A stretch of DNA of 64,000 bases from Paenibacillus mucilaginosus 3016 (GTDB lineage: Bacteria; Bacillota; Bacilli; Paenibacillales; NBRC-103111), in assembly GCF_000250655.1 (NCBI RefSeq), contig NC_016935.1, forward strand, positions 7,086,001 through 7,150,000. The letters run 5' to 3'. Shown here one piece after another: positions 1-64,000 of the stretch. Position 1 is the first letter of the stretch. Every line of letters starts with the position of its first letter. The position numbers and the translations under genes were made by a program. The notes below the pieces were generated by a model. It was given only the letters and a program-made list of their open reading frames with translations, had not been told where the DNA came from and searched no databases.

Positions 1-135
1 TGCGGGCACCTCGCCCGGCAGACGCATCCCGAAGCGATGCTCGCCGACCAGCACGGCATCGGCTCCCGCTTCGATATACCGGCGGGCTTCCTCAGTCGAG
101 CCGGCCGGGATGAGCAGTTCCGGTTTTTTCACCAT
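1..135 (-). CDS. U32 family peptidase, N-terminal fragment cut by window edge
   Basis: Only the first 45 codons are present; the gene runs off the left edge of the window. The protein begins MVKKPELLIPAGSTEEARRY and continues through an AGADAVLVGE stretch, which is the typical start of U32 peptidase / tRNA hydroxylation-type proteins (YrrN/YrrO family). An AAGGGA ribosome site lies a few bases before the ATG at 135. It is the last visible gene of the leftward run that includes mltG, and in Bacillus subtilis U32 genes (yrrN, yrrO) also follow mltG (yrrL). Which of the two U32 paralogues this is, and whether it works as a protease or in tRNA modification, cannot be decided from 45 residues. Confidence 0.8.
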   Translation of the reverse strand, partial: MVKKPELLIPAGSTEEARRYIEAGADAVLVGEHRFGMRLPGEVPA

Positions 136-200
136 AACGTTCCCTTCTTTTCTTTCAAGTGGTATAGCCTCAGTCATCGTTCAACCGCTCCGATCCAGCC

Positions 201-1283
201 TTAAGGATTGCCGGCCTTGTTGCTTTCGGCAATATTCTTCTTATGCTGCTCGAAGGTTTCGGCGAACAGATGTCCCATCGTTCCGTCCTTCTTCGTCACG
301 TAGAACAGGTAGGTCGTCGTCTCCGGATAGAGCGCCGCTTCGATGGAAGCGAGCGACGGACTCGCGATCGGTCCGGGAGGCAGGCCTTTATTGAGATAAG
401 TATTATAAGGACTGACCACTTCGAGATCCTTGTGCAGCAGCCTCTCCTTCGGCTTGTCCAGCAGATACTGGACCGTCGCGTCGATCTGCAGGGGCATCCC
501 CTGCTTCAGGCGGTTCTGGATGACGCCGCTGACGATCTTCCGTTCCTCATCCACGACCACCTCGCGCTCGATCAGGGAAGCGATGGTGAGCACCTCATGG
601 AAGGTCAGGCCGCGTTCCTTCATCACGTCCTGCCAGCCCTTGGGCAGCGCTTCGAGCCTTCGGCCCAGCTCCCGCACCATCGTATCCACAATCTCCTGCG
701 GCTTCGCGTCCTTCTTCCATTCATACGTCTCGGGGAAAAGATACCCTTCGAGCCGGTGGCGCAGCTTCGCATCCGGCGCCGGCAGGGCAAGCAGGTCCTC
801 CGTTCCTTCGGACGGCTGGTAGCTGTCCGCCGCGGCCAGCAGGTCCGCCGCCTTCATCCCTTCCTGCTCCTCCAGCTTCTGCGCAATCTGGAGCAGGGTG
901 AAGCCCTCCGGCACGGTCAGCCGCAGTCCGGCTTCCTTGACGGTCCCGCCGCTGTTCAGCGAGGCGATAATCTCATCGGCCGTGACGCCGGGAGTCCATT
1001 CGTACTCGCCCGCCTGAAACCGTCCTCCCTCGCCCTTGTAGCGGAGATAGAGGCTAAAGATCCGGCTGTCCCGGATCAGTCCCTTCGCTTCCAGCTCCTG
1101 TGCCAGCTTGGCGGTCGAGGTCCCCGCCGGGTAAGAGATCCGCACGGCAGCCGCGGAAGGCACCGGCGGCTGAAGTGCGCTGTTGATATAAAACCATACG
1201 GCAGCCGCAGCTGCGGCCAGTAGTACAAGAATGCCCAATACGCCCCAACGCCGGGAGCGTCGGCGCGATGCTGTCGTATCCAC
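201..1283 (-). CDS. mltG: endolytic murein transglycosylase MltG
   Basis: Cleaves nascent peptidoglycan strands and so sets glycan length; a single-pass membrane enzyme of the YceG/MltG family. The protein has a cytoplasmic basic N-terminus, one membrane helix (GVLGILVLLAAAAAAVWFY), a LysM-like region and a C-terminal catalytic domain. The segment IASLIEREVVVDEER holds the conserved catalytic glutamate, followed by IQNRLKQGMPLQIDATVQY, a family signature. An open frame continues to 1400, but I chose the GTG at 1283 because AAAGGGGAG precedes it at normal spacing and the resulting 360 residues equal the usual length. It lies between the U32 gene and the DUF1292 genes on the same strand. Confidence 0.9.
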   Translation of the reverse strand: MDTTASRRRSRRWGVLGILVLLAAAAAAVWFYINSALQPPVPSAAAVRISYPAGTSTAKLAQELEAKGLIRDSRIFSLYLRYKGEGGRFQAGEYEWTPGVTADEIIASLNSGGTVKEAGLRLTVPEGFTLLQIAQKLEEQEGMKAADLLAAADSYQPSEGTEDLLALPAPDAKLRHRLEGYLFPETYEWKKDAKPQEIVDTMVRELGRRLEALPKGWQDVMKERGLTFHEVLTIASLIEREVVVDEERKIVSGVIQNRLKQGMPLQIDATVQYLLDKPKERLLHKDLEVVSPYNTYLNKGLPPGPIASPSLASIEAALYPETTTYLFYVTKKDGTMGHLFAETFEQHKKNIAESNKAGNP

Positions 1284-1469
1284 GTCGCGTTGCTGCTCCC
1301 CTTTCCTGCTTTGCCCGGCTTCAAAATAAAAAGAGCGGATTGTCTCCGCTCCAGGCTTCCCTGCTTGCTCCCTTCGGTCAGGACGGCGCAGCAGCCCCAT
1401 GGCTGCCGCAGCGTCCCCGGCTCGCGCGGAGCCTGCCGGTTCCGCATCATCCCGCAGGGTTACAGCGTA

Positions 1470-1778
1470 TTACATCGATTCATCCGCCGGGAAAGTCCAT
1501 TCATCGAAGAGTTCGGAGATGTTCTCCCACTCATCGTCGTCGTCGATCGTCTCCAGCTCGAGTTCCCCGTCCGCCTTCGCGGTGACGCGGAAAATCTCCG
1601 GTTCGTCTTCCTTGCCCGGAGTGGCCTTCTCGAGCATGGCATACCCCTGGCCGTTCAGCATGAGTTCGGCGGAAATCCGGTACACGACCGATTCCTGCCC
1701 CTCATCATACAAAATAATATCATCTCCGAACACGTCCCGCAACTGGCGTGTCGGCTGAGCTTCGGATGCAGCGCTCAA
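1470..1778 (-). CDS. DUF1292-like small acidic protein
   Basis: A 102-residue acidic protein related in layout to the DUF1292 (YrzB) family: DIILYDEGQESVVYRISAEL resembles the first strands of the neighbouring gene product, and the C-terminal half ends in an acidic ETIDDDDEWENISELFDEW motif, closely matching the TIDDEEEWNIVEETFNTL segment of the next gene. The two genes therefore look like an ancient tandem duplication. The start is taken as TTG at 1778, with GAGGAGG nine bases before it; a longer upstream reading frame lacks a ribosome site and has shadow-like composition. Function is unknown; the family sits with ruvX, ireB and alaS in many Firmicutes. Confidence 0.75.
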   Translation of the reverse strand: MSAASEAQPTRQLRDVFGDDIILYDEGQESVVYRISAELMLNGQGYAMLEKATPGKEDEPEIFRVTAKADGELELETIDDDDEWENISELFDEWTFPADESM

Positions 1779-1840
1779 ACGGATAAGCCTCCTCGGCAGA
1801 CAGCCTGTGCCCCAATGTGGCGGCACAGGCTCTGTATGGA

Positions 1841-2161
1841 TTAGGATTTGGATTCTTCTTCCTCTTCGTCGAACTCTTCCATCAGGGTGTTGAAGGTTTC
1901 CTCGACGATGTTCCATTCTTCTTCGTCGTCAATAGTGTAGAGCTGCAGATCGTCGCCGTCTTCTTCATAGCGGAACGCATACACTTCGTCGGATTCCTCA
2001 TCGGCATCGACAGGAACAACCATCATGTACTTTTTGTCCGAGCCGTCCACTTCGAATTTCATGATGACTTCGAACTCTTCTTCGTTGCCTTCTTCATCCG
2101 GAATGTAAATGATCTCGGGCTCTTCTTGCAGCTGTTCTTGGATTTGGTCTTTGTCTGACAT
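1841..2161 (-). CDS. DUF1292 family protein (YrzB-like)
   Basis: A 106-residue, strongly acidic protein of the DUF1292 family. The core EEFEVIMKFEVDGSDKKYMM followed by VPVDADEESDEVYAFRYEED is the family signature, and the tail ends in a run of glutamates. In Bacillus subtilis the equivalent gene (yrzB) follows yrrK (ruvX), exactly as here: ruvX ends at 2176 and this gene starts at 2161 with GAGGTG as ribosome site. The function is not established. It is probably co-transcribed with ireB and ruvX upstream and with the second DUF1292-like gene downstream. Confidence 0.88.
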   Translation of the reverse strand: MSDKDQIQEQLQEEPEIIYIPDEEGNEEEFEVIMKFEVDGSDKKYMMVVPVDADEESDEVYAFRYEEDGDDLQLYTIDDEEEWNIVEETFNTLMEEFDEEEEESKS

Positions 2162-2175
2162 GTTCCTTCACCTCT

Positions 2176-2589
2176 TTACCTAGAATGAGAATCCATATAG
2201 TTTTGCAAAATGAGCGCAGCCGCCATCTTGTCGATGACCTGCTTTCGTTTCTTTCGGGAAACGTCCGCCTCCAGCAGTGTGCGCGTGGCGGAGACGGTCG
2301 TGAGCCGTTCGTCCCACAGATGAACCGGCATCCCTAGTGTTTCATGCAAAGTTTGGGAGAATGCAATACAAATTTCTCCACGGGGGCCAATCGTGTTATT
2401 CATATTCTTCGGCAGACCGACGACAATCTCGGTCACGCCGTACTGCTCGGTAATCTCCCGAAGGCGGGCGAAGTCTCGCTCCGCCGTGGTCCGGCGGATC
2501 ACTTCAAGACCCTGTGCCGTCCAGCCGAGCTCGTCGCTCAGTGCCACGCCGATCGTTTTGTCCCCGTAATCGAGTCCCATGTAACGCAT
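2176..2589 (-). CDS. ruvX: RuvX/YqgF family putative Holliday junction resolvase
   Basis: A 137-residue RNase H-fold protein of the RuvX/YqgF family, linked to 16S rRNA 5'-end maturation and possibly Holliday junction resolution. The N-terminus [20 protein letters not shown] carries the first catalytic aspartate (D7) in the usual GLDYG motif; [14 protein letters not shown] and [11 protein letters not shown] supply the further conserved acidic residues. The length equals the family norm. It sits between ireB and the DUF1292 gene, the classic ireB-ruvX-yrzB order, on the same strand and with short gaps, so an operon is likely. Confidence 0.93.
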
Positions 2590-2656
2590 GCTGCTTGCTC
2601 TCCTTGCAGCGGCAGCAGCCCCAAGTTCAGCCGCCTGCCGCCATTCCCTCGGATGC

Positions 2657-2920
2657 TTAAGATTTGTGGTTCTGAAGATAGGAACGCACGAGCTCCTCGA
2701 TCAGTTCGTCGCGCTCCCTCTTGCGGATCATGCTCCGCGCGTTGTTGTGGCGCGGGATGTAAGCCGGATCGCCGGAGAGCAGATATCCGACGATTTGGTT
2801 GATCGGATTGTACCCTTTCTCCTGGAGGGCATCATACACGGCGAGTATGACTTCTTTGGGCGAAGTCTCGATCTCCTCCGCTTTCACGTTAAACTTCATC
2901 GTTTTATCCATCGAACTCAC
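2657..2920 (-). CDS. ireB: IreB family regulatory phosphoprotein (UPF0297, YrzL)
   Basis: A small 87-residue protein of the UPF0297/IreB family. In Enterococcus faecalis IreB is phosphorylated by the PASTA kinase IreK and modulates cephalosporin resistance. The sequence is highly conserved: [19 protein letters not shown], then [20 protein letters not shown], then [20 protein letters not shown]. Two GTG starts are possible (2929 and 2920); 2920 is preferred because AGGGGG is at better spacing and the product then begins [10 protein letters not shown] as in relatives. It lies between alaS (upstream) and ruvX, the standard Firmicutes order. Confidence 0.93.
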
Positions 2921-2996
2921 GCTGAGCACCCCCTGCCATCATCTTACACTCTCTTATTCGCCATTTGTCGAAAAATTCCTCTTGACAAGCAAAAAT

Positions 2997-5618
2997 TTAT
3001 TTGGAAACGAGCAGCCCTTCCACGCTTTGCAGCGCCTCCTGGAGCTTCGAGGCATCCTTGCCGCCCGCCTGCGCCATGTCCGGACGTCCGCCGCCGCTGC
3101 CTCCGCAGCGCACAGCCACTTCCTTGATGAGCTTGCCGGCATGGTAGCCTTGGGCCACGAGATCCGGAGTAACGGCCGCCACGAGGTTGACCTTGTCTTC
3201 CGCAGGCGCCCCCAGCACGATCACGGCCGAACCCAGCTTCGATTTCATCTGGTCGACGATGTTGCGCAGGGACTCCATGTCGGCTGCGGATACCTGGGCC
3301 GCCAGCAGCTGGACGCCGTTCACGGTCCGCACCTGATCCGTCAGGGAGCCCGCTTCGATCCCGCCCAGCTTCGCCTTCAGGGACTCGTTCTCGCGGGAGA
3401 GCTCCTTGATCTGCCCGAACAGGGCGTCGATGCGCTTCGGCACGTCGGCGATGTTCGACTTGAGCAGCGACGACGCGTCGCGGAGCAGCTGGAGCTGGCC
3501 GTCGAGGTACTGGTAGGCATGGCGGCCTGTAGTCGCCTCAATCCGGCGTACGCCCGAGCCGATGCCCGACTCGCTGATGATCTTGAAGAGGCCGATCTGG
3601 CTCGTGTTCTGCACGTGGCAGCCGCCGCACAGCTCGAGGCTGTAGCCGCCGACCTTCACGACGCGGACCACGTCGCCGTACTTCTCGCCGAAGAGGGCCA
3701 TCGCGCCCATCGCCTTCGCTTCCGCGATCGGCTTCAGGGAAATGTCGACCTCGGTCGTCTTCCAGATCTGCGCGTTCACCCGGCGCTCGATCTCCTGCAG
3801 CTCTTCGGCCGAGATCGAACCGAAGTGCGAGAAGTCGAAGCGCAGACGCTCCGGTGCCACGAGGGAACCCGCCTGGTTGACGTGCTCGCCGAGCACTTCT
3901 TTTAGTGCCTTATGGAGCAGGTGCGTCGCGGTATGGTTTTTGATGATATCCTCACGCACTTCCTGCGTGACGGTAGCCTGCACGGAATCCCCCTTGCGGA
4001 GCACGCCGGCTTCCACCACCACGGTATGCACGTGCTGGCCGTGCGGTGCCTTCGTCACATCTTCGACCTTCAGCACCGTATCGCCTGCCGTAATGTAGCC
4101 GTGGTCGCTGACCTGGCCGCCGCTCTCGGCATAGAACGGAGTGACGTCCAGGATCACCTGGCACGTCTCACCGGTGCCGACCAGATCCACGAACTGGTTC
4201 TCATGGACCACCGCGATCACTTTAGCAGGTGTTACCAGATCAGTATATCCAACAAACTCGCTTTTAACCGCGAAGTCGGCCAGCGGCCCGCCCTGCGTCT
4301 GCATGCTGCCGGAATCCTGGCGTGCGGCACGAGCACGGTCGCGCTGCTCCTGCATCGCGGCGTCGAACCCTTCGCGGTCCACGGTCATCCCCTTCTCCGC
4401 TGCAAAATCCTCCGTCAGGTCGAACGGGAAGCCGTAAGTGTCATAGAGCTTGAATGCGTCCGGTCCGGAGATCTGCGTGGAGCCCGCCTGGCGTGCCTTC
4501 TCCGCCATCTCGCCGAGAATCGCGAGGCCGTCGGACAGCGTCTCGTGGAAGCGCTCCTCCTCCGTGCGGATCACCTTCTCGATGAACTCGCGCTTCTCAA
4601 CGACTTCCGGATAGTACACGCCCATCACGTCGCCGACGATCGGCGTCAGCAGGTACAGGAACGGCTTATCCATGCCGAGCACCTTGCCGTAGCGGACAGC
4701 CCGGCGAAGCAGACGGCGGATGACATAGCCGCGGCCTTCATTGGATGGCAGGACGCCGTCGCCGACGGAGAACGCGACCGTACGGATGTGGTCCGCGATA
4801 ACCTTCAGCGCCACGTCGAACTCTTCGTTCTCCTTGTACTTCACGCCGGCCAGCTCGCAGGTCTTCTGGATCATCGGCTGGAACAGGTCGGTGTCGAAGT
4901 TCGAGTCCACGTCCTGCAGGATCGAAGCGAAGCGCTCGAGGCCAGCGCCCGTATCGATGTTCTTGTTCGGCAGCGGCGTATAGGAGCCGTCCTTGTTGTG
5001 GTTGAACTGCGAGAACACGAGGTTCCATACTTCGAGGAAGCGCTCGTTCTCGCCGCCCGGCCAGCACTCCGGATCGCTCAGGTCGCCGTACTTGTCGCCG
5101 CGGTCGTAGAAGATCTCCGTACACGGTCCGCAAGGGCCTTCGCCGATATCCCAGAAGTTCTCCTGCAGCTTGTAGATGCGTTCCGCCGGCAGGCCGATCT
5201 TCTTGTTCCAGTAGTCGAACGCCTCCGTATCCTCCGGGTAGACGGTAACGGACAGGCGCTCCGGATCGAAGCCGATCCACTCGGGGCTCGTCAGGAACTC
5301 CCATGCCCACGTGATGACTTCTTCCTTGAAGTAGTCGCCGATGGAGAAGTTGCCGAGCATCTCGAAGAACGTATGGTGGCGGCGCGTCTTGCCGACATTC
5401 TCGATGTCGTTGGTACGGATGCATTTCTGCGAGTTCGCGATCCGCGGATTCTCCGGCACGACGCGGCCGTCGAAGTACGGCTTCAGCGGCGCCATCCCCG
5501 CGTTGATCCACAGCAGCGACGGGTCGTTATGCGGAACGAGCGGCGCGCTCGGCTCGATTTTGTGTCCTTTGCTTTCGAAGAACTGCAGCCATTTGGAACG
5601 GATTTCACTGGCTTTCAT
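2997..5618 (-). CDS. alaS: alanyl-tRNA synthetase
   Basis: Class II aminoacyl-tRNA synthetase charging tRNA-Ala, 873 residues, full length. The N-terminus [19 protein letters not shown] and the class II motif regions ([24 protein letters not shown]-like) form the catalytic domain. The editing domain has the zinc-site motif [10 protein letters not shown] and the matching GGCHV, and the C-terminal end carries the [16 protein letters not shown]-type C-Ala domain. The open frame continues upstream to 5834, but the ATG at 5618 has AAGGAG before it and matches family starts; the upstream part is T-box leader. Expression is expected to respond to uncharged tRNA-Ala through the leader at 5667-5960. 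Confidence 0.97.
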
Positions 5619-5666
5619 GACGGTAACTCCTTTTATGGTAGGTTTGGGGAAAACAGGTGTGAAAAA

Positions 5667-5960
5667 ACAAAAAAACGCCCCTGAAAAACAGGGACGAGTT
5701 GCTCGCGGTACCACCCTGGTTATTGCGCGGCGCGGCCCCGGTTCAAGGCGGCCCTGCAATCTCCTTAGACAAGACGATAACGGGTCTTGAGACCGGCGGA
5801 GTTGATCCGCGCTCCGAAAGTAGCGTTCAGTCATTCTTCATCAGGAAGGCATTCGCAGCGAGGACGGGCGCTTCCGGCTCCGGTTCCTCAGCCTTCTCTC
5901 TGGCTAATGGGCTATGACCTACTGAATTTCATCTACGCTTTGGTGGGATATGCTTACTTG
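5667..5960 (-). promoter_or_regulatory. T-box riboswitch leader of alaS
   Basis: Read on the minus strand, the leader contains the T-box sequence AGGGTGGTACCGCG (5703-5716 region), then a hairpin CGTCCCTG/CAGGGGCG followed by seven Ts (about 5669-5700), which is the terminator competing with the antiterminator. Upstream, a CCAGAGAG element (about 5895-5905) fits the distal part of Stem I and is also present in the hisS leader. The base of Stem I can be drawn from AGCGT/ACGCT. A GCT near that base could be the alanine specifier, but this needs a folded model. Uncharged tRNA-Ala should promote read-through into alaS. Confidence 0.93.
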
Positions 5961-5975
5961 GGTATTCCTTCCCAA

Positions 5976-6005
5976 AGTATACCCGGACGGGGGCGGGCAT
6001 GTCAA
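5976..6005 (-). promoter_or_regulatory. sigma-A promoter for the alaS leader
   Basis: On the minus strand a perfect -35 TTGACA (6000-6005) is followed after 18 bases by a -10 TATACT (5976-5981). Transcription would begin near 5968, just before Stem I of the T-box. Confidence 0.8.
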
Positions 6006-6100
6006 CTTGGGTCCGCTCCCGGTGGAAGCGCCTCTCCATAGAGCCGCCAGGGTTCATTGTGGCGTCGCTCGGTTCTTCCCCCGCCCCGATTACACCAGCC

Positions 6101-6382
6101 TCAGTTCCAGCTCATCCGGGTGACGAGCCGGTGCTTGAACAGGCTGAGCACGAAGTCGATATAGTAGTCCTCGCGGACAATCCACTGGTACTCCTCGTGG
6201 CCGTGTGCATAGAAGAGCACATCCGTAAGGACATCGTTGTCGTTAAAATGGTCGCGGATGCGCTTCACCGCTTTCTCCAGCTCGGCATCCGGGCTGTGGA
6301 GCTTCATGCGGAACTCGATATCCTGGCCTGATGCATCCTCTTCTATGGTCAGCAGCTCGGGATTGTATTCATAGTGGAGCAT
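6101..6382 (-). CDS. conserved-looking hypothetical protein, 93 aa
   Basis: A 93-residue soluble protein starting at the ATG 6382, preceded by AAGGAGGC at good spacing, which is the main argument that it is real. The sequence is mixed and non-repetitive, with charged helices (LHSPDAELEKAVKRIRDHF) and aromatic-rich ends (YAHGHEEYQWIVREDYYIDF). No membrane segment, signal peptide or known motif is visible. It lies alone between the alaS leader and the germination operon, in the same direction. I do not recognise the family. A weak promoter (TTGCAT-17-GATAGT, near 6465-6495) could serve it, but the match is poor. Confidence 0.65.
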   Translation of the reverse strand: MLHYEYNPELLTIEEDASGQDIEFRMKLHSPDAELEKAVKRIRDHFNDNDVLTDVLFYAHGHEEYQWIVREDYYIDFVLSLFKHRLVTRMSWN

Positions 6383-6628
6383 GGAACTGCCTCCTTACCT
6401 TGGACAAATGACAGCTTGGCGCTGCAGCGGCGGTACCTTTCCGATAGGTCCGTCCCTATATTTACTATCTCACAGCGGACACGCCAATGCAATCACCGGA
6501 AGGCCATGGCCGGCTGACTGGATGATCATGGTAAGTTTTTATAAATAAGGTAGCAACTTTGTTTTCATCGATGACTGATGAAGCTGACCGTCTTCCGCTC
6601 CTCCATCTTTTGGTAGTTATGCCGGCTG

Positions 6629-7856
6629 CTATTCTATTTTCGTTATGTTGTTAGTCTTCAATTCAGAACGCTGCAGTGTAATGTGAACCTCCACTTCAAT
6701 GGGGGACTGTGCAAACGATTCATTCCATTTCCCCGCAACCGAAAGGAATTGCCGGTAATGCCTCCGATATAACTTCTCACCGAATCCGATGGGGTCAACT
6801 CCGTATTCCCCTTGGATATGCCGGATCGTTACCATCATCTGGTTCTTAATATAACTCGACGTCAGTTCCTCCAATTTCTGATACTCCAAAACGCTGCTTA
6901 AATCTTTCTCTATGTCCGTACTGGGCACATTTCCTTTACCATATAAGACCAGGCGGATCTCGGGCTTCCCGTGCTCCAGCGAGACTTTCATTTGCGAACG
7001 CCAATTCAGCAGTCGGATCGCCGCGTATTCTCCCTTTTTCTCAAGGGGGACAGACAAGGTTGTACCCTTTAATTCACCGGCAGCCATAGACAGCATACGA
7101 GTATCATCTAAAGAAATAAAACCGAGTAACTTGTCTTTTTGAAAGACTGCTGTTCCAACCAATTCAGCCGTGGCTTTGGGTGTCGGAGATTTTATACTGC
7201 CCGCATCCTTTCCCAATGCGGGGTCCCCTATGAGGGTGATCGCACTTAGAGTAGGCTCTCGGCCTTTCGCAGCCAGAGCCTGGTTAAAAATCAAACAAGC
7301 GGCTTCGAAGAGCTCCACCCCACAGCTTCGATAAATTATCCAGTTGCGAATGTATTTTAAAGGTGGGATAGGGTCCGCGAGGGAACAGAACCTTGAGTAT
7401 GTCAGATGCTTTGTAATTCTTAGCAACCAGAATTAAGACGTCTTCACGTACGTATCTCGAGCGTTGAAGCACATCAATATAGTGGTTGAGCCCCTTACGG
7501 GCAAGGCGCTCGTCGATAATGATAACCCCAACGTGAGATACATTGATACTTCGATCCAAGACCTGGTTGAATTTTACCATGGCTTCCGGCGTCGTATTCG
7601 CCTCAACAGCGTAATTGATGACAGGCGCCGCTCCTTCCCCGCCTTTTATTGCCTGCGCCTCGCTGGCATTCAGCGTTTCGCCTGTCACTCGAATTTTACT
7701 CTCGGTACCCGGTTCGAGGGCTAATCCTGTGAAGAGAGACGTTCTATTCAGTTCCTGTAAGTCCCAGCAGCCTGAGAGCAATAGAAGTGATCCCAGACCT
7801 GCCATAGCGATAATCGGCTTGATCATCATGTGTGCCTCCAGGTCAGGTGTCCGCAT
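6629..7856 (-). pseudogene. Ger(x)C family spore germination lipoprotein, frameshifted
   Basis: Encodes the C-subunit (lipoprotein) of a germinant receptor, split in two reading frames. The first frame (7284-7856) starts MRTPDLEAHMMIKPIIAMAG, has a lipobox LLLLSGC and the N-terminal Ger(x)C domain, then runs into an unrelated tail ending GGALRSRLFDF. The second frame (6629 to about 7320) resumes the family sequence with VELFEAACLIFNQALAAKG and continues through the C-terminal domain to the end. The switch falls at a GGGG run (7318-7321); removing one G restores a protein of about 408 residues, the normal family length. It starts in a one-base TAATG overlap with the gerA stop. Either a real inactivating mutation or a sequence error. 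Confidence 0.85.
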
Positions 7857-9265
7857 TAATTCGATTTTGATCGAAAGAGGCGAATGGGGTCAAAGTACGA
7901 AAACCCAAACGTAGTAAGCCTGATCAAATGAATAATCAAAAAGCACGCAGACAAGATGAGCCCATAGATTCCGAAGAGGGATGCTATAATAATCAGCGCA
8001 AACCGGAGCAGACGGACATTAGATCCGAAAGTATACACCGGGGCTGCAAAGCCTGAAATGGCAGCCATCGCTACAATAATGACCGCAAAATTGCCAACGA
8101 TCCCTGCTTCGACGGCTGCTTGTCCAAGTACCAATGCCCCGACAACGGATATGGCCTGACCTACGATCCGGGGCATTCTTGTACCCGCCTCTCTTAAAAT
8201 CTCAAAGGTAACCTCCATCAATAAGATCTCGATCACCGCGGGAAACGGGACGCCTTCTCTTTGGGAAGCTATGCTGATCAACAGAATGGTTGGCACAAGT
8301 TCCTGCTGATAATTCGTTGCCGCAATATAGAGCGCCGAAATAAAAAGGGAGATGAGAAAAGCTGCATACCTTAGGTAACGGGTGAAATTGCCGAACACAA
8401 CCCACTGATATTGATCCTCCGGTGACTTAAAAAAATCGCGCATGGCTGCAGGGAAGGCTAGTACGTAAGGACTTCCATTCACAATAACCGCAGCTCTGCG
8501 TTCGAGCAGGAATTCACAAATCGCATCCGGACGCTCGCTGCTGTAGATCGTCGGGAATAGGGCAAATCCTTTTGGCCGCAAAATGTTCTCAATGTTTCCC
8601 GAATCGAAAACACTGTTGATTTTTGTTTTTTGAATTGAAGTTCTCAATTTCCACAACAGGTCCGGATCAATCCCGCCTTCAATATAGGCGATGTACAGGT
8701 GCGTGCCTGATTGCTCGCCGATGGTGTGCTTCTCGAAACGAAGATTTACGTTCAGTAACCGTCTGCGGATCAGACTCATATTGGTTTGAGCGGATTCTGT
8801 AAATCCCTCTTTAGGTCCTCTGATGACAGATTGTGAAGTTGGCTCTTCTACCGATCTGGCGTCCAAGTGCTTTACATCGACCGCCAGCACACCCTCAACC
8901 TCATCGACAGCCAATCCAGCGTATCCGTTCACCAGCATGCGATCCAATCCTTCTACACTGCAGAGCAGTTCACTTGCCATGCCGCCAAAACAGGTTTCCT
9001 TTACTACTTGCAGCGGTTGAGTGCACGCTGCATCTATATTCGCAAAAGAAAGGGGCCCAATGACATGTTCCATCATGTAAGCCGAACTGGTCATTGAATT
9101 CAAGAAGCAAAGAAGTGCTTTTTTCTGTCCAATGCGAATCTCCATCATGGAAAGATCGTCCGAGTTTCCGAATATACCGTCGATGTGTGCCTTTATTTGA
9201 AGAAGGGAAGAGATAACCATAACTTCATCTTTTGATGACGGTGGATTTTTACCCCAATGCTTCAT
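7856..9265 (-). CDS. GerA/GerKA family spore germination receptor subunit
   Basis: A-subunit of a germinant receptor in the inner membrane of the spore, 469 residues. The N-terminal soluble domain ends with the conserved motif QSVIRGPKEGFTES; the C-terminal half has four to five membrane helices (for example YLRYAAFLISLFISALYIAA and the last helix LFGIYGLILSACFLIIHLI), with TFGFSYFDPI near the end, typical for the family. It starts inside the gerB reading frame (17-base overlap) and its stop overlaps the start of gerC, so the genes are translationally coupled. The ligand cannot be predicted from sequence. Confidence 0.93.
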   Translation of the reverse strand: MKHWGKNPPSSKDEVMVISSLLQIKAHIDGIFGNSDDLSMMEIRIGQKKALLCFLNSMTSSAYMMEHVIGPLSFANIDAACTQPLQVVKETCFGGMASELLCSVEGLDRMLVNGYAGLAVDEVEGVLAVDVKHLDARSVEEPTSQSVIRGPKEGFTESAQTNMSLIRRRLLNVNLRFEKHTIGEQSGTHLYIAYIEGGIDPDLLWKLRTSIQKTKINSVFDSGNIENILRPKGFALFPTIYSSERPDAICEFLLERRAAVIVNGSPYVLAFPAAMRDFFKSPEDQYQWVVFGNFTRYLRYAAFLISLFISALYIAATNYQQELVPTILLISIASQREGVPFPAVIEILLMEVTFEILREAGTRMPRIVGQAISVVGALVLGQAAVEAGIVGNFAVIIVAMAAISGFAAPVYTFGSNVRLLRFALIIIASLFGIYGLILSACFLIIHLIRLTTFGFSYFDPIRLFRSKSN

Positions 9266-10355
9266 CGGCCCGCTCCCTTCGTTTCATGCGAATCCATACC
9301 ATGAGTCCCGTTATAAGCGGAAGAATGAGTTGATGCGGGATATGCAGAATCTTAATGACGGTTTGAAGACCTTCGGTACCATGTTCAGCGAAATTTTTGG
9401 ATACCATTAAAGAGACGGCTCCAATAACTAACGACAGGGGATAGACATAGTTCCGACTGGAGGTTTGAAAGACCAATGACAGACCCTTTGTACCGGCATA
9501 CAAAAAAATCGCACTTTTTACCATAACTCCGAACATGATAATAAAGGCCACGAGAGCATCCATGCGGGTAATAAAGTTCCCGACATTGATCAGGCGGGCC
9601 GAATCCAATAACGGAAAAGCCGAAATTTGCTGCTGCTCCACTCCCAGGACCCAAGTTTGAAGAAGATCGGACATGGTCAAGAGAAGACCGGCGGACAGCA
9701 CTGCAGCCAAGCCTACTTTTCGGATTTGATCAGGGGCACATAAGTTATTGTACAGAACCAGGAAAACGACCATTTCCCCATAGGGAAACCAAAGATTAAT
9801 AGCCAGGCTTTCCTTCAAAATCGGCAGAAGCCCATTCGGCAAAAAGGGGAGCATCTTCTCCAGTTGGATATAGCCGCTCATCAGTAGGAGCAGAAGAATA
9901 CCTAGAAAAAATATGATAACCAGGGCTGCGGTTATTTCCGCAAATCTACCTATAACTTTGATTCCCCCGCCTACCGCATAGGCAGCCACAAGGACAAACA
10001 TGATGGTAATAATCCATTCGGGAGTATCGCGTAAGAGTGTGATTTTTACCAGCTCTACCATATCCCGTACATTGCGGGCCGCAATATATAGAAAGTATAC
10101 GGTATAAGAAAGAATAAGCAGCTTTCCGCAGTACTTACCCCAAGCTTCAACTAAAAGGTTGTATAACCCCTTACGCTGACCCAGTGCTCCTACGGCTGTG
10201 TAGTATATCCATGCCATAAGCAGCCCGGGAATCAACGCCATGATATCGACAAGCCACAGGTCATGGACCAGCTTGGGGGTACCGAAAATAACGGAGGTAC
10301 CCAGCAAAAGCCCGAACAGAAGGGAAAAGGTCTCGTATGAGCTTAATTTAGCCAT
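9249..10355 (-). CDS. GerB/GerKB family spore germination permease subunit
   Basis: B-subunit of the same germinant receptor, an amino-acid-permease-like membrane protein (APC superfamily) thought to bind the germinant. 368 residues with about ten hydrophobic helices; the start MAKLSSYETFSLLFGLLLGT and internal segments such as PYGEMVVFLVLYNNL are typical of the family (spore germination permease, PF03845). It overlaps the preceding small gene by eight bases and gerA by 17 bases. The order B-A-C is less common than A-B-C or A-C-B in Bacillus receptors. The length is normal and the gene is intact. Confidence 0.92.
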   Translation of the reverse strand: MAKLSSYETFSLLFGLLLGTSVIFGTPKLVHDLWLVDIMALIPGLLMAWIYYTAVGALGQRKGLYNLLVEAWGKYCGKLLILSYTVYFLYIAARNVRDMVELVKITLLRDTPEWIITIMFVLVAAYAVGGGIKVIGRFAEITAALVIIFFLGILLLLLMSGYIQLEKMLPFLPNGLLPILKESLAINLWFPYGEMVVFLVLYNNLCAPDQIRKVGLAAVLSAGLLLTMSDLLQTWVLGVEQQQISAFPLLDSARLINVGNFITRMDALVAFIIMFGVMVKSAIFLYAGTKGLSLVFQTSSRNYVYPLSLVIGAVSLMVSKNFAEHGTEGLQTVIKILHIPHQLILPLITGLMVWIRMKRRERADEALG

Positions 10356-10578
10356 TGCGTACCACCTTTTTGCGACGATTTCGGGCCCTTTTCCTGCGGA
10401 AATCTCCCACCATTGAAATAACGAAGGCCATAGCCATTATAAATTGGCTCTGGTGGTTATTAGCAGAGACTTGCCTTGATAGAGCGGCAGGAAAAGACTC
10501 TTGATACACCAGCATATCCAGCCAAGCAACCAGTTGAGATGTGAATAAGCAGATCACCAGCAAGCCTATGCTTATCAT
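10348..10578 (-). CDS. small two-helix membrane protein, candidate D-subunit of the germinant receptor
   Basis: First gene of the germination operon, 76 residues. It has one hydrophobic helix at residues about 1-23 (ISIGLLVICLFTSQLVAWL), a polar loop, a second at about 47-59 (FIMAMAFVISMVG) and a very basic tail (RRKRARNRRKKVV). Start ATG 10578 follows AGGAAGAGGAAAGGG. It overlaps gerB by eight bases. Some ger operons of spore formers carry a fourth small gene encoding a two-helix D-subunit that modulates germination; size, topology and coupling fit, but I infer this from layout, not from a recognised sequence motif. Confidence 0.65.
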   Translation of the reverse strand: MISIGLLVICLFTSQLVAWLDMLVYQESFPAALSRQVSANNHQSQFIMAMAFVISMVGDFRRKRARNRRKKVVRNG

Positions 10579-10692
10579 ACAAACCCTTTCCTCTTCCTTG
10601 TACTGTCCTTTTCATATTTTTCCACGATGACAATTTAATATGTAAATATCAGCTTATTTCTTGTGTCCTCCCATGCCGGATATTCGATACGG

Positions 10693-10720
10693 CAAAAAGT
10701 GCCTGCACGAAGCAGGCACT
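10693..10720 (-). terminator. intrinsic terminator downstream of the AI-2E family transporter gene
   Basis: On the minus strand, stem GTGCCTGC/GCAGGCAC with a short loop is followed by TTTTTG. It separates the transporter gene from the germination operon. Confidence 0.8.
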
Positions 10721-10814
10721 CGGTTGACTCAACTATCCAGAGCACAAACGGCAGCAGGTGCAGCTTCTGCTCACCCGGCCATATGCCCCCCTTGCTCCCC
10801 CTGCCCCTTCCCAC

Positions 10815-11888
10815 TCAGGTCGGGGTCCGGCGGTGAATATAATAAGAAAACACATGCTGCAGGATTACCTTCATCACGGCGAAGAAGGGCACGGCCAGAA
10901 TCAGGCCCGCGATCCCTGCGATCTCCCCGCCCACGAGCAGGGCGAAGATGATGAAGAGCGGATGCATCTTCAGCGACCGGCCGACAACCTGCGGCGAGAT
11001 CACATTGCCCTCCATGATCTGGCAGGCCGTGTTGACGAGAATGACGAAGAGCACCATTTTGACGGAGATGGTTGCCGCTACGATCAGCGCCGGGGCCGCC
11101 CCAAGGAAAGGGCCGAGGTACGGAATGATATTGAACACCGCCACCACGCAGGCTAGCAGGAGCGCATAAGGCATCCCGATCAGCCAGTAGCCGATGTACG
11201 CGAGCAGGCCGACGATCATGCATACGGTGAACTGGCCGCGGATGTAATTGCCGAGCGCGGTGTCGATATCCATCAGCATCGAGACGATTTCCTTACGGTG
11301 GTTTCGCGGCACGATGGCCAAGGTTGTTTTCTCCAGCAGCTGAAAGTCCTTCAGAATATAGAAGGCGACGAACGGGATGATGAAGATCAGGAACAGCGTA
11401 TTGATCGTGCTGCCGATCGAGTTGATATAATTGGCGATCGCCAGCGAGATGCCGTTCTCGAGCTTCGACAGCGACTGGTTGATCCCGGTCCGCACGCTGT
11501 CCGGCAGAAACTGCAGCTCGTTCATGTTCTGCACGACGCTCTGCGCCTTGTACGCCACATCCGGCATGTGCTCGTTGAGCTCGGCGAGCTGGCGCACGAA
11601 CATCGGGATGACGTTCATCAGCACGACGGTCGTCGAGGTGATGAAGACGGCATAGATCAGCAGCACGGCAATCGTCCGCGGCACCTTCCTGGCCCCCAGC
11701 AGGGTCACCACCGGATTGAGCACGTACGAGATGATCATCGCAATGATGAACGGCGTCAGGATCTCCCGCAAAAATTGATAGATGCCCACAAACAAGGGAC
11801 GGAGCTGCTGCAGCATGAACAAAATGATCAAGGCGAGCAGCATATACACCATCCAAAGCAGCAGACTGTTCTTTGAAAACCGGTCCAT
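10815..11888 (-). CDS. AI-2E family transporter (YrrI-like)
   Basis: Membrane protein of the AI-2E exporter family (PF01594), 357 residues, with about eight helices. Conserved features include the FIIAMIISYVLNPVVTLLG region near the N-terminus, PYLGPFLGAAPALIVA in the second half and a final helix pair before the basic tail. Start ATG 11888 is preferred over an upstream start at 11933 because GAGGGGGAGG precedes it and the first helix then begins a few residues in. In Bacillus subtilis yrrI lies next to alaS; here the germination operon lies between. Substrate is unknown; the family name does not prove AI-2 export. Confidence 0.9.
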   Translation of the reverse strand: MDRFSKNSLLLWMVYMLLALIILFMLQQLRPLFVGIYQFLREILTPFIIAMIISYVLNPVVTLLGARKVPRTIAVLLIYAVFITSTTVVLMNVIPMFVRQLAELNEHMPDVAYKAQSVVQNMNELQFLPDSVRTGINQSLSKLENGISLAIANYINSIGSTINTLFLIFIIPFVAFYILKDFQLLEKTTLAIVPRNHRKEIVSMLMDIDTALGNYIRGQFTVCMIVGLLAYIGYWLIGMPYALLLACVVAVFNIIPYLGPFLGAAPALIVAATISVKMVLFVILVNTACQIMEGNVISPQVVGRSLKMHPLFIIFALLVGGEIAGIAGLILAVPFFAVMKVILQHVFSYYIHRRTPT

Positions 11889-12251
11889 GGCCAGCCCCCT
11901 CCCCCTCCGGGCCAAATTCGGCGCGCTCCCCATGCAGAGCGTCCGGTCCTTCTTCTACAGGTACTGGTTCACACATCTCTGAACGCATCTCTGAGGCCTG
12001 GGCCGAAGCCCGTCCGTGCAGGGCGAGAACGGAGCCCTCCGTTCTCTGCTCGTTACAGTATATGTAGGACCTCTCCCGCTTAACCCTGCAGGCCTGTCTT
12101 CCTCCTGAACAAGCCATCTGTCTTGTGGAAAAGCCTGATCCGTCCCCCAGCCCGCATATGCTGCCGGCGGCCGGAATACAATGAGGGGGATGAGCAAGGT
12201 ACGCTTAACGGAGCAAGATCAAGGGTTTTGCCGTCCTTTCCATATACGAAC
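11889..12251. other. intergenic stretch without a supported gene
   Basis: About 360 bases between the transporter gene and the terminator of the cymR-iscS run. A TATACT (minus strand, near 12058-12064) may be a -10 for the transporter gene, but its -35 is poor. Open frames here lack ribosome sites. Nothing else is seen. Confidence 0.5.
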
Positions 12252-12297
12252 AAAAAAACACCGCTCCCGTAAGGTCATCGACCCCGGAAGCGGTGCG
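12252..12297 (-). terminator. intrinsic terminator at the end of the iscS downstream genes
   Basis: On the minus strand, CACCGCTTCCGG pairs with CGGGAGCGGTG and is followed by seven Ts. It lies about 30 bases after the stop of the small zinc-ribbon gene. Confidence 0.85.
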
Positions 12298-12328
12298 TGT
12301 GCCCTCCCTCAGGAAGGGGAAAAGGGCG

Positions 12329-12526
12329 TTAGTTTGCGTGAACTTGCGGCATTTCTTCCTCAAAGAACAAATCGTCCAGAGAGCTCAGCGTGCCGTCTTC
12401 TTCCACCTGGAAGACCGACATTTTCTCTCCGTTGACGGTCAATTCGATAAAGCATCCCCAGCAGTAGAACTGATGGGAACCGATTTTGCCGATATCTTTG
12501 GAATTGCAGTTTGGACAACGTAGCAT
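12329..12526 (-). CDS. small zinc-ribbon-like hypothetical protein, 65 aa
   Basis: A 65-residue protein with two CxxC-type motifs, CPNC at residues 4-7 and CWGC at about 23-26 (LRCPNCNSKDIGKIG then QFYCWGCFIEL), which suggests a zinc ribbon, followed by a beta-rich acidic segment ending EEEMPQVHAN. Start ATG 12526 has AGGGTGATAC before it; the longer frame to 12604 has no site. The gene follows the PRC-barrel gene by ten bases and is followed by a strong terminator, so it is the last gene of the cymR-iscS transcript. Function unknown; zinc or nucleic-acid binding is only an inference. Confidence 0.75.
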   Translation of the reverse strand: MLRCPNCNSKDIGKIGSHQFYCWGCFIELTVNGEKMSVFQVEEDGTLSSLDDLFFEEEMPQVHAN

Positions 12527-12536
12527 CGGTATCACC

Positions 12537-13058
12537 CTATTCTTCTTTTGATTCGAAGATTTCTTGTAATGTATCGCTGGCATGGACGGGTACAATGAGT
12601 ACATCTTCCCCGGCTTTCACCGATTCAGGAAGCGGCAGCCACTTGCGCCCCTCTCTTAAGTCCGTCAGGAAACCCTCGCTAAGCTCGTAACCTATTACCT
12701 TTATACCCTGATCCGCCTGCAGGTAAACATCCTCGACAACGCCCAGCTCGCGGCCGTTCGACGTGAGCACAGGGATCCCTTTGACCTTGCAGTCCCCGCA
12801 GAGCAGGCTGCGGTAAGGAACCTCTTCCGGCAGGAGGGCGATGACCTCCTCGCATGGAATCATGACCGCGTCCTCGCCGAGAGCGGCTACGTCCTCCGCA
12901 CGGATGCACATCGGATCGGAATACCAGTGCTTCGTCTCCAGCAGGAGCATCTGCACGAGCCATTTCTCGTCCAACAGAAGGTCTTTGACTTCGCCGGCCT
13001 GCTTGCCCGATTCCAGGCACATGACCGGAAGACCGATGACATCGCGCGCTCTTCTCAA
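12537..13058 (-). CDS. PRC-barrel domain protein
   Basis: A 173-residue protein with two PRC-barrel repeats: ARDVIGLPVMCLESGKQAGE near the N-terminus and GIPVLTSNGRELGVVEDVYL in the second half. PRC barrels occur in the ribosome-maturation factor RimM and in stand-alone proteins of unknown role. The start is taken as TTG 13058 (AGAGGAG ten bases upstream); the frame extends to 13208 but overlaps iscS and has shadow composition. It sits directly after the cysteine desulfurase gene on the same strand and before the zinc-ribbon protein, suggesting co-expression with sulfur metabolism. Confidence 0.82.
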   Translation of the reverse strand: MRRARDVIGLPVMCLESGKQAGEVKDLLLDEKWLVQMLLLETKHWYSDPMCIRAEDVAALGEDAVMIPCEEVIALLPEEVPYRSLLCGDCKVKGIPVLTSNGRELGVVEDVYLQADQGIKVIGYELSEGFLTDLREGRKWLPLPESVKAGEDVLIVPVHASDTLQEIFESKEE

Positions 13059-13140
13059 GACTCGCTCACTCCTCTTCTGGCTGTTCACCCCGGTGACGGA
13101 GGACCGGAAGCGCTCGGATGACTTACCGTGAAAGCTGCGC

Positions 13141-14286
13141 CTATCTGCGCAGACGGGTAACGATGTCTTGGACGGCTTCGGCAGCGGCAGCGATCTGCGC
13201 CTCATCATTGGTCCGTCCGAAGCTGAAGCGCACGGCCGAGGCCGTCACTTCCTCCGGAAGCCCCATGCTGCGCAGTACGTGCGACACCTCCAGCGAACCG
13301 GAAGTGCACGCGGAGCCGCTGGCCGCAGCCACTCCCGCCAGATCCAGATTCATCAGCAGGCTCTCGGTCGATACCCCCGGGAAGCTGACGTTCAGGATGT
13401 GAGGGAGCCTCTCGGTAGGATGGCCGTTGACGACATAGCCACCGGAACCGAGACGGCGTTCCAGCTCCATTACCATTTCTTGACGTAGTTTTTCCAACTT
13501 TTGTTGCATTTCATACCTTGCACCCTCAAAAATCTTCACCGCTTCGGCAAACCCGACAATGCCCGCAGTGTTCTCCGTACCCGCCCGGCGCTTGCGCTCC
13601 TGAGAGCCGCCGTAGAGCAGGGGAGCCACCCGGGCCGACCTTGCTATATATAATGCACCAGTCCCCTTGGGACCGCTGAGCTTATGCGCGGAAAAACTCA
13701 TAAGATCGACAGGCAGGCTGCCAAGGTCGATCGGAAGATGTCCAAGCGCCTGAACGGCATCCACATGAAACAGGATCCCCTTCTCCCGGGCGATGGCTCC
13801 GATCTCCTTCACGGGCTGGATCGTGCCGACCTCATTGTTGGCGTACATGACGCTGATGAGGACTGTGTCCGGACGAACGGCCGCTTCCACATCGCGGACC
13901 GACACCTGTCCGAACTTGTCGACCGGCAGGTACGTCACTTCGTACCCGAACTTCTCCAGCCGCTCGCAGGCATGAAGCACCGCATGGTGTTCGATCTGAG
14001 TCGTAATGATATGGCGCCCCCGGCCGGATGAAGCTTCCGCCGCTCCGAAGATGGCGGTGTTGTCGCTCTCCGTGCCGCCCCCGGTGAACACGAGTTCCGC
14101 CGGCGAGCAGCCGATGAAGGCACTGATCCGGTCCCGGGCCGCATTCAGGGCCGAGCGGGCATCGCGGCCCGCCCGGTGTGTGCTGGATGCGTTACCAAAA
14201 TATTCCGACAAATAGGGCAGCATGCGCTCCACCACTGCCGGGTGAACCGGAGTCGTGGCCGCATGGTCCAAATAGATAGGATTCAA
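13141..14286 (-). CDS. cysteine desulfurase (IscS/YrvO type)
   Basis: PLP-dependent enzyme that takes sulfur from cysteine; next to mnmA it most likely supplies sulfur for tRNA 2-thiouridine, as YrvO does in Bacillus subtilis. The 381-residue protein starts MNPIYLDHAATTPVHP, has GGGTESDNTAI, the PLP lysine in FSAHKLSGPKGTGALY, and the active-site loop ASGSACTSGSLEVSHV with the catalytic cysteine, which is the short loop of the NifS/IscS class. It follows cymR by 34 bases on the same strand and precedes the PRC-barrel gene, so a cymR-led operon is likely. Confidence 0.95.
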   Translation of the reverse strand: MNPIYLDHAATTPVHPAVVERMLPYLSEYFGNASSTHRAGRDARSALNAARDRISAFIGCSPAELVFTGGGTESDNTAIFGAAEASSGRGRHIITTQIEHHAVLHACERLEKFGYEVTYLPVDKFGQVSVRDVEAAVRPDTVLISVMYANNEVGTIQPVKEIGAIAREKGILFHVDAVQALGHLPIDLGSLPVDLMSFSAHKLSGPKGTGALYIARSARVAPLLYGGSQERKRRAGTENTAGIVGFAEAVKIFEGARYEMQQKLEKLRQEMVMELERRLGSGGYVVNGHPTERLPHILNVSFPGVSTESLLMNLDLAGVAAASGSACTSGSLEVSHVLRSMGLPEEVTASAVRFSFGRTNDEAQIAAAAEAVQDIVTRLRR

Positions 14287-14320
14287 GTCAAGTCACCGCA
14301 TTCTCGTGAAGAGTTCATTC

Positions 14321-14740
14321 CTAGATATAGAACATATAGCTGTCGCCGCTGCCCTCATCCTTGAATGAGATAAGATCAGCCAGGGTGGTTGAATCGAGCA
14401 CTTCCGCGATTCCGTCACGGATTCGCATCCACAGGTGTCTCTTCGCCGGGTCGTCCTCTTCCGTAAAGTCTACGGGCGAGATCGGCCCTTCGAGCACCCG
14501 GATCACGTCGCCGGCGGAAATCTCTTCCGGCGTTTTGGACAGGATGTAGCCGCCGTATGCGCCGCGGATGCTTTTCACCAGTCCCGCATTACGCAGAGGC
14601 GCGACCAATTGCTCGAGGTAGTGCTCCGAGAGCTGATGCTTTTCCGCGATGCTTTTGAGTGAGGTAGGGCCTTCTCCGAACTTTGTCGCCAGCTCCATCA
14701 TGATGGTAAGCCCGTAGCGGCCTTTGGTGGAAATCTTCAA
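14321..14740 (-). CDS. cymR: Rrf2 family cysteine metabolism regulator CymR
   Basis: Winged-helix repressor of the Rrf2 family, 139 residues, with the characteristic start KISTKGRYGLTIMMELATKF and the helix-turn-helix region SLKSIAEKHQLSEHYLEQLV. In Bacillus subtilis CymR works with CysK to control cysteine uptake and synthesis. The iron-sulfur cysteines of IscR are absent, as expected for CymR. Start is TTG 14740 with GAGGTG upstream; the open frame continues to 14878 without support. It is first in the cymR-iscS run and is divergent from mnmA, leaving about 290 bases for both promoters. Confidence 0.92.
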   Translation of the reverse strand: MKISTKGRYGLTIMMELATKFGEGPTSLKSIAEKHQLSEHYLEQLVAPLRNAGLVKSIRGAYGGYILSKTPEEISAGDVIRVLEGPISPVDFTEEDDPAKRHLWMRIRDGIAEVLDSTTLADLISFKDEGSGDSYMFYI

Positions 14741-14959
14741 TTCAAAGCACCTCGTTTTGGTTTCAAAAAGTGCAAGTTTCTTACGGTCCATGAAATCACA
14801 AGCCGGAACAAAAACTCGCCTCGGACGGACTGCAGTCAGACCACCGGCAGAGCCGGCACTTCCCGACAATCCATACATTAGTGTATCGTTTCTATGGTAA
14901 CATAAAACCTTCTATTATGGGAGAAATTCCGTGACATATTGTTGAAAATTTTTTCCGCT

Positions 14960-16184
<1,225 letters not shown>

Positions 16185-16219
16185 CAGCTGAATGAACCGG
16201 TACTGCCGCCAGGCATACC

Positions 16220-16266
16220 AAAAGGACAAAGCAAGCAGCTTCGGCTGCGGGCTTTGTCCTTTTTTG
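16220..16266 (+). terminator. intrinsic terminator after mnmA
   Basis: AAAGGACAAAGC pairs with GCTTTGTCCTTT around an inner GCAGC-TTCG-GCTGC hairpin, followed by TTTTTT. Confidence 0.9.
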
Positions 16267-16294
16267 TGCGGGCTCCGTTTCGATGACCCAGCCT

Positions 16295-17641
16295 CTACCC
16301 CCTGCCCGACAGCGGCGGCTCCCTGCGGTCCCTTCCGCGGCGCTTCACCAGAATACGCGAGATGCGCAGGTGGTCCATCTCCTCGATTTGAAACTCCGCT
16401 TGGTCATTCCAGTTCACGGCCTGGTGCTTCTTCGGCGGCATCTCCACCTGGGAGTAGATCCACCCGCCGATCGTATCGAAATTATCGGACTCGATGTTCA
16501 GCCCGAAATAGGAATTCACCTCTTCGATCAGCAGCCGGCCGTCGATCGAGTGGGTCTCTTCGTCCCTGCGTTCGATCTGGGGGCGCTCTTCGTCGAATTC
16601 GTCCTGAATCTCCCCGACAATCTCCTCGATAATGTCCTCGAAGGTGACGAGCCCTGAAGTGCCGCCATATTCGTCGATGAGCAGCGCCATCTGGGACTTC
16701 ATCTTCTGCATGAGCTTGAGCAGGGCGCTGATCTGCATCGACTCCGGCACCTTGAGGATCGGACGCATGACGCTCTGCAGGTCGGGAGCCTCTCCATCCG
16801 CCTTCAGCAGGTCCTTGATATGCACGAAACCGGTCACATTGTCTTTGTCGGGATCGCAGACGGGATACCGGGTATGCATCTCGCTGATCGCTGTCCGCTT
16901 GTTCTCCTCGTAGGAGCGGAAGGCATACAGGCAGACCATCTCCGTCCGCGGAATCATGATCTCCCGGGCATGCGTATCGGCAAAATCAAATATATTATCC
17001 ATCAGCGTCAGCTCCGCGGCATCGATATGGCCGCTTCGGGAGCTTTCCTTCATGAGCACGCGGATCTCGTCTTCCGTATGGGCGAGGGTATGATGGTCCG
17101 TAGGCCGGATCCCCGCCAGACGCAGCAGCACGCCGGAGGCACCGTTCAGGAACCAGATGAAAGGATACATGAGCTTATAAAATCCCGTCAGCAGGATCGA
17201 AGACAGCAGCGTGACCTGCTCGGACTTGCGGATCGCATAGGTCTTCGGGAACTGTTCGCCCAGCGTAATATGGAACACCGTAATGACCGTGAAGGCAATC
17301 ACGAACGAGATCGTCTGCACCAGACGCTCCGGCAGACCGAGAGGCGCGAGCAGGGGTTCGAGCATCGCGGCCACCACCGGCTCGCCCAGCCATCCGAGCC
17401 CCAGTGATGTCAGCGTGATGCCCAATTGGCAGGCCGACAGATAGGCGTCTAGATTGCCCACCACTCCCTGGGCGAACCGTGCTCTGCGCGAGCCGGTTCC
17501 GGCCAGCACCTCCAGCCTGGAGGTCGAGACCTTGACCATCGCGAATTCGGCGGCAACGAAAAAACCGTTCAAGAGCACCAGAAGCAGCACCAGACTTACG
17601 TCAATCACCAGCGTCAACGGATCGCTACTCACCCATACCAC
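16295..17641 (-). CDS. hemolysin family CNNM/CBS/CorC-domain membrane protein
   Basis: A 448-residue protein of the HlyC/CorC (CNNM) family, often linked to magnesium or cation efflux. Order: N-terminal DUF21/CNNM membrane domain (helices at about 10-30, 60-85, 95-120, 130-155), two CBS domains (from MIPRTEMVCLYAFRSYEENK through FVHIKDLLKADG to LLKLMQKMKSQMALLIDEYG), and a C-terminal CorC_HlyC domain (SIDGRLLIEEVNSYFGLNIE). The start is uncertain: a GTG at 17641 gives the full frame, and a second GTG four codons later is possible. It ends close to the mnmA terminator, which it faces. The transported ion is not evident. Confidence 0.88.
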   Translation of the reverse strand: MVWVSSDPLTLVIDVSLVLLLVLLNGFFVAAEFAMVKVSTSRLEVLAGTGSRRARFAQGVVGNLDAYLSACQLGITLTSLGLGWLGEPVVAAMLEPLLAPLGLPERLVQTISFVIAFTVITVFHITLGEQFPKTYAIRKSEQVTLLSSILLTGFYKLMYPFIWFLNGASGVLLRLAGIRPTDHHTLAHTEDEIRVLMKESSRSGHIDAAELTLMDNIFDFADTHAREIMIPRTEMVCLYAFRSYEENKRTAISEMHTRYPVCDPDKDNVTGFVHIKDLLKADGEAPDLQSVMRPILKVPESMQISALLKLMQKMKSQMALLIDEYGGTSGLVTFEDIIEEIVGEIQDEFDEERPQIERRDEETHSIDGRLLIEEVNSYFGLNIESDNFDTIGGWIYSQVEMPPKKHQAVNWNDQAEFQIEEMDHLRISRILVKRRGRDRREPPLSGRG

Positions 17642-17828
17642 CCATCCGCCCGGACGGGGCGGACAGGCGCACCTCCCCCCGGCTTAACGAGATTTTAACG
17701 CTTCAGCCGCGCCAGCTGAGGACTATTCCTGCGGCAGTCTTAATACAATATAAGCGCGAACCTTGTTCCAATATGCCTGTTTTCGCACAATTGGGACAGG
17801 TACGGCTCGGTCTCCTGCAAATGAAACA

Positions 17829-17863
17829 CCCCAAAGCCGATGTTCATGGCCTTGGGGTGTTCT
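17829..17863 (-). terminator. bidirectional-looking terminator after the GH51 gene
   Basis: AACACCCCAAGGCC pairs with GGCTTTGGGGTGTT on the minus strand, followed by TTTCATTTG. It lies just after the arabinofuranosidase stop. Confidence 0.8.
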
Positions 17864-17876
17864 TAGGTTATAAGGA

Positions 17877-19445
<1,569 letters not shown>

Positions 19446-19448
<3 letters not shown>

Positions 19449-19475
19449 TTATTATTTATACCCCGGAGTTGTCAA
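19446..19475 (-). promoter_or_regulatory. probable sigma-A promoter of the GH51 gene
   Basis: Minus strand: perfect -35 TTGACA (19470-19475), 18-base spacer, -10 TAATAT (19446-19451, four of six matches). Confidence 0.6.
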
Positions 19476-19579
19476 TCATAAATTTCATATAAATATAAAC
19501 TTCTTTAGATTTCTCTCTAGTGAACCCGGAATCCTTCTTTTCGAGCCCAATGGAAAAAGATGTTCGAATAGGGCTTTAC

Positions 19580-19614
19580 AAAAATAAAAAACCATCCGAG
19601 TGGTTGCGGACGGT
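19580..19614 (-). terminator. orphan intrinsic terminator
   Basis: Minus strand: ACCGTCCG pairs with CGGATGGT, followed by TTTTTTATTTTT. The nearest upstream minus-strand gene is rarA, whose stop is 680 bases away, so it may end either a long rarA 3' region or an unannotated RNA from 19.6-20.3 kb. Confidence 0.7.
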
Positions 19615-20294
19615 CTGGGTGTTCCATGTATTCACTTCATTTCCAATCGGCCTCGCCTTACTCCCGACTCACCCTGAGCAGACGAGCCTTCCTCAGGGAC
19701 CCTTTGGCTGCAAGGCGGTCAAGCAGCAGTCCGCCGGCCCTTAATGGGTGCGGTTCCCCACAATAGAAGCGGGCCATGGCCTCATATGCTCCAAGCACGA
19801 ACTGCCACCTTACCCACGGATCCAAGGATCAGCAATAAAAGGAACAAGATCCGACTCCGCCGCCCCTGCCCGCCTCACTAGACCCGAAGGATAACGCAGG
19901 GAGAAAACGGAAACGGTCCCGCTGGAAGCAGGTCGATACAAATAGGGGAACCAGGATGCCTTATCCGCTCATTTCCGCTCATTTCCCATCATTTCCCGGA
20001 GAATAGCGGAACTCAGATGCTCTATGTGCTTCTTTTTCACTGCCAGATCTCCAAACGGCAGCAAATAGCGAACCTCAGTTCCTCTATTCAGAAAATAGCA
20101 CAAGGAAAGTAGTACATAACGAATCGGAGTTCCGCTATTTCCAGCACAGCGAAAAAAATGCGAAGGAGCCCCCCTACTGCCGCTCCCGCAAGAGCCCCGC
20201 TCCTTTAAATACAACCGCCTCCGCATAAGCCGGCTCCTCTACGTACAGCCGCTCAGCACCGCGCGCCGATCTCCTCAAGCGACCCAGCCCCTGT
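19615..20294. other. gene-free region with degenerate repeats
   Basis: About 680 bases without a convincing gene. An 85-codon minus-strand frame (19969-20226) spans the repeat units at 19940-20142 and has no ribosome site. The rest holds no recognisable motif. Confidence 0.6.
19940..20142. repeat. four degenerate copies of a ~25-bp AATAGCGGAACTC-type repeat
   Basis: Copies begin at 19940 (AAATAGGGGAACCAGGATGC), 20001 (GAATAGCGGAACTCAGATGC) and 20063 (AAATAGCGAACCTCAGTTCC) in direct orientation with a 61-62 base period, and a fourth lies inverted at about 20120-20142 (reverse complement GGAAATAGCGGAACTCCGAT). The units end in a CTCTAT or CTTAT segment. The degeneracy and small number argue against CRISPR. 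It looks like a dispersed intergenic repeat element, which only a genome-wide count can confirm. Confidence 0.65.
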
Positions 20295-21614
20295 CTACGA
20301 TTTGCGCGAAGCCCCGTGACGCTTCTCCTGGTTCTGCCGGATCTTGTCCTCCATCCCCTGGTTCGTCGCCTCGTAGAACCGGGCGGTGCGGATCGGATCG
20401 GGCAGGTACTGCTGCTCCACGTAGTGGTTCGGGTAATTGTGCGGATACAGGTAGCCCTTGTGGCCCAGCTTCTCCGCACCCGCGTAGTGCCCGTCGCGCA
20501 GATGCAGCGGCACCTCCGCGCTGCGCAGCCGTTCGATGGCCTGGCCTACCCGGCCGAGCGCCTGCGGGATCGCGTCCGACTTCGGGCTCTCGACCGCGAA
20601 GAGGATCGCCTGCGCCACGACATACTTCGATTCGGGCCAGCCGATCTTGTGGTACGCATCCATGGCCGTCACGGCCTGCAACATCGCCTGCGGGTTCGCG
20701 AGTCCGATGTCCTCGCTGCACATGACGATGAGCCGGCGCAGGAAGGTCATCGGATCCATGCCGAGCTGCTCGACCGCATAGATGAACCAGAACAGCGCCG
20801 CATCGCTGGAGCCCCGCAGGCTCTTGTGGAAGGCCGAGAGGACGTCGTACTGCGTGGACTCGTCGGCCTTCAGCGTCGGCCGGCGGATCGACTCCTCCGC
20901 CACCTCGAGCGTGATGCGGATCGTGCCGTCCCGCTCCGGCGGGGTCGTCATGGCCGCGAGCTCGAGCGCATTAAGCGCCCGTCGGATGTCTCCTCCCGCC
21001 ATTTTGGACAGATGGTTCAGCGCCTCTCCGTCCGCCTTCACGGGCAGGAACCCGAGCCCCCGCTCCGTATCCTCCAGCGCCCTCCGCATCGCGAGGAGGG
21101 AATGCTCATGCGTGAGCGGCTGGAGCTGGAACAGCGTGGAGCGCGACAGAAGCGCCCCGTTCACATGGTGAAACGGGTTCTCCGTCGTCGCGCCGATGAA
21201 GATGATGATCCCCTGTTCGACCGCCGGCAGCAGGGCGTCTTGTCTCGACGTGTTGAACCGGTGAACCTCGTCGAGGAACAGGATGGTTTTTTTGCCGTAG
21301 AGAGACCGGTTCTGCTTCGCCTGATCGATCACTTCCCGTACGTCTTTGACTCCGGCATCCACCGCGTTCAGCTTCACGAAGATGCCCGAGGTCCGGTGCG
21401 AGATGATCCCCGCCAGTGTCGTCTTGCCCGTACCCGGCGGCCCGTAGAGGAGAATGGAGGTTACCTGGTCCGCTTCGATCGCCCGCCGCAGGAGCTTGCC
21501 CGGGCCTACGATCTGTTCCTGCCCAATATATTCTTCCAGGGTGCGGGGACGCATCCGGTCAGCCAGCAGCCGGCCTTCCGGGCTCTGCTCCGCCGCCATG
21601 GTGAACAAATCCAT
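20295..21614 (-). CDS. rarA: replication-associated recombination protein A (RarA/MgsA) AAA+ ATPase
   Basis: AAA+ ATPase of the clamp-loader family that acts at stalled replication forks. 439 residues. Motifs: RMRPRTLEEYIGQEQIVG at the N-terminus, Walker A LLYGPPGTGKTTLAG, Walker B ILFLDEVHRFN, sensor IFIGATTENPF, then the C-terminal MgsA domain (SEDIGLANPQAMLQAV, YLYPHNYPNHYVEQQYLPD). Start ATG 21614 (MDLFTMAAEQ) is chosen over the open frame to 21857, which crosses the terminator of tcdA. In Bacillus subtilis the equivalent yrvN also follows yrvM (tcdA). Confidence 0.94.
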   Translation of the reverse strand: MDLFTMAAEQSPEGRLLADRMRPRTLEEYIGQEQIVGPGKLLRRAIEADQVTSILLYGPPGTGKTTLAGIISHRTSGIFVKLNAVDAGVKDVREVIDQAKQNRSLYGKKTILFLDEVHRFNTSRQDALLPAVEQGIIIFIGATTENPFHHVNGALLSRSTLFQLQPLTHEHSLLAMRRALEDTERGLGFLPVKADGEALNHLSKMAGGDIRRALNALELAAMTTPPERDGTIRITLEVAEESIRRPTLKADESTQYDVLSAFHKSLRGSSDAALFWFIYAVEQLGMDPMTFLRRLIVMCSEDIGLANPQAMLQAVTAMDAYHKIGWPESKYVVAQAILFAVESPKSDAIPQALGRVGQAIERLRSAEVPLHLRDGHYAGAEKLGHKGYLYPHNYPNHYVEQQYLPDPIRTARFYEATNQGMEDKIRQNQEKRHGASRKS

Positions 21615-21807
21615 ATATGTCACAACCTTATTCCGCTTGGGATGTATGCCAGGGGGGATCCGCAAGTGGAACAACCCCCTTCCTCCATTATAAACCCCAT
21701 AGCGCGAATTACAACGGCAGCGGACAGCCCCTCTCCTCCGAGCCTCCCGATAGATCCTCGGACTCCGGTCTGCAGCATTCTTTCCCCCACCCTTTTGGCT
21801 GTATACA

Positions 21808-21850
21808 GAAAAACACACCCTGTCGTCCGTGGACAGCAGGGTGTGTTTCC
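21808..21850 (-). terminator. intrinsic terminator between tcdA and rarA
   Basis: AAACACACCCTG pairs with CAGGGTGTGTTT, followed by TTCT on the minus strand; it ends the hisS-aspS-tcdA transcript and is near symmetric. Confidence 0.85.
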
Positions 21851-21902
21851 ATTTCAATGCTCTAGGCCCGGTAATGCTGGGGCCATGCTCATCTTCATCC
21901 GG

Positions 21903-22658
21903 TCAGGCCTTGATGCCTGCCTTGTTCAGCAGATCGCGTACCGCGACACTGACCATGATGAGCCCGGCTACCGGAGGCACGAAGGCATTGCTTGCCGGCG
22001 GCTGCTTCGCCTTGCGGATCTCCGGCGCATTCTCCGGCACGATCTTCTGCGTGACATCCTGACGGGGCTTGATCGGTTCCTCCGTAGAGAAGACGACCTT
22101 GACCCCCTTCTTGATGCCTTCGCTGCGCAGCTTGTGACGGATGACCCGGGCCAGGGGATCCACCGACGTCTTGGAGATGTCGGCGACCTGGAACTTGGTC
22201 GGATCCATCTTGTTGGCCGCGCCCATGCTGGAGATCATCTTGATCTTGCGGCGCAGGCACTGCTTGATCAGGTGAATCTTGTACGAGATCGTATCGGAGG
22301 CGTCAAGCACATAATCGAGCGGGTACTTGAACAGCTCCTCGTACGTCTCTTCCGTATAGAACATCCGAAGAGCGATGACCTCGCACTCCGGGTTGATCTG
22401 CAGAATCCGGTCGCGCATCAGGTCGACCTTCGGCTGGCCGACGGTCGTGGTCAGCGCGTGGATCTGGCGGTTCACATTCGTGATGTCGACGACGTCCTTG
22501 TCGATCAGGACGAGCCGGCCCACGCCGGTGCGGGCCAGCGCCTCGGCGGCGATCGAACCGACGCCACCGATGCCGAGCACCGCTACCGTGCTGTTTTTCA
22601 TCACTTGCAGCCCTTCCGGGCCGATGGCGAGTTCCGTGCGGGAGAACTGGTTCAGCAT
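21903..22658 (-). CDS. tcdA: tRNA threonylcarbamoyladenosine dehydratase TcdA
   Basis: ThiF/E1-like enzyme that cyclises t6A37 in tRNA to ct6A in an ATP-dependent step. 251 residues. The nucleotide-binding loop is VAVLGIGGVGSIAAEALART, followed by LVLIDKDVVDITNVNRQIHA, both family signatures; CLRRKIKMISSMGAANKMDP follows in the middle. Start ATG 22658 is preferred to GTG 22670 because the AAGGAG site lies at a workable distance only from the former. It follows aspS by 31 bases and is part of the hisS-aspS-tcdA group, all tRNA-related. Confidence 0.93.
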   Translation of the reverse strand: MLNQFSRTELAIGPEGLQVMKNSTVAVLGIGGVGSIAAEALARTGVGRLVLIDKDVVDITNVNRQIHALTTTVGQPKVDLMRDRILQINPECEVIALRMFYTEETYEELFKYPLDYVLDASDTISYKIHLIKQCLRRKIKMISSMGAANKMDPTKFQVADISKTSVDPLARVIRHKLRSEGIKKGVKVVFSTEEPIKPRQDVTQKIVPENAPEIRKAKQPPASNAFVPPVAGLIMVSVAVRDLLNKAGIKA

Positions 22659-22689
22659 GGCGGAACACACTCCTTTTCGTGTCGGTCGC

Positions 22690-24474
<1,785 letters not shown>

Positions 24475-24514
24475 GGTTGATTCTACCTCCAAGTGTTATT
24501 CGGTATGGGACAAT

Positions 24515-25783
24515 CTATACATTCCGGATCCGGTCCGCCAGGGTCTGCACGAAGCCGGATAGCGGTAACGTCTCTTGTTCGCCGGTCAGCATGCTCTTCA
24601 CGCTGATCTCGCCTCTCGCAAGCTCGTCGTCGCCAAGGATGGCCACGAAGGCTGCCGCCTGGCGGTCCGCCGATTTCATCTGGGCCTTCATCTTGCGGCT
24701 CAGGTAATCCTTCTCGCCGCTCAGTCCGGCGAGACGCACCTGCTGCAGCAGGCGGACGCACTCCTTGTCGGCGGCTTCGCCAAGGCCGATCAGGTAGACG
24801 TCCAGCGGCTTCGCTGCCGGAATCTCCACGCCCTGCGCCGCCAGCACCAGCAGGATGCGCTCCATGCCGAGGCCAAGGCCCACGCCCGGCTTGTCGTTAT
24901 TGCCGCCGGCGATCTGGCCGACGAGGCCGTTGTATCGGCCGCCGCCGCCGATCGTATCGATGGCGCCGATCCCGCCCGCTTTGTACTCGAACGCGGTGTG
25001 GGTGTAGTAATCCAGGCCGCGGACCAGTCTCGGGTTGAGGCGGTACGGAATCTCCATCGCCGTCAGGTAATCCTGCACCGCCTGGAAGTGCACGGTGCAT
25101 TCTTCATCCAGGTGCTCGGTGATGGTCGGGGCGCCCTCACAGAATTTCTGGTCGATCTTGCAGTCTAGAATCCGCATCGGGTTGCGGTCATAGCGCGACT
25201 GGCAGTCCTTGCAGAGCTGATCCTTCACCGGCGCGAAGAACCGCTGGATATGCTCGCGGTAAGAGGCACGCACCGACGGCGTACCGACCGAGTTGATCTC
25301 CACGACGACGTCCTTCAGCCCAAGCTCCTTGTAGAACGTGTAGCCGAGCGCGATTACCTCCGCATCAATGCCCGGATCGACGGCGCCGAACGCCTCGATG
25401 CCGAATTGGTGGAACTGGCGGTAGCGTCCGGCCTGCGGCTGCTCGTAGCGGAACATCGGACCGATATAATACAGCTTCGTGACGTCCGGCTCGCCGTAGA
25501 GCTTGTTCTCCACATACGAGCGCACGACGCCCGCCGTGCCTTCCGGACGGAGGGACATGCTGCGGTCGCCCTTATCGACGAACGTGTACATCTCCTTCTC
25601 GACGATGTCCGTCGTCTCGCCGACCCCGCGCTGGAACAGCTCCGTGCTCTCGAAGACCGGCGTGCGGATCTCCTTGTAGTTGAAGCGCCGGCACAGCTCG
25701 CGGGCCTTGTTCTCGACATACTGCCATTTCTCGATTTCTCCGGGCAGCAGATCCTGCGTGCCCTTCGGTTTCTGAATACTCAT
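24515..25783 (-). CDS. hisS: histidyl-tRNA synthetase
   Basis: Class II synthetase for tRNA-His, 422 residues. It starts MSIQKPKGTQDLLPGEIEKW, a family hallmark; motif 2 region FRYEQPQAGRYRQFHQFGIE and the histidine-specific signature LVRGLDYYTHTAFEY are present, with the C-terminal anticodon-binding domain (PLDVYLIGLGEAADKECVRL onward). Start ATG 25783 follows AGGAG; the open frame to 25975 is leader sequence. Transcription should be controlled by the T-box leader at 25830-26165, which also covers aspS. Confidence 0.96.
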   Translation of the reverse strand: MSIQKPKGTQDLLPGEIEKWQYVENKARELCRRFNYKEIRTPVFESTELFQRGVGETTDIVEKEMYTFVDKGDRSMSLRPEGTAGVVRSYVENKLYGEPDVTKLYYIGPMFRYEQPQAGRYRQFHQFGIEAFGAVDPGIDAEVIALGYTFYKELGLKDVVVEINSVGTPSVRASYREHIQRFFAPVKDQLCKDCQSRYDRNPMRILDCKIDQKFCEGAPTITEHLDEECTVHFQAVQDYLTAMEIPYRLNPRLVRGLDYYTHTAFEYKAGGIGAIDTIGGGGRYNGLVGQIAGGNNDKPGVGLGLGMERILLVLAAQGVEIPAAKPLDVYLIGLGEAADKECVRLLQQVRLAGLSGEKDYLSRKMKAQMKSADRQAAAFVAILGDDELARGEISVKSMLTGEQETLPLSGFVQTLADRIRNV

Positions 25784-25829
25784 CTGTAGCGCTGACTCCT
25801 TTCCCTTCCTGCTCACCTGTTTCTTTAGA

Positions 25830-26165
25830 CAAAAACAAAAAAACTCCCGCCCCTGAACAAATTCAGGGACGAGAGATTGAGCTTCAAGCAAGTCTCCCGC
25901 GGTACCACCCACGATTTGAAAGCGCACGGACCCGCTCCACGGATGGAAACGATCTGCTTCTCTTTCACACTTCATGCGGATAACGCCCGCCTGCGCGTTC
26001 GGCTACTGTCCGGTACTGAAGCGGGCGTTAGTTAGGCGCCAGCTCGGTACGGCGGAGTTCCCCGACCGTCCTCCGGGAGGTCTCTTCGTGCGATTCGCGC
26101 AAGGAAGCTTGCAGCCGGCGGCTTCCCTCTCTGGTATACGCAAGGTTCGTACTACTCTGTCCCAT
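25830..26165 (-). promoter_or_regulatory. T-box riboswitch leader of hisS-aspS
   Basis: Minus strand: T-box sequence GGGTGGTACCGCGGGAGA (about 25892-25909) followed by a hairpin CGTCCCTGAATTTGTTCAGGGGCG and a T run (about 25834-25875), the terminator. Upstream, CCAGAGAGGGAAGC (near 26120-26134) matches the distal Stem I element also present in the alaS leader. A CAC within ATCGCACGAAG (near 26086-26096) is a candidate histidine specifier, to be confirmed by folding. Confidence 0.92.
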
Positions 26166-26353
26166 CATTGGATCGACATGTTTTGGCAATGGTTAACACT
26201 CATTGTAATGATCTCTTCGCCGGAAGTCAAGACCCAGGCGCCCGGAGAATCCGGGCGGAGGAGCAAGCCGCAGCTTCTCCTGAACACGGCAAGCGTTATG
26301 CAGGCAATGCCAAGCGGGTCCCATCTCGTTCCAGCTCAGATCTTCCCAGACTA
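26166..26353. other. short intergenic stretch
   Basis: Holds the likely but unresolved promoter of the hisS leader and a GC-rich hairpin (CGCCCGG/CCGGGCG, about 26239-26257) without a T run. No gene is seen. Confidence 0.4.
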
Positions 26354-28312
26354 CTAGGATTCCGCTTTGACCGCGTTATATACGTCCCGGATCAGAAGAT
26401 AGGTATCCCCGTTGGTCAGCTCATCCTTATTGGCGATGGCCTCCAGCGTCTCCGCCTTCAGGAGTCCGCGCTCGGTCAGCACCGAGACAGCGTTCTCCGC
26501 TCCCGCTTCCGCCTTGACGAGCAGTGCAATCATGTGGGCCGCCGTATCCAGCGTCAGCGGCAGGCTCTTCGGATCGGAGCCCTTCGCCAGCGCGCCGGCG
26601 GGGCTGCCGGTCAGAGCAGCCGGCTTGAACTTGCGGAAGCCTTCCAGCTGGTTCACGAACCGCTGCTGGTTGCTCTTGCCGTCCAGCCCGAAGTCGTTGT
26701 TGTAGCCTCCGGTTGCCAGCCCGAGCGTAACGGCGACCTTCAAGCCTTCATACGCTTTGTGCTCCATGAACGGCTCCGGCTTCAGCGTGTATGAATCCAG
26801 AGCCATGCCCTGCTTTTTCAGCGTCTCGTGAAGCGCCGCAATGCTTTCCTTATTGGCGGCCATCTGGCGGAAGGTCATCTTGCCGTCCGCCGCAATCTTG
26901 GCGGCCGCACCGGCCGCCTCCGCCGCCGCCATGCCGACCGGAATGACCCGCGCGGTGCCGTGTGGCAGCGAATCATAGGAAGCGGCGCGTCCGACCACAA
27001 GCAGCCCGTCCACCTTCAGCGGCACGATGCTGCGGAACGGTACGGCATACTGCTTCGGCACGGTCACGACCGCCCCCGTATCCGCCGGCGACATGCGCTG
27101 GATATCCACCGGGTACGAGCCGAAGGCGACGCGGTCCCACTGGTCGCGGTTCTCAAGCACGTCCACGATGCTCAGGCGGTATTCGCCCTGGATGTGCCGC
27201 GTTTCGCGAACATAGAGCTCGGGCGCGGTGGCATCCAGCTCGATGCCTGCCAGCTCCGGATACTGCTTCTTCATGTGGTCAACCACATGCGGCAGCTCCG
27301 CCTTGGCCAGCTCGAAGGCCTCTTCCTTCGATTTCGGATCGGTCCCGTCGACGCCGAAGATCTGCAGCGCGTTGATCAGGATCGTATTGTCGTTCTGACG
27401 GCCGATATTGAGCCCGCGCATGCGGATCCGCTCTTTGTTGACCGCCGGGTAGTCCTTCATATCCTTATAGCCCCAGATGCTCATCTCGTTGGAGCCTGTG
27501 CCTTCGTCATTATCCTGCTCCGCCCGCTGGCGCATCTTCGCCCATACGTCCGGCGTCACGTTCTTCAGGCGGAATACGAGCGTAACGGCCATCCGGGACT
27601 TTTTGTCCCCGAGGTCTTCCCGGCCCGTTGTATAAGGCACGCCTGCGGCAGCCGCGATATCCGCGTCCTGCGTCGCATCGATAACCGACTTCGCGCTGAC
27701 GGTGACTTCGCTGCCGTCTTCCAGGGTCAGCTTCATCCCCTTCACCAGGGAGGCCGTATCCCCCTTCTCGACAACCGGCTCCATGGACTTCACCTTCAGC
27801 AGCACATCGATATTCTTCTCTGCCGCCACCATCTTGTTGAACGCGTTAGCCGCTGTGACCACATCGAAGGAGTCGCCCTCGATCTGGCTGTACCAGGCCG
27901 AGAACAGCCCCTTGTTCAGAAGCTCCCTCTGGTGGAGCACGCCTTCTCCCGGCCCGTAATTCATATCCAGCGAGTTCAGCCAGCCGAGCGTCATGAGTCC
28001 GCCCAGAATCTCCCGGTTGTGCCCGTCGACGAGCAGCGTCCGCTGGCCGTTCTTCGCAGCCGATACCGCGGCCGCCACGCCTTCCGGATCCGTTCCTGCG
28101 ACGATCACATCGTAGCTCTCCTGCGGCTTCGACACCGTTTTCACCTTCTCCAGCTGCTGAACCGCACCCGGTTTGACTCCCGCACTGTGATTCGTATTCT
28201 TCGTCCACCTGTGCAGCCCGTACGCTCCCGCCGCAATCACCAGCAGCAGGACCGCCAGCAGCATATAGCCCTTGGAGCTTGCACCTCCGGCCCCTTTCCT
28301 GTTCGATGCCAT
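26354..28312 (-). CDS. membrane-anchored FAD-dependent oxidoreductase
   Basis: A 652-residue protein with an N-terminal membrane anchor (GYMLLAVLLLVIAAGAYGL, about residues 16-34) and an FAD-binding domain: the dinucleotide motif is modified to SYDVIVAGTDPEGVAAAVSA, followed by LLVDGHNREILGGLMTLGWL, as in the FAD_oxidored family (PF12831). A second FAD contact, KVDGLLVVGRAASYDSLPHG, and a C-terminal S-layer-homology-like helical region are present. Its substrate is unknown. The orientation of the anchor places the enzyme outside the membrane. ATG 28312 follows GAGGTG. It stands alone between the hisS leader and dtd. Confidence 0.82.
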   Translation of the reverse strand: MASNRKGAGGASSKGYMLLAVLLLVIAAGAYGLHRWTKNTNHSAGVKPGAVQQLEKVKTVSKPQESYDVIVAGTDPEGVAAAVSAAKNGQRTLLVDGHNREILGGLMTLGWLNSLDMNYGPGEGVLHQRELLNKGLFSAWYSQIEGDSFDVVTAANAFNKMVAAEKNIDVLLKVKSMEPVVEKGDTASLVKGMKLTLEDGSEVTVSAKSVIDATQDADIAAAAGVPYTTGREDLGDKKSRMAVTLVFRLKNVTPDVWAKMRQRAEQDNDEGTGSNEMSIWGYKDMKDYPAVNKERIRMRGLNIGRQNDNTILINALQIFGVDGTDPKSKEEAFELAKAELPHVVDHMKKQYPELAGIELDATAPELYVRETRHIQGEYRLSIVDVLENRDQWDRVAFGSYPVDIQRMSPADTGAVVTVPKQYAVPFRSIVPLKVDGLLVVGRAASYDSLPHGTARVIPVGMAAAEAAGAAAKIAADGKMTFRQMAANKESIAALHETLKKQGMALDSYTLKPEPFMEHKAYEGLKVAVTLGLATGGYNNDFGLDGKSNQQRFVNQLEGFRKFKPAALTGSPAGALAKGSDPKSLPLTLDTAAHMIALLVKAEAGAENAVSVLTERGLLKAETLEAIANKDELTNGDTYLLIRDVYNAVKAES

Positions 28313-28647
28313 AATACACCTCGTCTTCAAAAATAGTAAAAAATCAATAAGGACATGCTTCAGTTGACAATAGGTATCCCTATGTTAGGCGGGCTTGTCC
28401 GTTAGGCCCGGCAGCTCTGCCTCCCGGTCCTGCAAGTCCGATGAATGAATCCGAATCATGGAATCGGACCTGCCGCAGGCCCTCCGCTTTCGCTAATCGC
28501 TCTCTACAGCAGGAGTCGTAGTGACCTGACCTGATTTTGTCCCGTTACGGTATTACGCTCCTTGTTCCCTTTCCGTTTCTTCCTTCCGTTCACCTCTCCC
28601 TCCAAATCTACACCGTCAATCAGTGTAGCACATTCACCCAAGGGAGG
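28313..28647. other. intergenic stretch with no supported gene
   Basis: Contains a hairpin-forming AGTCCGAT/ATCGGACCT pair (about 28436-28472) without a T run and a possible minus-strand TTGTCA -35. Open frames lack ribosome sites. Confidence 0.4.
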
Positions 28648-28690
28648 TAAAACAAACAGACCGCTTCCGGATCGTGCCGAAAGCGGTCTG
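28648..28690 (-). terminator. intrinsic terminator of the 58-codon gene
   Basis: Minus strand: AGACCGCTT pairs with AAGCGGTCT across a GC-rich inner part, followed by GTTTGTTTT. Confidence 0.8.
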
Positions 28691-28697
28691 CCAAAGC

Positions 28698-28874
28698 TTA
28701 CCGGTAGGGTTTGCGGGGCGTCCGCTTGCGCTGCTCGCTGTCCGAGGTATAGAAGCTGAGCAGCGAGCTGTCCGCCCGCTCCGCTGACAGCAGGGCCATC
28801 GCTTCGGCCGGGCTGCCGTGGCCCAGCAGCTGATCCGGCTGGGCGGCGAGTACTTCCTTCGTGGAACGGTACAT
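28698..28874 (-). CDS. small hypothetical protein, 58 aa
   Basis: A 58-codon frame beginning MYRSTKEVLAAQPDQLLGHG and ending KRTPRKPYR. An AAAGGAG lies about 11 bases before the ATG and a strong terminator starts eight bases after the stop, which together support a real gene. The predicted peptide is soluble: a helical middle (SPAEAMALLSAERADSSLL) and a basic tail. It lies downstream of dtd on the same strand (84 bases after its stop) and may be the last gene of the relA-dtd transcript. I do not recognise the family. Confidence 0.65.
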   Translation of the reverse strand: MYRSTKEVLAAQPDQLLGHGSPAEAMALLSAERADSSLLSFYTSDSEQRKRTPRKPYR

Positions 28875-28958
28875 GGCGGTTCAGGCTCCTTTGGGTTGAT
28901 CCGGGAGTCGACTCCCTCATCTTCCCATTGTGCCCCGCAAACCGCGGTTCCAACCGGA

Positions 28959-29405
28959 TCAGGCCGGATTGCTCTCGAGGATCAGCGTTACCGGCCCGTC
29001 GTTAACGAGCGACACGTCCATCATCGCGCCGAACCTGCCCGTCTCCACGGTCAGCCCGAGCTCGCGCAGCATGCCGTTGAACCGCTCGTACAGAGGCTCC
29101 GCATGCTCCGGTCTCGCCGCCCCCATGAAATTCGGGCGTCTGCCTTTGCGGCAGTCGCCGTACAGCGTGAACTGGGACACGGAGAGTATCTGTCCACCGG
29201 TCTCCAGCACCGAACGGTTCATTTTGCCGTCCTCATCTTCAAAAATGCGCAGCCCCGCGATCTTGTCCGCGAGATACTTCGCATCCGCTTCGGTATCCTC
29301 ATGGGCAATGCCGACGAGCAGCACGAGCCCGTGCTCAATGCGGCCCACCGCCGCACCCTCTACCGTCACACGCGCTTCTTTGCTGCGCTGAAGCACCACT
29401 TTCAT
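28959..29405 (-). CDS. dtd: D-aminoacyl-tRNA deacylase
   Basis: Hydrolyses D-aminoacyl-tRNAs (and Gly-tRNA-Ala), a proofreading function in the cytoplasm. 148 residues, normal for the family. The two active-site signatures are seen: [19 protein letters not shown] and the C-terminal [14 protein letters not shown] (the NxGP motif appears as NDGP, standard in DTD1). Start ATG 29405 lies 39 bases after the relA stop, matching the relA-dtd pair of Bacillus subtilis (relA-yrvI). Confidence 0.96.
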
Positions 29406-29444
29406 CGTTATGAGCCCCGCTTCTGTTTCGTATTCCGCATCGGC

Positions 29445-31637
29445 TTACGCCTGCATGATGCGCTGTACCGAATACACATCCTTCACCCGCTTGATCTTCT
29501 CCACAACGGAGTGCAGATGATCGATGTTGCGGATGAGAATGGTCATATGGATCGTCACCATCTTGTTCTTGTCGGAGCGCCCCGATACTGCCGAGATGAT
29601 CGTCTTGCATTCCGAGACGACCTGCAGCACTTCATTGAGCAGCCCCCGCCGGTCATGCCCCGTGATCTCGATCTCGACGTTGTAGTTCGCCTCGACATCG
29701 TCCACCCATTCCACTTCAATCACGCGGTTCCCTTCATCGCTGCATTCGGGTGAAGGGATATTCGTACAGTCGAGCCGGTGGACGGAGACCCCGCGTCCCC
29801 GGGTGATATAGCCGATAATGGCATCGCCCGGCACCGGATTGCAGCAGCGCGCAAAACGGATGAGCAGGTTGTCCACTCCCTTGACCCGGACGCCGCCGGT
29901 CGGACGTCCCCTGCGCTCCTTGTCCGGAGCCTTCATTTCCTTGACTTCGGAGGTCAGCTGCATCGCCTGCGCCTGCGCTTCCTCCGCTTCCTTGCGGAGC
30001 TTCTCCGTCAGGCGTGTGACGATCTGGGCGGCGGTGATCCCGCCGAACCCGACCGCGGACAGCATATCTTCGACTTCCTGGAAGTTGAACTTGCGGGCAA
30101 CCTCCATCAGTTCGTCTTCCTTCATCAGCGGAGAGACATCGTAGCCGAGCCGCTTCAGCTCGCGCTCGATCATCTCCTTGCCCTTGACGACGTTCTCCTC
30201 ACGGCGTTCCTTCTTGAACCACTGGCGGATCTTCGTGCGGGCATGGGAGGATTGTGCGATCTTCACCCAATCCTGGCTCGGTCCGTACGAATGCTTCGAG
30301 GTTAGGATCTCAACGATATCCCCGGTCTTGAGCCGGTGGTCGAGCGGCACGATACGGCCGTTCACCTTGGCGCCGATCGTCCGGTTGCCGACTTCCGTGT
30401 GAATCCGGTAGGCGAAGTCCAGCGGCACGGAACCGACCGGCAGCTCGATCACTTCCCCCTTAGGCGTAAACACGAACACCAGGTCGGAGAAAAAGTCCAT
30501 TTTGAGCGATTCCACGAACTCCTGGGCATCCTGGGCCTCGTTCTGCAGCTCGATGATCTCGCGGATAAAATGCATCTTGTCCTCGTAGCTGCCCGTCGGC
30601 ACATTCGTGCCTTCCTTATATGCCCAGTGCGCCGCCACCCCGTACTCGCTCGTCCGGTGCATCTCGAAGGTACGGATCTGCACTTCCAATGGCTCGCCCT
30701 TGGGGCCGATGACCGTCGTATGGAGCGACTGGTACATGTTCGGCTTCGGCATGGCGATATAGTCCTTGAACCGCCCGGGCATCGGCTTCCACAGCGTGTG
30801 GATGATCCCGAGGGTCGCATAGCAGTCCTTGATATTGTCGACGATGATCCGAAGGGCCAGCAGGTCGTAGATCTCGTTGAACTGCTTGCTGCGCACGGTC
30901 ATCTTCTTATAGATACTGTAGATATGCTTCGGCCGGCCGGAGATGTCCCCGTCGATGCCCATCTCGTGAAGCTTCTCCTTCACATTCGTGATGACATCGT
31001 TAATATACTGCTCCCGCTCCGTCCGCTTCTTCTGCATGAGATTCACGATCCGGTAGTACTGCTGCGGGTTCAGATAACGAAGCGCAATGTCCTCCATCTC
31101 CCACTTGATGGCCGAGATCCCGAGCCGGTGGGCGATCGGACAGAAGATCTCCAGGGTCTCGTCGGCGATCCGCCGCTGCGCCTCTTCCGATTGGTGCTTC
31201 AGGGTGCGCATATTGTGCAGCCGGTCCGCCAGCTTGATGAGAATGACGCGGATATCCTGGGCCATCGCCACGAACATTTTGCGGTAATTCTCATTCTGGT
31301 GCTCTTCCTTGCTCTTGAACTTGATCTTCTCGAGCTTCGTCAGTCCGTCCACGATCATGGCACAGGTCGCACCGAACTTCTCATGCACGGTCTCGAGGGA
31401 TACCGTCGTATCCTCCACCACGTCATGGAGCAGCGCAGCAATGATTGACGTGGTGTCCATCTGCATGTTCACGAGAATTTCCGCTACCGCAAGCGGATGC
31501 AATATGTAAGGCTCCCCGGACTTGCGGACCTGCCCGAAGTGGGCCTGATCGGCAAATTCGTAGGCTTCCCGGATTCGTTTGAGATCTTGTTCCTTCACAT
31601 AACTGGATGCCTTCTCAAGAAGCTGCTCTATCCCCAT
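29445..31637 (-). CDS. relA: bifunctional (p)ppGpp synthetase/hydrolase, RelA/SpoT family
   Basis: Long RSH enzyme making and degrading (p)ppGpp in the stringent response. About 730 residues. Order: HD hydrolase domain (LLHDVVEDTTVSLETVHEKF, then IKLADRLHNMRTLKH), synthetase domain (YDLLALRIIVDNIKDCYATL, GYPxxQSLHTTVIG-like NMYQSLHTTVIGPKGEPLEV), TGS domain (VFTPKGEVIELPVGSVPLDF), zinc-finger/RIS region (RFARCCNPVPGDAIIGYITR) and ACT domain at the C-terminus. Both catalytic domains look intact. ATG 31637 and ATG 31649 are both possible; AAGGGA is too close to the latter. Confidence 0.96.
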   Translation of the reverse strand: MGIEQLLEKASSYVKEQDLKRIREAYEFADQAHFGQVRKSGEPYILHPLAVAEILVNMQMDTTSIIAALLHDVVEDTTVSLETVHEKFGATCAMIVDGLTKLEKIKFKSKEEHQNENYRKMFVAMAQDIRVILIKLADRLHNMRTLKHQSEEAQRRIADETLEIFCPIAHRLGISAIKWEMEDIALRYLNPQQYYRIVNLMQKKRTEREQYINDVITNVKEKLHEMGIDGDISGRPKHIYSIYKKMTVRSKQFNEIYDLLALRIIVDNIKDCYATLGIIHTLWKPMPGRFKDYIAMPKPNMYQSLHTTVIGPKGEPLEVQIRTFEMHRTSEYGVAAHWAYKEGTNVPTGSYEDKMHFIREIIELQNEAQDAQEFVESLKMDFFSDLVFVFTPKGEVIELPVGSVPLDFAYRIHTEVGNRTIGAKVNGRIVPLDHRLKTGDIVEILTSKHSYGPSQDWVKIAQSSHARTKIRQWFKKERREENVVKGKEMIERELKRLGYDVSPLMKEDELMEVARKFNFQEVEDMLSAVGFGGITAAQIVTRLTEKLRKEAEEAQAQAMQLTSEVKEMKAPDKERRGRPTGGVRVKGVDNLLIRFARCCNPVPGDAIIGYITRGRGVSVHRLDCTNIPSPECSDEGNRVIEVEWVDDVEANYNVEIEITGHDRRGLLNEVLQVVSECKTIISAVSGRSDKNKMVTIHMTILIRNIDHLHSVVEKIKRVKDVYSVQRIMQA

Positions 31638-31832
31638 CCGTTCATCCATTCCCTTAAATCGATTTTAATCCATTATGCCCCCGATGAGGGCCCGGCGTCA
31701 AGAATATGCGGGAAGAACCGACATATTGCGCGGTCTGTCTTCCCAAGCCGCAGCCCTTACGGGAAAAGTCAGCGCTTCCTGAACCCGGAAAAAACGGCCT
31801 GGCCTTCTCCCGGGCCGCCCGGCTTCCATGGC

Positions 31833-32903
31833 TCAGAGCTCCTTGAGACCTTCAGCGATCAGCTTGCGGCGCTCTTCGATGTACCGTCGGATAAACTCCG
31901 GCTCGCCGTCGAAGGTGGAGAAGCTCCATTTGCGCTGCGTGTCGCGGTAGACATACGGACGGATCTGCGCATGCATCCGCTCGGCGACGGGCAGAACCCG
32001 GTTCACCGTGAACGCCGTCCGCAGCAGACGCTGCAGCAGCAGCTTATACTGCCTGCGCACCGACGCGTTCCCGAGAAGCCGCTCCGTCAGCTTGTTGTAG
32101 CCCCGGATCCGCACCAGGTCGCTGCCGCAGTCCCGGCCATAGCAGTTGCGTCCCCAGGTCCCTTCGTAATCCCAGGGGATGATCCGGTACCTGCCGCTAG
32201 GCTTGTGCCGGTACAGCGCATAGTTCTGGTCGAAGCCGTCGTAATTGCCGGTGAGCACGGCCCCCGCCAGCCAGCGGAGATAGTTGTCGATATTCAGCCG
32301 CTGCGCCAGGTACCGGTGCAGCTCCTTCGAGCCGGCCATCCCCCCGGCATTCAAGCGGCGGATGAACAGCACAAGACGCTGACGTTCGGCCGGCACTCCC
32401 ATCATCTGCTGGTATCCCGAGTACAAGGAGGTCTTGCGGCGGGAGGAATCCGTGGCCTTCAGACCGAAGTTGGCATCGTCGTTCACGGCATAGAACAGGG
32501 ACTGCACCCCGATCCCCCGCTTGCGGAAAAAGGGTCTCTCCACTCCTTCGATCTCCAGATACACTCCGAGGCTCTGGCCGTTCAACATCAGATGCACATG
32601 CTGCGTCTTCGGGCTCGGAACCCCGATCGATTCAAAGAAATGAAATGACAGCGCATTGCGGATGAGCGATGGGTCATCGAATTCCGCATTATAATGGTAA
32701 GTCCTGCCCCCGCAGACCACTTCATAGGAACGTTTGGGGTAGCTGCGCGTATGTCCGCCGCGGTAGCGCACCTTTGCGCTTGACCTCCCCCGTCCCGATG
32801 CAAGCCGGCAGCTCACAAACCTGTCGCTCCACACGTCCTTCTCCAGCTGCTTCAGCTGATCTTCACCAATCACCAGATGCCGCACCGGCAGTTCCGCAGC
32901 CAT
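31833..32903 (-). CDS. cotH: spore coat protein kinase CotH
   Basis: Atypical protein kinase of the CotH family (PF08757), which in Bacillus subtilis phosphorylates CotB and CotG and controls outer-coat assembly. 356 residues. Visible motifs: KVRYRGGHTRSYPKRSYEV at the N-terminus, then NYLRWLAGAVLTGNYDGFD followed by QNYALYRHKPSGRYRIIPWD and the metal-binding DYEGTWG segment, where the essential aspartates of the family lie. Start ATG 32903 follows GGGAGGG. It lies downstream of the CotG-like gene, separated by a terminator, with CotB-like genes beyond, so kinase and likely substrates are clustered. Confidence 0.93.
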   Translation of the reverse strand: MAAELPVRHLVIGEDQLKQLEKDVWSDRFVSCRLASGRGRSSAKVRYRGGHTRSYPKRSYEVVCGGRTYHYNAEFDDPSLIRNALSFHFFESIGVPSPKTQHVHLMLNGQSLGVYLEIEGVERPFFRKRGIGVQSLFYAVNDDANFGLKATDSSRRKTSLYSGYQQMMGVPAERQRLVLFIRRLNAGGMAGSKELHRYLAQRLNIDNYLRWLAGAVLTGNYDGFDQNYALYRHKPSGRYRIIPWDYEGTWGRNCYGRDCGSDLVRIRGYNKLTERLLGNASVRRQYKLLLQRLLRTAFTVNRVLPVAERMHAQIRPYVYRDTQRKWSFSTFDGEPEFIRRYIEERRKLIAEGLKEL

Positions 32904-32962
32904 CGCTCTTCCGTCCCTCCCGTCCGATGAGCGGAAGGCACTGTCCAGGCCTCCGCTGCAAG

Positions 32963-32995
32963 CAAAAAGCCTATCCGTATCGGATAGGCTTTTTG
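32963..32995. terminator. symmetric terminator between the CotG-like gene and cotH
   Basis: AAAAAGCCTATCCG-TAT-CGGATAGGCTTTTT, a perfect stem with A and T runs on both sides. It should stop transcripts from the CotG-like gene, implying cotH has its own promoter or depends on read-through. Confidence 0.9.
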
Positions 32996-33077
32996 TGCTA
33001 CATTACCTTATGCCGGGTGGGAGGCCGGGGCGACGGCCGTTGTCCTGCGGGGATATCCGCCCTTTGTCACGGGTGCC

Positions 33078-33434
33078 TCAGCAGGTTTGGCCTCCGCCTG
33101 TGCGGCCGCCTCTCGTGCGGTTCCCCTTCGAGCCTTTTCCGCCTGTCCGGCTGCCTGCTGTCCGGTTCCCCTGGGTGCGGTTGCCCTGCGTACGGTTCCC
33201 CTTCGAGCCTTTTCCGCCTGTACGGTTACCTGCTGTCCGGTTCCCCTGGGTGCGGTTGCCTTGCGTACGGTTGCCCTGCGTACGGTTCCCCTTCGAGCCT
33301 TTTCTGCCCGAACGGCTGCCTTGTGTGCGGTTGCCCTGTGTGCGGCTGCCCTGCGTACGGTTTCCTTGGTTCTCTCCGCAATGGCAATCTCCCTGCACAC
33401 TGGCCGCATTCGTCCCCTGCTCTTCATGACGCAT
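33078..33434 (-). CDS. CotG-like repetitive spore coat protein
   Basis: A 118-residue, extremely basic, low-complexity protein made of GNRTQ pentads grouped into blocks separated by GKGSKGNRT; the N-terminus is MRHEEQGTNAASVQGDCHCG and the end is GGRTGGGQTC. Several frames are open through the repeats on both strands; this one is chosen because a strong AGAGGAGGT lies ten bases before its ATG and a sigma-K-like promoter lies just upstream. By composition and position beside cotH it resembles CotG, whose Ser/Lys/Arg repeats are CotH substrates, though here Thr in NRT and Ser in GSK would be the acceptors. Homology to CotG is inferred, not shown. Confidence 0.75.
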   Translation of the reverse strand: MRHEEQGTNAASVQGDCHCGENQGNRTQGSRTQGNRTQGSRSGRKGSKGNRTQGNRTQGNRTQGNRTAGNRTGGKGSKGNRTQGNRTQGNRTAGSRTGGKGSKGNRTRGGRTGGGQTC

Positions 33435-33467
33435 CTCTCAAACTACCTCCTCTTAATAGAGATAATT

Positions 33468-33496
33468 CAAGATATGTAGAACGCTGCCAAGAGGTA
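33468..33496 (-). promoter_or_regulatory. sigma-K-like promoter of the CotG-like gene
   Basis: Minus strand: -35 TACC (33493-33496), 16-base spacer, -10 CATATCTTG (33468-33476), one mismatch to CATAnnnTA. It lies 34 bases before the start codon. Confidence 0.55.
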
Positions 33497-33622
33497 AGGG
33501 ACAACCGTCAATACCGCCAAAATCCGGCTTCTGCCCTTGTTCTTTCCTATCTACCGAACGATTGTCCCCCTGCTCATGATAGATGTGGAAATTGCAAGAA
33601 AACTAGATTCCAGACCATACCA

Positions 33623-33651
33623 AACCCTGCGTTATACATATACATATCTTA
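33623..33651 (+). promoter_or_regulatory. sigma-K-like promoter of the CotB-like genes
   Basis: Plus strand: -35 AACC (33623-33626), 16-base spacer, -10 CATATCTTA (33643-33651), a full match to CATAnnnTA. It has the same geometry as the divergent promoter at 33468-33496. Confidence 0.6.
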
Positions 33652-33688
33652 CAAATCAACCCCATCGACACATGAAGGGAGGTGGTCG

Positions 33689-33808
33689 GTGCCCGTGCGG
33701 CAGGGTTCACCGGTTCAGCCCGATGCCAGTTGCCAGTGTCCAGTTGCCAGTCCAGCTTGTTTCTTCATTATCTGTTTTGCGAAGTACAACCTGATTATTC
33801 ATTCATGA
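33689..33808 (+). CDS. possible 39-codon leader gene before the CotB-like gene
   Basis: GTG start at 33689 with GGGAGGTGG six to seven bases upstream; the product is MPVRQGSPVQPDASCQCPVA followed by a hydrophobic, cysteine-containing stretch (SPACFFIICFAKYNLIIHS). The stop is 15 bases before the CotB-like start, so the two could be translationally coupled. It begins about 30 bases downstream of the likely transcription start. Three cysteines and a hydrophobic end would suit a small coat or membrane peptide, but the frame is short and may be chance; the good ribosome site is the only strong evidence. Confidence 0.4.
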   Translation: MPVRQGSPVQPDASCQCPVASPACFFIICFAKYNLIIHS

Positions 33809-33823
33809 GAGGGGAATGTTCAA

Positions 33824-34522
33824 ATGGCTTACAACAACCCGCTTAGCACACTGATCGGATCCGAGGTCCGCATTAACCGTGGAGGTCCCGACGCGATTAC
33901 CGGCAAGCTGCTTGCCGCCAGGCACGGGTATCTCGTATTGAAAACGAAGGACGGGCTGGTTTATGTGAATGCAGCCCACATCAAAAGCATCAGCGATGCG
34001 CCCCGCGGCAACAGCAGCGGTAACCGCAGCGGCAGCCGCAGCGGTACGACACCTGCCTATGTCTCTGCCGGTTCCTTCCCAGCTGTGCTCCAGCAGCTCC
34101 GCCACCAGTTCGTGCAGATCAACCGCGGCGGTCCGGAGAAAATCGAAGGCGTCATCTCGGACGTTAGCCAGGATTTCCTGTTCCTTATCGTCAACAGAGA
34201 GATTGTCCGCATTCCTCTCTTTCATATTAAGAGCGTGACCCTCGGCTCCCGGAGCGGCAACCGCAGCGGTCAGAACAAAAACCAGGGGCAGAAACAAGGT
34301 CAAAATCAAGGCCAAAATCAAGGTCAAAACCAAGGTCAGAACCAAGCACAAGGTCAAAACCAGGCTCAAGGCGGGCAGCGCAATGCCAACAGCGGCGGCA
34401 ACCGCAGCGGCAAAGGAAACTCCAGCAGCGGCGGCCAAAAGAAAGCGAACGCTAACGCCATCTCGCGCAGCAAATCCTTCAAAACGCCGGTATACAGCCT
34501 GAAACGTTCCGCACGCCGCTAA
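33824..34522 (+). CDS. CotB-like spore coat protein
   Basis: A 232-residue protein with two related N-terminal modules (EVRINRGGPDAITGKLLAAR at about residue 15 and FVQINRGGPEKIEGVISDVS at about 101), each ending in a YVNAAHIKSI or IPLFHIKSVT strand, a layout typical of CotB. The C-terminal third is low complexity: GNRSG motifs, then QGQN repeats (nine or so copies) and a basic Ser/Lys/Arg tail ending RSARR. CotB of Bacillus subtilis is phosphorylated by CotH in its Ser/Lys/Arg tail, and cotH lies 0.9 kb away. Start ATG 33824 follows GAGGGGAA. No signal peptide, as expected of a mother-cell coat protein. Confidence 0.82.
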   Translation: MAYNNPLSTLIGSEVRINRGGPDAITGKLLAARHGYLVLKTKDGLVYVNAAHIKSISDAPRGNSSGNRSGSRSGTTPAYVSAGSFPAVLQQLRHQFVQINRGGPEKIEGVISDVSQDFLFLIVNREIVRIPLFHIKSVTLGSRSGNRSGQNKNQGQKQGQNQGQNQGQNQGQNQAQGQNQAQGGQRNANSGGNRSGKGNSSSGGQKKANANAISRSKSFKTPVYSLKRSARR

Positions 34523-34582
34523 ACGGAATGCCTCCCCTTCTTCCGTAAGGGACGGCCCCTTCGGTAATCCTTACCGCCATAT

Positions 34583-34631
34583 GCCCCATGGAGATGCGCT
34601 GTGTTCCTTGACATCCATGGGGCTTTTTTTC
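34583..34631 (+). terminator. intrinsic terminator after the first CotB-like gene
   Basis: GCCCCATGGA pairs with TCCATGGGGC across a 25-base loop, followed by TTTTTTT. The second CotB-like gene therefore probably needs read-through or its own promoter. Confidence 0.75.
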
Positions 34632-34662
34632 TCTTCATGCCATCCGGAAGGAGGTGTACCCA

Positions 34663-35328
34663 TTGTCAGCGATGCGCTCCTATCTGAACCGCCCCGTCGA
34701 ATTGTGTATATCCGGCAAGAAAGAGCCGGTCCGCGGCATTCTGGTCGACATGGGCAGCGATATCCTCGTCGTGCATGACGGCAGACGCTTTCATTATGTC
34801 CCTGCTCTGCATCTGCAGGAGTTCTCCCTGGCGCAGGTCTCGGCAGGAGAGGATTCGAACCTGTCCTCGATCTCCTGGGAGGCTGCACCCGACCTTTCTT
34901 ACCGCAAGGTTCTGATGAATGCGAAGGGCATTTTCAGCGAGATTTATATTACCGGCCAGCAGTCGATTCACGGCTACATCACCTCTCTCATGACCGACTT
35001 CTTTGCCTTTCAATCCCCGGTCTATCACACGATCCTGGTCTCGATGCGTCATCTCAAGACGCTTATTCCCTACGGGCCCAACGTGACGCCCTATTCCATG
35101 AATCCGGCCGCTTTTCCCGTCGCTCCGAACACCATGCCGCTGGCACGGACGATGGACCAGCAGCTCAAGAAGCTCGAAGGCGAATTCATCGTGCTGAATC
35201 TGGGCGAAAGGCAGAGCCATATTGGGCTGCTGAAGTCGGCGGACGCCCCCATTGTCGAACTCATCACCTCGGGCGGCGCGTCGGTATTCATGCATATGGA
35301 CCATGTCAAGACCGTCCACAAGCCGTAA
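34663..35328 (+). CDS. second CotB-like spore coat protein
   Basis: A 221-residue protein with the same two-module arrangement as its neighbour but lacking the low-complexity tail: RPVELCISGKKEPVRGILVD near residue 10, IFSEIYITGQQSIHGYITSL near residue 90, and a third, weaker copy KLEGEFIVLNLGERQSHIGL near residue 170, each about 40-80 residues apart. Start is TTG 34663 with AGGAGGT seven bases upstream; the GTG at 34654 overlaps the ribosome site. It may provide scaffold function without the phosphorylatable tail. Relationship to CotB is inferred from the modules and context. Confidence 0.75.
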   Translation: MSAMRSYLNRPVELCISGKKEPVRGILVDMGSDILVVHDGRRFHYVPALHLQEFSLAQVSAGEDSNLSSISWEAAPDLSYRKVLMNAKGIFSEIYITGQQSIHGYITSLMTDFFAFQSPVYHTILVSMRHLKTLIPYGPNVTPYSMNPAAFPVAPNTMPLARTMDQQLKKLEGEFIVLNLGERQSHIGLLKSADAPIVELITSGGASVFMHMDHVKTVHKP

Positions 35329-35365
35329 AGCCCCGACTCGCGAATGCCATATATGCCTCTGCACA

Positions 35366-35395
35366 AACAGGGCGGCCCTGAAGGGCCGCCCTGTT
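35366..35395. terminator. symmetric terminator between convergent CotB-like and apt genes
   Basis: AACAGGGCGGCCCT-GA-AGGGCCGCCCTGTT; strong stem with short A/T flanks, serving both convergent genes. Confidence 0.75.
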
Positions 35396-35415
35396 CTTCG
35401 TGATGCGTCGATGGA

Positions 35416-35928
35416 TTAGTACTGTACGAGCGAGATGACGTCGATGCCGTCCAGGCGATCCCGGCCGTTCAACTCCTGAAGCTCGATCAGGAAAGCCGCT
35501 CCCACGACTTCGCCTCCAAGCTGTTTCACCAGGTTGATCGATGTCGCGATCGTTCCGCCGGTAGCCAGCAGATCGTCGGCGATCAGCACCTTCTGACCGG
35601 GCTTGATGGCGTCGTCGTGCATCGCCAGCTTGTCCTTGCCGTATTCGAGAGCATAATCCGCTTCGATCGTATTGCTCGGCAGCTTGCCGCTCTTGCGGAT
35701 CGGCACGAAGCCGACGCCAAGGGCTACGGCCAGCGGAGCGCCGATGACGAAGCCTCTCGCTTCGGGACCTGCGATGAGGTCGATCTGCTGTCCTTCCAGA
35801 CGCTTGGCCAGCTCACGGATCACTTCACTGTAGACTTTGCCGTCGGCAAGCAGGGTCGTAATGTCTTTGAACGAGATGCCCGGCTGCGGGAAGTCTTCGA
35901 TCACGCGGATATATTCTTTGAAATTCAT
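35416..35928 (-). CDS. apt: adenine phosphoribosyltransferase
   Basis: Salvages adenine to AMP with PRPP. 170 residues, the usual length. Features: start [20 protein letters not shown], the substrate segment [20 protein letters not shown], and the PRPP-binding motif [20 protein letters not shown]. The ATG overlaps the end of the recJ 3' segment (stop at 35925), consistent with recJ-apt coupling. In Bacillus subtilis apt is followed by relA; here the coat island separates them. Confidence 0.96.
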
Positions 35929-36436
35929 AGGATTCCCTCCATTAATGTGGTTGTGTTATGAGCCTCGGACACCAGGGTGCCCAGCAGCTCTCTTGCTGTG
36001 GTGTAAAGCAGTCGTTCTTCTAGTTCCTTGTGATTCATCCGGCTGCGGTAGAGCAGGGATGCCGTCAGATCCTTCTTCTCGACGGCCGGAAGGAGGCGGT
36101 AGGCCTCCCCCGACGCTTCCACGAACCCAAGCTCCGTGAAGACGTCCAGGATGAAGCGGACCACGGCGGGGTCCAGACGGGTCCTGGCGCCGATGCCCTG
36201 TACCGTGCTGCCGCCGGACCCGGCCCCGGCGAGTGCGCCGTAGACCGCCTTGAACTCCGCACGGTCCGGCAGCAGGGCGGCATCGTTTGCTTCCGCGCCG
36301 CCCCAAGCCGCGTAATACCGCTCCGCGGCACCGGCCTGCACGGCAACCGCATGGAGCTGTTCGAGCCGCTCCGGCAGGTGATACAGCACGATGTCCCGGG
36401 CCTCATGGAGCGGCAGGCTTCCGCTCAGGCCGCCGC
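35925..36436 (-). pseudogene. recJ: C-terminal domain of RecJ, out of frame with the main part
   Basis: This frame encodes RGGLSGSLPLHEARDIVLYH, continuing LPERLEQLHAVAVQAG and a winged-helix-like region (RTRLDPAVVRFILDVFTELG), to the stop at 35925. It fits the ssDNA-exonuclease C-terminal domain (PF10141) of Bacillus-type RecJ. The domain needs no start of its own: it connects with the 36425-38353 frame by adding one base at the CCC run 36437-36439. Read alone, the first likely start would be GTG 36389, with no ribosome site. I take it as part of recJ separated by an indel. Confidence 0.8.
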
Positions 36437-38353
36437 GGGATGCAGATGCCCCTCCAGATCGCAGTACCAGAGAGCGCAGCCCCGGGCGGCTTCCTTCAGC
36501 TCCGGCGGGATCCAGGAGCGGAACACGACCACCGCCGCCGGAAGGTGGTCATGGCCCTGCGGACGAAGCTGGAGCCGCTCGCACAGCTCAGCCACCCTGC
36601 GCTCCGGCTTGGGCGTTCCCCGCCAGTCGAAGAGCTGGAGGTCCGTCACCTGCAGATCCTGCAGCAGAATCTGCGGACGGCGGACGCCGTTCCATTCGTT
36701 CACGGACAGCTCCCCGAGCAGATCGATCCGGGCGCTAGGTGTAATCCAATCGCTCAGCGCCCCCTTGTTGAAGGCCACGGCCTCCAGGGCGGCCGCTGTC
36801 TCCCCCGCCCCCTTCAATGAGAGCTTGAGGTGCTGCTGCTCCTTGCCCATCGTCCGCAGGTCGCTGAGCTTCAGCCCGCGGAACACGAACCTCGGTGACG
36901 GATTGCCCGTCCCGAACGGCCCCAGCTTCTCGAGATCGAGAATGCTCTCGAGGCTGATCTCGCTGAATTCGCACTCGGCGTCAGCCTGCAGCAGCGGCAC
37001 GAAGTCCTGCGGTTGCAGCCACTCCTCCGCCAGGGTATCGAGCCTCCGTGCGAATTCGCCCAGGTTCTCCCGGCTCAAGGTCATGCCGGCGGCCATCTGG
37101 TGCCCGCCGTAATGATCCATGAGGTCGGCGCAGTGGGTCAGCGCCTTGTGCATGTCGAAGCCGGCGATCGACCGGGCGGAGCCTTTGGCCATCCCGCTCT
37201 CCTTGTCGATTCCGAGAATCACCGTCGGCCGGTAATACCGGTCCACGATCTTGGAGGCGACGATCCCGATGACCCCGACGTTCCAGTTCTCCTGGGCGAG
37301 CACGATCGCTTTGGGGAGTGAGCCGGACTTCTCCCGCTGGCGCTCAACCAAGGCGAACGCCTCCTTGGCCATCTCGTCCACGATTCGCTGCCGCTCCTTG
37401 TTCAGCAGGTCTAGCTCCTGAGCCAGCCGTTCGGCTTCCCGTTCGTCCTCCGTCGTCAGCAGCTTCACCGCCGTATCGGCGCTGAGCAGCCTCCCGCTTG
37501 CGTTGATCCGCGGGCCCAGCGCAAAGCCGATATGCGTCGAATTCACCTCGCGCACCGGTATGCCGGCCACGGCCAGGAGCGCCTTGATGCCGCAGTTCGA
37601 CGTGGAGCGCATCTGCTCGATGCCCCGCTTTACGATGATCCGGTTCTCTTCCGTGAGCGGCATGAGGTCGGCGACCGTGCCGATCGCCGCATACGGCAGG
37701 AGCTCCTCCGGCCAGCGGCCGAGCAGCGCCTGCGCCAGCTTCAGCGCTACCCCCACACCGGCCAAGTGCTTGTACGGATAAGGACAGCCCGGCTTCTTCG
37801 GGTTGATGAGCGTGTACGCTTCCGGCAGCACCTCCGGCGGCTCGTGGTGGTCTGTGACAATCACATCCATGCCCAGAGAAGCCGCATGCGCGATCTCTTC
37901 CACGGCGCTGATCCCCGTATCCACGGTAATGATCAGTCCGACGCCCTGCCGGTGGGCTTCATCGATCGCCCCGTTGTTCAGACCGTACCCCTCGGTGACC
38001 CGGTGGGGGATATAATAATCGAACGTACACTCCAGCTGCCGGAGCAGGTAGACCATCAGCGTCGTGGAGCTGACTCCGTCGGCGTCGTAGTCCCCGTAGA
38101 TCCGGATTCGCTCCCCGGTCTCCAGCGCCCGGCGGATCCGCCCGACCGCACGTTCCATTCCATCCAAAAGGAACGGATCGTGAATGTGATCCGCTCCCCC
38201 ATCCAAAAATTCGGCAGCATGCCCGGTGTCTGTCATTCCCCGAACCACCAGAAGACGCGAAAGCAGCGGTGAGAGACCCAGCTGCTGCGAGAGGGCCTTC
38301 ACCGCCGATTCTTCCGCTTCCCCGATGTTCCATCTTGCCTTGGCTTGTAGCAT
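36425..38353 (-). CDS. recJ: single-stranded-DNA-specific exonuclease RecJ, main part
   Basis: 5'-3' ssDNA exonuclease for recombination and mismatch repair. This frame gives 642 residues with the DHH-family motifs RIYGDYDADGVSSTTLMVYL, ITVDTGISAVEEIAHA, VTDHHEPPEVLP and the DHHA1 motif YGGHQMAAGMTLS, then the OB-fold region. The frame stops at 36425 just where the C-terminal domain begins in the -1 frame (35925-36436); full length would be about 808 residues, close to the 786 of Bacillus subtilis RecJ. The catalytic core is complete, so even if the shift is real the product may work. Confidence 0.92.
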   Translation of the reverse strand: MLQAKARWNIGEAEESAVKALSQQLGLSPLLSRLLVVRGMTDTGHAAEFLDGGADHIHDPFLLDGMERAVGRIRRALETGERIRIYGDYDADGVSSTTLMVYLLRQLECTFDYYIPHRVTEGYGLNNGAIDEAHRQGVGLIITVDTGISAVEEIAHAASLGMDVIVTDHHEPPEVLPEAYTLINPKKPGCPYPYKHLAGVGVALKLAQALLGRWPEELLPYAAIGTVADLMPLTEENRIIVKRGIEQMRSTSNCGIKALLAVAGIPVREVNSTHIGFALGPRINASGRLLSADTAVKLLTTEDEREAERLAQELDLLNKERQRIVDEMAKEAFALVERQREKSGSLPKAIVLAQENWNVGVIGIVASKIVDRYYRPTVILGIDKESGMAKGSARSIAGFDMHKALTHCADLMDHYGGHQMAAGMTLSRENLGEFARRLDTLAEEWLQPQDFVPLLQADAECEFSEISLESILDLEKLGPFGTGNPSPRFVFRGLKLSDLRTMGKEQQHLKLSLKGAGETAAALEAVAFNKGALSDWITPSARIDLLGELSVNEWNGVRRPQILLQDLQVTDLQLFDWRGTPKPERRVAELCERLQLRPQGHDHLPAAVVVFRSWIPPELKEAARGCALWYCDLEGHLHPAAA

Positions 38354-38419
38354 GCTTGCCTTTCCTCCTCTCCCGGCATGCCTTGGGCAGCCGGGCCATC
38401 CTAATACGGAATGATTCCG

Positions 38420-39352
38420 TTAATGCAGAAGTGTCGGCACGTCGTCGTGATCCCGGCTTGCTCCCTTGTACGGATAGCCCGGGTCATAGGGACTTACCTG
38501 TGTCAGCACTTCCGTAATATGACTGAACCGCTTCATCAGCGTCTGTTTGACAATTCTCGCAATCTCATGGCCCTCTTGAATGGTGATGCGCGGATTCACG
38601 CTGATCCGCACGTCCACGATCACGTAGTGGCCCAGCTCCCTGGCCTGCAGATCATCTACCGCAATGACACCCTTCACGCGCTGCACGGTTTCGATCAGAT
38701 CGGCCGCATCTTCTCTGCCCAGCACCTTTTCAAGACTGCGGACAACGGACTCTATCACCGTCAAATAGCCCATCCGCAGAATCAGTACGGCTATCACGAT
38801 TCCTGCCGCGGGATCGAGATAATACAACAAATTATTTCCCAGGTAATCCCCCAGGATGGCTCCGCCGATCCCTACCAGGGCCGCCATTGCGGCGTAGAGA
38901 CCGGACCGGTGAACACCGGCCCCGCCGTAGAGCTGCTCTCCTGGAGCGGTCCCCGTTCCCGGACGCAGCCTGAACTGATAGATGGCTTCCCCTGCAATCA
39001 CGGTTACAACAAGAACGATAAGTGCATAACGCTCCGGTGCCTCCACGGTACCGGATAGGATCGTCTTCAGAGACGTGATCCCCGTCTCGATCCCCATGAC
39101 AAGCAGAAGCACGGAGAGCACGATCGACGAAACCGCCCGGAGCCTGCCGCTGTCCGGGTCCTCTGCGGCCCGCAGGCCGATCAGCGAGGCAAGTGAGCCA
39201 AGCGATCCGGCGGCCGAATGAAGCCCTTCGGCAATCAATGCTTTACTGCCTGCCGCCATCCCGGCCGCAGCCTTCAACACCGCGAGTGCGAGTCCGCCGG
39301 CGAGCGCCAGGCGTTCTGCGGCCTCGGTCTGCTTGTCACGTCCATCCGTCAT
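38420..39352 (-). CDS. cation diffusion facilitator family protein with altered metal site
   Basis: A 310-residue CDF-family protein with six helices and a C-terminal cytoplasmic domain (VQRVKGVIAVDDLQARELGH, VIVDVRISVNPRITIQEGHE). In functional CDF zinc/iron exporters TM2 and TM5 each carry an HxxxD pair. Here TM2 reads AEGLHSAAGSLGS (H45, but G49 instead of Asp) and TM5 reads GAGVHRSGLYAAM (V147 and G151 where His and Asp are expected). Three of four ligands are thus missing, so metal transport by the usual mechanism is doubtful. It sits 67 bases upstream of recJ on the same strand, downstream of secF. Confidence 0.85.
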   Translation of the reverse strand: MTDGRDKQTEAAERLALAGGLALAVLKAAAGMAAGSKALIAEGLHSAAGSLGSLASLIGLRAAEDPDSGRLRAVSSIVLSVLLLVMGIETGITSLKTILSGTVEAPERYALIVLVVTVIAGEAIYQFRLRPGTGTAPGEQLYGGAGVHRSGLYAAMAALVGIGGAILGDYLGNNLLYYLDPAAGIVIAVLILRMGYLTVIESVVRSLEKVLGREDAADLIETVQRVKGVIAVDDLQARELGHYVIVDVRISVNPRITIQEGHEIARIVKQTLMKRFSHITEVLTQVSPYDPGYPYKGASRDHDDVPTLLH

Positions 39353-39489
39353 GGGGCCCCTCCTCCGTGAGATTCAGGTTCGAACTCTTTATTTCGTTCG
39401 GCTCTCGGCCCATTGATAAAGGCCGCCGAAACTGCCGTTTCGCGCGGCCGGTACCTTACGGCGGCCGAGGCCCGGACCGATCTCCCGGA

Positions 39490-40404
39490 TCAGTCGTTCT
39501 GCACTGCGGCCTTCTTCTTGGCTCCCAGAGCCTTATTTCTCATATCATACCAAAGCGGTCCGGCGATGCACACAGAAGAGTATGCCCCGCTAGTCAGACC
39601 AATGATCTTTGCGAGAGCAAAGAGCTTAATGGCCGGGCTGCCCAACACGAGCAGACAAACGGCGGCAATCAGCACGGTAAGTACGGTGTTGATGTTTCTT
39701 TTCATGGTCTGCCAGATACTGTCGTCCAGAAGCTTGCTTACATCTTCCGAAGTCTTCAGCTTCGCAAAACGCAGATTTTCACGGACACGGTCGAAAATGA
39801 CAATCTTATCGTTAATGGAATAACCGATGGTGGTAAGCACCGCAGCCATGAACGGCAAGTTAACTTCGAGCTGGAAGATCGCGAACACGCTCACAACCAG
39901 AAAAGCATCATGAAGAATGGCAATGATGGATGCAATGGCGAACCGCCATTCAAAACGGATGGTTACGTACAAACATATTGCCAGCGAAGCTACGCCGATG
40001 GCAATCAACGCTTTGTTCCGGAGCTCCAGGGCCATATCCGGCGTGACGGTATTTACCTCCTGCGAAACCGCCGTCCCATATGCGGCCGCAAAGCTGTCTT
40101 TGACCTTTTTGATCGTGTCATCGGGAACAATATCACTGAACCGTACGGACAGCCTGTTGTTATTTTCGCCGCCCAGCGTGACCGTGCTGGGTTCCGCACC
40201 CGCAGAGCGGATCAGCTCCTCTGCCTGCGCCTTATCCATAGGCTTGTCCGCCGAGATGTCCATCGACGTTCCCGCCCGGAAATCCACGCCATAGTTAAGC
40301 CCGCTTACCATGAGCATCACGGCCCCGAGCAGGGTAATAAAGAGTGAAGCCATGTAGAAATACTTACGCTGCTTGACAAAGCTGAAGTACACTTTATAAT
40401 CCAC
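39490..40404 (-). CDS. secF: protein translocase subunit SecF
   Basis: Membrane subunit that helps SecYEG export using the proton gradient. 304 residues with six helices; the N-terminal GLNYGVDFRAGTSMDISADK and the conserved YSINDKIVIFDRVRENLRFA in the middle are family signatures. Start is a GTG at 40404 (VDYKVYFSFVKQ read as M), with AAGGAG upstream, and it overlaps the restored end of secD by 11 bases. SecD and SecF are separate genes here, unlike the fused secDF of Bacillus subtilis. Confidence 0.95.
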   Translation of the reverse strand: MDYKVYFSFVKQRKYFYMASLFITLLGAVMLMVSGLNYGVDFRAGTSMDISADKPMDKAQAEELIRSAGAEPSTVTLGGENNNRLSVRFSDIVPDDTIKKVKDSFAAAYGTAVSQEVNTVTPDMALELRNKALIAIGVASLAICLYVTIRFEWRFAIASIIAILHDAFLVVSVFAIFQLEVNLPFMAAVLTTIGYSINDKIVIFDRVRENLRFAKLKTSEDVSKLLDDSIWQTMKRNINTVLTVLIAAVCLLVLGSPAIKLFALAKIIGLTSGAYSSVCIAGPLWYDMRNKALGAKKKAAVQND

Positions 40405-40473
40405 GGATTTCCGACTCCTTTACGCCAAAGTATGCCGGTTTCTTGAAGAGATTCGCACGAACGAGCAGCACAA

Positions 40474-41625
40474 TCAAAAACCGAGCAAAAAAGCGTTCGT
40501 CAAGATACTGATAACGATACTGAGCATCGTCGTCAGCGCAAATCCGCGAATGGCTCCGTTGCCGATATAGAACAGTACGGCACTGGCAATGATATTCGTG
40601 ATATTCGCGTCCATAATCGTGCGGAAAGAATGCTTGGAACCGGCCTTGAGTGACGAGAGAATGCTTTTGCCGCTGCGGATTTCTTCCTTGATCCGCTCGT
40701 ATGTAATGATATTCGCATCCACTGCCATCCCGATCCCGAGAATGAAGGCGGCAATACCCGGCAGGGTAAGCGTGGCGTTCATCCAGTTAAATACCACCAG
40801 AAGAAGCCAGGCGTACGTGATAATCGTAATGGCGGCCACCACACCCGGAATCCGGTAGAAGATCACCATGAACAGCAAAATCAGCACGGAACCGATGAGT
40901 CCCGCCCGAACGGTCTCCTGAAGCGACAGCTGCCCGAGCGTCGCGCCTACACTCTGCGTATACTTCTCCGTCAGTTTCAGAGGAAGGGCTCCCAGATTAA
41001 TCGTATCGGCAAGTGTCTTGGCTTCTTCGAAGGTGTAATTTCCGGAAATGGTAGCTTTGCCGTCGGTCAGAACCTGCTGGACAATCGGAGCCGACAGTTC
41101 TTTCTCATCTAGATAAATGGCCAGCGGCTGGTGAAGAAGCTTTTCCGTTACCTTACGAAACTTTTCTTTATCCTTAACCTCGATCTGGATAAGCGGGCGG
41201 TTCTGTTCGTCATATCCGATTTGGGCTGCGCCTTCTACGAAATCGCTTCCCAACATCTCCTTAGTCCCATCCGGCCCGCGAAACGTAAGTTCGGCCGGTT
41301 CCTTCATCAACTTTCGGACCTGCTCTTCATTCTCGACCCCGGCAAGCTTCACCCGAATCCGGTCCGTACCTTCGGTAGTTACCTCCGGTTCGGCAACGCC
41401 CAGACTGTCCGCACGCTTCTCCAGACTATGCGCGGTCTGCTTGAGCGATTCGGCTGTGACCGGTTTGCCTGCCTCAATCGGTTCTGCCACATACAAGATC
41501 TCGAATCCGCCTTTCAAATCCAGACCGAGCCTTACATCCCGGACAATACTGGGACTTGTGAGACCGATCGATACGAATACGATCGCCACGATGCCGAGAA
41601 AGGCGGCGAATCTTTTGATGTCCAT
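40474..41625 (-). CDS. secD: protein translocase subunit SecD, 3' end frameshifted
   Basis: Partner of SecF. Start ATG 41625 (MDIKRFAAFLGIVAIVFVSI), AAGGAG upstream. Motifs: DVRLGLDLKGGFEILYVAEP, the P1 periplasmic domain, and TM4-5 FILGIGMAVDANIITYERIK. The frame ends at 40474 with ILTNAFLLGF, but the next frame continues RFLIVLLVRANLFKKPAYFG to a TAA at 40394-40396 overlapping the secF start, which matches normal SecD ends. One missing T in the T6 run (plus-strand A6 at 40487-40492) explains it. The true gene is likely 40394-41625, about 410 residues. Confidence 0.93.
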   Translation of the reverse strand: MDIKRFAAFLGIVAIVFVSIGLTSPSIVRDVRLGLDLKGGFEILYVAEPIEAGKPVTAESLKQTAHSLEKRADSLGVAEPEVTTEGTDRIRVKLAGVENEEQVRKLMKEPAELTFRGPDGTKEMLGSDFVEGAAQIGYDEQNRPLIQIEVKDKEKFRKVTEKLLHQPLAIYLDEKELSAPIVQQVLTDGKATISGNYTFEEAKTLADTINLGALPLKLTEKYTQSVGATLGQLSLQETVRAGLIGSVLILLFMVIFYRIPGVVAAITIITYAWLLLVVFNWMNATLTLPGIAAFILGIGMAVDANIITYERIKEEIRSGKSILSSLKAGSKHSFRTIMDANITNIIASAVLFYIGNGAIRGFALTTMLSIVISILTNAFLLGF

Positions 41626-41730
41626 GAAAAATCTCCTTCCACACTCAATATTCCCATTATACTCACCTGCCAAAATCGAGTCAATTTGGAATCCGCTAGG
41701 CAGATCAGGTGCGAATAGTCTAGCTTAACC

Positions 41731-41764
41731 GCAAAAAAAGAAGCCCATTCAACGGAAATGGGCA
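41731..41764 (-). terminator. intrinsic terminator overlapping the comN-like stop
   Basis: Minus strand: GCCCATTTCCGTTGAATGGGC followed by TTCTTTTTTT; the stem includes the last codons of the gene at 41749-42423. Confidence 0.8.
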
Positions 41765-42423
41765 CCCTTGAATGCGCTCATCGTCAGCCAGTTCATAAAA
41801 TTCGTCACCCGCAGCGACAAGATGTCGTTCACGATCCGGTGCAAAGGCGGCACGCCGCTCTTCCGGTACTTGTCGCTGATGCAGTCCCAGATGTCCTCCG
41901 GCGTCACATGCTCATAGCCGATCATATGAAACTCCTCGGCTTTGCTGCGGCACATTTCCTCGATCACCAGGCTGAGCTCGGCATCGTCCAGCGTTTCCGG
42001 CTCCGCTTCCCCCGCATACGCTTCGGCACGCTCGATGAGAGGAATCGACGGATCCTCCTCATAGAGGGGCTCGTCCGGCTCATCTGCGGTCTCATCCGCC
42101 ATACCGAAGCCTTCCGTCACCGCCTCTGCGTCCGGCCCCTGAACAGGCTGCGTGAGTTCCGCCTCCGCTGCTTCCGTATGTTCCGCTTCGTCGCGAATCA
42201 TTGACGCGGCCGGCTCGGCGGATGCATAATACATCTCCATATAAGGGACCGGATCGGCACTTCCGCCCCCCGCATCCTGCCGGGGGCCCGCTTCCTCCTG
42301 CTCCTCCGAGGCGGCTTCATCGGCTTCATCGGCCTGATGGTCCCGCGGCTCCGCCCCATCCTGACTGCTTCCGCCGGGCTCCGCTTCGCTGCTGCGGTCC
42401 TGCTTCCATATGTCTTTATCCAC
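41749..42423 (-). CDS. ComN-like post-transcriptional regulator with acidic extension
   Basis: The last 75 residues (LSLVIEEMCRSKAEEFHMIG through VTPEDIWDCISDKYRKSG to VTNFMNWLTMSAF) match the ComN family (PF13797), whose Bacillus subtilis member of about 98 residues controls comE mRNA and interacts with DivIVA. Here about 140 residues of acidic, Glu/Ala/Asp-rich disordered sequence precede it. Start GTG 42423 follows GGGGAGGGG at seven bases; the open frame continues to 43089 opposite spoVB without support. The gene lies upstream of secD as in Bacillus subtilis. The extension is unusual and may serve localisation. Confidence 0.8.
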   Translation of the reverse strand: MDKDIWKQDRSSEAEPGGSSQDGAEPRDHQADEADEAASEEQEEAGPRQDAGGGSADPVPYMEMYYASAEPAASMIRDEAEHTEAAEAELTQPVQGPDAEAVTEGFGMADETADEPDEPLYEEDPSIPLIERAEAYAGEAEPETLDDAELSLVIEEMCRSKAEEFHMIGYEHVTPEDIWDCISDKYRKSGVPPLHRIVNDILSLRVTNFMNWLTMSAFKGAHFR

Positions 42424-42645
42424 CAGGTATCCCCTCCCCGTACGCAGCTCGTTGATTATCCTATTCGCTGCCCCCGGCCGAATTTCCTGCACGGGCCCGG
42501 CCGCCTCCGGCAAAATTCTAGCATGCGGCCGGACAGGTTCCGCATATTCATTATACAGGATCAACGGCTTGGCCGTCTTCCGGGACCGGCCCCAGACATC
42601 TACCCGGCACCCTATGCCCTTGGAGGGAGAAAAGAGGTTATTCCC

Positions 42646-44211
42646 TTGACCAAACAATCGTTCATCAAAGGAACGCTCATCCTGCTGGCCGCGGGCATCA
42701 TCAACCGCATCCTCGGCTTCATCCCGCGCATGACCCTGCCCCGGGTCATCGGCTCGGAGGGGATCGGACTGTACCAGATGGGCTGGCCGTTCCTGGTGGT
42801 GATCTTGACGCTCGTCACCGGCGGCATTCCCGTGGCGGTGGCCAAGCTGATCGCGGCGGCCGAAGCGGAGGGCAGCGAAGCGCGCATCCGGAGCATCTTC
42901 CGCGTCTCTCTGGCCCTCTCCACCGTGCTCGGCCTCTTTTTCGGCGCAGCGATTTTTTATTTTGCACCCTGGATCACAAGCCACGTCTTCACGGATTCCC
43001 GGGTGTACTATACGTTCCTGTGCATGACGCCGATCGTTCCGATCGTCGCCGTCTCCTCGGTCTTCCGCGGCTATTTCCAGGGACGGCACAATATGATTCC
43101 GACCGCCCTCTCCCAGGTCATCGAGACCCTGATCCGCATAGTCACCGTGCTGCTCTTCGCGTATTGGATGATTCCCTACGGCATTGAATATGCCGCAGCC
43201 GGGGCGATGGTCGGGGTAACCATCGGAGAGATCGGCGCCATGCTCGTGCTGGCCATCATCTACCTCCGCGGCCGGCAGAGCCGGCCGGAGAAGCCCCGCG
43301 CCGAGATCGGCAGCCGGAAGCCGCTGAACCGGCTGGCCAACCTGAAGAACCTGCTGTCCCTCGCCGTTCCGATTACAGGCAGCAAGCTCGTAGGCTCAGG
43401 CTCGTATCTGCTTGAGTCGATCCTGACCGTGCATGCCCTTGCGGCGGCAGGCCTTGCCACCGGTGTGGCCACCGCCCAGTACGGTGCCCTGCAGGGGATG
43501 ATCATCCCCGTGCTGCTCCTGCCGAGCGCGCTGACCTTCTCCCTCGCCGTCTCCCTGGTTCCGTCCTTATCTGAAGCGGCGGCGCGCGGTGACATGAAAA
43601 CGATCCATATGCGGCTGCACCAGTCCCTGAAACTCGCGCTGGTCACCGGTGCGCCGTTCGCCGTCTTGATGTATGTGCTGGCCGAGCCGATCTGCCTCTA
43701 TATGTACAACCAGCCGGGTGTGGGCGCCATGCTGCGCATGATGGCTCCGGCGGCTTTGTTCATTTACTTGCAGGCTCCGCTCCAGTCCGCTCTGCAGGCG
43801 CTCGAAAGACCCGGTAGCGCACTGGTCAATACACTCGTCGGGTCGGTGGTCAAGCTTGCGCTGATTGTCATGCTCGCCTCCCGGCCTGAATTCGGCATCC
43901 TGGGAGCGGTGGTGGCCATTACGGTGAACATCATGCTGGTCACCGTCCTGCACTGGAACAGCATGGTCCGCCTGCTGCAGTTCCGGATGGAGGTCTCCGA
44001 CTTCGTCAAGGTGGGCTTCAGCATGGCGGCGGCAGGGGTGTCCAGCTACTCCGTCATGTATTCCGGATGGCTGCCGGACGGCTTCGGCAAATTCGCCTCC
44101 GCCTGTTTTACGGGATTCGTCATCTACCTCCTGGCCGCCACCCTGCTCCGGCTCATCGACCGGGACGATCTCTTCCGGATCTTCTGGCTCGGGAAAAAGT
44201 TCGTTAAATAA
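42646..44211 (+). CDS. spoVB: stage V sporulation protein B, MOP-superfamily flippase
   Basis: Polytopic MurJ/Wzx-like membrane protein needed for spore cortex synthesis. 521 residues with about 14 helices. Conserved features: MTKQSFIKGTLILLAAGIIN, ILGFIPRMTLPRVIGSEGIG, GIPVAVAKLIAAAEAEG, SVFRGYFQGRHNMIPTALSQ and the C-terminal pairs. Start is TTG 42646 with AGAGG eight bases upstream; the frame is open further upstream but overlaps the divergent comN-like start. It points away from comN and faces the yrbG-like gene. Confidence 0.92.
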   Translation: MTKQSFIKGTLILLAAGIINRILGFIPRMTLPRVIGSEGIGLYQMGWPFLVVILTLVTGGIPVAVAKLIAAAEAEGSEARIRSIFRVSLALSTVLGLFFGAAIFYFAPWITSHVFTDSRVYYTFLCMTPIVPIVAVSSVFRGYFQGRHNMIPTALSQVIETLIRIVTVLLFAYWMIPYGIEYAAAGAMVGVTIGEIGAMLVLAIIYLRGRQSRPEKPRAEIGSRKPLNRLANLKNLLSLAVPITGSKLVGSGSYLLESILTVHALAAAGLATGVATAQYGALQGMIIPVLLLPSALTFSLAVSLVPSLSEAAARGDMKTIHMRLHQSLKLALVTGAPFAVLMYVLAEPICLYMYNQPGVGAMLRMMAPAALFIYLQAPLQSALQALERPGSALVNTLVGSVVKLALIVMLASRPEFGILGAVVAITVNIMLVTVLHWNSMVRLLQFRMEVSDFVKVGFSMAAAGVSSYSVMYSGWLPDGFGKFASACFTGFVIYLLAATLLRLIDRDDLFRIFWLGKKFVK

Positions 44212-44272
44212 AGGTTCGTCAAATAGAAAAATCATCCGTGCAGCCTTCGTTCGATCATGATTCGGCCGCGCC

Positions 44273-44950
44273 CTACCTCTTCTTATCGATAAACCAGCGC
44301 CCCCGGTGGTCCAGGGAGCAGAAGAACACTTCCTTGAAGTCCTTGATGCCCCGGCTTTGCAGCTCCCGCTTGAGCCAAAACCGCGTTTGGTCGAGCTTCT
44401 TCAAACTGTCGTCCTGGACTTTGCCGTCCATAATCAAGGGCAGCGGCAGTCCCTCATAACGGAACGACGGCGGCGGACACGGCGGTTCTTCCTCCTTGTC
44501 CGTCTTCTGCTGCACCGTCAGCTTACCCGAAGGCTCCAGCACCGCGAACTCCACATCCGCCACATTCAGCACCTTGTTCTCCCGCAGCTGCAGGAGCAGA
44601 TCGTCCAGGTTATAGCGCTGCTTGCGCATCTCCTCCCGGTTCAGGTGTCCATGCTCGATCAGAGGAGAAGGCTGCCCTTCGAACAGACGGCGCAGCTTCT
44701 GGCTCTTGAGCGAGACCAGCGCGATGAACACCTGCACGAGCACCAGGGTCAGCATCGGAAGGATGCCTTGGATCAGCGGCTTGTCCAGATCCTCCAGTAC
44801 GAATACGGCGATTTCGGCAATCATGATCGAGATCACGAGATCAAACAGCGACAGCTTGCCAATCTCCCGCTTCCCCATGAGACGCATCGTCAGGAAGACG
44901 ACCACATAGACCAGCAGGGTACGGAAAAAGAGGACCAACAACATCTCCAT
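44273..44950 (-). CDS. DUF421 family membrane protein (YrbG/YetF-like)
   Basis: A 225-residue protein with three N-terminal helices (LLVLFFRTLLVYVVVFLTMR; LFDLVISIMIAEIAVFVLED; GILPMLTLVLVQVFIALVSL) and a soluble domain with LMGKREIGKLS and the DUF421 segment GQPSPLIEHGHLNREEMRKQ, ending with a second small domain (LPLPLIMDGKVQDDSLKKLD). In Bacillus subtilis yrbG lies in the same neighbourhood as spoVB. Start ATG 44950 follows GGGAGG. Function is not established. Confidence 0.88.
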   Translation of the reverse strand: MEMLLVLFFRTLLVYVVVFLTMRLMGKREIGKLSLFDLVISIMIAEIAVFVLEDLDKPLIQGILPMLTLVLVQVFIALVSLKSQKLRRLFEGQPSPLIEHGHLNREEMRKQRYNLDDLLLQLRENKVLNVADVEFAVLEPSGKLTVQQKTDKEEEPPCPPPSFRYEGLPLPLIMDGKVQDDSLKKLDQTRFWLKRELQSRGIKDFKEVFFCSLDHRGRWFIDKKR

Positions 44951-45109
44951 AGCTCAACCTCCCGGCAACGGTTCCAAGCCTATTGTGACCTTGGCCATGG
45001 GTTGTCATGCGGGAGAAATGCTGGTAACGAAGGGCTCTCCGACCTGTACTATTTTGCCGTACAGGCCCATAGAATGAGACAAGATCAAGTTACGGGAGGA
45101 TGAGGAACC

Positions 45110-45469
45110 ATGAAGGGATCGCCGCTGCTCTCCGGATTAATGTACGCCGTGCTGTTCATGCTGGCCGGCACGCTGGCCGCCTCGCTGGTGCTGCTCGGCA
45201 CCGAGGTGGCGGAAGGCTCGTGGCTGAGTGCGACCTTAACGATCCATGCGCTGTCGTTATTCATTGGGGGAATCGTGTCAGGCCGACGAAGCGGCTCCAG
45301 AGGCTGGTATCAGGGCGGCCTGCTCGGCCTTCTGTATACGGCGGTCATCTGGATGATCGGCTTCCTCGCTTACGATGCGGGCTTCACGCAGGAGATGCTC
45401 GTTCTTGGCGGCGTCGCCCCGGTGGCCGGCGCCCTGGGCGGGATGATCGGCGTGAATCTCAAGAGATGA
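45110..45469 (+). CDS. TIGR04086 family four-helix membrane protein
   Basis: A 119-residue protein of four hydrophobic helices (LMYAVLFMLAGTLAASLVLL; LSATLTIHALSLFIGGIVSG; GGLLGLLYTAVIWMIGFLAY; GGVAPVAGALGGMIGVNLKR), the layout of TIGR04086 (YrzE) proteins, which usually lie next to yajC in Firmicutes, as here. The ATG follows GGGAGGATGAGGAACC. It converges on yajC with a shared terminator. Function unknown. Confidence 0.85.
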   Translation: MKGSPLLSGLMYAVLFMLAGTLAASLVLLGTEVAEGSWLSATLTIHALSLFIGGIVSGRRSGSRGWYQGGLLGLLYTAVIWMIGFLAYDAGFTQEMLVLGGVAPVAGALGGMIGVNLKR

Positions 45470-45613
45470 GGCGCGGTATCCAAGGAGAACCTCCGTCCAT
45501 TCAAACATCAGCATCCATGGCTTCACTGCCTGTTAAAGAGCGTCGGACCAACAGGCCGCATGCACCCTGGCCGACGCATGAAAGATTCCGCTATTATTCA
45601 AAAATGCTGCTGT

Positions 45614-45652
45614 AAAAAAAGGCCTTCCCGCTGCGGCAGGAAGGCCTTTTTG
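45614..45652. terminator. symmetric terminator between convergent TIGR04086 and yajC genes
   Basis: AAAAAAAGGCCTTCCCGC-TGC-GGCAGGAAGGCCTTTTT with A and T runs on both sides. Confidence 0.9.
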
Positions 45653-45677
45653 ATGCTGCACAGATTCCAGTGCTCTC

Positions 45678-46007
45678 TTACTTCTTCTCGTCCCCGGATG
45701 GGCTCGCCGTCACCGTGTTGATCGCAGAACGCTCAAACGTCAGCTTCGTCACATCGTTCACACGAAGAATGACCGTATCGTCCGTGAGCTCCAGGATCGT
45801 ACCGTGCAGTCCTCCGATCGTGACGACCTTATCTCCCTTCTTGAGGTTCCCGAGCAGCATGTTGCGCGCCTTCTGGCGCTTCTGCTGCGGACGGATCAGA
45901 AGGAAGTAAAGAACGACGAACATAAGAACGAGCGGTCCGTAAGTTACGAGGTACGCCATAGGCCCGGTGGCTTCCGCCGGTGCGTTGGCCGCTGCCAATT
46001 CCCACAT
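45678..46007 (-). CDS. yajC: preprotein translocase subunit YajC
   Basis: Small accessory subunit of the SecDF-YajC complex, 109 residues, with one membrane helix (GPLVLMFVVLYFLLIRPQQK), the conserved RPQQKRQKARNMLLGNLKKG, and a beta-rich soluble domain (DKVVTIGGLHGTILELTDDT). Start ATG 46007 follows AAAGGGGAA. It follows tgt by 46 bases, the standard queA-tgt-yajC order of Bacillus. Confidence 0.95.
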   Translation of the reverse strand: MWELAAANAPAEATGPMAYLVTYGPLVLMFVVLYFLLIRPQQKRQKARNMLLGNLKKGDKVVTIGGLHGTILELTDDTVILRVNDVTKLTFERSAINTVTASPSGDEKK

Positions 46008-46053
46008 ACAAGAATTCCCCTTTCTGTCTTTCGGTGTCTATGAAAAATTGGTT

Positions 46054-47241
<1,188 letters not shown>

Positions 47242-48300
47242 TCAGTAAATAAACATGGCGTCGCCGAAGCTGAAAAAGCGGTACTTGCGCTCCACCGCTT
47301 CCCGGTAGGCGGCCAGTACATTCTCCCGCCCCGCGAGCGCGGAGATCAGCATCATCAGCGTGGACTTCGGCAGATGGAAGTTCGTCAGGAGCGCATCCAC
47401 CGCCTTGAAGCGGTACCCCGGATAGATGAAGATTCCGGTGGAGCCGCTGCAGGCCTGCAGGCTGCCGTCTTCCGCGGCGGCCGTCTCCAGCGTCCGTGCG
47501 GAGGTCGTTCCCACGGCGACCACGCGCCGGCCTTCCCGCTTCGCAGCGGTGACCAGCTCGGCCGTCTCCTGCGGCACTTCGTAATATTCCTCGTGCATGT
47601 CGTGCTCGTCCACCGTTTCGGCGGAAACGGGACGGAACGTGCCGAGTCCCACATGAAGCGTGACATAGGCTAATTGTATACCTTTTTGTTCCAGCCTATG
47701 CAGGAAGGCCTCGGTAAAATGCAGCCCGGCCGTCGGCGCCGCGGCCGAGCCCTCATGCTTCGCATAGACCGTCTGGTATCTCTCCCGCTCGGGCAGCTGC
47801 TCCTTGATATAAGGAGGCAGCGGCATATGGCCGAGCCGGTCGAGCAGCTCGTTGAAGATGCCCTCGTACTCGAAGCGCAGCACGCGCGCCCCCTGCGCAC
47901 CGGTCTCCTCGACGGTCGCCTTCAGCAGCGGTTCCCCCTGGCTTGCGCCGTCTGCGCCGGTCTCCACGCCGAAGTGGATCACGGCGCCTTCGCGCAGCCG
48001 CTTGCCCGGCTTCACCAGGGCTTCCCAGCGGTCGCCTTCGAGCTGCTTCAGCAGCAGAATCTCCGCCTTGGCTCCGGTGTCCGCTTTCACGCCAAAAAGC
48101 CGGGCTGGAATGACCCTCGTGTTGTTCAACACGAGGACATCCCCGGCTTGCAGGTACTGCTCCAGATCTTCAAATGTATGGTGAGCCGTCTCCCCGCTCG
48201 TCTTGCTCAGGGTCAGCAGCCGGGAAGCCGTGCGGTCGGCCAGCGGCGTCTGGGCAATGAGCTCCTCAGGGAGATGGTAGTCGAATAAATCCACCTGCAT
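47242..48300 (-). CDS. queA: S-adenosylmethionine:tRNA ribosyltransferase-isomerase QueA
   Basis: Builds epoxyqueuosine from preQ1-tRNA using the ribose of SAM. 352 residues. The N-terminus [20 protein letters not shown] and [16 protein letters not shown], the segment [36 protein letters not shown] and the C-terminal [20 protein letters not shown] are all family signatures. It lies between the SpoIID-domain gene and tgt on the same strand. Confidence 0.97.
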
Positions 48301-48369
48301 CGGTTCTTAACATCCTTCTGTGGTTGTATTCCGCCTTCGCGGGAGTATGGCAAGCCGGGTTACCTCGCC

Positions 48370-50504
48370 TTACGGCCTGGTAATCTCAGCGCCGGTGTAA
48401 TAGGTCCTCAGGATGGCCCGGTAATCCAGCCCCTGCTCGGCATAGCCCTTGGCTCCCCACTGGGACATCCCGAGGCCGTGGCCGAAGCCGGTGCCCTTAA
48501 AGATGAACTGGGCGTCATCCGTGGCTGCCCGTACCTGCCCCGCGCCATTCATGACGAACAGCGGTGCTTCGGCATCGGACTTCCGGGGTGCTGCGGTGCC
48601 TCCTGCGATATAGACAGGAGAAGAGCCCGGCGTGCGTGTACGGACCGTCCCTTCTGCTCCCTGTATAGTATACCTTCCCGTTTCTTCGATTTCAAACCGG
48701 GTGGACGGCAGCCCGCCCAGCAGCCCCCTCAGCGAATCGGGATACGCGGCCTTCACCGGCTGGCCGTTGACGCTGACGGCCGTGGCCCGGCCCGAAGCTC
48801 CCCGGCTCGTGACCTCCAGCGAGGTGATGCTGCCGGAGACCTGGGAACCAAGCTTCTCCTTCAGCTTGGCGGAATCGAACGGACCGCGGATCCAGGCATA
48901 GGCATTGGACTCCACGGCTTCCCCGATCACGACGAAGCGGTCGCCGATATCGACGGTGAACAGCGAAGGATTCGCGGTGTCATCCACATACGGAGCCCCC
49001 CGCACGTTGGTGCCGGTCGTATTGCCCTCATAATACGGGAGACCCGCCGGATTCTTCTCCCCCGTCGCCTGGGCATAATCCGAGCGGATATACCCCATGC
49101 GCCCGCTCGGCGTGACGATCTTGTACCACGTCTTCTTACCGTTCTGCGCTCCCTCGTCAGGAGACGAGGCGCTCTTCAGGTAAGGGACGGCGTTGCCCCA
49201 TACTTCGGTGGATTCGGCCGTCTTGCCTCCCGCGTTGGAGTAGTAAAGCGGATCGATCAGGGAGCCGCCGTAGGTCAGCACTTCCCCCTCCGTAGCCTTC
49301 ACCGCCTCCAGGGCTGTGGGAAATTCCACGGATACTCCCTTGTAAGCCTGATCGGTCGTCGTATCGGAGATATGCGCGATCCCGTACTTCATCCCCTGCT
49401 TGAGCGCATAGGTCCGGGCCGCCACCGCCTGGGCCTTCAAGGCCTCCGCAGGCCAGGACGCGCCCAGCTCGGAGCCGAGCACGGAGTAAAGGTATTCCTG
49501 GAACGGCAGCTCGTTCACCACCGCGAGCTTGCCGTTGTAGACCGAAACTTCGATCCCGCCTCGGTAAGCCCGATCGTAGCGCTCGTCGACCTTGATCCCG
49601 GACGCCGCCCCGCCGGCCGGCTCGGCCCACAGCTTCGCGCCGCCGCCGAAGGCGGCCGCGTCCACGGCGGCCGTGCCGGCCAGCTCCCGGCGCAGCACGG
49701 CGTAGCCCAGCGAGGCGTCGACCGGCGTCAGCGTGACGCCCGGCACCGCCGCAGCGACCTGCGCCTTCAGCGCCTCAAGCGCAGCCGCGTCGGCCGCGCC
49801 GCCGACGAAGACGGCGTAGCCCGCCCCATGCAGCGCCGCGGGTCGGCGGCGAAGCCGGCCGCGGCGATCTGCGCGGCGGCGGCCTGCGCCTCCGCCAGGC
49901 CGGCGTGGCTGCCCGCGCTGGCGTAGTGCGGCCCGGCGACGGCTGCGCCCGGCTGCTTCGCGGCGGCGGCCGCAGCGGCTTCCTTGGTCGCGAACGGACC
50001 AAGGTACGCCTGGTAGGCCGCCCCGCGCTGCCGGACGCCGGAGCCGGCGCCGCCTGCCAGCCGCGCCGCCTGGGCCGCGGCATCGGCGGCGGAGCCCGTC
50101 TCCGGCAGCAGCGCGTAATAGCCGTCGGCTTGGACGCGCACCGCGCCCTTCGCCGTGCCCGGCGCCTGCAGCGCTTCGCCGCCCGCTCCGCGCAGGCTGA
50201 GCGCGACTCCCGCCTCAGCCGACAGCGTAACGGCTGAGGCGGCGCTGACGTACTTGCCCGTGTCAATGAACAGCGCGACACGGATCTTGTCCAGCATCGG
50301 CGGCAGAGCCGCAGCCGGTGCTGCCGATACGGTCCCCCCCGCTGCCGTGCCTCCTGTCAGATCGCCCCAGGGGTCGAGCCCCAGGCTTCCCGTAACGAGC
50401 AGGAGCGCCGCCAAAGCAGCCCGTGCCCCTCTATGTATCTCACGCCCTGTCCGGCGTTGGCGCTGGTCCGGCCAGCGCCCCGCCGGGCGTTCCACTTCCG
50501 ACAT
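48370..50504 (-). pseudogene. SPOR-SpoIID/LytB domain protein, interrupted by a frameshift
   Basis: Two frames make one gene. The first (from ATG 50504, MSEVERPAGR, to 49767) carries a membrane or signal segment (ARAALAALLLVTGSLGLDPW), a beta domain (IRVALFIDTGKYVSAASAVT) and a SPOR-like region, then degenerates. The second (to 48370) carries the SpoIID domain: VSVYNGKLAVVNELPFQEYL, ELGASWPAEALKAQAVAART, and the end FKGTGFGHGLGMSQWGAKGY. One missing base between 49824 and 49842 rejoins them as GYAVFVGGAADAAALEALKA. SpoIID domains cleave denuded glycan strands in spore envelope remodelling. Restored length is about 711 residues. Sequence error is as likely as loss. Confidence 0.82.
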
Positions 50505-50584
50505 CTTCCCGATTCCCCTCTCATCGCGCCGGAAGAGCGGCCTTCTCCCCTGCCCGCTCTCCGGCTGATCTCCCCGTGATGACT

Positions 50585-51589
50585 CTATGAACGGCTCGGC
50601 ATCGGCAGCCCGAGGTGCTTGCACGCGCTCGGCGTAATCATCCGTCCACGCGGCGTGCGCTGCAGGAAACCGATCTGCAGGAGGTACGGCTCGTACACGT
50701 CCTCGATCGTCTGGCTTTCTTCGCCGATCGACGCCGCAATGGTATCCAGCCCCACCGGGCCGCCCTGGAAGCTCAGGATGATCGCCCGCAGCATCTTATG
50801 GTCGATCTCGTCGAGGCCGAGCGGGTCGACCTGGATGCTCATCAGGGCCTGCTGCGTAATCTCCTGGGTGATGATGCCGTCGCCCTTCACCTGCGCGAAG
50901 TCCCGCACCCGCTTCAGCAGCCGGTTCGCGATCCGCGGCGTGCCTCTGGACCGCATGCCGATCTCCCGGGCCGCTTCCCCGACAATGCTCACCTGCAGCA
51001 GGTCCGCCGTGCGGGAGACGATGTAAGACAGCTCGTCAACCGTGTAGTATTCAAGCCGGCTGACCACGCCGAAGCGGTCACGCAGCGGAGCGGACAGCAG
51101 GCCGACCCGTGTCGTTGCTCCGATCAGCGTGAACGGCGGAAGATCCAGCCGCACCGACCGGGCGCTCGGCCCCTTGCCGATGATGATATCGAGCGCATAA
51201 TCCTCCATCGCGGGATAGAGCACTTCCTCCACCGTCCGGTGCAGACGGTGAATCTCGTCGATGAAGAGCACATCGTTCTCCTGCAGATTCGTCAGGATCG
51301 CCGCCAGGTCTCCCGGGCGTTCGATCGCCGGACCGCTCGTCGTACGCAGGTTGACCCCGAGCTCGTTCGCGATAATATTGGACAGCGTCGTCTTGCCGAG
51401 TCCCGGCGGCCCGTACAGCAGCACGTGATCGAGCGCCTCCCGGCGCATCTTGGCCGCTTCGATATAGATTTTGAGGTTCTCCTTCGCCTGCGCCTGTCCG
51501 ATATATTCGGCCAGGTACCGGGGACGCAGGCTGAATTCCGCAACCTGGTCCTCCATCATCAGATGTGCGGAGATAATCCGGTCATCCAT
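50585..51589 (-). CDS. ruvB: Holliday junction branch migration helicase RuvB
   Basis: AAA+ motor that drives branch migration with RuvA. 334 residues. Walker [21 protein letters not shown], Walker [21 protein letters not shown], sensor [20 protein letters not shown], and the C-terminal winged helix ([20 protein letters not shown]). Start ATG 51589 follows AAGGAG; a GTG three codons earlier overlaps the site. It is 178 bases downstream of ruvA and just upstream of the SpoIID-domain gene. Confidence 0.97.
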
Positions 51590-51767
51590 AACCCCCACTC
51601 CTTCCCGTTACCCCTATAAAAAGCAGAATTCCCGCAAAGCCCCCGGACTGTCCCTCTTGCAGGTGACAGTGCCGGGCGGTCCGCCGGATTCCGCAGCTCG
51701 TGCTTCAACATGCCATTTCCCTTAAAAAGTCCAGCAGCGCCAGCCCCATGGACCTTCCGCCGCCTTC

Positions 51768-52415
51768 TTATCTCATCATCGATTCCTGGAACAGCGCCTG
51801 CAGCGCCAGCTTCGTGACGGCATCCGCCGTCTCGCCGCCCTTGAGCTTGCCCTTGATGGCGCTGCCGGCACGGTCCGCTTCGGCCTCCGTATACCCGAGC
51901 GCCATCAGCGCCGCCTTGGCTTCGCCCCAGGCGCCCTGGCCCTCCGGCACGGCTGACAGCGGCTCGCTCGGTGCGAACAGCCCTTCGTCGAGCCCGCCGG
52001 TAATCGCCCCGAGCTTGTCCTTCAGGTCGAGCACCATGCGCTGCGCCGTCTTCTTGCCGATGCCCGGCAGCTTCGTGAGAAAGCTGAGGTTCTCCTGCCG
52101 GATCGCCCCCGCGATCGTCTCCGGCCGGCCGCCGGCCAGCACGCCGATCGCCACCTTCGGCCCGATTCCCGAGACGTCCAGGAGCAGGCGGAACAGCGAC
52201 TGCTCCTCACGTGTCGTGAAGCCGAAGAGCAGGTGCGCATCTTCCCGCACATGGTAATGGATGAACATCGTCACTTCACCGCCGTCCCTGCCGTCCTTGG
52301 ACGGCGCCACACCGAACGGGTTGGCGCAGAAGATGCGGTATCCCACGCCGTTCACGTCCAGAACGACATATTCCGTGTCGCGGTAGACCACCGGTCCCCT
52401 CAAAAAATCGATCAT
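51768..52415 (-). CDS. ruvA: Holliday junction DNA-binding protein RuvA
   Basis: Tetrameric junction-binding partner of RuvB, 215 residues. OB-fold start MIDFLRGPVVYRDTEYVVLD, two HhH regions (FRLLLDVSGIGPKVAIGVLA and LTKLPGIGKKTAQRMVLDLK), an Ala/Gly-rich linker and the RuvB-binding C-terminal domain (EAKAALMALGYTEAEADRAG). Its start overlaps the ruvC stop by four bases (ATGA), a translational coupling typical of the pair. Confidence 0.97.
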   Translation of the reverse strand: MIDFLRGPVVYRDTEYVVLDVNGVGYRIFCANPFGVAPSKDGRDGGEVTMFIHYHVREDAHLLFGFTTREEQSLFRLLLDVSGIGPKVAIGVLAGGRPETIAGAIRQENLSFLTKLPGIGKKTAQRMVLDLKDKLGAITGGLDEGLFAPSEPLSAVPEGQGAWGEAKAALMALGYTEAEADRAGSAIKGKLKGGETADAVTKLALQALFQESMMR

Positions 52416-52930
52416 CGTTTGTATGCTCCGTTCAATTGTTGTTGTAGTCCGGAAGAGTGCGCGTGGCAGATCGCCACGGCAAGGGCATCCGCCACATCGT
52501 CAGGCTTCGGCACGGCCGACAGATGCAGGAAAAGCTTCACCATCTCCTGCACCTGCTTCTTCTCCGCCTTGCCGTAGCCGACGATCGCCTGCTTCACCTG
52601 CATCGGCGTATATTCCGAGATCGGCAGCCCCTTCTGCTCGGCGGCAAGCATGAGCACGCCCCTCGCCTGGCTGACGATCATCGCCGTCGTCACGTTGCGG
52701 CTGAAGAACAGCTTCTCGATTGCGATGGCGTCAGGCTTGTATTTGTCGATCAGCTGCACGGTCGCCTCGTACACCTGGCGCAGCCGCAGGCTGTCGGAGG
52801 TATGCGCCTCCGTCTGGATACAGCCGTACTGCACCGGCACGAGCTTGTGCCCCTGTTTGTCAATAAATCCGAATCCCACAATGGCAATGCCCGGGTCAAT
52901 TCCCAGAACGCGCAAGCCGTATTCCCCCAT
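52412..52930 (-). CDS. ruvC: crossover junction endodeoxyribonuclease RuvC
   Basis: Resolves Holliday junctions; 172 residues. The four acidic catalytic residues are recognisable: D in RVLGIDPGIAIVGFGFI, E in AIAIEKLFFSRNVTTAM, and two D in the C-terminal KPDDVADALAVAICHAH. Start ATG 52930; a start a few codons later cannot be excluded. Firmicutes such as Bacillus subtilis lack ruvC and use RecU, so its presence supports Paenibacillaceae or related lineages. Confidence 0.95.
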   Translation of the reverse strand: MGEYGLRVLGIDPGIAIVGFGFIDKQGHKLVPVQYGCIQTEAHTSDSLRLRQVYEATVQLIDKYKPDAIAIEKLFFSRNVTTAMIVSQARGVLMLAAEQKGLPISEYTPMQVKQAIVGYGKAEKKQVQEMVKLFLHLSAVPKPDDVADALAVAICHAHSSGLQQQLNGAYKR

Positions 52931-53056
52931 CCGCTGCGATGCCGGGAGAAACCCTCCCGAACATATGTATTCATTTCATTATAGCAGATTCTCCCGCGGA
53001 TGAATACGGGTTTGGCTGTCCGGGCCGCTGAGATCCCGGCCTGCAGGCCGGGAGTG

Positions 53057-53097
53057 CAAAAAAAGCGGAGCCCGTCCCAAGGAACGGCACCCCGCTG
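53057..53097 (-). terminator. intrinsic terminator after the HNH gene
   Basis: Minus strand: AGCGGGGTGCCGTTCC pairs with GGGACGGGCTCCGCT, followed by TTTTTTT. Confidence 0.8.
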
Positions 53098-53165
53098 TCT
53101 GTCTCTTCCTGTATGCTTGTACGCTTGCTTCGTACGCCCGCTGCCGGGATGACGCTGCCGTCTCC

Positions 53166-53996
53166 TTACACCTTCTGGCGCTCCTGCGCTCCCCGGATGA
53201 ACTCGTCGGCATCCTTGTCCGCCTTGCTCTGGTTGCAGGCGTAGCAGGAGCAGACGCAGTTGACCGGCGTCGTATGCCCGCCCTTGGCCCGAGGGACGAT
53301 ATGGTCGATCGTATCGCCGTATTCGCCGCAGTACCGGCAGGTGAACCGGTCCCGCTCGAGAATCATCAGCCGGAAGTCGTCGTTGCTGTACAGCCGGCGG
53401 ATCATATATGGCGTCAGCACGATCGCCGCCCGCTCCTCCACGAGCAGCACCGCCAGCGCCCAGTCGATATCCTGCACCCAGCGCTTGCCGTTCTTGCTCC
53501 GGCCCTTCATGCGGATGAGCCCGTCGCGGTCCTGGCGCAGCAGCCTGCCGGCTCCCGGCTTCTTGCGGACGGGGGCCTTGAGCGGCGGTACGGTCCTGCG
53601 CGGTCCGCCGCTCTGCGGCCCTGCCTGCCTCCGGTCCGCTCCCCGGGCTTCCGCAGAGCGGGACCCGGCGGCAGCCGCCGGCGGTGCCAGCCTGAACGGT
53701 TCCGGTTCCTCTGCAGGGGGCTGCAGCGAAAGCGGAACCGGCTCGGCCGCCTGCACGGCAGGCGCAGGCTCTGCGGGAAGCGCTTGCTGAACCGCCGTCA
53801 ACTCACCCATGACGGCGGTGTCAGGCGCCGGAAGCAGCTTTCCTTTGGACTTTCTTCTGGTGCAGGTGCGGCATATATTCTTTCGGGCCCCGTTCTTCGA
53901 GCGCTTGAGGCCCTTGGTCGGAAACTGAAGGTAGTATTTGGTTTTGCCGCATCGGCTGCAGGTTTTGTGCAGCAGGCAATGCGCTCCCATATCCAT
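53166..53996 (-). CDS. HNH endonuclease-domain protein with N-terminal zinc ribbon
   Basis: A 276-residue protein in three parts: a CxxC...CxxC zinc ribbon (CSRCGKTKYYLQFP, then NICRTCTRRKSKG), a long Pro/Ala/Arg-rich linker of about 100 residues, and a C-terminal HNH domain (FTCRYCGEYGDTIDHIVPRA, KGGHTTPVNCVCSCYACNQS) with the DHIxPxxKGG and four cysteines typical of the family. Start ATG 53996 follows GGGTGAG; the frame to 54059 is unlikely. It lies between bofC and ruvC. HNH proteins of this type can be repair nucleases; the spore gene on one side and ruv genes on the other suggest, but do not prove, a role in DNA processing. Confidence 0.83.
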   Translation of the reverse strand: MDMGAHCLLHKTCSRCGKTKYYLQFPTKGLKRSKNGARKNICRTCTRRKSKGKLLPAPDTAVMGELTAVQQALPAEPAPAVQAAEPVPLSLQPPAEEPEPFRLAPPAAAAGSRSAEARGADRRQAGPQSGGPRRTVPPLKAPVRKKPGAGRLLRQDRDGLIRMKGRSKNGKRWVQDIDWALAVLLVEERAAIVLTPYMIRRLYSNDDFRLMILERDRFTCRYCGEYGDTIDHIVPRAKGGHTTPVNCVCSCYACNQSKADKDADEFIRGAQERQKV

Positions 53997-54168
53997 GGTT
54001 GTTCTCACCCTTCCGGACGCCGCTTCTGCCATCCCCCGTGAGAGCCCGCAGCACGACAACTTTTCCCCATTATATCAGACTTCACCTCAATGCCATAGGT
54101 GCTGGCAGGATAAGACAATATTCGATGCTTCCCGCCCCCGCCGTTGTCCGTCTCCATTGTTTTCAACA

Positions 54169-54208
54169 GAAAAAAGCGGACCGCGCCCCTGACGGACGGC
54201 TCCGCTTG
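54169..54208 (-). terminator. intrinsic terminator after bofC
   Basis: Minus strand: AGCGGAGCCGTCCG pairs imperfectly with CGCGGTCCGCT, followed by TTTTTTC. Confidence 0.75.
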
Positions 54209-54238
54209 CTCCTGCATACGGCGCTTCACCGGTGACGG

Positions 54239-54949
54239 CTATGACCCGGGCTGCACCTGCATGACCTTCTCGGTTTCTTCCACCGCGTAATCGCTGAGGG
54301 TGGACAGCACGCTGTTATAATCGTCGAGATCCCGCACCCGGATACCCTGGTACAGCTGCTTCACCGTCTCTCTCGGAAGGCTGCTCTCCAGGTACTGGAT
54401 GTTGAGCTGGAAGAAGGTGCGGATTACATTCTCTTCGCCCCCGCCGGCGGGCACGCCGCTGAAGAGCGACAGATTGCCCTTGGCATCGAGCCCGAAATAC
54501 GCATTATCCTTGCACTGGGGAGAGAGGTCGTCCACTTCCTCGGTGAACAGCACCGCGCCGTCCGGGTTCATGGAGACCGTCAGCGCCGGATGATCCTTGT
54601 AGTAGCTCAGGATGTCCGATGAAGACATGAGCCCGATCCGCTGCAGCTCCTCCCCGCAGACATAAGCCTTTTTGACAAACGCTTCCCTCTGTCCGTCGAT
54701 CCCTTTCACGAGCTCCCGCACCTCGTTCTCCTGCTGTTTCGGCTGCTGGATGACCCGGCCGAATACCGCATGGTCCGCCGGCCGCTCCGGCGCAAGTCCC
54801 TGCAGATTCCGCAGCCCGAGCACCCATGCGCCCGCTCCGAACACGCCCGCCGCCAGCAGGATCAGGGCCAGTCCCAGCCATCTGCGCTGCGAACGAAGCT
54901 TTCGTTTCCATTGCTTCTTGAGTTGGTTCCAGAAGTTAAGCAGTATCAT
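54239..54949 (-). CDS. bofC: BofC family protein, SpoIVB signalling regulator
   Basis: Forespore-secreted regulator that slows SpoIVB signalling to sigma-K activation. 236 residues: basic N-terminus (QLKKQWKRKLRSQRRW), one membrane or signal helix (LGLALILLAAGVFGAGAWVL), then BofC domains with AYVCGEELQRIGLMSSSDIL and PDGAVLFTEEVDDLSPQCKD, family signatures. The protein is longer than the Bacillus subtilis one (about 170). In Bacillus subtilis bofC also lies just upstream of ruvA. It is divergent from the signal peptidase gene. Confidence 0.87.
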   Translation of the reverse strand: MILLNFWNQLKKQWKRKLRSQRRWLGLALILLAAGVFGAGAWVLGLRNLQGLAPERPADHAVFGRVIQQPKQQENEVRELVKGIDGQREAFVKKAYVCGEELQRIGLMSSSDILSYYKDHPALTVSMNPDGAVLFTEEVDDLSPQCKDNAYFGLDAKGNLSLFSGVPAGGGEENVIRTFFQLNIQYLESSLPRETVKQLYQGIRVRDLDDYNSVLSTLSDYAVEETEKVMQVQPGS

Positions 54950-55074
54950 GCAATCCCCTTCTGTCTATGGCAGCTTTTTTACTATATTTGCCACGGGAAT
55001 CGACGTTTATACATGGGATGTGTATACTTGAAGGATAGCCCTGTTTATAGAATATCCCCCTCAGGAAGGAAGGT

Positions 55075-55632
55075 ATGATCCCATTGCATCCGATCGTCAA
55101 AGAAATCTGGGCCTGGTTCCGTTCCCTTGCCGCCGCATTCGTCCTTACCCTGGCCATCGGCATGTTCGTCTTCCAGCCGACCAAGGTGCTCGGGCATTCC
55201 ATGGATCCTACGCTCCACAACGAACAGCGCATCTACGTCTCCAAGCTTTCGCACACCTTCCGCCGGGAACCGGATTACGGCGATATTGTGATTATCGACT
55301 CCCGGGTCGAGCGGCCCAGAACGCTGAAGGACGATGTGCTTGAGCATCCGCTGCTCCGCCTGGTTCTGGGCAATGATGACCCGAACATGTACGTCAAGCG
55401 CGTCATCGGCAAACCGGGCGACGTCATCGAGCTGAAGGATTCCAAGGTCTACCGCAACGGAACCGCACTCGAAGAGCCCTATATCAACGGTACGATGAAC
55501 ATCCGCGAAGAGCGCTCCTGGACCGTGCCCGTAGGCCATGTGTTCGTGATGGGCGACAACCGCAATAACAGCCGGGACAGCCGGGATATCGGCTTCATTC
55601 CGTTCGACCACGTGCTCGGCATCAAGTTTTGA
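55075..55632 (+). CDS. lepB: type I signal peptidase
   Basis: Membrane-bound leader peptidase, 185 residues: one N-terminal helix (SLAAAFVLTLAIGMFVFQPT), catalytic serine in VLGHSMDPTLHNEQ, catalytic lysine in MYVKRVIGKPGDVIELKD, and the C-terminal box VFVMGDNRNNSRDSRDIGF. The start is ATG 55075 or TTG 55084; GGAAGGAAGG is very close to the first and better spaced for the second. It has its own terminator and is divergent from bofC. Confidence 0.95.
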   Translation: MIPLHPIVKEIWAWFRSLAAAFVLTLAIGMFVFQPTKVLGHSMDPTLHNEQRIYVSKLSHTFRREPDYGDIVIIDSRVERPRTLKDDVLEHPLLRLVLGNDDPNMYVKRVIGKPGDVIELKDSKVYRNGTALEEPYINGTMNIREERSWTVPVGHVFVMGDNRNNSRDSRDIGFIPFDHVLGIKF

Positions 55633-55676
55633 TCCTCGGCGCAGAACGGAAGCATAACTTCATACCCATGCAACAA

Positions 55677-55713
55677 AAACAGCCTGAAACGGATCGTCCG
55701 TTTCAGGCTGTTT
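55677..55713. terminator. symmetric terminator after lepB
   Basis: AAACAGCCTGAAACGG-ATCG-TCCGTTTCAGGCTGTTT, a near-perfect stem with A and T flanks, serving lepB and possibly the convergent SafA-like gene. Confidence 0.85.
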
Positions 55714-55791
55714 GGTCTTGAGCGGAACAGGGGAGGAGCGCCCCGGTGCGGTGCCCGCTTGGGGATGCGGCCCCGGCCGATCGGATCGGGC

Positions 55792-57690
55792 TTATGGCTC
55801 TCCCCTGCCCTCACTCGCCAGGGCAGCTCCTGCGTCCCCCTCGGTTAATCGTTCAGCCAGGGCCGTGCTCTGCGGGCCGGCTCCCCGCGGGAGGCGCGCC
55901 GGTGGCTGCGCTCGATCAGCGCCGCGAGAGCCGCGCGGGCCTCGCTCTGGCGCGAGCGCCGCTTCGGTGCGGCCGCGGCCTTGACCGTCCGTTTCCGCTC
56001 TCGGCTCCGGCTCCCTCACGGCATCCTGCTCTTCCTCACGGACGGCGGCCGTACCGGCGCTCTGGGCGATGACGGCCCTCTCTTCCCTCTTCTTCGACTT
56101 GGCCGGGTGCTCGGCGCCACCCTTGCCCTTCTTGCCTTTGCCTTTCTCCTCCAGGAAGGGGAGTTCCTCCTGCGGAGGGAAAGGGGCTTCGAAGCCGAAA
56201 GGCGCTTCTGCTGCCGGTCCGGCCCACTGCGGATAAGGCGAGACGCCCGGATAGCCGGGAAGGCAGCCGTACGGATGGGCATGCGGCAGCGGGAACCCAG
56301 GGTAAGGGGCCGCGCCATAGCCGAAGGGGCCAAAGGCGTCATACGGTCCCGCTGCAGGCAGCCCGGCCGCCCAGACCGGCTGGCCGTACGGCGCATCGGG
56401 GACGGGAGGCAGTGGCGGGAAGCCCTCGCTCGGCAGGGCGTACGGCAGATTCAGCCCGCCGCCGCAGCCGCAGTCCCCGGCAGGCACAGCCCAGGGCTCC
56501 GCTGCCTGCGGATAGCCGGGATAACCACCGGGAGCCATGTAGAACGGATGCTCGGCAGCCGGCTCCTGGCCGTAAGGGAACGGTGCGTTAGGCAGCTCGG
56601 GCTCATGCCAGGCGTTCTCCTTCCCTTTGCCCGGATATTCCGGCACCGCCATCGCCTCTGCAGCAGGCAGGTTGAACTGATCGAAGGGATGAACCGCCTG
56701 CGGCAGGCCAAAATCAATGGCCCCCCAATTGGGCTCCGGCATGTTGTCGAATGACGGCAGCACACCCGCGTTCGGCTGCGGCATGTCGTACGCAGGCAGT
56801 GCACCCATATTCGGCTGCGGCATGTTGTCGTACGACGGCAGTACACCCATGTTTGGCTGCGGCATGTCGTACGCGGGCAGAGCCCCCACGTTCGGCTGCG
56901 GCATGTCGTACGCAGGCAGCATGCCTGCATTCGGCTGCGGCATGTCGTACGCCGGCAGCATGCCTGCGTTCGGCTGCGGCATGTCGAACGCCGGCAGCAT
57001 GCCTGCATTCGGCTGCGGCATGTCGTACGCCGGCAGCACGCCTGCGTTCGGCTGCGGCAGGTTCTCGTTCGCCGGCAGCACACCCGCATTCGGCTGCGAC
57101 AAGTCGCCCATCTGCGGCAGCTCTTGTACCGGCAGCGCCCCCATATTCGGAATAGGCGCCGGAGCCTCCACCGCCGGTGCGGCCTCTACGGGCGGTGCCG
57201 GTACGGCCGGCAGCTCGGGCAGATCCACGTTCGGCGCAAGCGGCAGATCGGAGATCGGTGCGGCTTCCACCGGGAGCGGCTCTTCGGGAGAAATGACCGA
57301 AGTGTCCTTCTTCGGCGGATTCCCCGCTGCGTCCGCCTGGTCTGCCGCTCCCTCGGGCTTCAGCTTCGGAATATACACGACATCACCGGTCATGAGCACG
57401 TTCGGATTTTTGAGATGGGGATTGGCCGCCACCATATCGGACAGCGGAATGCCCCACGCTTTTCCCAGCTTCCAGAGCGTATCTCCTTGCGAGACCACAT
57501 GCTTGTAAAGATAGTCGGAAGGCGGCTCTGCCGGCTTCGGGGACAGCGGGATCTTAACCTTCGCCCCCACGGTCAGCTCATTGGGATCGGCGATCTGGGG
57601 ATTGGCGGCGATCAGCTTTTCGAGCTCCACGTTGTATTTTTGGGAAAGCGCGTAGAGCGAATCGCCATTTTTCACGATATGAATCTTCAA
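55792..57690 (-). CDS. SafA-like LysM spore coat assembly protein, 3' end probably frameshifted
   Basis: Two LysM domains open the protein: KIHIVKNGDSLYALSQKYNV (residues 2-45) and YKHVVSQGDTLWKLGKAWGI (about 62-108); SafA uses its LysM to reach the cortex-coat interface. The middle has ten tandem units of about 13 residues, MPQPNAGMLPAYD and variants, then a Tyr/Pro/Gly-rich region. Start TTG 57690 follows AAGGAGG; a longer frame is unsupported. The final 60 residues read as frame-shadow; deleting one base near 55992-55994 gives AAAAPKRRSRQSEARAALAA and an end RARPWLND with stop at 55845-55847, which looks genuine. A sigma-E-like promoter lies upstream. Confidence 0.82.
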   Translation of the reverse strand: MKIHIVKNGDSLYALSQKYNVELEKLIAANPQIADPNELTVGAKVKIPLSPKPAEPPSDYLYKHVVSQGDTLWKLGKAWGIPLSDMVAANPHLKNPNVLMTGDVVYIPKLKPEGAADQADAAGNPPKKDTSVISPEEPLPVEAAPISDLPLAPNVDLPELPAVPAPPVEAAPAVEAPAPIPNMGALPVQELPQMGDLSQPNAGVLPANENLPQPNAGVLPAYDMPQPNAGMLPAFDMPQPNAGMLPAYDMPQPNAGMLPAYDMPQPNVGALPAYDMPQPNMGVLPSYDNMPQPNMGALPAYDMPQPNAGVLPSFDNMPEPNWGAIDFGLPQAVHPFDQFNLPAAEAMAVPEYPGKGKENAWHEPELPNAPFPYGQEPAAEHPFYMAPGGYPGYPQAAEPWAVPAGDCGCGGGLNLPYALPSEGFPPLPPVPDAPYGQPVWAAGLPAAGPYDAFGPFGYGAAPYPGFPLPHAHPYGCLPGYPGVSPYPQWAGPAAEAPFGFEAPFPPQEELPFLEEKGKGKKGKGGAEHPAKSKKREERAVIAQSAGTAAVREEEQDAVREPEPRAETDGQGRGRTEAALAPERGPRGSRGADRAQPPARLPRGAGPQSTALAERLTEGDAGAALASEGRGEP

Positions 57691-57835
57691 TGCGGTAACC
57701 TCCTTCGGTTTGCGGAAGTCCATCAGGCCGGCTCGCTTCGCTATGTATGGCGTCGACCCGCCCCCGCCTGGAGGCAGGCAGCGGCCCTGTGCCGGCTGGG
57801 CTGCCCTCGGGGCACCAATAAGCAAATGACATTAC

Positions 57836-57863
57836 AGTTTATGCAGCAACCTAGGCATATGAC
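57836..57863 (-). promoter_or_regulatory. possible sigma-E promoter of the SafA-like gene
   Basis: Minus strand: -10-like CATAAACT (57836-57843; CATACAMT consensus) and -35-like TCATAT (57857-57862) with a 13-base spacer. It is about 146 bases before the TTG start. safA of Bacillus subtilis is sigma-E dependent. Confidence 0.4.
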
Positions 57864-57875
57864 CATCCCGCCGCG

Positions 57876-57902
57876 AAAAAATCCCCGCAGGCACGCGGGA
57901 CA
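57876..57902 (-). terminator. small terminator-like hairpin upstream of the SafA-like gene
   Basis: Minus strand: TCCCGC-GTGCCT-GCGGGGA followed by TTTTTTC. No gene is recognised between this and the mgtC terminator at 58029. Confidence 0.6.
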
Positions 57903-58028
57903 ACCCCACAGGAGCCTGCCCGGAAGCCGCTTGGGCCGGCGCGCTCCCCGCCATGCCCTGCATTCACCCGCTCTCCCCGATCCGCTTTTCCACGTACAGA
58001 ACGTTTTTCTCCGCCGAAATCGCACGCC

Positions 58029-58056
58029 AAAAAAACGCCGAACCGCTCCGGCGTCT
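58029..58056 (-). terminator. intrinsic terminator after the MgtC-family gene
   Basis: Minus strand: GACGCCGGAGCGGTTCGGCG followed by TTTTTTTGG. Confidence 0.8.
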
Positions 58057-58099
58057 TCCTTTACTCCCTTTCCTTTTCTCCCTTTCCTTTTCCCTTGTT

Positions 58100-58783
58100 C
58101 TAGGAACTCACGTCTTCGACTTCCACATGCTGCACCTGCTTAAGCCGCTTGATATTGTAGTAGATTGCGGTTGTGCTCCGGTTGGCCGGTGCCACCACAT
58201 AGAAGTGCACCCGCTGCCGGTCCCCCTCGATGTCCTTGATTTTCAGGTGCTTCAGCCCGTATTCTCTGTCCATGTAGGCCACAAGCTCGCTCAGCTCCTC
58301 GCACCCGAGGGCCTCCACTTTGACCGATACATACTTCTCGCGAAGCTGCTTGGGCCCGAGCAGCTTGACGACGACCGGGAACAGGTTCACCGCGAGCATG
58401 ATCATGGCGACCGCCGCGAACGCCTCCTGGTAGAAGCCCGCCCCGGCCGCGATACCGAGGGCCGCCGACGCCCAGACCATCGCCGCCGTCGTCAGCCCGG
58501 TGATGACATCGTTGCTGCGCCTCAGGATCGCCCCCGCCCCGATGAAGCCGATGCCGCTCACGATCTGGGCGGCCAGACGCATCGGGTCCATCTGCGTATA
58601 CCCTTTGATGCTGAATTTATCCACGGCATAGATCGATACGATCGTGAGCAGGCAGCTCCCGACTGCAATCACCGTACTCGTTTTCATGCCGAGCGGCTTC
58701 TGCCGCAGCTCCCGGTCGATCCCGATGAGCAGTCCGAGGAACAAGGCTACGGCGAGACGCAGAATCATTTCGGTGTTGAGCAA
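58100..58783 (-). CDS. MgtC/SapB family membrane protein
   Basis: A 227-residue protein with four to five helices and a C-terminal ACT-like soluble domain. Conserved N-terminal motifs are LRLAVALFLGLLIGIDRELR, GMKTSTVIAVGSCLLTIVSI, MRLAAQIVSGIGFIGAGAIL and ITGLTTAAMVWASAALGIAA. In pathogens MgtC supports growth at low Mg2+ and inhibits the F-type ATPase; in soil bacteria the role is less clear. Start is TTG 58783 with GGAGG eight bases upstream. It lies downstream of pheA, separated by a terminator. Confidence 0.9.
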   Translation of the reverse strand: MLNTEMILRLAVALFLGLLIGIDRELRQKPLGMKTSTVIAVGSCLLTIVSIYAVDKFSIKGYTQMDPMRLAAQIVSGIGFIGAGAILRRSNDVITGLTTAAMVWASAALGIAAGAGFYQEAFAAVAMIMLAVNLFPVVVKLLGPKQLREKYVSVKVEALGCEELSELVAYMDREYGLKHLKIKDIEGDRQRVHFYVVAPANRSTTAIYYNIKRLKQVQHVEVEDVSS

Positions 58784-58915
58784 TGTGCTGGCCTCCTCTG
58801 CTGTGCAGGTTCCTGTCCTTGATACGCAGGGCGCGTAGTATCCCCATTTACCCGGTTTGTCCCCTTTTGCACCAAAGCCTCCTTCGGAGCCCCGTCCCCC
58901 CTGCCGCCTAACGGC

Positions 58916-58945
58916 AAAAAGAGCCCGCAGCTCCGTGCGGACTCC
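58916..58945 (-). terminator. intrinsic terminator after pheA
   Basis: Minus strand: GAGTCCGCACGGAGCTGCGGGCTC hairpin followed by TTTTTGCCG; ends the pheB-hom-thrB-pheA transcript. Confidence 0.8.
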
Positions 58946-58973
58946 TCGATCATTTCTCTATTCTTGCTTGACT

Positions 58974-59858
58974 CTATCCTTCTTTAACCTCTTTGTCGTA
59001 GGCAAACACGGGATAGCAGCCCATGATGCGCACCTGGCAGCCGATCGCTTCGATCTCCTGGAAGGCCGCCGGCAGCAGCACGGTGTCCAGAGACTCTTCG
59101 ATATCAATGTAGAAAAAGTAGCTTCCGAGCTTCTTCTTCGTCGGCCTCGACTCGATCTTCGACAGGTTGATCCGCCGCCAGGCGAACGCGGAGAGCACCT
59201 GGTGCAGGGCTCCCGGATAGTCCTCGGGCAGCGTTACGAGGATGGTCGTCTTCATCCGGCTTCCCCTGCGGAGCTCCGGCTTCTCCGGGCCCACCAGCAC
59301 GAAGCGGGTGAAGTTGTTCTGGTGATCCTGCACGCCCGCAGCCAGCGTCTGCAGCCGGTAGAGCTCGCCCGCACCGAGAGGGGCCAGCGCCGCAACCGAC
59401 GCGTCCTCCCCTTCGCGGACCAGCCTGGCCGCTTCGCCGTTGCTGCCGACGGGCTCCAGCTCCACATGCGGCAGGTACCTGCGCAGGAACTGCTGGCACT
59501 GGGCCATGGTCACCCCATGGGAGTAGACCTTGCGGATCCGCGAACAGGCGCGCTCCAGATCGTCCCCATCTTCTCCCCCGTCGTAGAGCCGAAGCAGGTT
59601 GATCGAGATCGGGTACACCCATTCCGCCTGGATCGGCAGATCCACTTCATGCACCAGGGTGTCGACGTGCAGGGAGACGGACCCCTCGAACGTATTCTCG
59701 ATCGGAATGACGCTGTAGTCGGTCTGGCCCTGCTGCGTCGCGCCGAAGACATCCGGGATGAGCTTGTAGTTCACGAACTCGAACGCTTCCCGCCCGAGAT
59801 AATGCAGTGCCGACTCCTCTGTATACGTGCCCGGTCCCAGGAGAGCGACCTTCTTCAT
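58974..59858 (-). CDS. pheA: prephenate dehydratase
   Basis: Converts prephenate to phenylpyruvate, the last phenylalanine-specific step before transamination. 294 residues from ATG 59858. Features: MKKVALLGPGTYTEESALHY, SVIPIENTFEGSVSLHVDTL, HGVTMAQCQQFLRRYLPHVE, the catalytic NNFTRFVLVG (Thr-Arg-Phe motif), and a regulatory ACT domain with GALHQVLSAFAWRRINLSKI and the ESRPTKKKLGSYFFYIDIE site. It overlaps the thrB stop by four bases (ATGA). Confidence 0.96.
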   Translation of the reverse strand: MKKVALLGPGTYTEESALHYLGREAFEFVNYKLIPDVFGATQQGQTDYSVIPIENTFEGSVSLHVDTLVHEVDLPIQAEWVYPISINLLRLYDGGEDGDDLERACSRIRKVYSHGVTMAQCQQFLRRYLPHVELEPVGSNGEAARLVREGEDASVAALAPLGAGELYRLQTLAAGVQDHQNNFTRFVLVGPEKPELRRGSRMKTTILVTLPEDYPGALHQVLSAFAWRRINLSKIESRPTKKKLGSYFFYIDIEESLDTVLLPAAFQEIEAIGCQVRIMGCYPVFAYDKEVKEG

Positions 59859-60835
59859 GCCCCCACCCCACTTCTCAGGGACTTCACCCAATCAGCCAGA
59901 TCTTCCTCCGGCTGCACGGCGCGGACCGTCACGCCGGACGGCTCGGGACTCAGCCACAGGGCGGTGCACTCGATCCCTTCCCGCCCGAGCGTCTCCTTCA
60001 GATAGCCTTCGAGTTCCCTCTTGCGGGGGCTCGTGCGGTCTACGAGCGTGAAGATCGTCGGCCCCGCTCCGCTGAGGGCCGCACCGAGTGCGCCGTGCTC
60101 CGCGGCGTTCTCGAGAATGTCCGCGAGACCGGGCACCAGGGAAGCCCGGTACGGCTGATGCAGCGCGTCCTTCATCGCGCGCGGGATCATGTCGAGCCGC
60201 CCGGTGCAGAGGGCGGCCACCAGGACCGAGGAGTGGCCGACGTTGTAGACGGCCCTCTCCAGGGTAGTCTGGCGCGGCAGCACGCCCCGCGCCTTCTCCG
60301 TCGAGAGCTGGAAGTGCGGGATGGCCACCAGCACCTCCAGCTGTTCGTGCGGCTCCACGCGGATGTGCTCCGCCCGCTCCCCGTCCCAGAAGGCGACGAC
60401 GAGGCCGCCGAAGAGCGACGCCCCGACGTTATCGGGATGTCCTTCGAGCTCCGTGGCGATCTGGAACAGCTCGTCGTCGCTGAGGGGGCTGCCGATCAGG
60501 GCATTGGCTCCGGCAAGAGCGCCGACGATCGCCGCCGCACTGCTCCCGAGCCCCCGCGTCAGCGGGATATCGCTGTACATCGCGATCTCGAGCTCCGGGT
60601 GGGATACCCCCGCCTTGTCGAATACCATCTGGGCCACCTTGTAGATCAGGTTGCTCTTGTCCGTCGGCACCCCGGGCATGCCTTCGCCGATCAGGCGGAC
60701 CGAGGTCCGCTCCGCGAGGCTCATATCGATCCAAGCATACAGGTTCAGCGCCATGCCGAGCGAGTCGAACCCCGGTCCGAGGTTCGCCGTCGACGCAGGC
60801 ACCCGTACGCGCACTTTCATCCTTCCGTTCTCCAC
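59855..60835 (-). CDS. thrB: homoserine kinase
   Basis: GHMP-family kinase making O-phosphohomoserine for threonine. About 326 residues. VRVRVPASTANLGPGFDSLG is the family N-terminus, RGLGSSAAAIVGALAGANAL the ATP-binding motif, and LSGAGPTIFTLVDR the C-terminal motif. The start is either GTG 60835 (AGGAG eight bases upstream) or ATG 60820 (GGAG upstream); I prefer 60835. It lies 56 bases after hom and is coupled to pheA. thrC is not adjacent. Confidence 0.94.
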   Translation of the reverse strand: MENGRMKVRVRVPASTANLGPGFDSLGMALNLYAWIDMSLAERTSVRLIGEGMPGVPTDKSNLIYKVAQMVFDKAGVSHPELEIAMYSDIPLTRGLGSSAAAIVGALAGANALIGSPLSDDELFQIATELEGHPDNVGASLFGGLVVAFWDGERAEHIRVEPHEQLEVLVAIPHFQLSTEKARGVLPRQTTLERAVYNVGHSSVLVAALCTGRLDMIPRAMKDALHQPYRASLVPGLADILENAAEHGALGAALSGAGPTIFTLVDRTSPRKRELEGYLKETLGREGIECTALWLSPEPSGVTVRAVQPEEDLADWVKSLRSGVGA

Positions 60836-60890
60836 ACTGACTGCTCCTATTCCTTCAAGCTGCCGGATGGCTTCATGAAGCCCCCTGGGC

Positions 60891-62177
60891 TCAGCCTTCC
60901 ACCCGGTATACGCTCTTGATCGACTGTACGACATCCATCGCTTCGAACTGCTCGAGCACTTGGTTCATGGCCGCCTTGTTGGCGTCATGGGTGATGATGA
61001 TGATTTCGGCGAACGGATTGACCGCATTCGGATGCTGCAGCACCGATTCAAGAGACACGCCGTATTCAGCGAACACCTGCGTGATCTGCGCCAAGACGCC
61101 GGCCTTATCCTCCACATGCAGCAGGATAAAGTTCTTCGAAGCGATCTGCTCGTCGCTCTTCAGCTTCTTCTCATTGTAGGAGACGAACCCGCGGCGGCCG
61201 ACGATGCCGAGGTTCAGGTTGCGCACCACCGCCACGAGGTCGGCTACGATCGACGTGGCCGTAGGCAGCTCGCCTGCGCCCGCTCCGTAGAACATCGTCT
61301 CGCCTACGGCTTCCCCGTGGACATAGACTGCGTTGAAGACGCCGTTCACGGAGGCCAGCGGATGGGACTTCTTCACCATCGTCGGCTGGACGGAGATCGA
61401 GATGTGCTCATCCTCACGCTCCGCGATGCCGAGCAGCTTCACTTCGTAGCCAAGCCGCTTGCCGTAAGCGATGTCCTCTTTGCTGATCTGGAAGATGCCC
61501 TTCACGGCAACGTCCCCCAGAGCCACTTCCGTACGGAAGCCGAGCGTGCTCAGGATCGTCATTTTGCGGGCCGCATCGAAGCCTTCGACATCCGACGTCG
61601 GATTCGCTTCGGCATAACCGAGCGCCTGGGCTTCCTTCAGCACCTCGGCATAGTCCGCGCCTTCCTGGCTCATCTTCGTCAGGATGAAGTTCGTCGTCCC
61701 GTTGACGATGCCCATGATCTTCGTAATGCGGTCGGACGAGAAGCTGTCGGTCAGCGTCCGGATGATCGGAATGCCTCCGGCCACGGCCGCCTCGTAGAAC
61801 ACGTCACAGCCCTTCTCCGCCGCCTTCGCCATAATCTCCGGTCCGTGCAGCGCCATCAGGTCCTTGTTCGCCGTCACGATGTGCTTGCCGCGCTCGAGCC
61901 CCGCCAGAATCAGCTCCTTCGCCAGCTCAATGCCTCCCATCACCTCGACGAGCACGTCGATCTCCGGGTTCTCGACGACATCCCAGGGGTTGTCTGTCAG
62001 CAGATCCGGGGACACGCTGATATTCCGGGCCTTGCTCTTGTCCTGCACCAGAATCTTCACAATCTCGATCGGCGAGCCGGATTGGCTCGTCAGATCATGC
62101 TGATGGTTCTCCACAATACGGACAACACCGGTTCCTACCGTTCCGAGACCGAGCAGTCCCACATTAATCTTTTTCAT
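60891..62177 (-). CDS. hom: homoserine dehydrogenase
   Basis: NAD(P)H-dependent reduction of aspartate semialdehyde to homoserine. 428 residues: nucleotide-binding VGLLGLGTVGTGVVRIVENH, catalytic region GGIPIIRTLTDSFSSDRITK and IMGIVNGTTNFILTKMSQEG, ending with a C-terminal ACT domain (HVEDKAGVLAQITQVFAEYG). Start ATG 62177 follows AGGAGG. It follows pheB by 57 bases, linking threonine and phenylalanine branches in one transcript. Confidence 0.96.
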   Translation of the reverse strand: MKKINVGLLGLGTVGTGVVRIVENHQHDLTSQSGSPIEIVKILVQDKSKARNISVSPDLLTDNPWDVVENPEIDVLVEVMGGIELAKELILAGLERGKHIVTANKDLMALHGPEIMAKAAEKGCDVFYEAAVAGGIPIIRTLTDSFSSDRITKIMGIVNGTTNFILTKMSQEGADYAEVLKEAQALGYAEANPTSDVEGFDAARKMTILSTLGFRTEVALGDVAVKGIFQISKEDIAYGKRLGYEVKLLGIAEREDEHISISVQPTMVKKSHPLASVNGVFNAVYVHGEAVGETMFYGAGAGELPTATSIVADLVAVVRNLNLGIVGRRGFVSYNEKKLKSDEQIASKNFILLHVEDKAGVLAQITQVFAEYGVSLESVLQHPNAVNPFAEIIIITHDANKAAMNQVLEQFEAMDVVQSIKSVYRVEG

Positions 62178-62234
62178 CGTATTCCTCCTGCACGCTATAG
62201 TCAAAAAAATAATAAAGTATGGGGCTCCCGTCTT

Positions 62235-62708
62235 TTATCCCTGGCCCACCAGCACAGCACGGCTCACGCCGTCCAGCCGGTGCAGCCTCTCGAGCAGTTC
62301 CGTCACCGTATCGTTCATGACGGAGGTCTCCACGGAAACCACCACGTTCGCCACTCCCTGCAGCGGGATGCTCTGATGGATCGTCAGCACGTTGCCTTCG
62401 AGCTCCGCGATCATCGCCAGCACCTTCGACAGGATGCCCGAACGGTGCTCGAGATCGATCGAGACGGTGACGATCCGCTCGCGATCCAGCTTGCTCAGGG
62501 GGAAAATGCCGTCCTTGTACTTATAGAAAGCGCTGCGGCTCAGCTCCACCTGCTCGACGGCCTCGTGCACCGTCCTCACTTCCCCGCGGGCGAGCAGCTC
62601 CTTGGCCTGGACCGTCTTGATCAGCGCCTCGGGCAGGATATCCTGGCGAACCAGGTAGTAGCGCTCCATGCCCTGAAGATTCAATCCTGTCGCCTCTTTA
62701 TCCGGCAC
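62235..62708 (-). CDS. pheB: PheB-type ACT domain protein (UPF0735)
   Basis: A 157-residue regulator-like protein with a helix-turn-helix-like N-terminal part (HEAVEQVELSRSAFYKYKDG) and a C-terminal ACT domain (VSIDLEHRSGILSKVLAMIA, EGNVLTIHQSIPLQGVANVV). In Bacillus subtilis pheB precedes pheA; here hom and thrB lie between. Start GTG 62708 follows GAGAGGAC. The ACT domain probably senses an amino acid, but its target is not known. Confidence 0.9.
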   Translation of the reverse strand: MPDKEATGLNLQGMERYYLVRQDILPEALIKTVQAKELLARGEVRTVHEAVEQVELSRSAFYKYKDGIFPLSKLDRERIVTVSIDLEHRSGILSKVLAMIAELEGNVLTIHQSIPLQGVANVVVSVETSVMNDTVTELLERLHRLDGVSRAVLVGQG

Positions 62709-62753
62709 CCGAACCGTCCTCTCTGCGTAGACGATTGTTTTTGCTTAGTGGAC

Positions 62754-62782
62754 ATTATAACCCAGCCACCCTCCATGAGCAA
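62754..62782 (-). promoter_or_regulatory. sigma-A promoter of the pheB-hom-thrB-pheA operon
   Basis: Minus strand: -35 TTGCTC (62777-62782), 17-base spacer, -10 TATAAT (62754-62759), 46 bases before the GTG start. Confidence 0.75.
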
Positions 62783-62848
62783 TAGGCTTTCCCTTTGAAA
62801 ATATGTTAAAGTTGTAAAAGGAACCTGACCCGCAAAGGAGAGAATGTC

Positions 62849-63352
62849 ATGATCCGCGCCCGCATGCTCGCAACTGCCGTATTATTCCACGACGGGGACC
62901 TGCTGATGATGAAGCGGTCACCGAACCGCACCCTGTCGCCCGGGATGTGGGCTGCCGTCGGCGGCCACCTGGAGCCCCACGAGATCAATGACCCCGAAGC
63001 CGCCGTGCTGCGGGAGATCCAGGAAGAGACGGGGCTTCTGCCCGAAGACCTCGAGGAGCTGCGGCTGCAGTACATTCTGATTCGGCTGAACGAGCAGGAG
63101 ATCCGGCAGCAGTTCATTTATACCGCCCGGACGAAGCGGCGCGACGTTAACCTGACGGAAGAAGGCGAGCTGCACTGGATCCCGCGGGCCGAAGTGATGA
63201 ACCGGTCGATTCCCTTTATTTTCCGCCGGGTGCTTCAGCATTATTTTGACCGCGGGCCCCACCCGCACGTCTGGGTCGGTACGGCCGGCTACGACAGCGC
63301 AGGGACGGCCACCGTTCACTTCACCGAGCTGGTGGACCCGCAGCAAGTATAG
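62849..63352 (+). CDS. Nudix family hydrolase
   Basis: A 167-residue Nudix protein; the box reads GGHLEPHEINDPEAAVLREI followed by QEETGL, fitting Gx5Ex7REUxEExGU with a short insertion (GGHLEPHEINDPE), so catalytic residues are present. Start ATG 62849 follows AAAGGAG. The end includes an aromatic, His-rich DRGPHPHVWVGTAGYDSAGT. The substrate is unknown; the family includes nucleotide-sanitising enzymes. It is divergent from the pheB operon. Confidence 0.9.
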   Translation: MIRARMLATAVLFHDGDLLMMKRSPNRTLSPGMWAAVGGHLEPHEINDPEAAVLREIQEETGLLPEDLEELRLQYILIRLNEQEIRQQFIYTARTKRRDVNLTEEGELHWIPRAEVMNRSIPFIFRRVLQHYFDRGPHPHVWVGTAGYDSAGTATVHFTELVDPQQV

Positions 63353-63469
63353 GAACAAGGGGGATGCACAGCGTCCGGGGACCCGCCCGCCGCCCGAAAG
63401 TGGGCATGACGAAGGCGGCATTCGGGATCAACGGCTCCCTGTTTGAACCCAAGCCCGGCCTGCTTCCCG

Positions 63470-63515
63470 CGCCGCCCCTTCGCCGATCCGGCCGGACGGG
63501 CGGCGTTTTTGGCTT
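63470..63515 (+). terminator. probable terminator after the Nudix gene
   Basis: CGCCGCCC pairs with GGGCGGCG across a GC-rich loop, followed by TTTTT. It precedes the ABC ATPase gene by 56 bases. Confidence 0.65.
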
Positions 63516-63570
63516 GGCCCGCACCGGGAAGAGCCTATGAATGACCACGATCACAGGGAGATGAGAAACC

Positions 63571-64000
63571 GTGAACCCACAGAGAGAAGCAGACACGGCT
63601 TATGGGGATTATGCACTGCGCATGCAGGGCATCCGTTATGTAAGGGAAGACCGCGAGCTCCTCGCGGGAATCGATTGGGAAGTGCGGCGGGGCGAGCACT
63701 GGGCCCTGCTAGGGCTCAACGGATCGGGCAAAACGACGCTGCTGAACATGATCTGCGGCTACCTGTGGCCGACGAAAGGGAGCATCGAGGTGCTGGGGGA
63801 AACCTACGGAAGCGTCGACCTGCGCGACATGCGGCGCTCGATCGGCTGGGTCAGCTCCTCCCTGCAGGAGAAGCTGTATGCCAGCGACAGGACGGAGGCG
63901 GTCGTGCTCAGCGGCAAATACGCCACGATCGGCCTCTACGACCGGCCGGAGGAGAAGGACGTGCAGAAGGCTCTCTCGCTGATGGACCAGCTCGGCTGCG
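63571..64000 (+). CDS. ABC transporter ATP-binding protein, cut by window edge
   Basis: 143 codons are present and the gene continues to the right. GTG 63571 follows GGGAG. The Walker A motif is GLNGSGKTT, preceded by the A-loop region IRYVREDRELLAGIDWEV and followed by the Q-loop-like segment IGWVSSSLQEKLY. The sequence resembles the YlmA/ModF-type single ABC ATPases with a DRTEAVVLSGKYATIGLYDR stretch, often involved in molybdate- or iron-like transport or stand-alone regulation. The signature motif and Walker B lie beyond the edge. Confidence 0.88.
   Translation, partial: MNPQREADTAYGDYALRMQGIRYVREDRELLAGIDWEVRRGEHWALLGLNGSGKTTLLNMICGYLWPTKGSIEVLGETYGSVDLRDMRRSIGWVSSSLQEKLYASDRTEAVVLSGKYATIGLYDRPEEKDVQKALSLMDQLGC

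Follow-up and report, generated by a model that had tools for sequence, protein, structure and literature searches.

A rearranged CotB/CotH/CotG-type spore coat module between relA and apt in a Paenibacillus genome

The kinase CotH of Bacillus subtilis, in which D228 is a named residue, phosphorylates the coat proteins CotB and CotG, and the striations of the outer coat are lost in the absence of CotH activity or of CotG (PMC7821199). At least 30 phosphoserines have been reported in B. subtilis CotB, and ExsB, a CotG-like protein of B. cereus, is phosphorylated on threonine (PMC7821199). CotG-like proteins resemble one another in their position, modularity and charge without being homologous in sequence (PMC9765600). 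In B. subtilis CotG, phosphorylation balances the positively charged repeats, which serve as a spacer, and exchange of these repeats for differently charged ones leaves lysozyme resistance and germination unaffected (PMC9765600).

Four genes in the window (the whole stretch of 64,000 nucleotides of Paenibacillus mucilaginosus DNA analysed here) appear from their sequences to be this known coat phosphorylation module in a rearranged form, and not a new system. As in B. subtilis, there is a kinase of the CotH family, a barrel-containing CotB with a disordered tail, and a basic repeat protein encoded next to cotH. The differences lie in the arrangement and in the substrates. Whereas cotB shares the strand of cotH in the Bacillus-type cluster and cotG is the divergent gene, in the window it is cotB that diverges, and the CotG-like gene lies upstream of cotH on the cotH strand. 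The repeats are of the GNRT type rather than the SHKKS type of B. subtilis, the CotB tail is rich in Gln and Asn with few RS sites, and the module sits between relA and apt. A preliminary description of this DNA had proposed a rearrangement that splits the apt-relA pair; the position does differ from that in Bacillus, and so do the gene orientations.

Gene content and the CotH kinase

The features of the locus are as follows.

29445-31649, minus strand: relA/spoT, flanking gene (TIGR00691, E 1.8e-248)
31833-32903, minus strand: cotH, CotH kinase of 356 aa (PF08757 and 5jd9 matches)
32964-32996, minus strand: hairpin with a T-run, between the CotG-like gene and cotH (-25.4 kcal/mol, z -6.0)
33078-33434, minus strand: CotG-like modular repeat protein of 118 aa (repeats, charge, positional counterparts)
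33468-33495, minus strand: putative sigma-K promoter of the CotG-like gene, ACCTCTTGGCAGCGTTCTACATATCTTG (pattern match)
33624-33651, plus strand: putative sigma-K promoter of cotB, ACCCTGCGTTATACATATACATATCTTA (pattern match)
33824-34522, plus strand: CotB homologue (CotB1) of 232 aa (family profile match to CotB; predicted fold)
34583-34630, plus strand: hairpin followed by T7 downstream of cotB, a probable terminator (z -2.2; sequence)
34654-35328, plus strand: second CotB-like protein (CotB2), 224 aa as listed (profile match, model)
35416-35928, minus strand: apt, flanking gene (TIGR01090, E 3e-68)

All four coat genes reported in the preliminary description are present at their positions within the relA-apt interval, which they fill completely, with no integrase or other further gene; dtd and recJ lie outside. 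The CotG-like gene begins 175 bp upstream of cotH. For comparison, 93 distinct cotH neighbourhoods were assembled, together with 14 from other families. Among the genome collections compared, the closest named relative is Paenibacillus caseinilyticus, whose CotH is 80% identical to that of the window.

The kinase assignment made earlier holds, as does that of its CotG-like and CotB-like neighbours. CotH matches PF08757 with 240.6 bits (E 4e-71; curated cut-off 23.8) over model positions 1-321 of 322, a full-length match that places it in the CotH family, and it matches the crystallised CotH 5jd9 across 346 residues (E 6.5e-88). It is the sole CotH in the one-contig genome of 8.74 Mb. Residues N220, D222 and D245 are invariant in an alignment of 21 homologues. 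The distance from D222 to D245, 23 residues, equals that between D228 and D251 of B. subtilis CotH, the latter being what we take to be the second catalytic aspartate of that enzyme; this equivalence is drawn from residue numbering rather than from an alignment to the B. subtilis protein. Judged from its sequence, the window CotH keeps both catalytic aspartates (D222 and D245).

The relationship to the Bacillus type is most visible through genome L217, which belongs to another family of the same class and carries a Bacillus-type cotB-cotH-cotG cluster made up of CotB, a CotB2-type gene, CotH and a CotG that is divergent and has SHKRSRSHKKSFCS repeats. The family profile of the window CotB matches the CotB of this cluster (8e-61), so that its N-terminal domains are homologous to a CotB of the Bacillus type as represented by L217 rather than by the sequence of B. 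subtilis 168. The profile of CotB2 matches the gene adjoining cotB in the same cluster (2e-82). Because the window profiles recover both genes, the Paenibacillus module has the same parts as the Bacillus type.

The candidate substrates

The CotG-like protein is built of GNRTQ / GNRTGGKGSKGNRT repeats along with GKGSKGNRT repeats, as had been described, and matched no curated family in Pfam or NCBIfam. It has 16 Thr and 8 Ser (24 Ser/Thr) and a net charge of +20 over 118 aa. Its low-complexity, positively charged, Ser/Thr-rich repeat region and its place beside cotH are those of the CotG-like proteins of bacilli, and its Thr-rich repeats resemble those of ExsB from the B. cereus group. The counterpart in P. 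caseinilyticus (GNRTQGNRTGGNRT; GNRTQGNRTGGNRTQ repeats) has a related N-terminus. Among the neighbourhoods compared, the GNRTQ/GKGSKGNRT repeat with this N-terminus occurs only in the window and, in related form, in P. caseinilyticus. A low-complexity, basic ORF rich in G, N, R, K, S and T nevertheless lies directly upstream of cotH, on the same strand, in 50 of the 93 distinct neighbourhoods. The repeats vary widely among these counterparts (SHRSDRS, GNKSRGNKT, DKTRGNKS, GTRGTRG, THGTRGDRTGGNRT and GNRSGGSRGNRS), and Ser and Thr interchange freely, many relatives mixing both in one protein.

CotB1 is predicted by AlphaFold2 and Foldseek to have a pair of Hfq/Sm-like barrels, at residues about 6-58 and 85-141, and to end in a disordered tail. 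Over about 55 residues, single Hfq chains superpose on these barrels at 1.2-1.3 A, and the TM-score reaches at most 0.8 by target length; Foldseek gives these matches weak E-values (0.03 to 0.05), as is usual with folds this small. Small barrel proteins of the DUF2642, DUF6897 and MM0924 types give weak profile matches to the CotB barrels, but the window CotBs carry two or three barrels in tandem, and CotB1 adds the tail. CotB2 is modelled with three Sm/SH3-like barrels and no repeat tail (mean pLDDT 86). Its translation probably begins at TTG 34663, because GTG 34654 falls within the ribosome-binding site and the alignment to the P. caseinilyticus orthologue starts at the TTG. Of the two CotB-like proteins, only CotB1 has a substrate-like tail. 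At least one CotB-like gene is found in 59 of the 93 distinct neighbourhoods.

The CotB1 tail (pLDDT about 50) is rich in Q, N, G, S, R and K and contains a QGQN run and GNRS motifs. Its 92 residues include 13 Ser and 1 Thr, fewer than the phosphoserines reported for B. subtilis CotB, and Arg precedes 5 of these 14 residues. RS motifs are present, yet QGQN dominates. The run itself, QGQNQGQN, cannot be an acceptor because it has no Ser or Thr; its flanks are GNRSG, GGNRSGKG and SRSKS. CotB tails of relatives carry NKS/NKSG, NRS or NQT/NQTRG repeats. Likely acceptors are, in the CotB1 tail, the serines of NRS/SRS and, in the CotG-like protein, the threonines of NRT/SRT.

Lys or Arg stands at position -1 of Ser/Thr in 51% of cases in the CotG-like proteins and in 49% in the CotB tails, compared with 22% in shuffled sequences in both cases, although a shuffled control is a weak one for repeat proteins, in which one ancestral repeat gets multiplied. 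The motifs of the CotB tail and of the CotG repeats also resembled each other more within a genome than in permuted pairings (p 0.0002 with 29 pairs, p 0.014 with 16 non-redundant ones). This matching was dropped as evidence, since the composition of the genome (Lys or Arg with G+C) might give the same result.

It had been suggested that the repeats, by differing from the SSSKR repeats, are novel and would change the acceptor residues. The GNRTQ, GKGSKGNRT and QGQN sequences are indeed present, but neither suggestion is supported: divergent repeats are already part of the description of CotG-like proteins (PMC9765600), phosphothreonine has a precedent in ExsB (PMC7821199), the CotB tail keeps its RS serines, and relatives mix Ser and Thr.

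The pairing of kinase and substrates is looser in some relatives. Three genomes (G070, G077 and G082) have cotH inside the relA-apt interval, no CotB gene detected in the genome and no adjoining CotG-like gene. When relatives with no CotG-like neighbour were searched at other loci for the repeat protein of the window, one marginal match emerged, in G077. CotH probably has other substrates in these three relatives, because the kinase gene is kept there without a detectable CotB or adjoining CotG-like gene.

Chromosomal position and expression

The positions of cotH, relA and apt were compared in 104 genomes of the family. In 19 of the 25 genomes of the genus, relA and apt flank cotH (one copy, in G078, is broken). 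In a related genus, 9 of 13 genomes have cotH next to relA; apt is on the other side in 4 of these and elsewhere or on another contig in 5. In genus g17 the apt-relA gap is 0.8 kb or less in 30/30 genomes, and cotH, if present, is elsewhere. On the CotH tree, the relA-linked label requires 4 changes over 27 rows, compared with 23.7 when labels are shuffled. Judged by synteny and the tree, the relA-apt location is of old standing and has been inherited within a Paenibacillus group, and the earlier picture of an island peculiar to one genome is not upheld.

In several other genera the apt-relA gap holds an ORF that resembles, by eye, a nucleobase permease. On a plasmid of Alicyclobacillus dauci, CotH is encoded together with CotB-like genes and a divergent repeat ORF; apart from CotH, these are annotated as hypothetical. 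Judged by these genes, the module can reside on a plasmid; the case is silent about function.

The pattern AC-N15-18-CATANNNT(A/G), which we take to be sigma-K-like, has just two matches on both strands of the 4.5 kb from 31.5 to 36 kb, one before the CotG-like gene and one before cotB. The first lies 33 nt upstream of the CotG-like start codon, and P. caseinilyticus has TTCTACATATCTTG equally far from the corresponding start. At the cotB site the -10 region TATACATATACATAT is conserved in P. caseinilyticus; the whole pattern is not matched there. Across genomes, the pattern is found upstream of cotH in 20 of 93 regions (1.3 expected), with a small enrichment upstream of CotG-like genes (9 vs 1.7) and none upstream of cotB. 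Within the scanned 31.5-36 kb, the window cotH has no such site of its own, and the strong hairpin at 32964-32996 stands between it and the CotG-like gene. This hairpin is a probable terminator or attenuator; a consensus terminator scan did not list it, probably because its T-run forms part of the stem. The promoter-like sites are consistent with sigma-K control of the four-gene module.

Proposed function and alternatives

From these features we infer that the four genes function in coat phosphorylation, and it is quite likely that the window encodes the organism's own CotB/CotH/CotG module, working as follows. CotH, produced late in the mother cell, would use ATP to phosphorylate many Ser and Thr residues that have an adjoining Arg or Lys. 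Its two substrates would be disordered and basic, and the sites chiefly threonines in the CotG-like repeats and serines in the CotB tail. These phosphates would counter the strong positive charge and keep the CotG-like protein soluble and stable. The phosphorylated protein would then assemble with CotB into the outer coat, where the tandem Sm-like barrels of CotB may provide an assembly platform and CotB2 may act as a three-barrel structural partner. By analogy with B. subtilis, polyphosphorylation of basic repeats during coat assembly is the most likely function.

CotH could instead be an active coat kinase whose main substrates lie elsewhere, with neighbours whose role is chiefly structural: the CotG-like protein would be a charged spacer, and the QGQN tail an unphosphorylated low-complexity linker. 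The QGQN run devoid of acceptors, the relatives that retain cotH without CotB or an adjoining CotG-like gene, and the tolerance of B. subtilis CotG to repeat replacement (PMC9765600) all fit this explanation. We nonetheless consider it unlikely, given that CotB and CotG are demonstrated CotH substrates in B. subtilis (PMC7821199) and that a CotG-like gene with Arg/Lys next to Ser/Thr accompanies cotH in more than half of the neighbourhoods.

Two further explanations are both very improbable. The cluster might be a mobile or horizontally acquired coat island recently inserted between relA and apt. In many family members, including every g17 genome, the two flanking genes adjoin each other with no cotH between them, and for that reason the relA-apt arrangement is derived or has been lost in places. 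A recent insertion, however, is rejected by the recurrence of cotH at the same site within the genus and beside relA in a related genus, and by the CotH tree, and an interval fully used by four genes with no integrase also speaks against it. Equally hard to credit is that the repeat ORF is untranslated, its open frame a chance product of GC-rich tandem repeats in the DNA. Codon-position GC was uninformative as a coding test, failing to single out the frame, and another frame is likewise open for 139 aa. Against this, the start codon has a good ribosome-binding site, a conserved promoter-like site lies just upstream, and frame and N-terminus are conserved in P. caseinilyticus (64% identity). 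The gene is judged not to be a chance frame because of this counterpart and because proteins of the same character, with differing repeats, are encoded at the same place in the other neighbourhoods.

A broader proposal goes beyond the module as described and is offered tentatively, as possible but short of probable. CotH may read just a basic residue beside Ser or Thr in disordered repeats, and its substrates may be continually replaced, lineages swapping both the repeats and Ser for Thr; in the window the acceptors would be Thr for the CotG-like protein and Ser for CotB, with tandem Sm-like barrels holding the two substrates.

This kind of module is known already, and its substrates are fast-changing. 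What is unusual here is the inherited relA-apt position, the rearranged gene order and the pairing of a Thr-rich CotG-like protein with a Ser-bearing CotB tail. The module is extended to a soil Paenibacillus group, and CotB gains a structural reading, from the predicted models, as tandem Sm-like barrels. CotH-dependent phosphorylation patterns the B. subtilis outer coat, and what CotH recognizes is not settled from one species. One kinase family with 50 adjoining candidate substrates, in varied repeats and in Ser and Thr versions, provides a natural series for CotH specificity.

Candidate regulatory sites and CotB-like tails

The intergenic region between the CotG-like gene, which encodes the basic repeat protein beside cotH, and cotB contains the following feature:

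33495-33575 of the window, intergenic between the CotG-like and cotB genes: imperfect inverted pair GGGACAACCGTC / ACGATTGTCCCC

This pair is kept in P. caseinilyticus, the nearest named relative, and its two arms are possibly sites for a mother-cell regulator such as SpoIIID.

At two cotH loci (L213 and L214, in genomes G179 and G193), no CotG-like gene was found near cotH. The CotB-like protein at these loci has an extended tail made up of HKSSGHKCCDKHP-type repeats, and it is as if this tail stood in for CotG.

A plasmid-borne module

The module can reside on a plasmid, because the 149-kb Alicyclobacillus dauci plasmid NZ_CP104065.1 (locus L192) carries genes for CotH and CotB-like proteins together with a repeat ORF that is divergent.

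Rearrangement and variation between relA and apt

Locus L078 (G094, P. piri type) has an enlarged module, in which relA is followed by cotH, the repeat gene and a pair of CotB-like genes, and then, ahead of apt, by another cotH, a divergent paralogue. In Paenibacillus sp. P25 (G078, locus L111), frameshifts or stops apparently break relA, cotH, apt and recJ within one stretch; poor sequence is a likelier cause than real decay.

In genus g21 (G091, G096, G097, G099 and G101), relA and cotH are still linked while apt lies on a different contig or at another chromosomal site, and this suggests that the coat module is a site of rearrangement breakpoints there.

Elsewhere, in other genera, an ORF beginning ...ERPPLxxSIPLSLQHLFAMFGSTVLVP occupies the gap between apt and relA (loci L092-L098 and L100-L106; genomes G059, G061, G008, G011, G012, G010, G025, G004, G003, G020, G088, G089, G087 and G024), at times accompanied by additional unrelated genes. 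The sequence of this ORF looks like that of a nucleobase permease. Family-wide, the apt-relA gap is a variable site.
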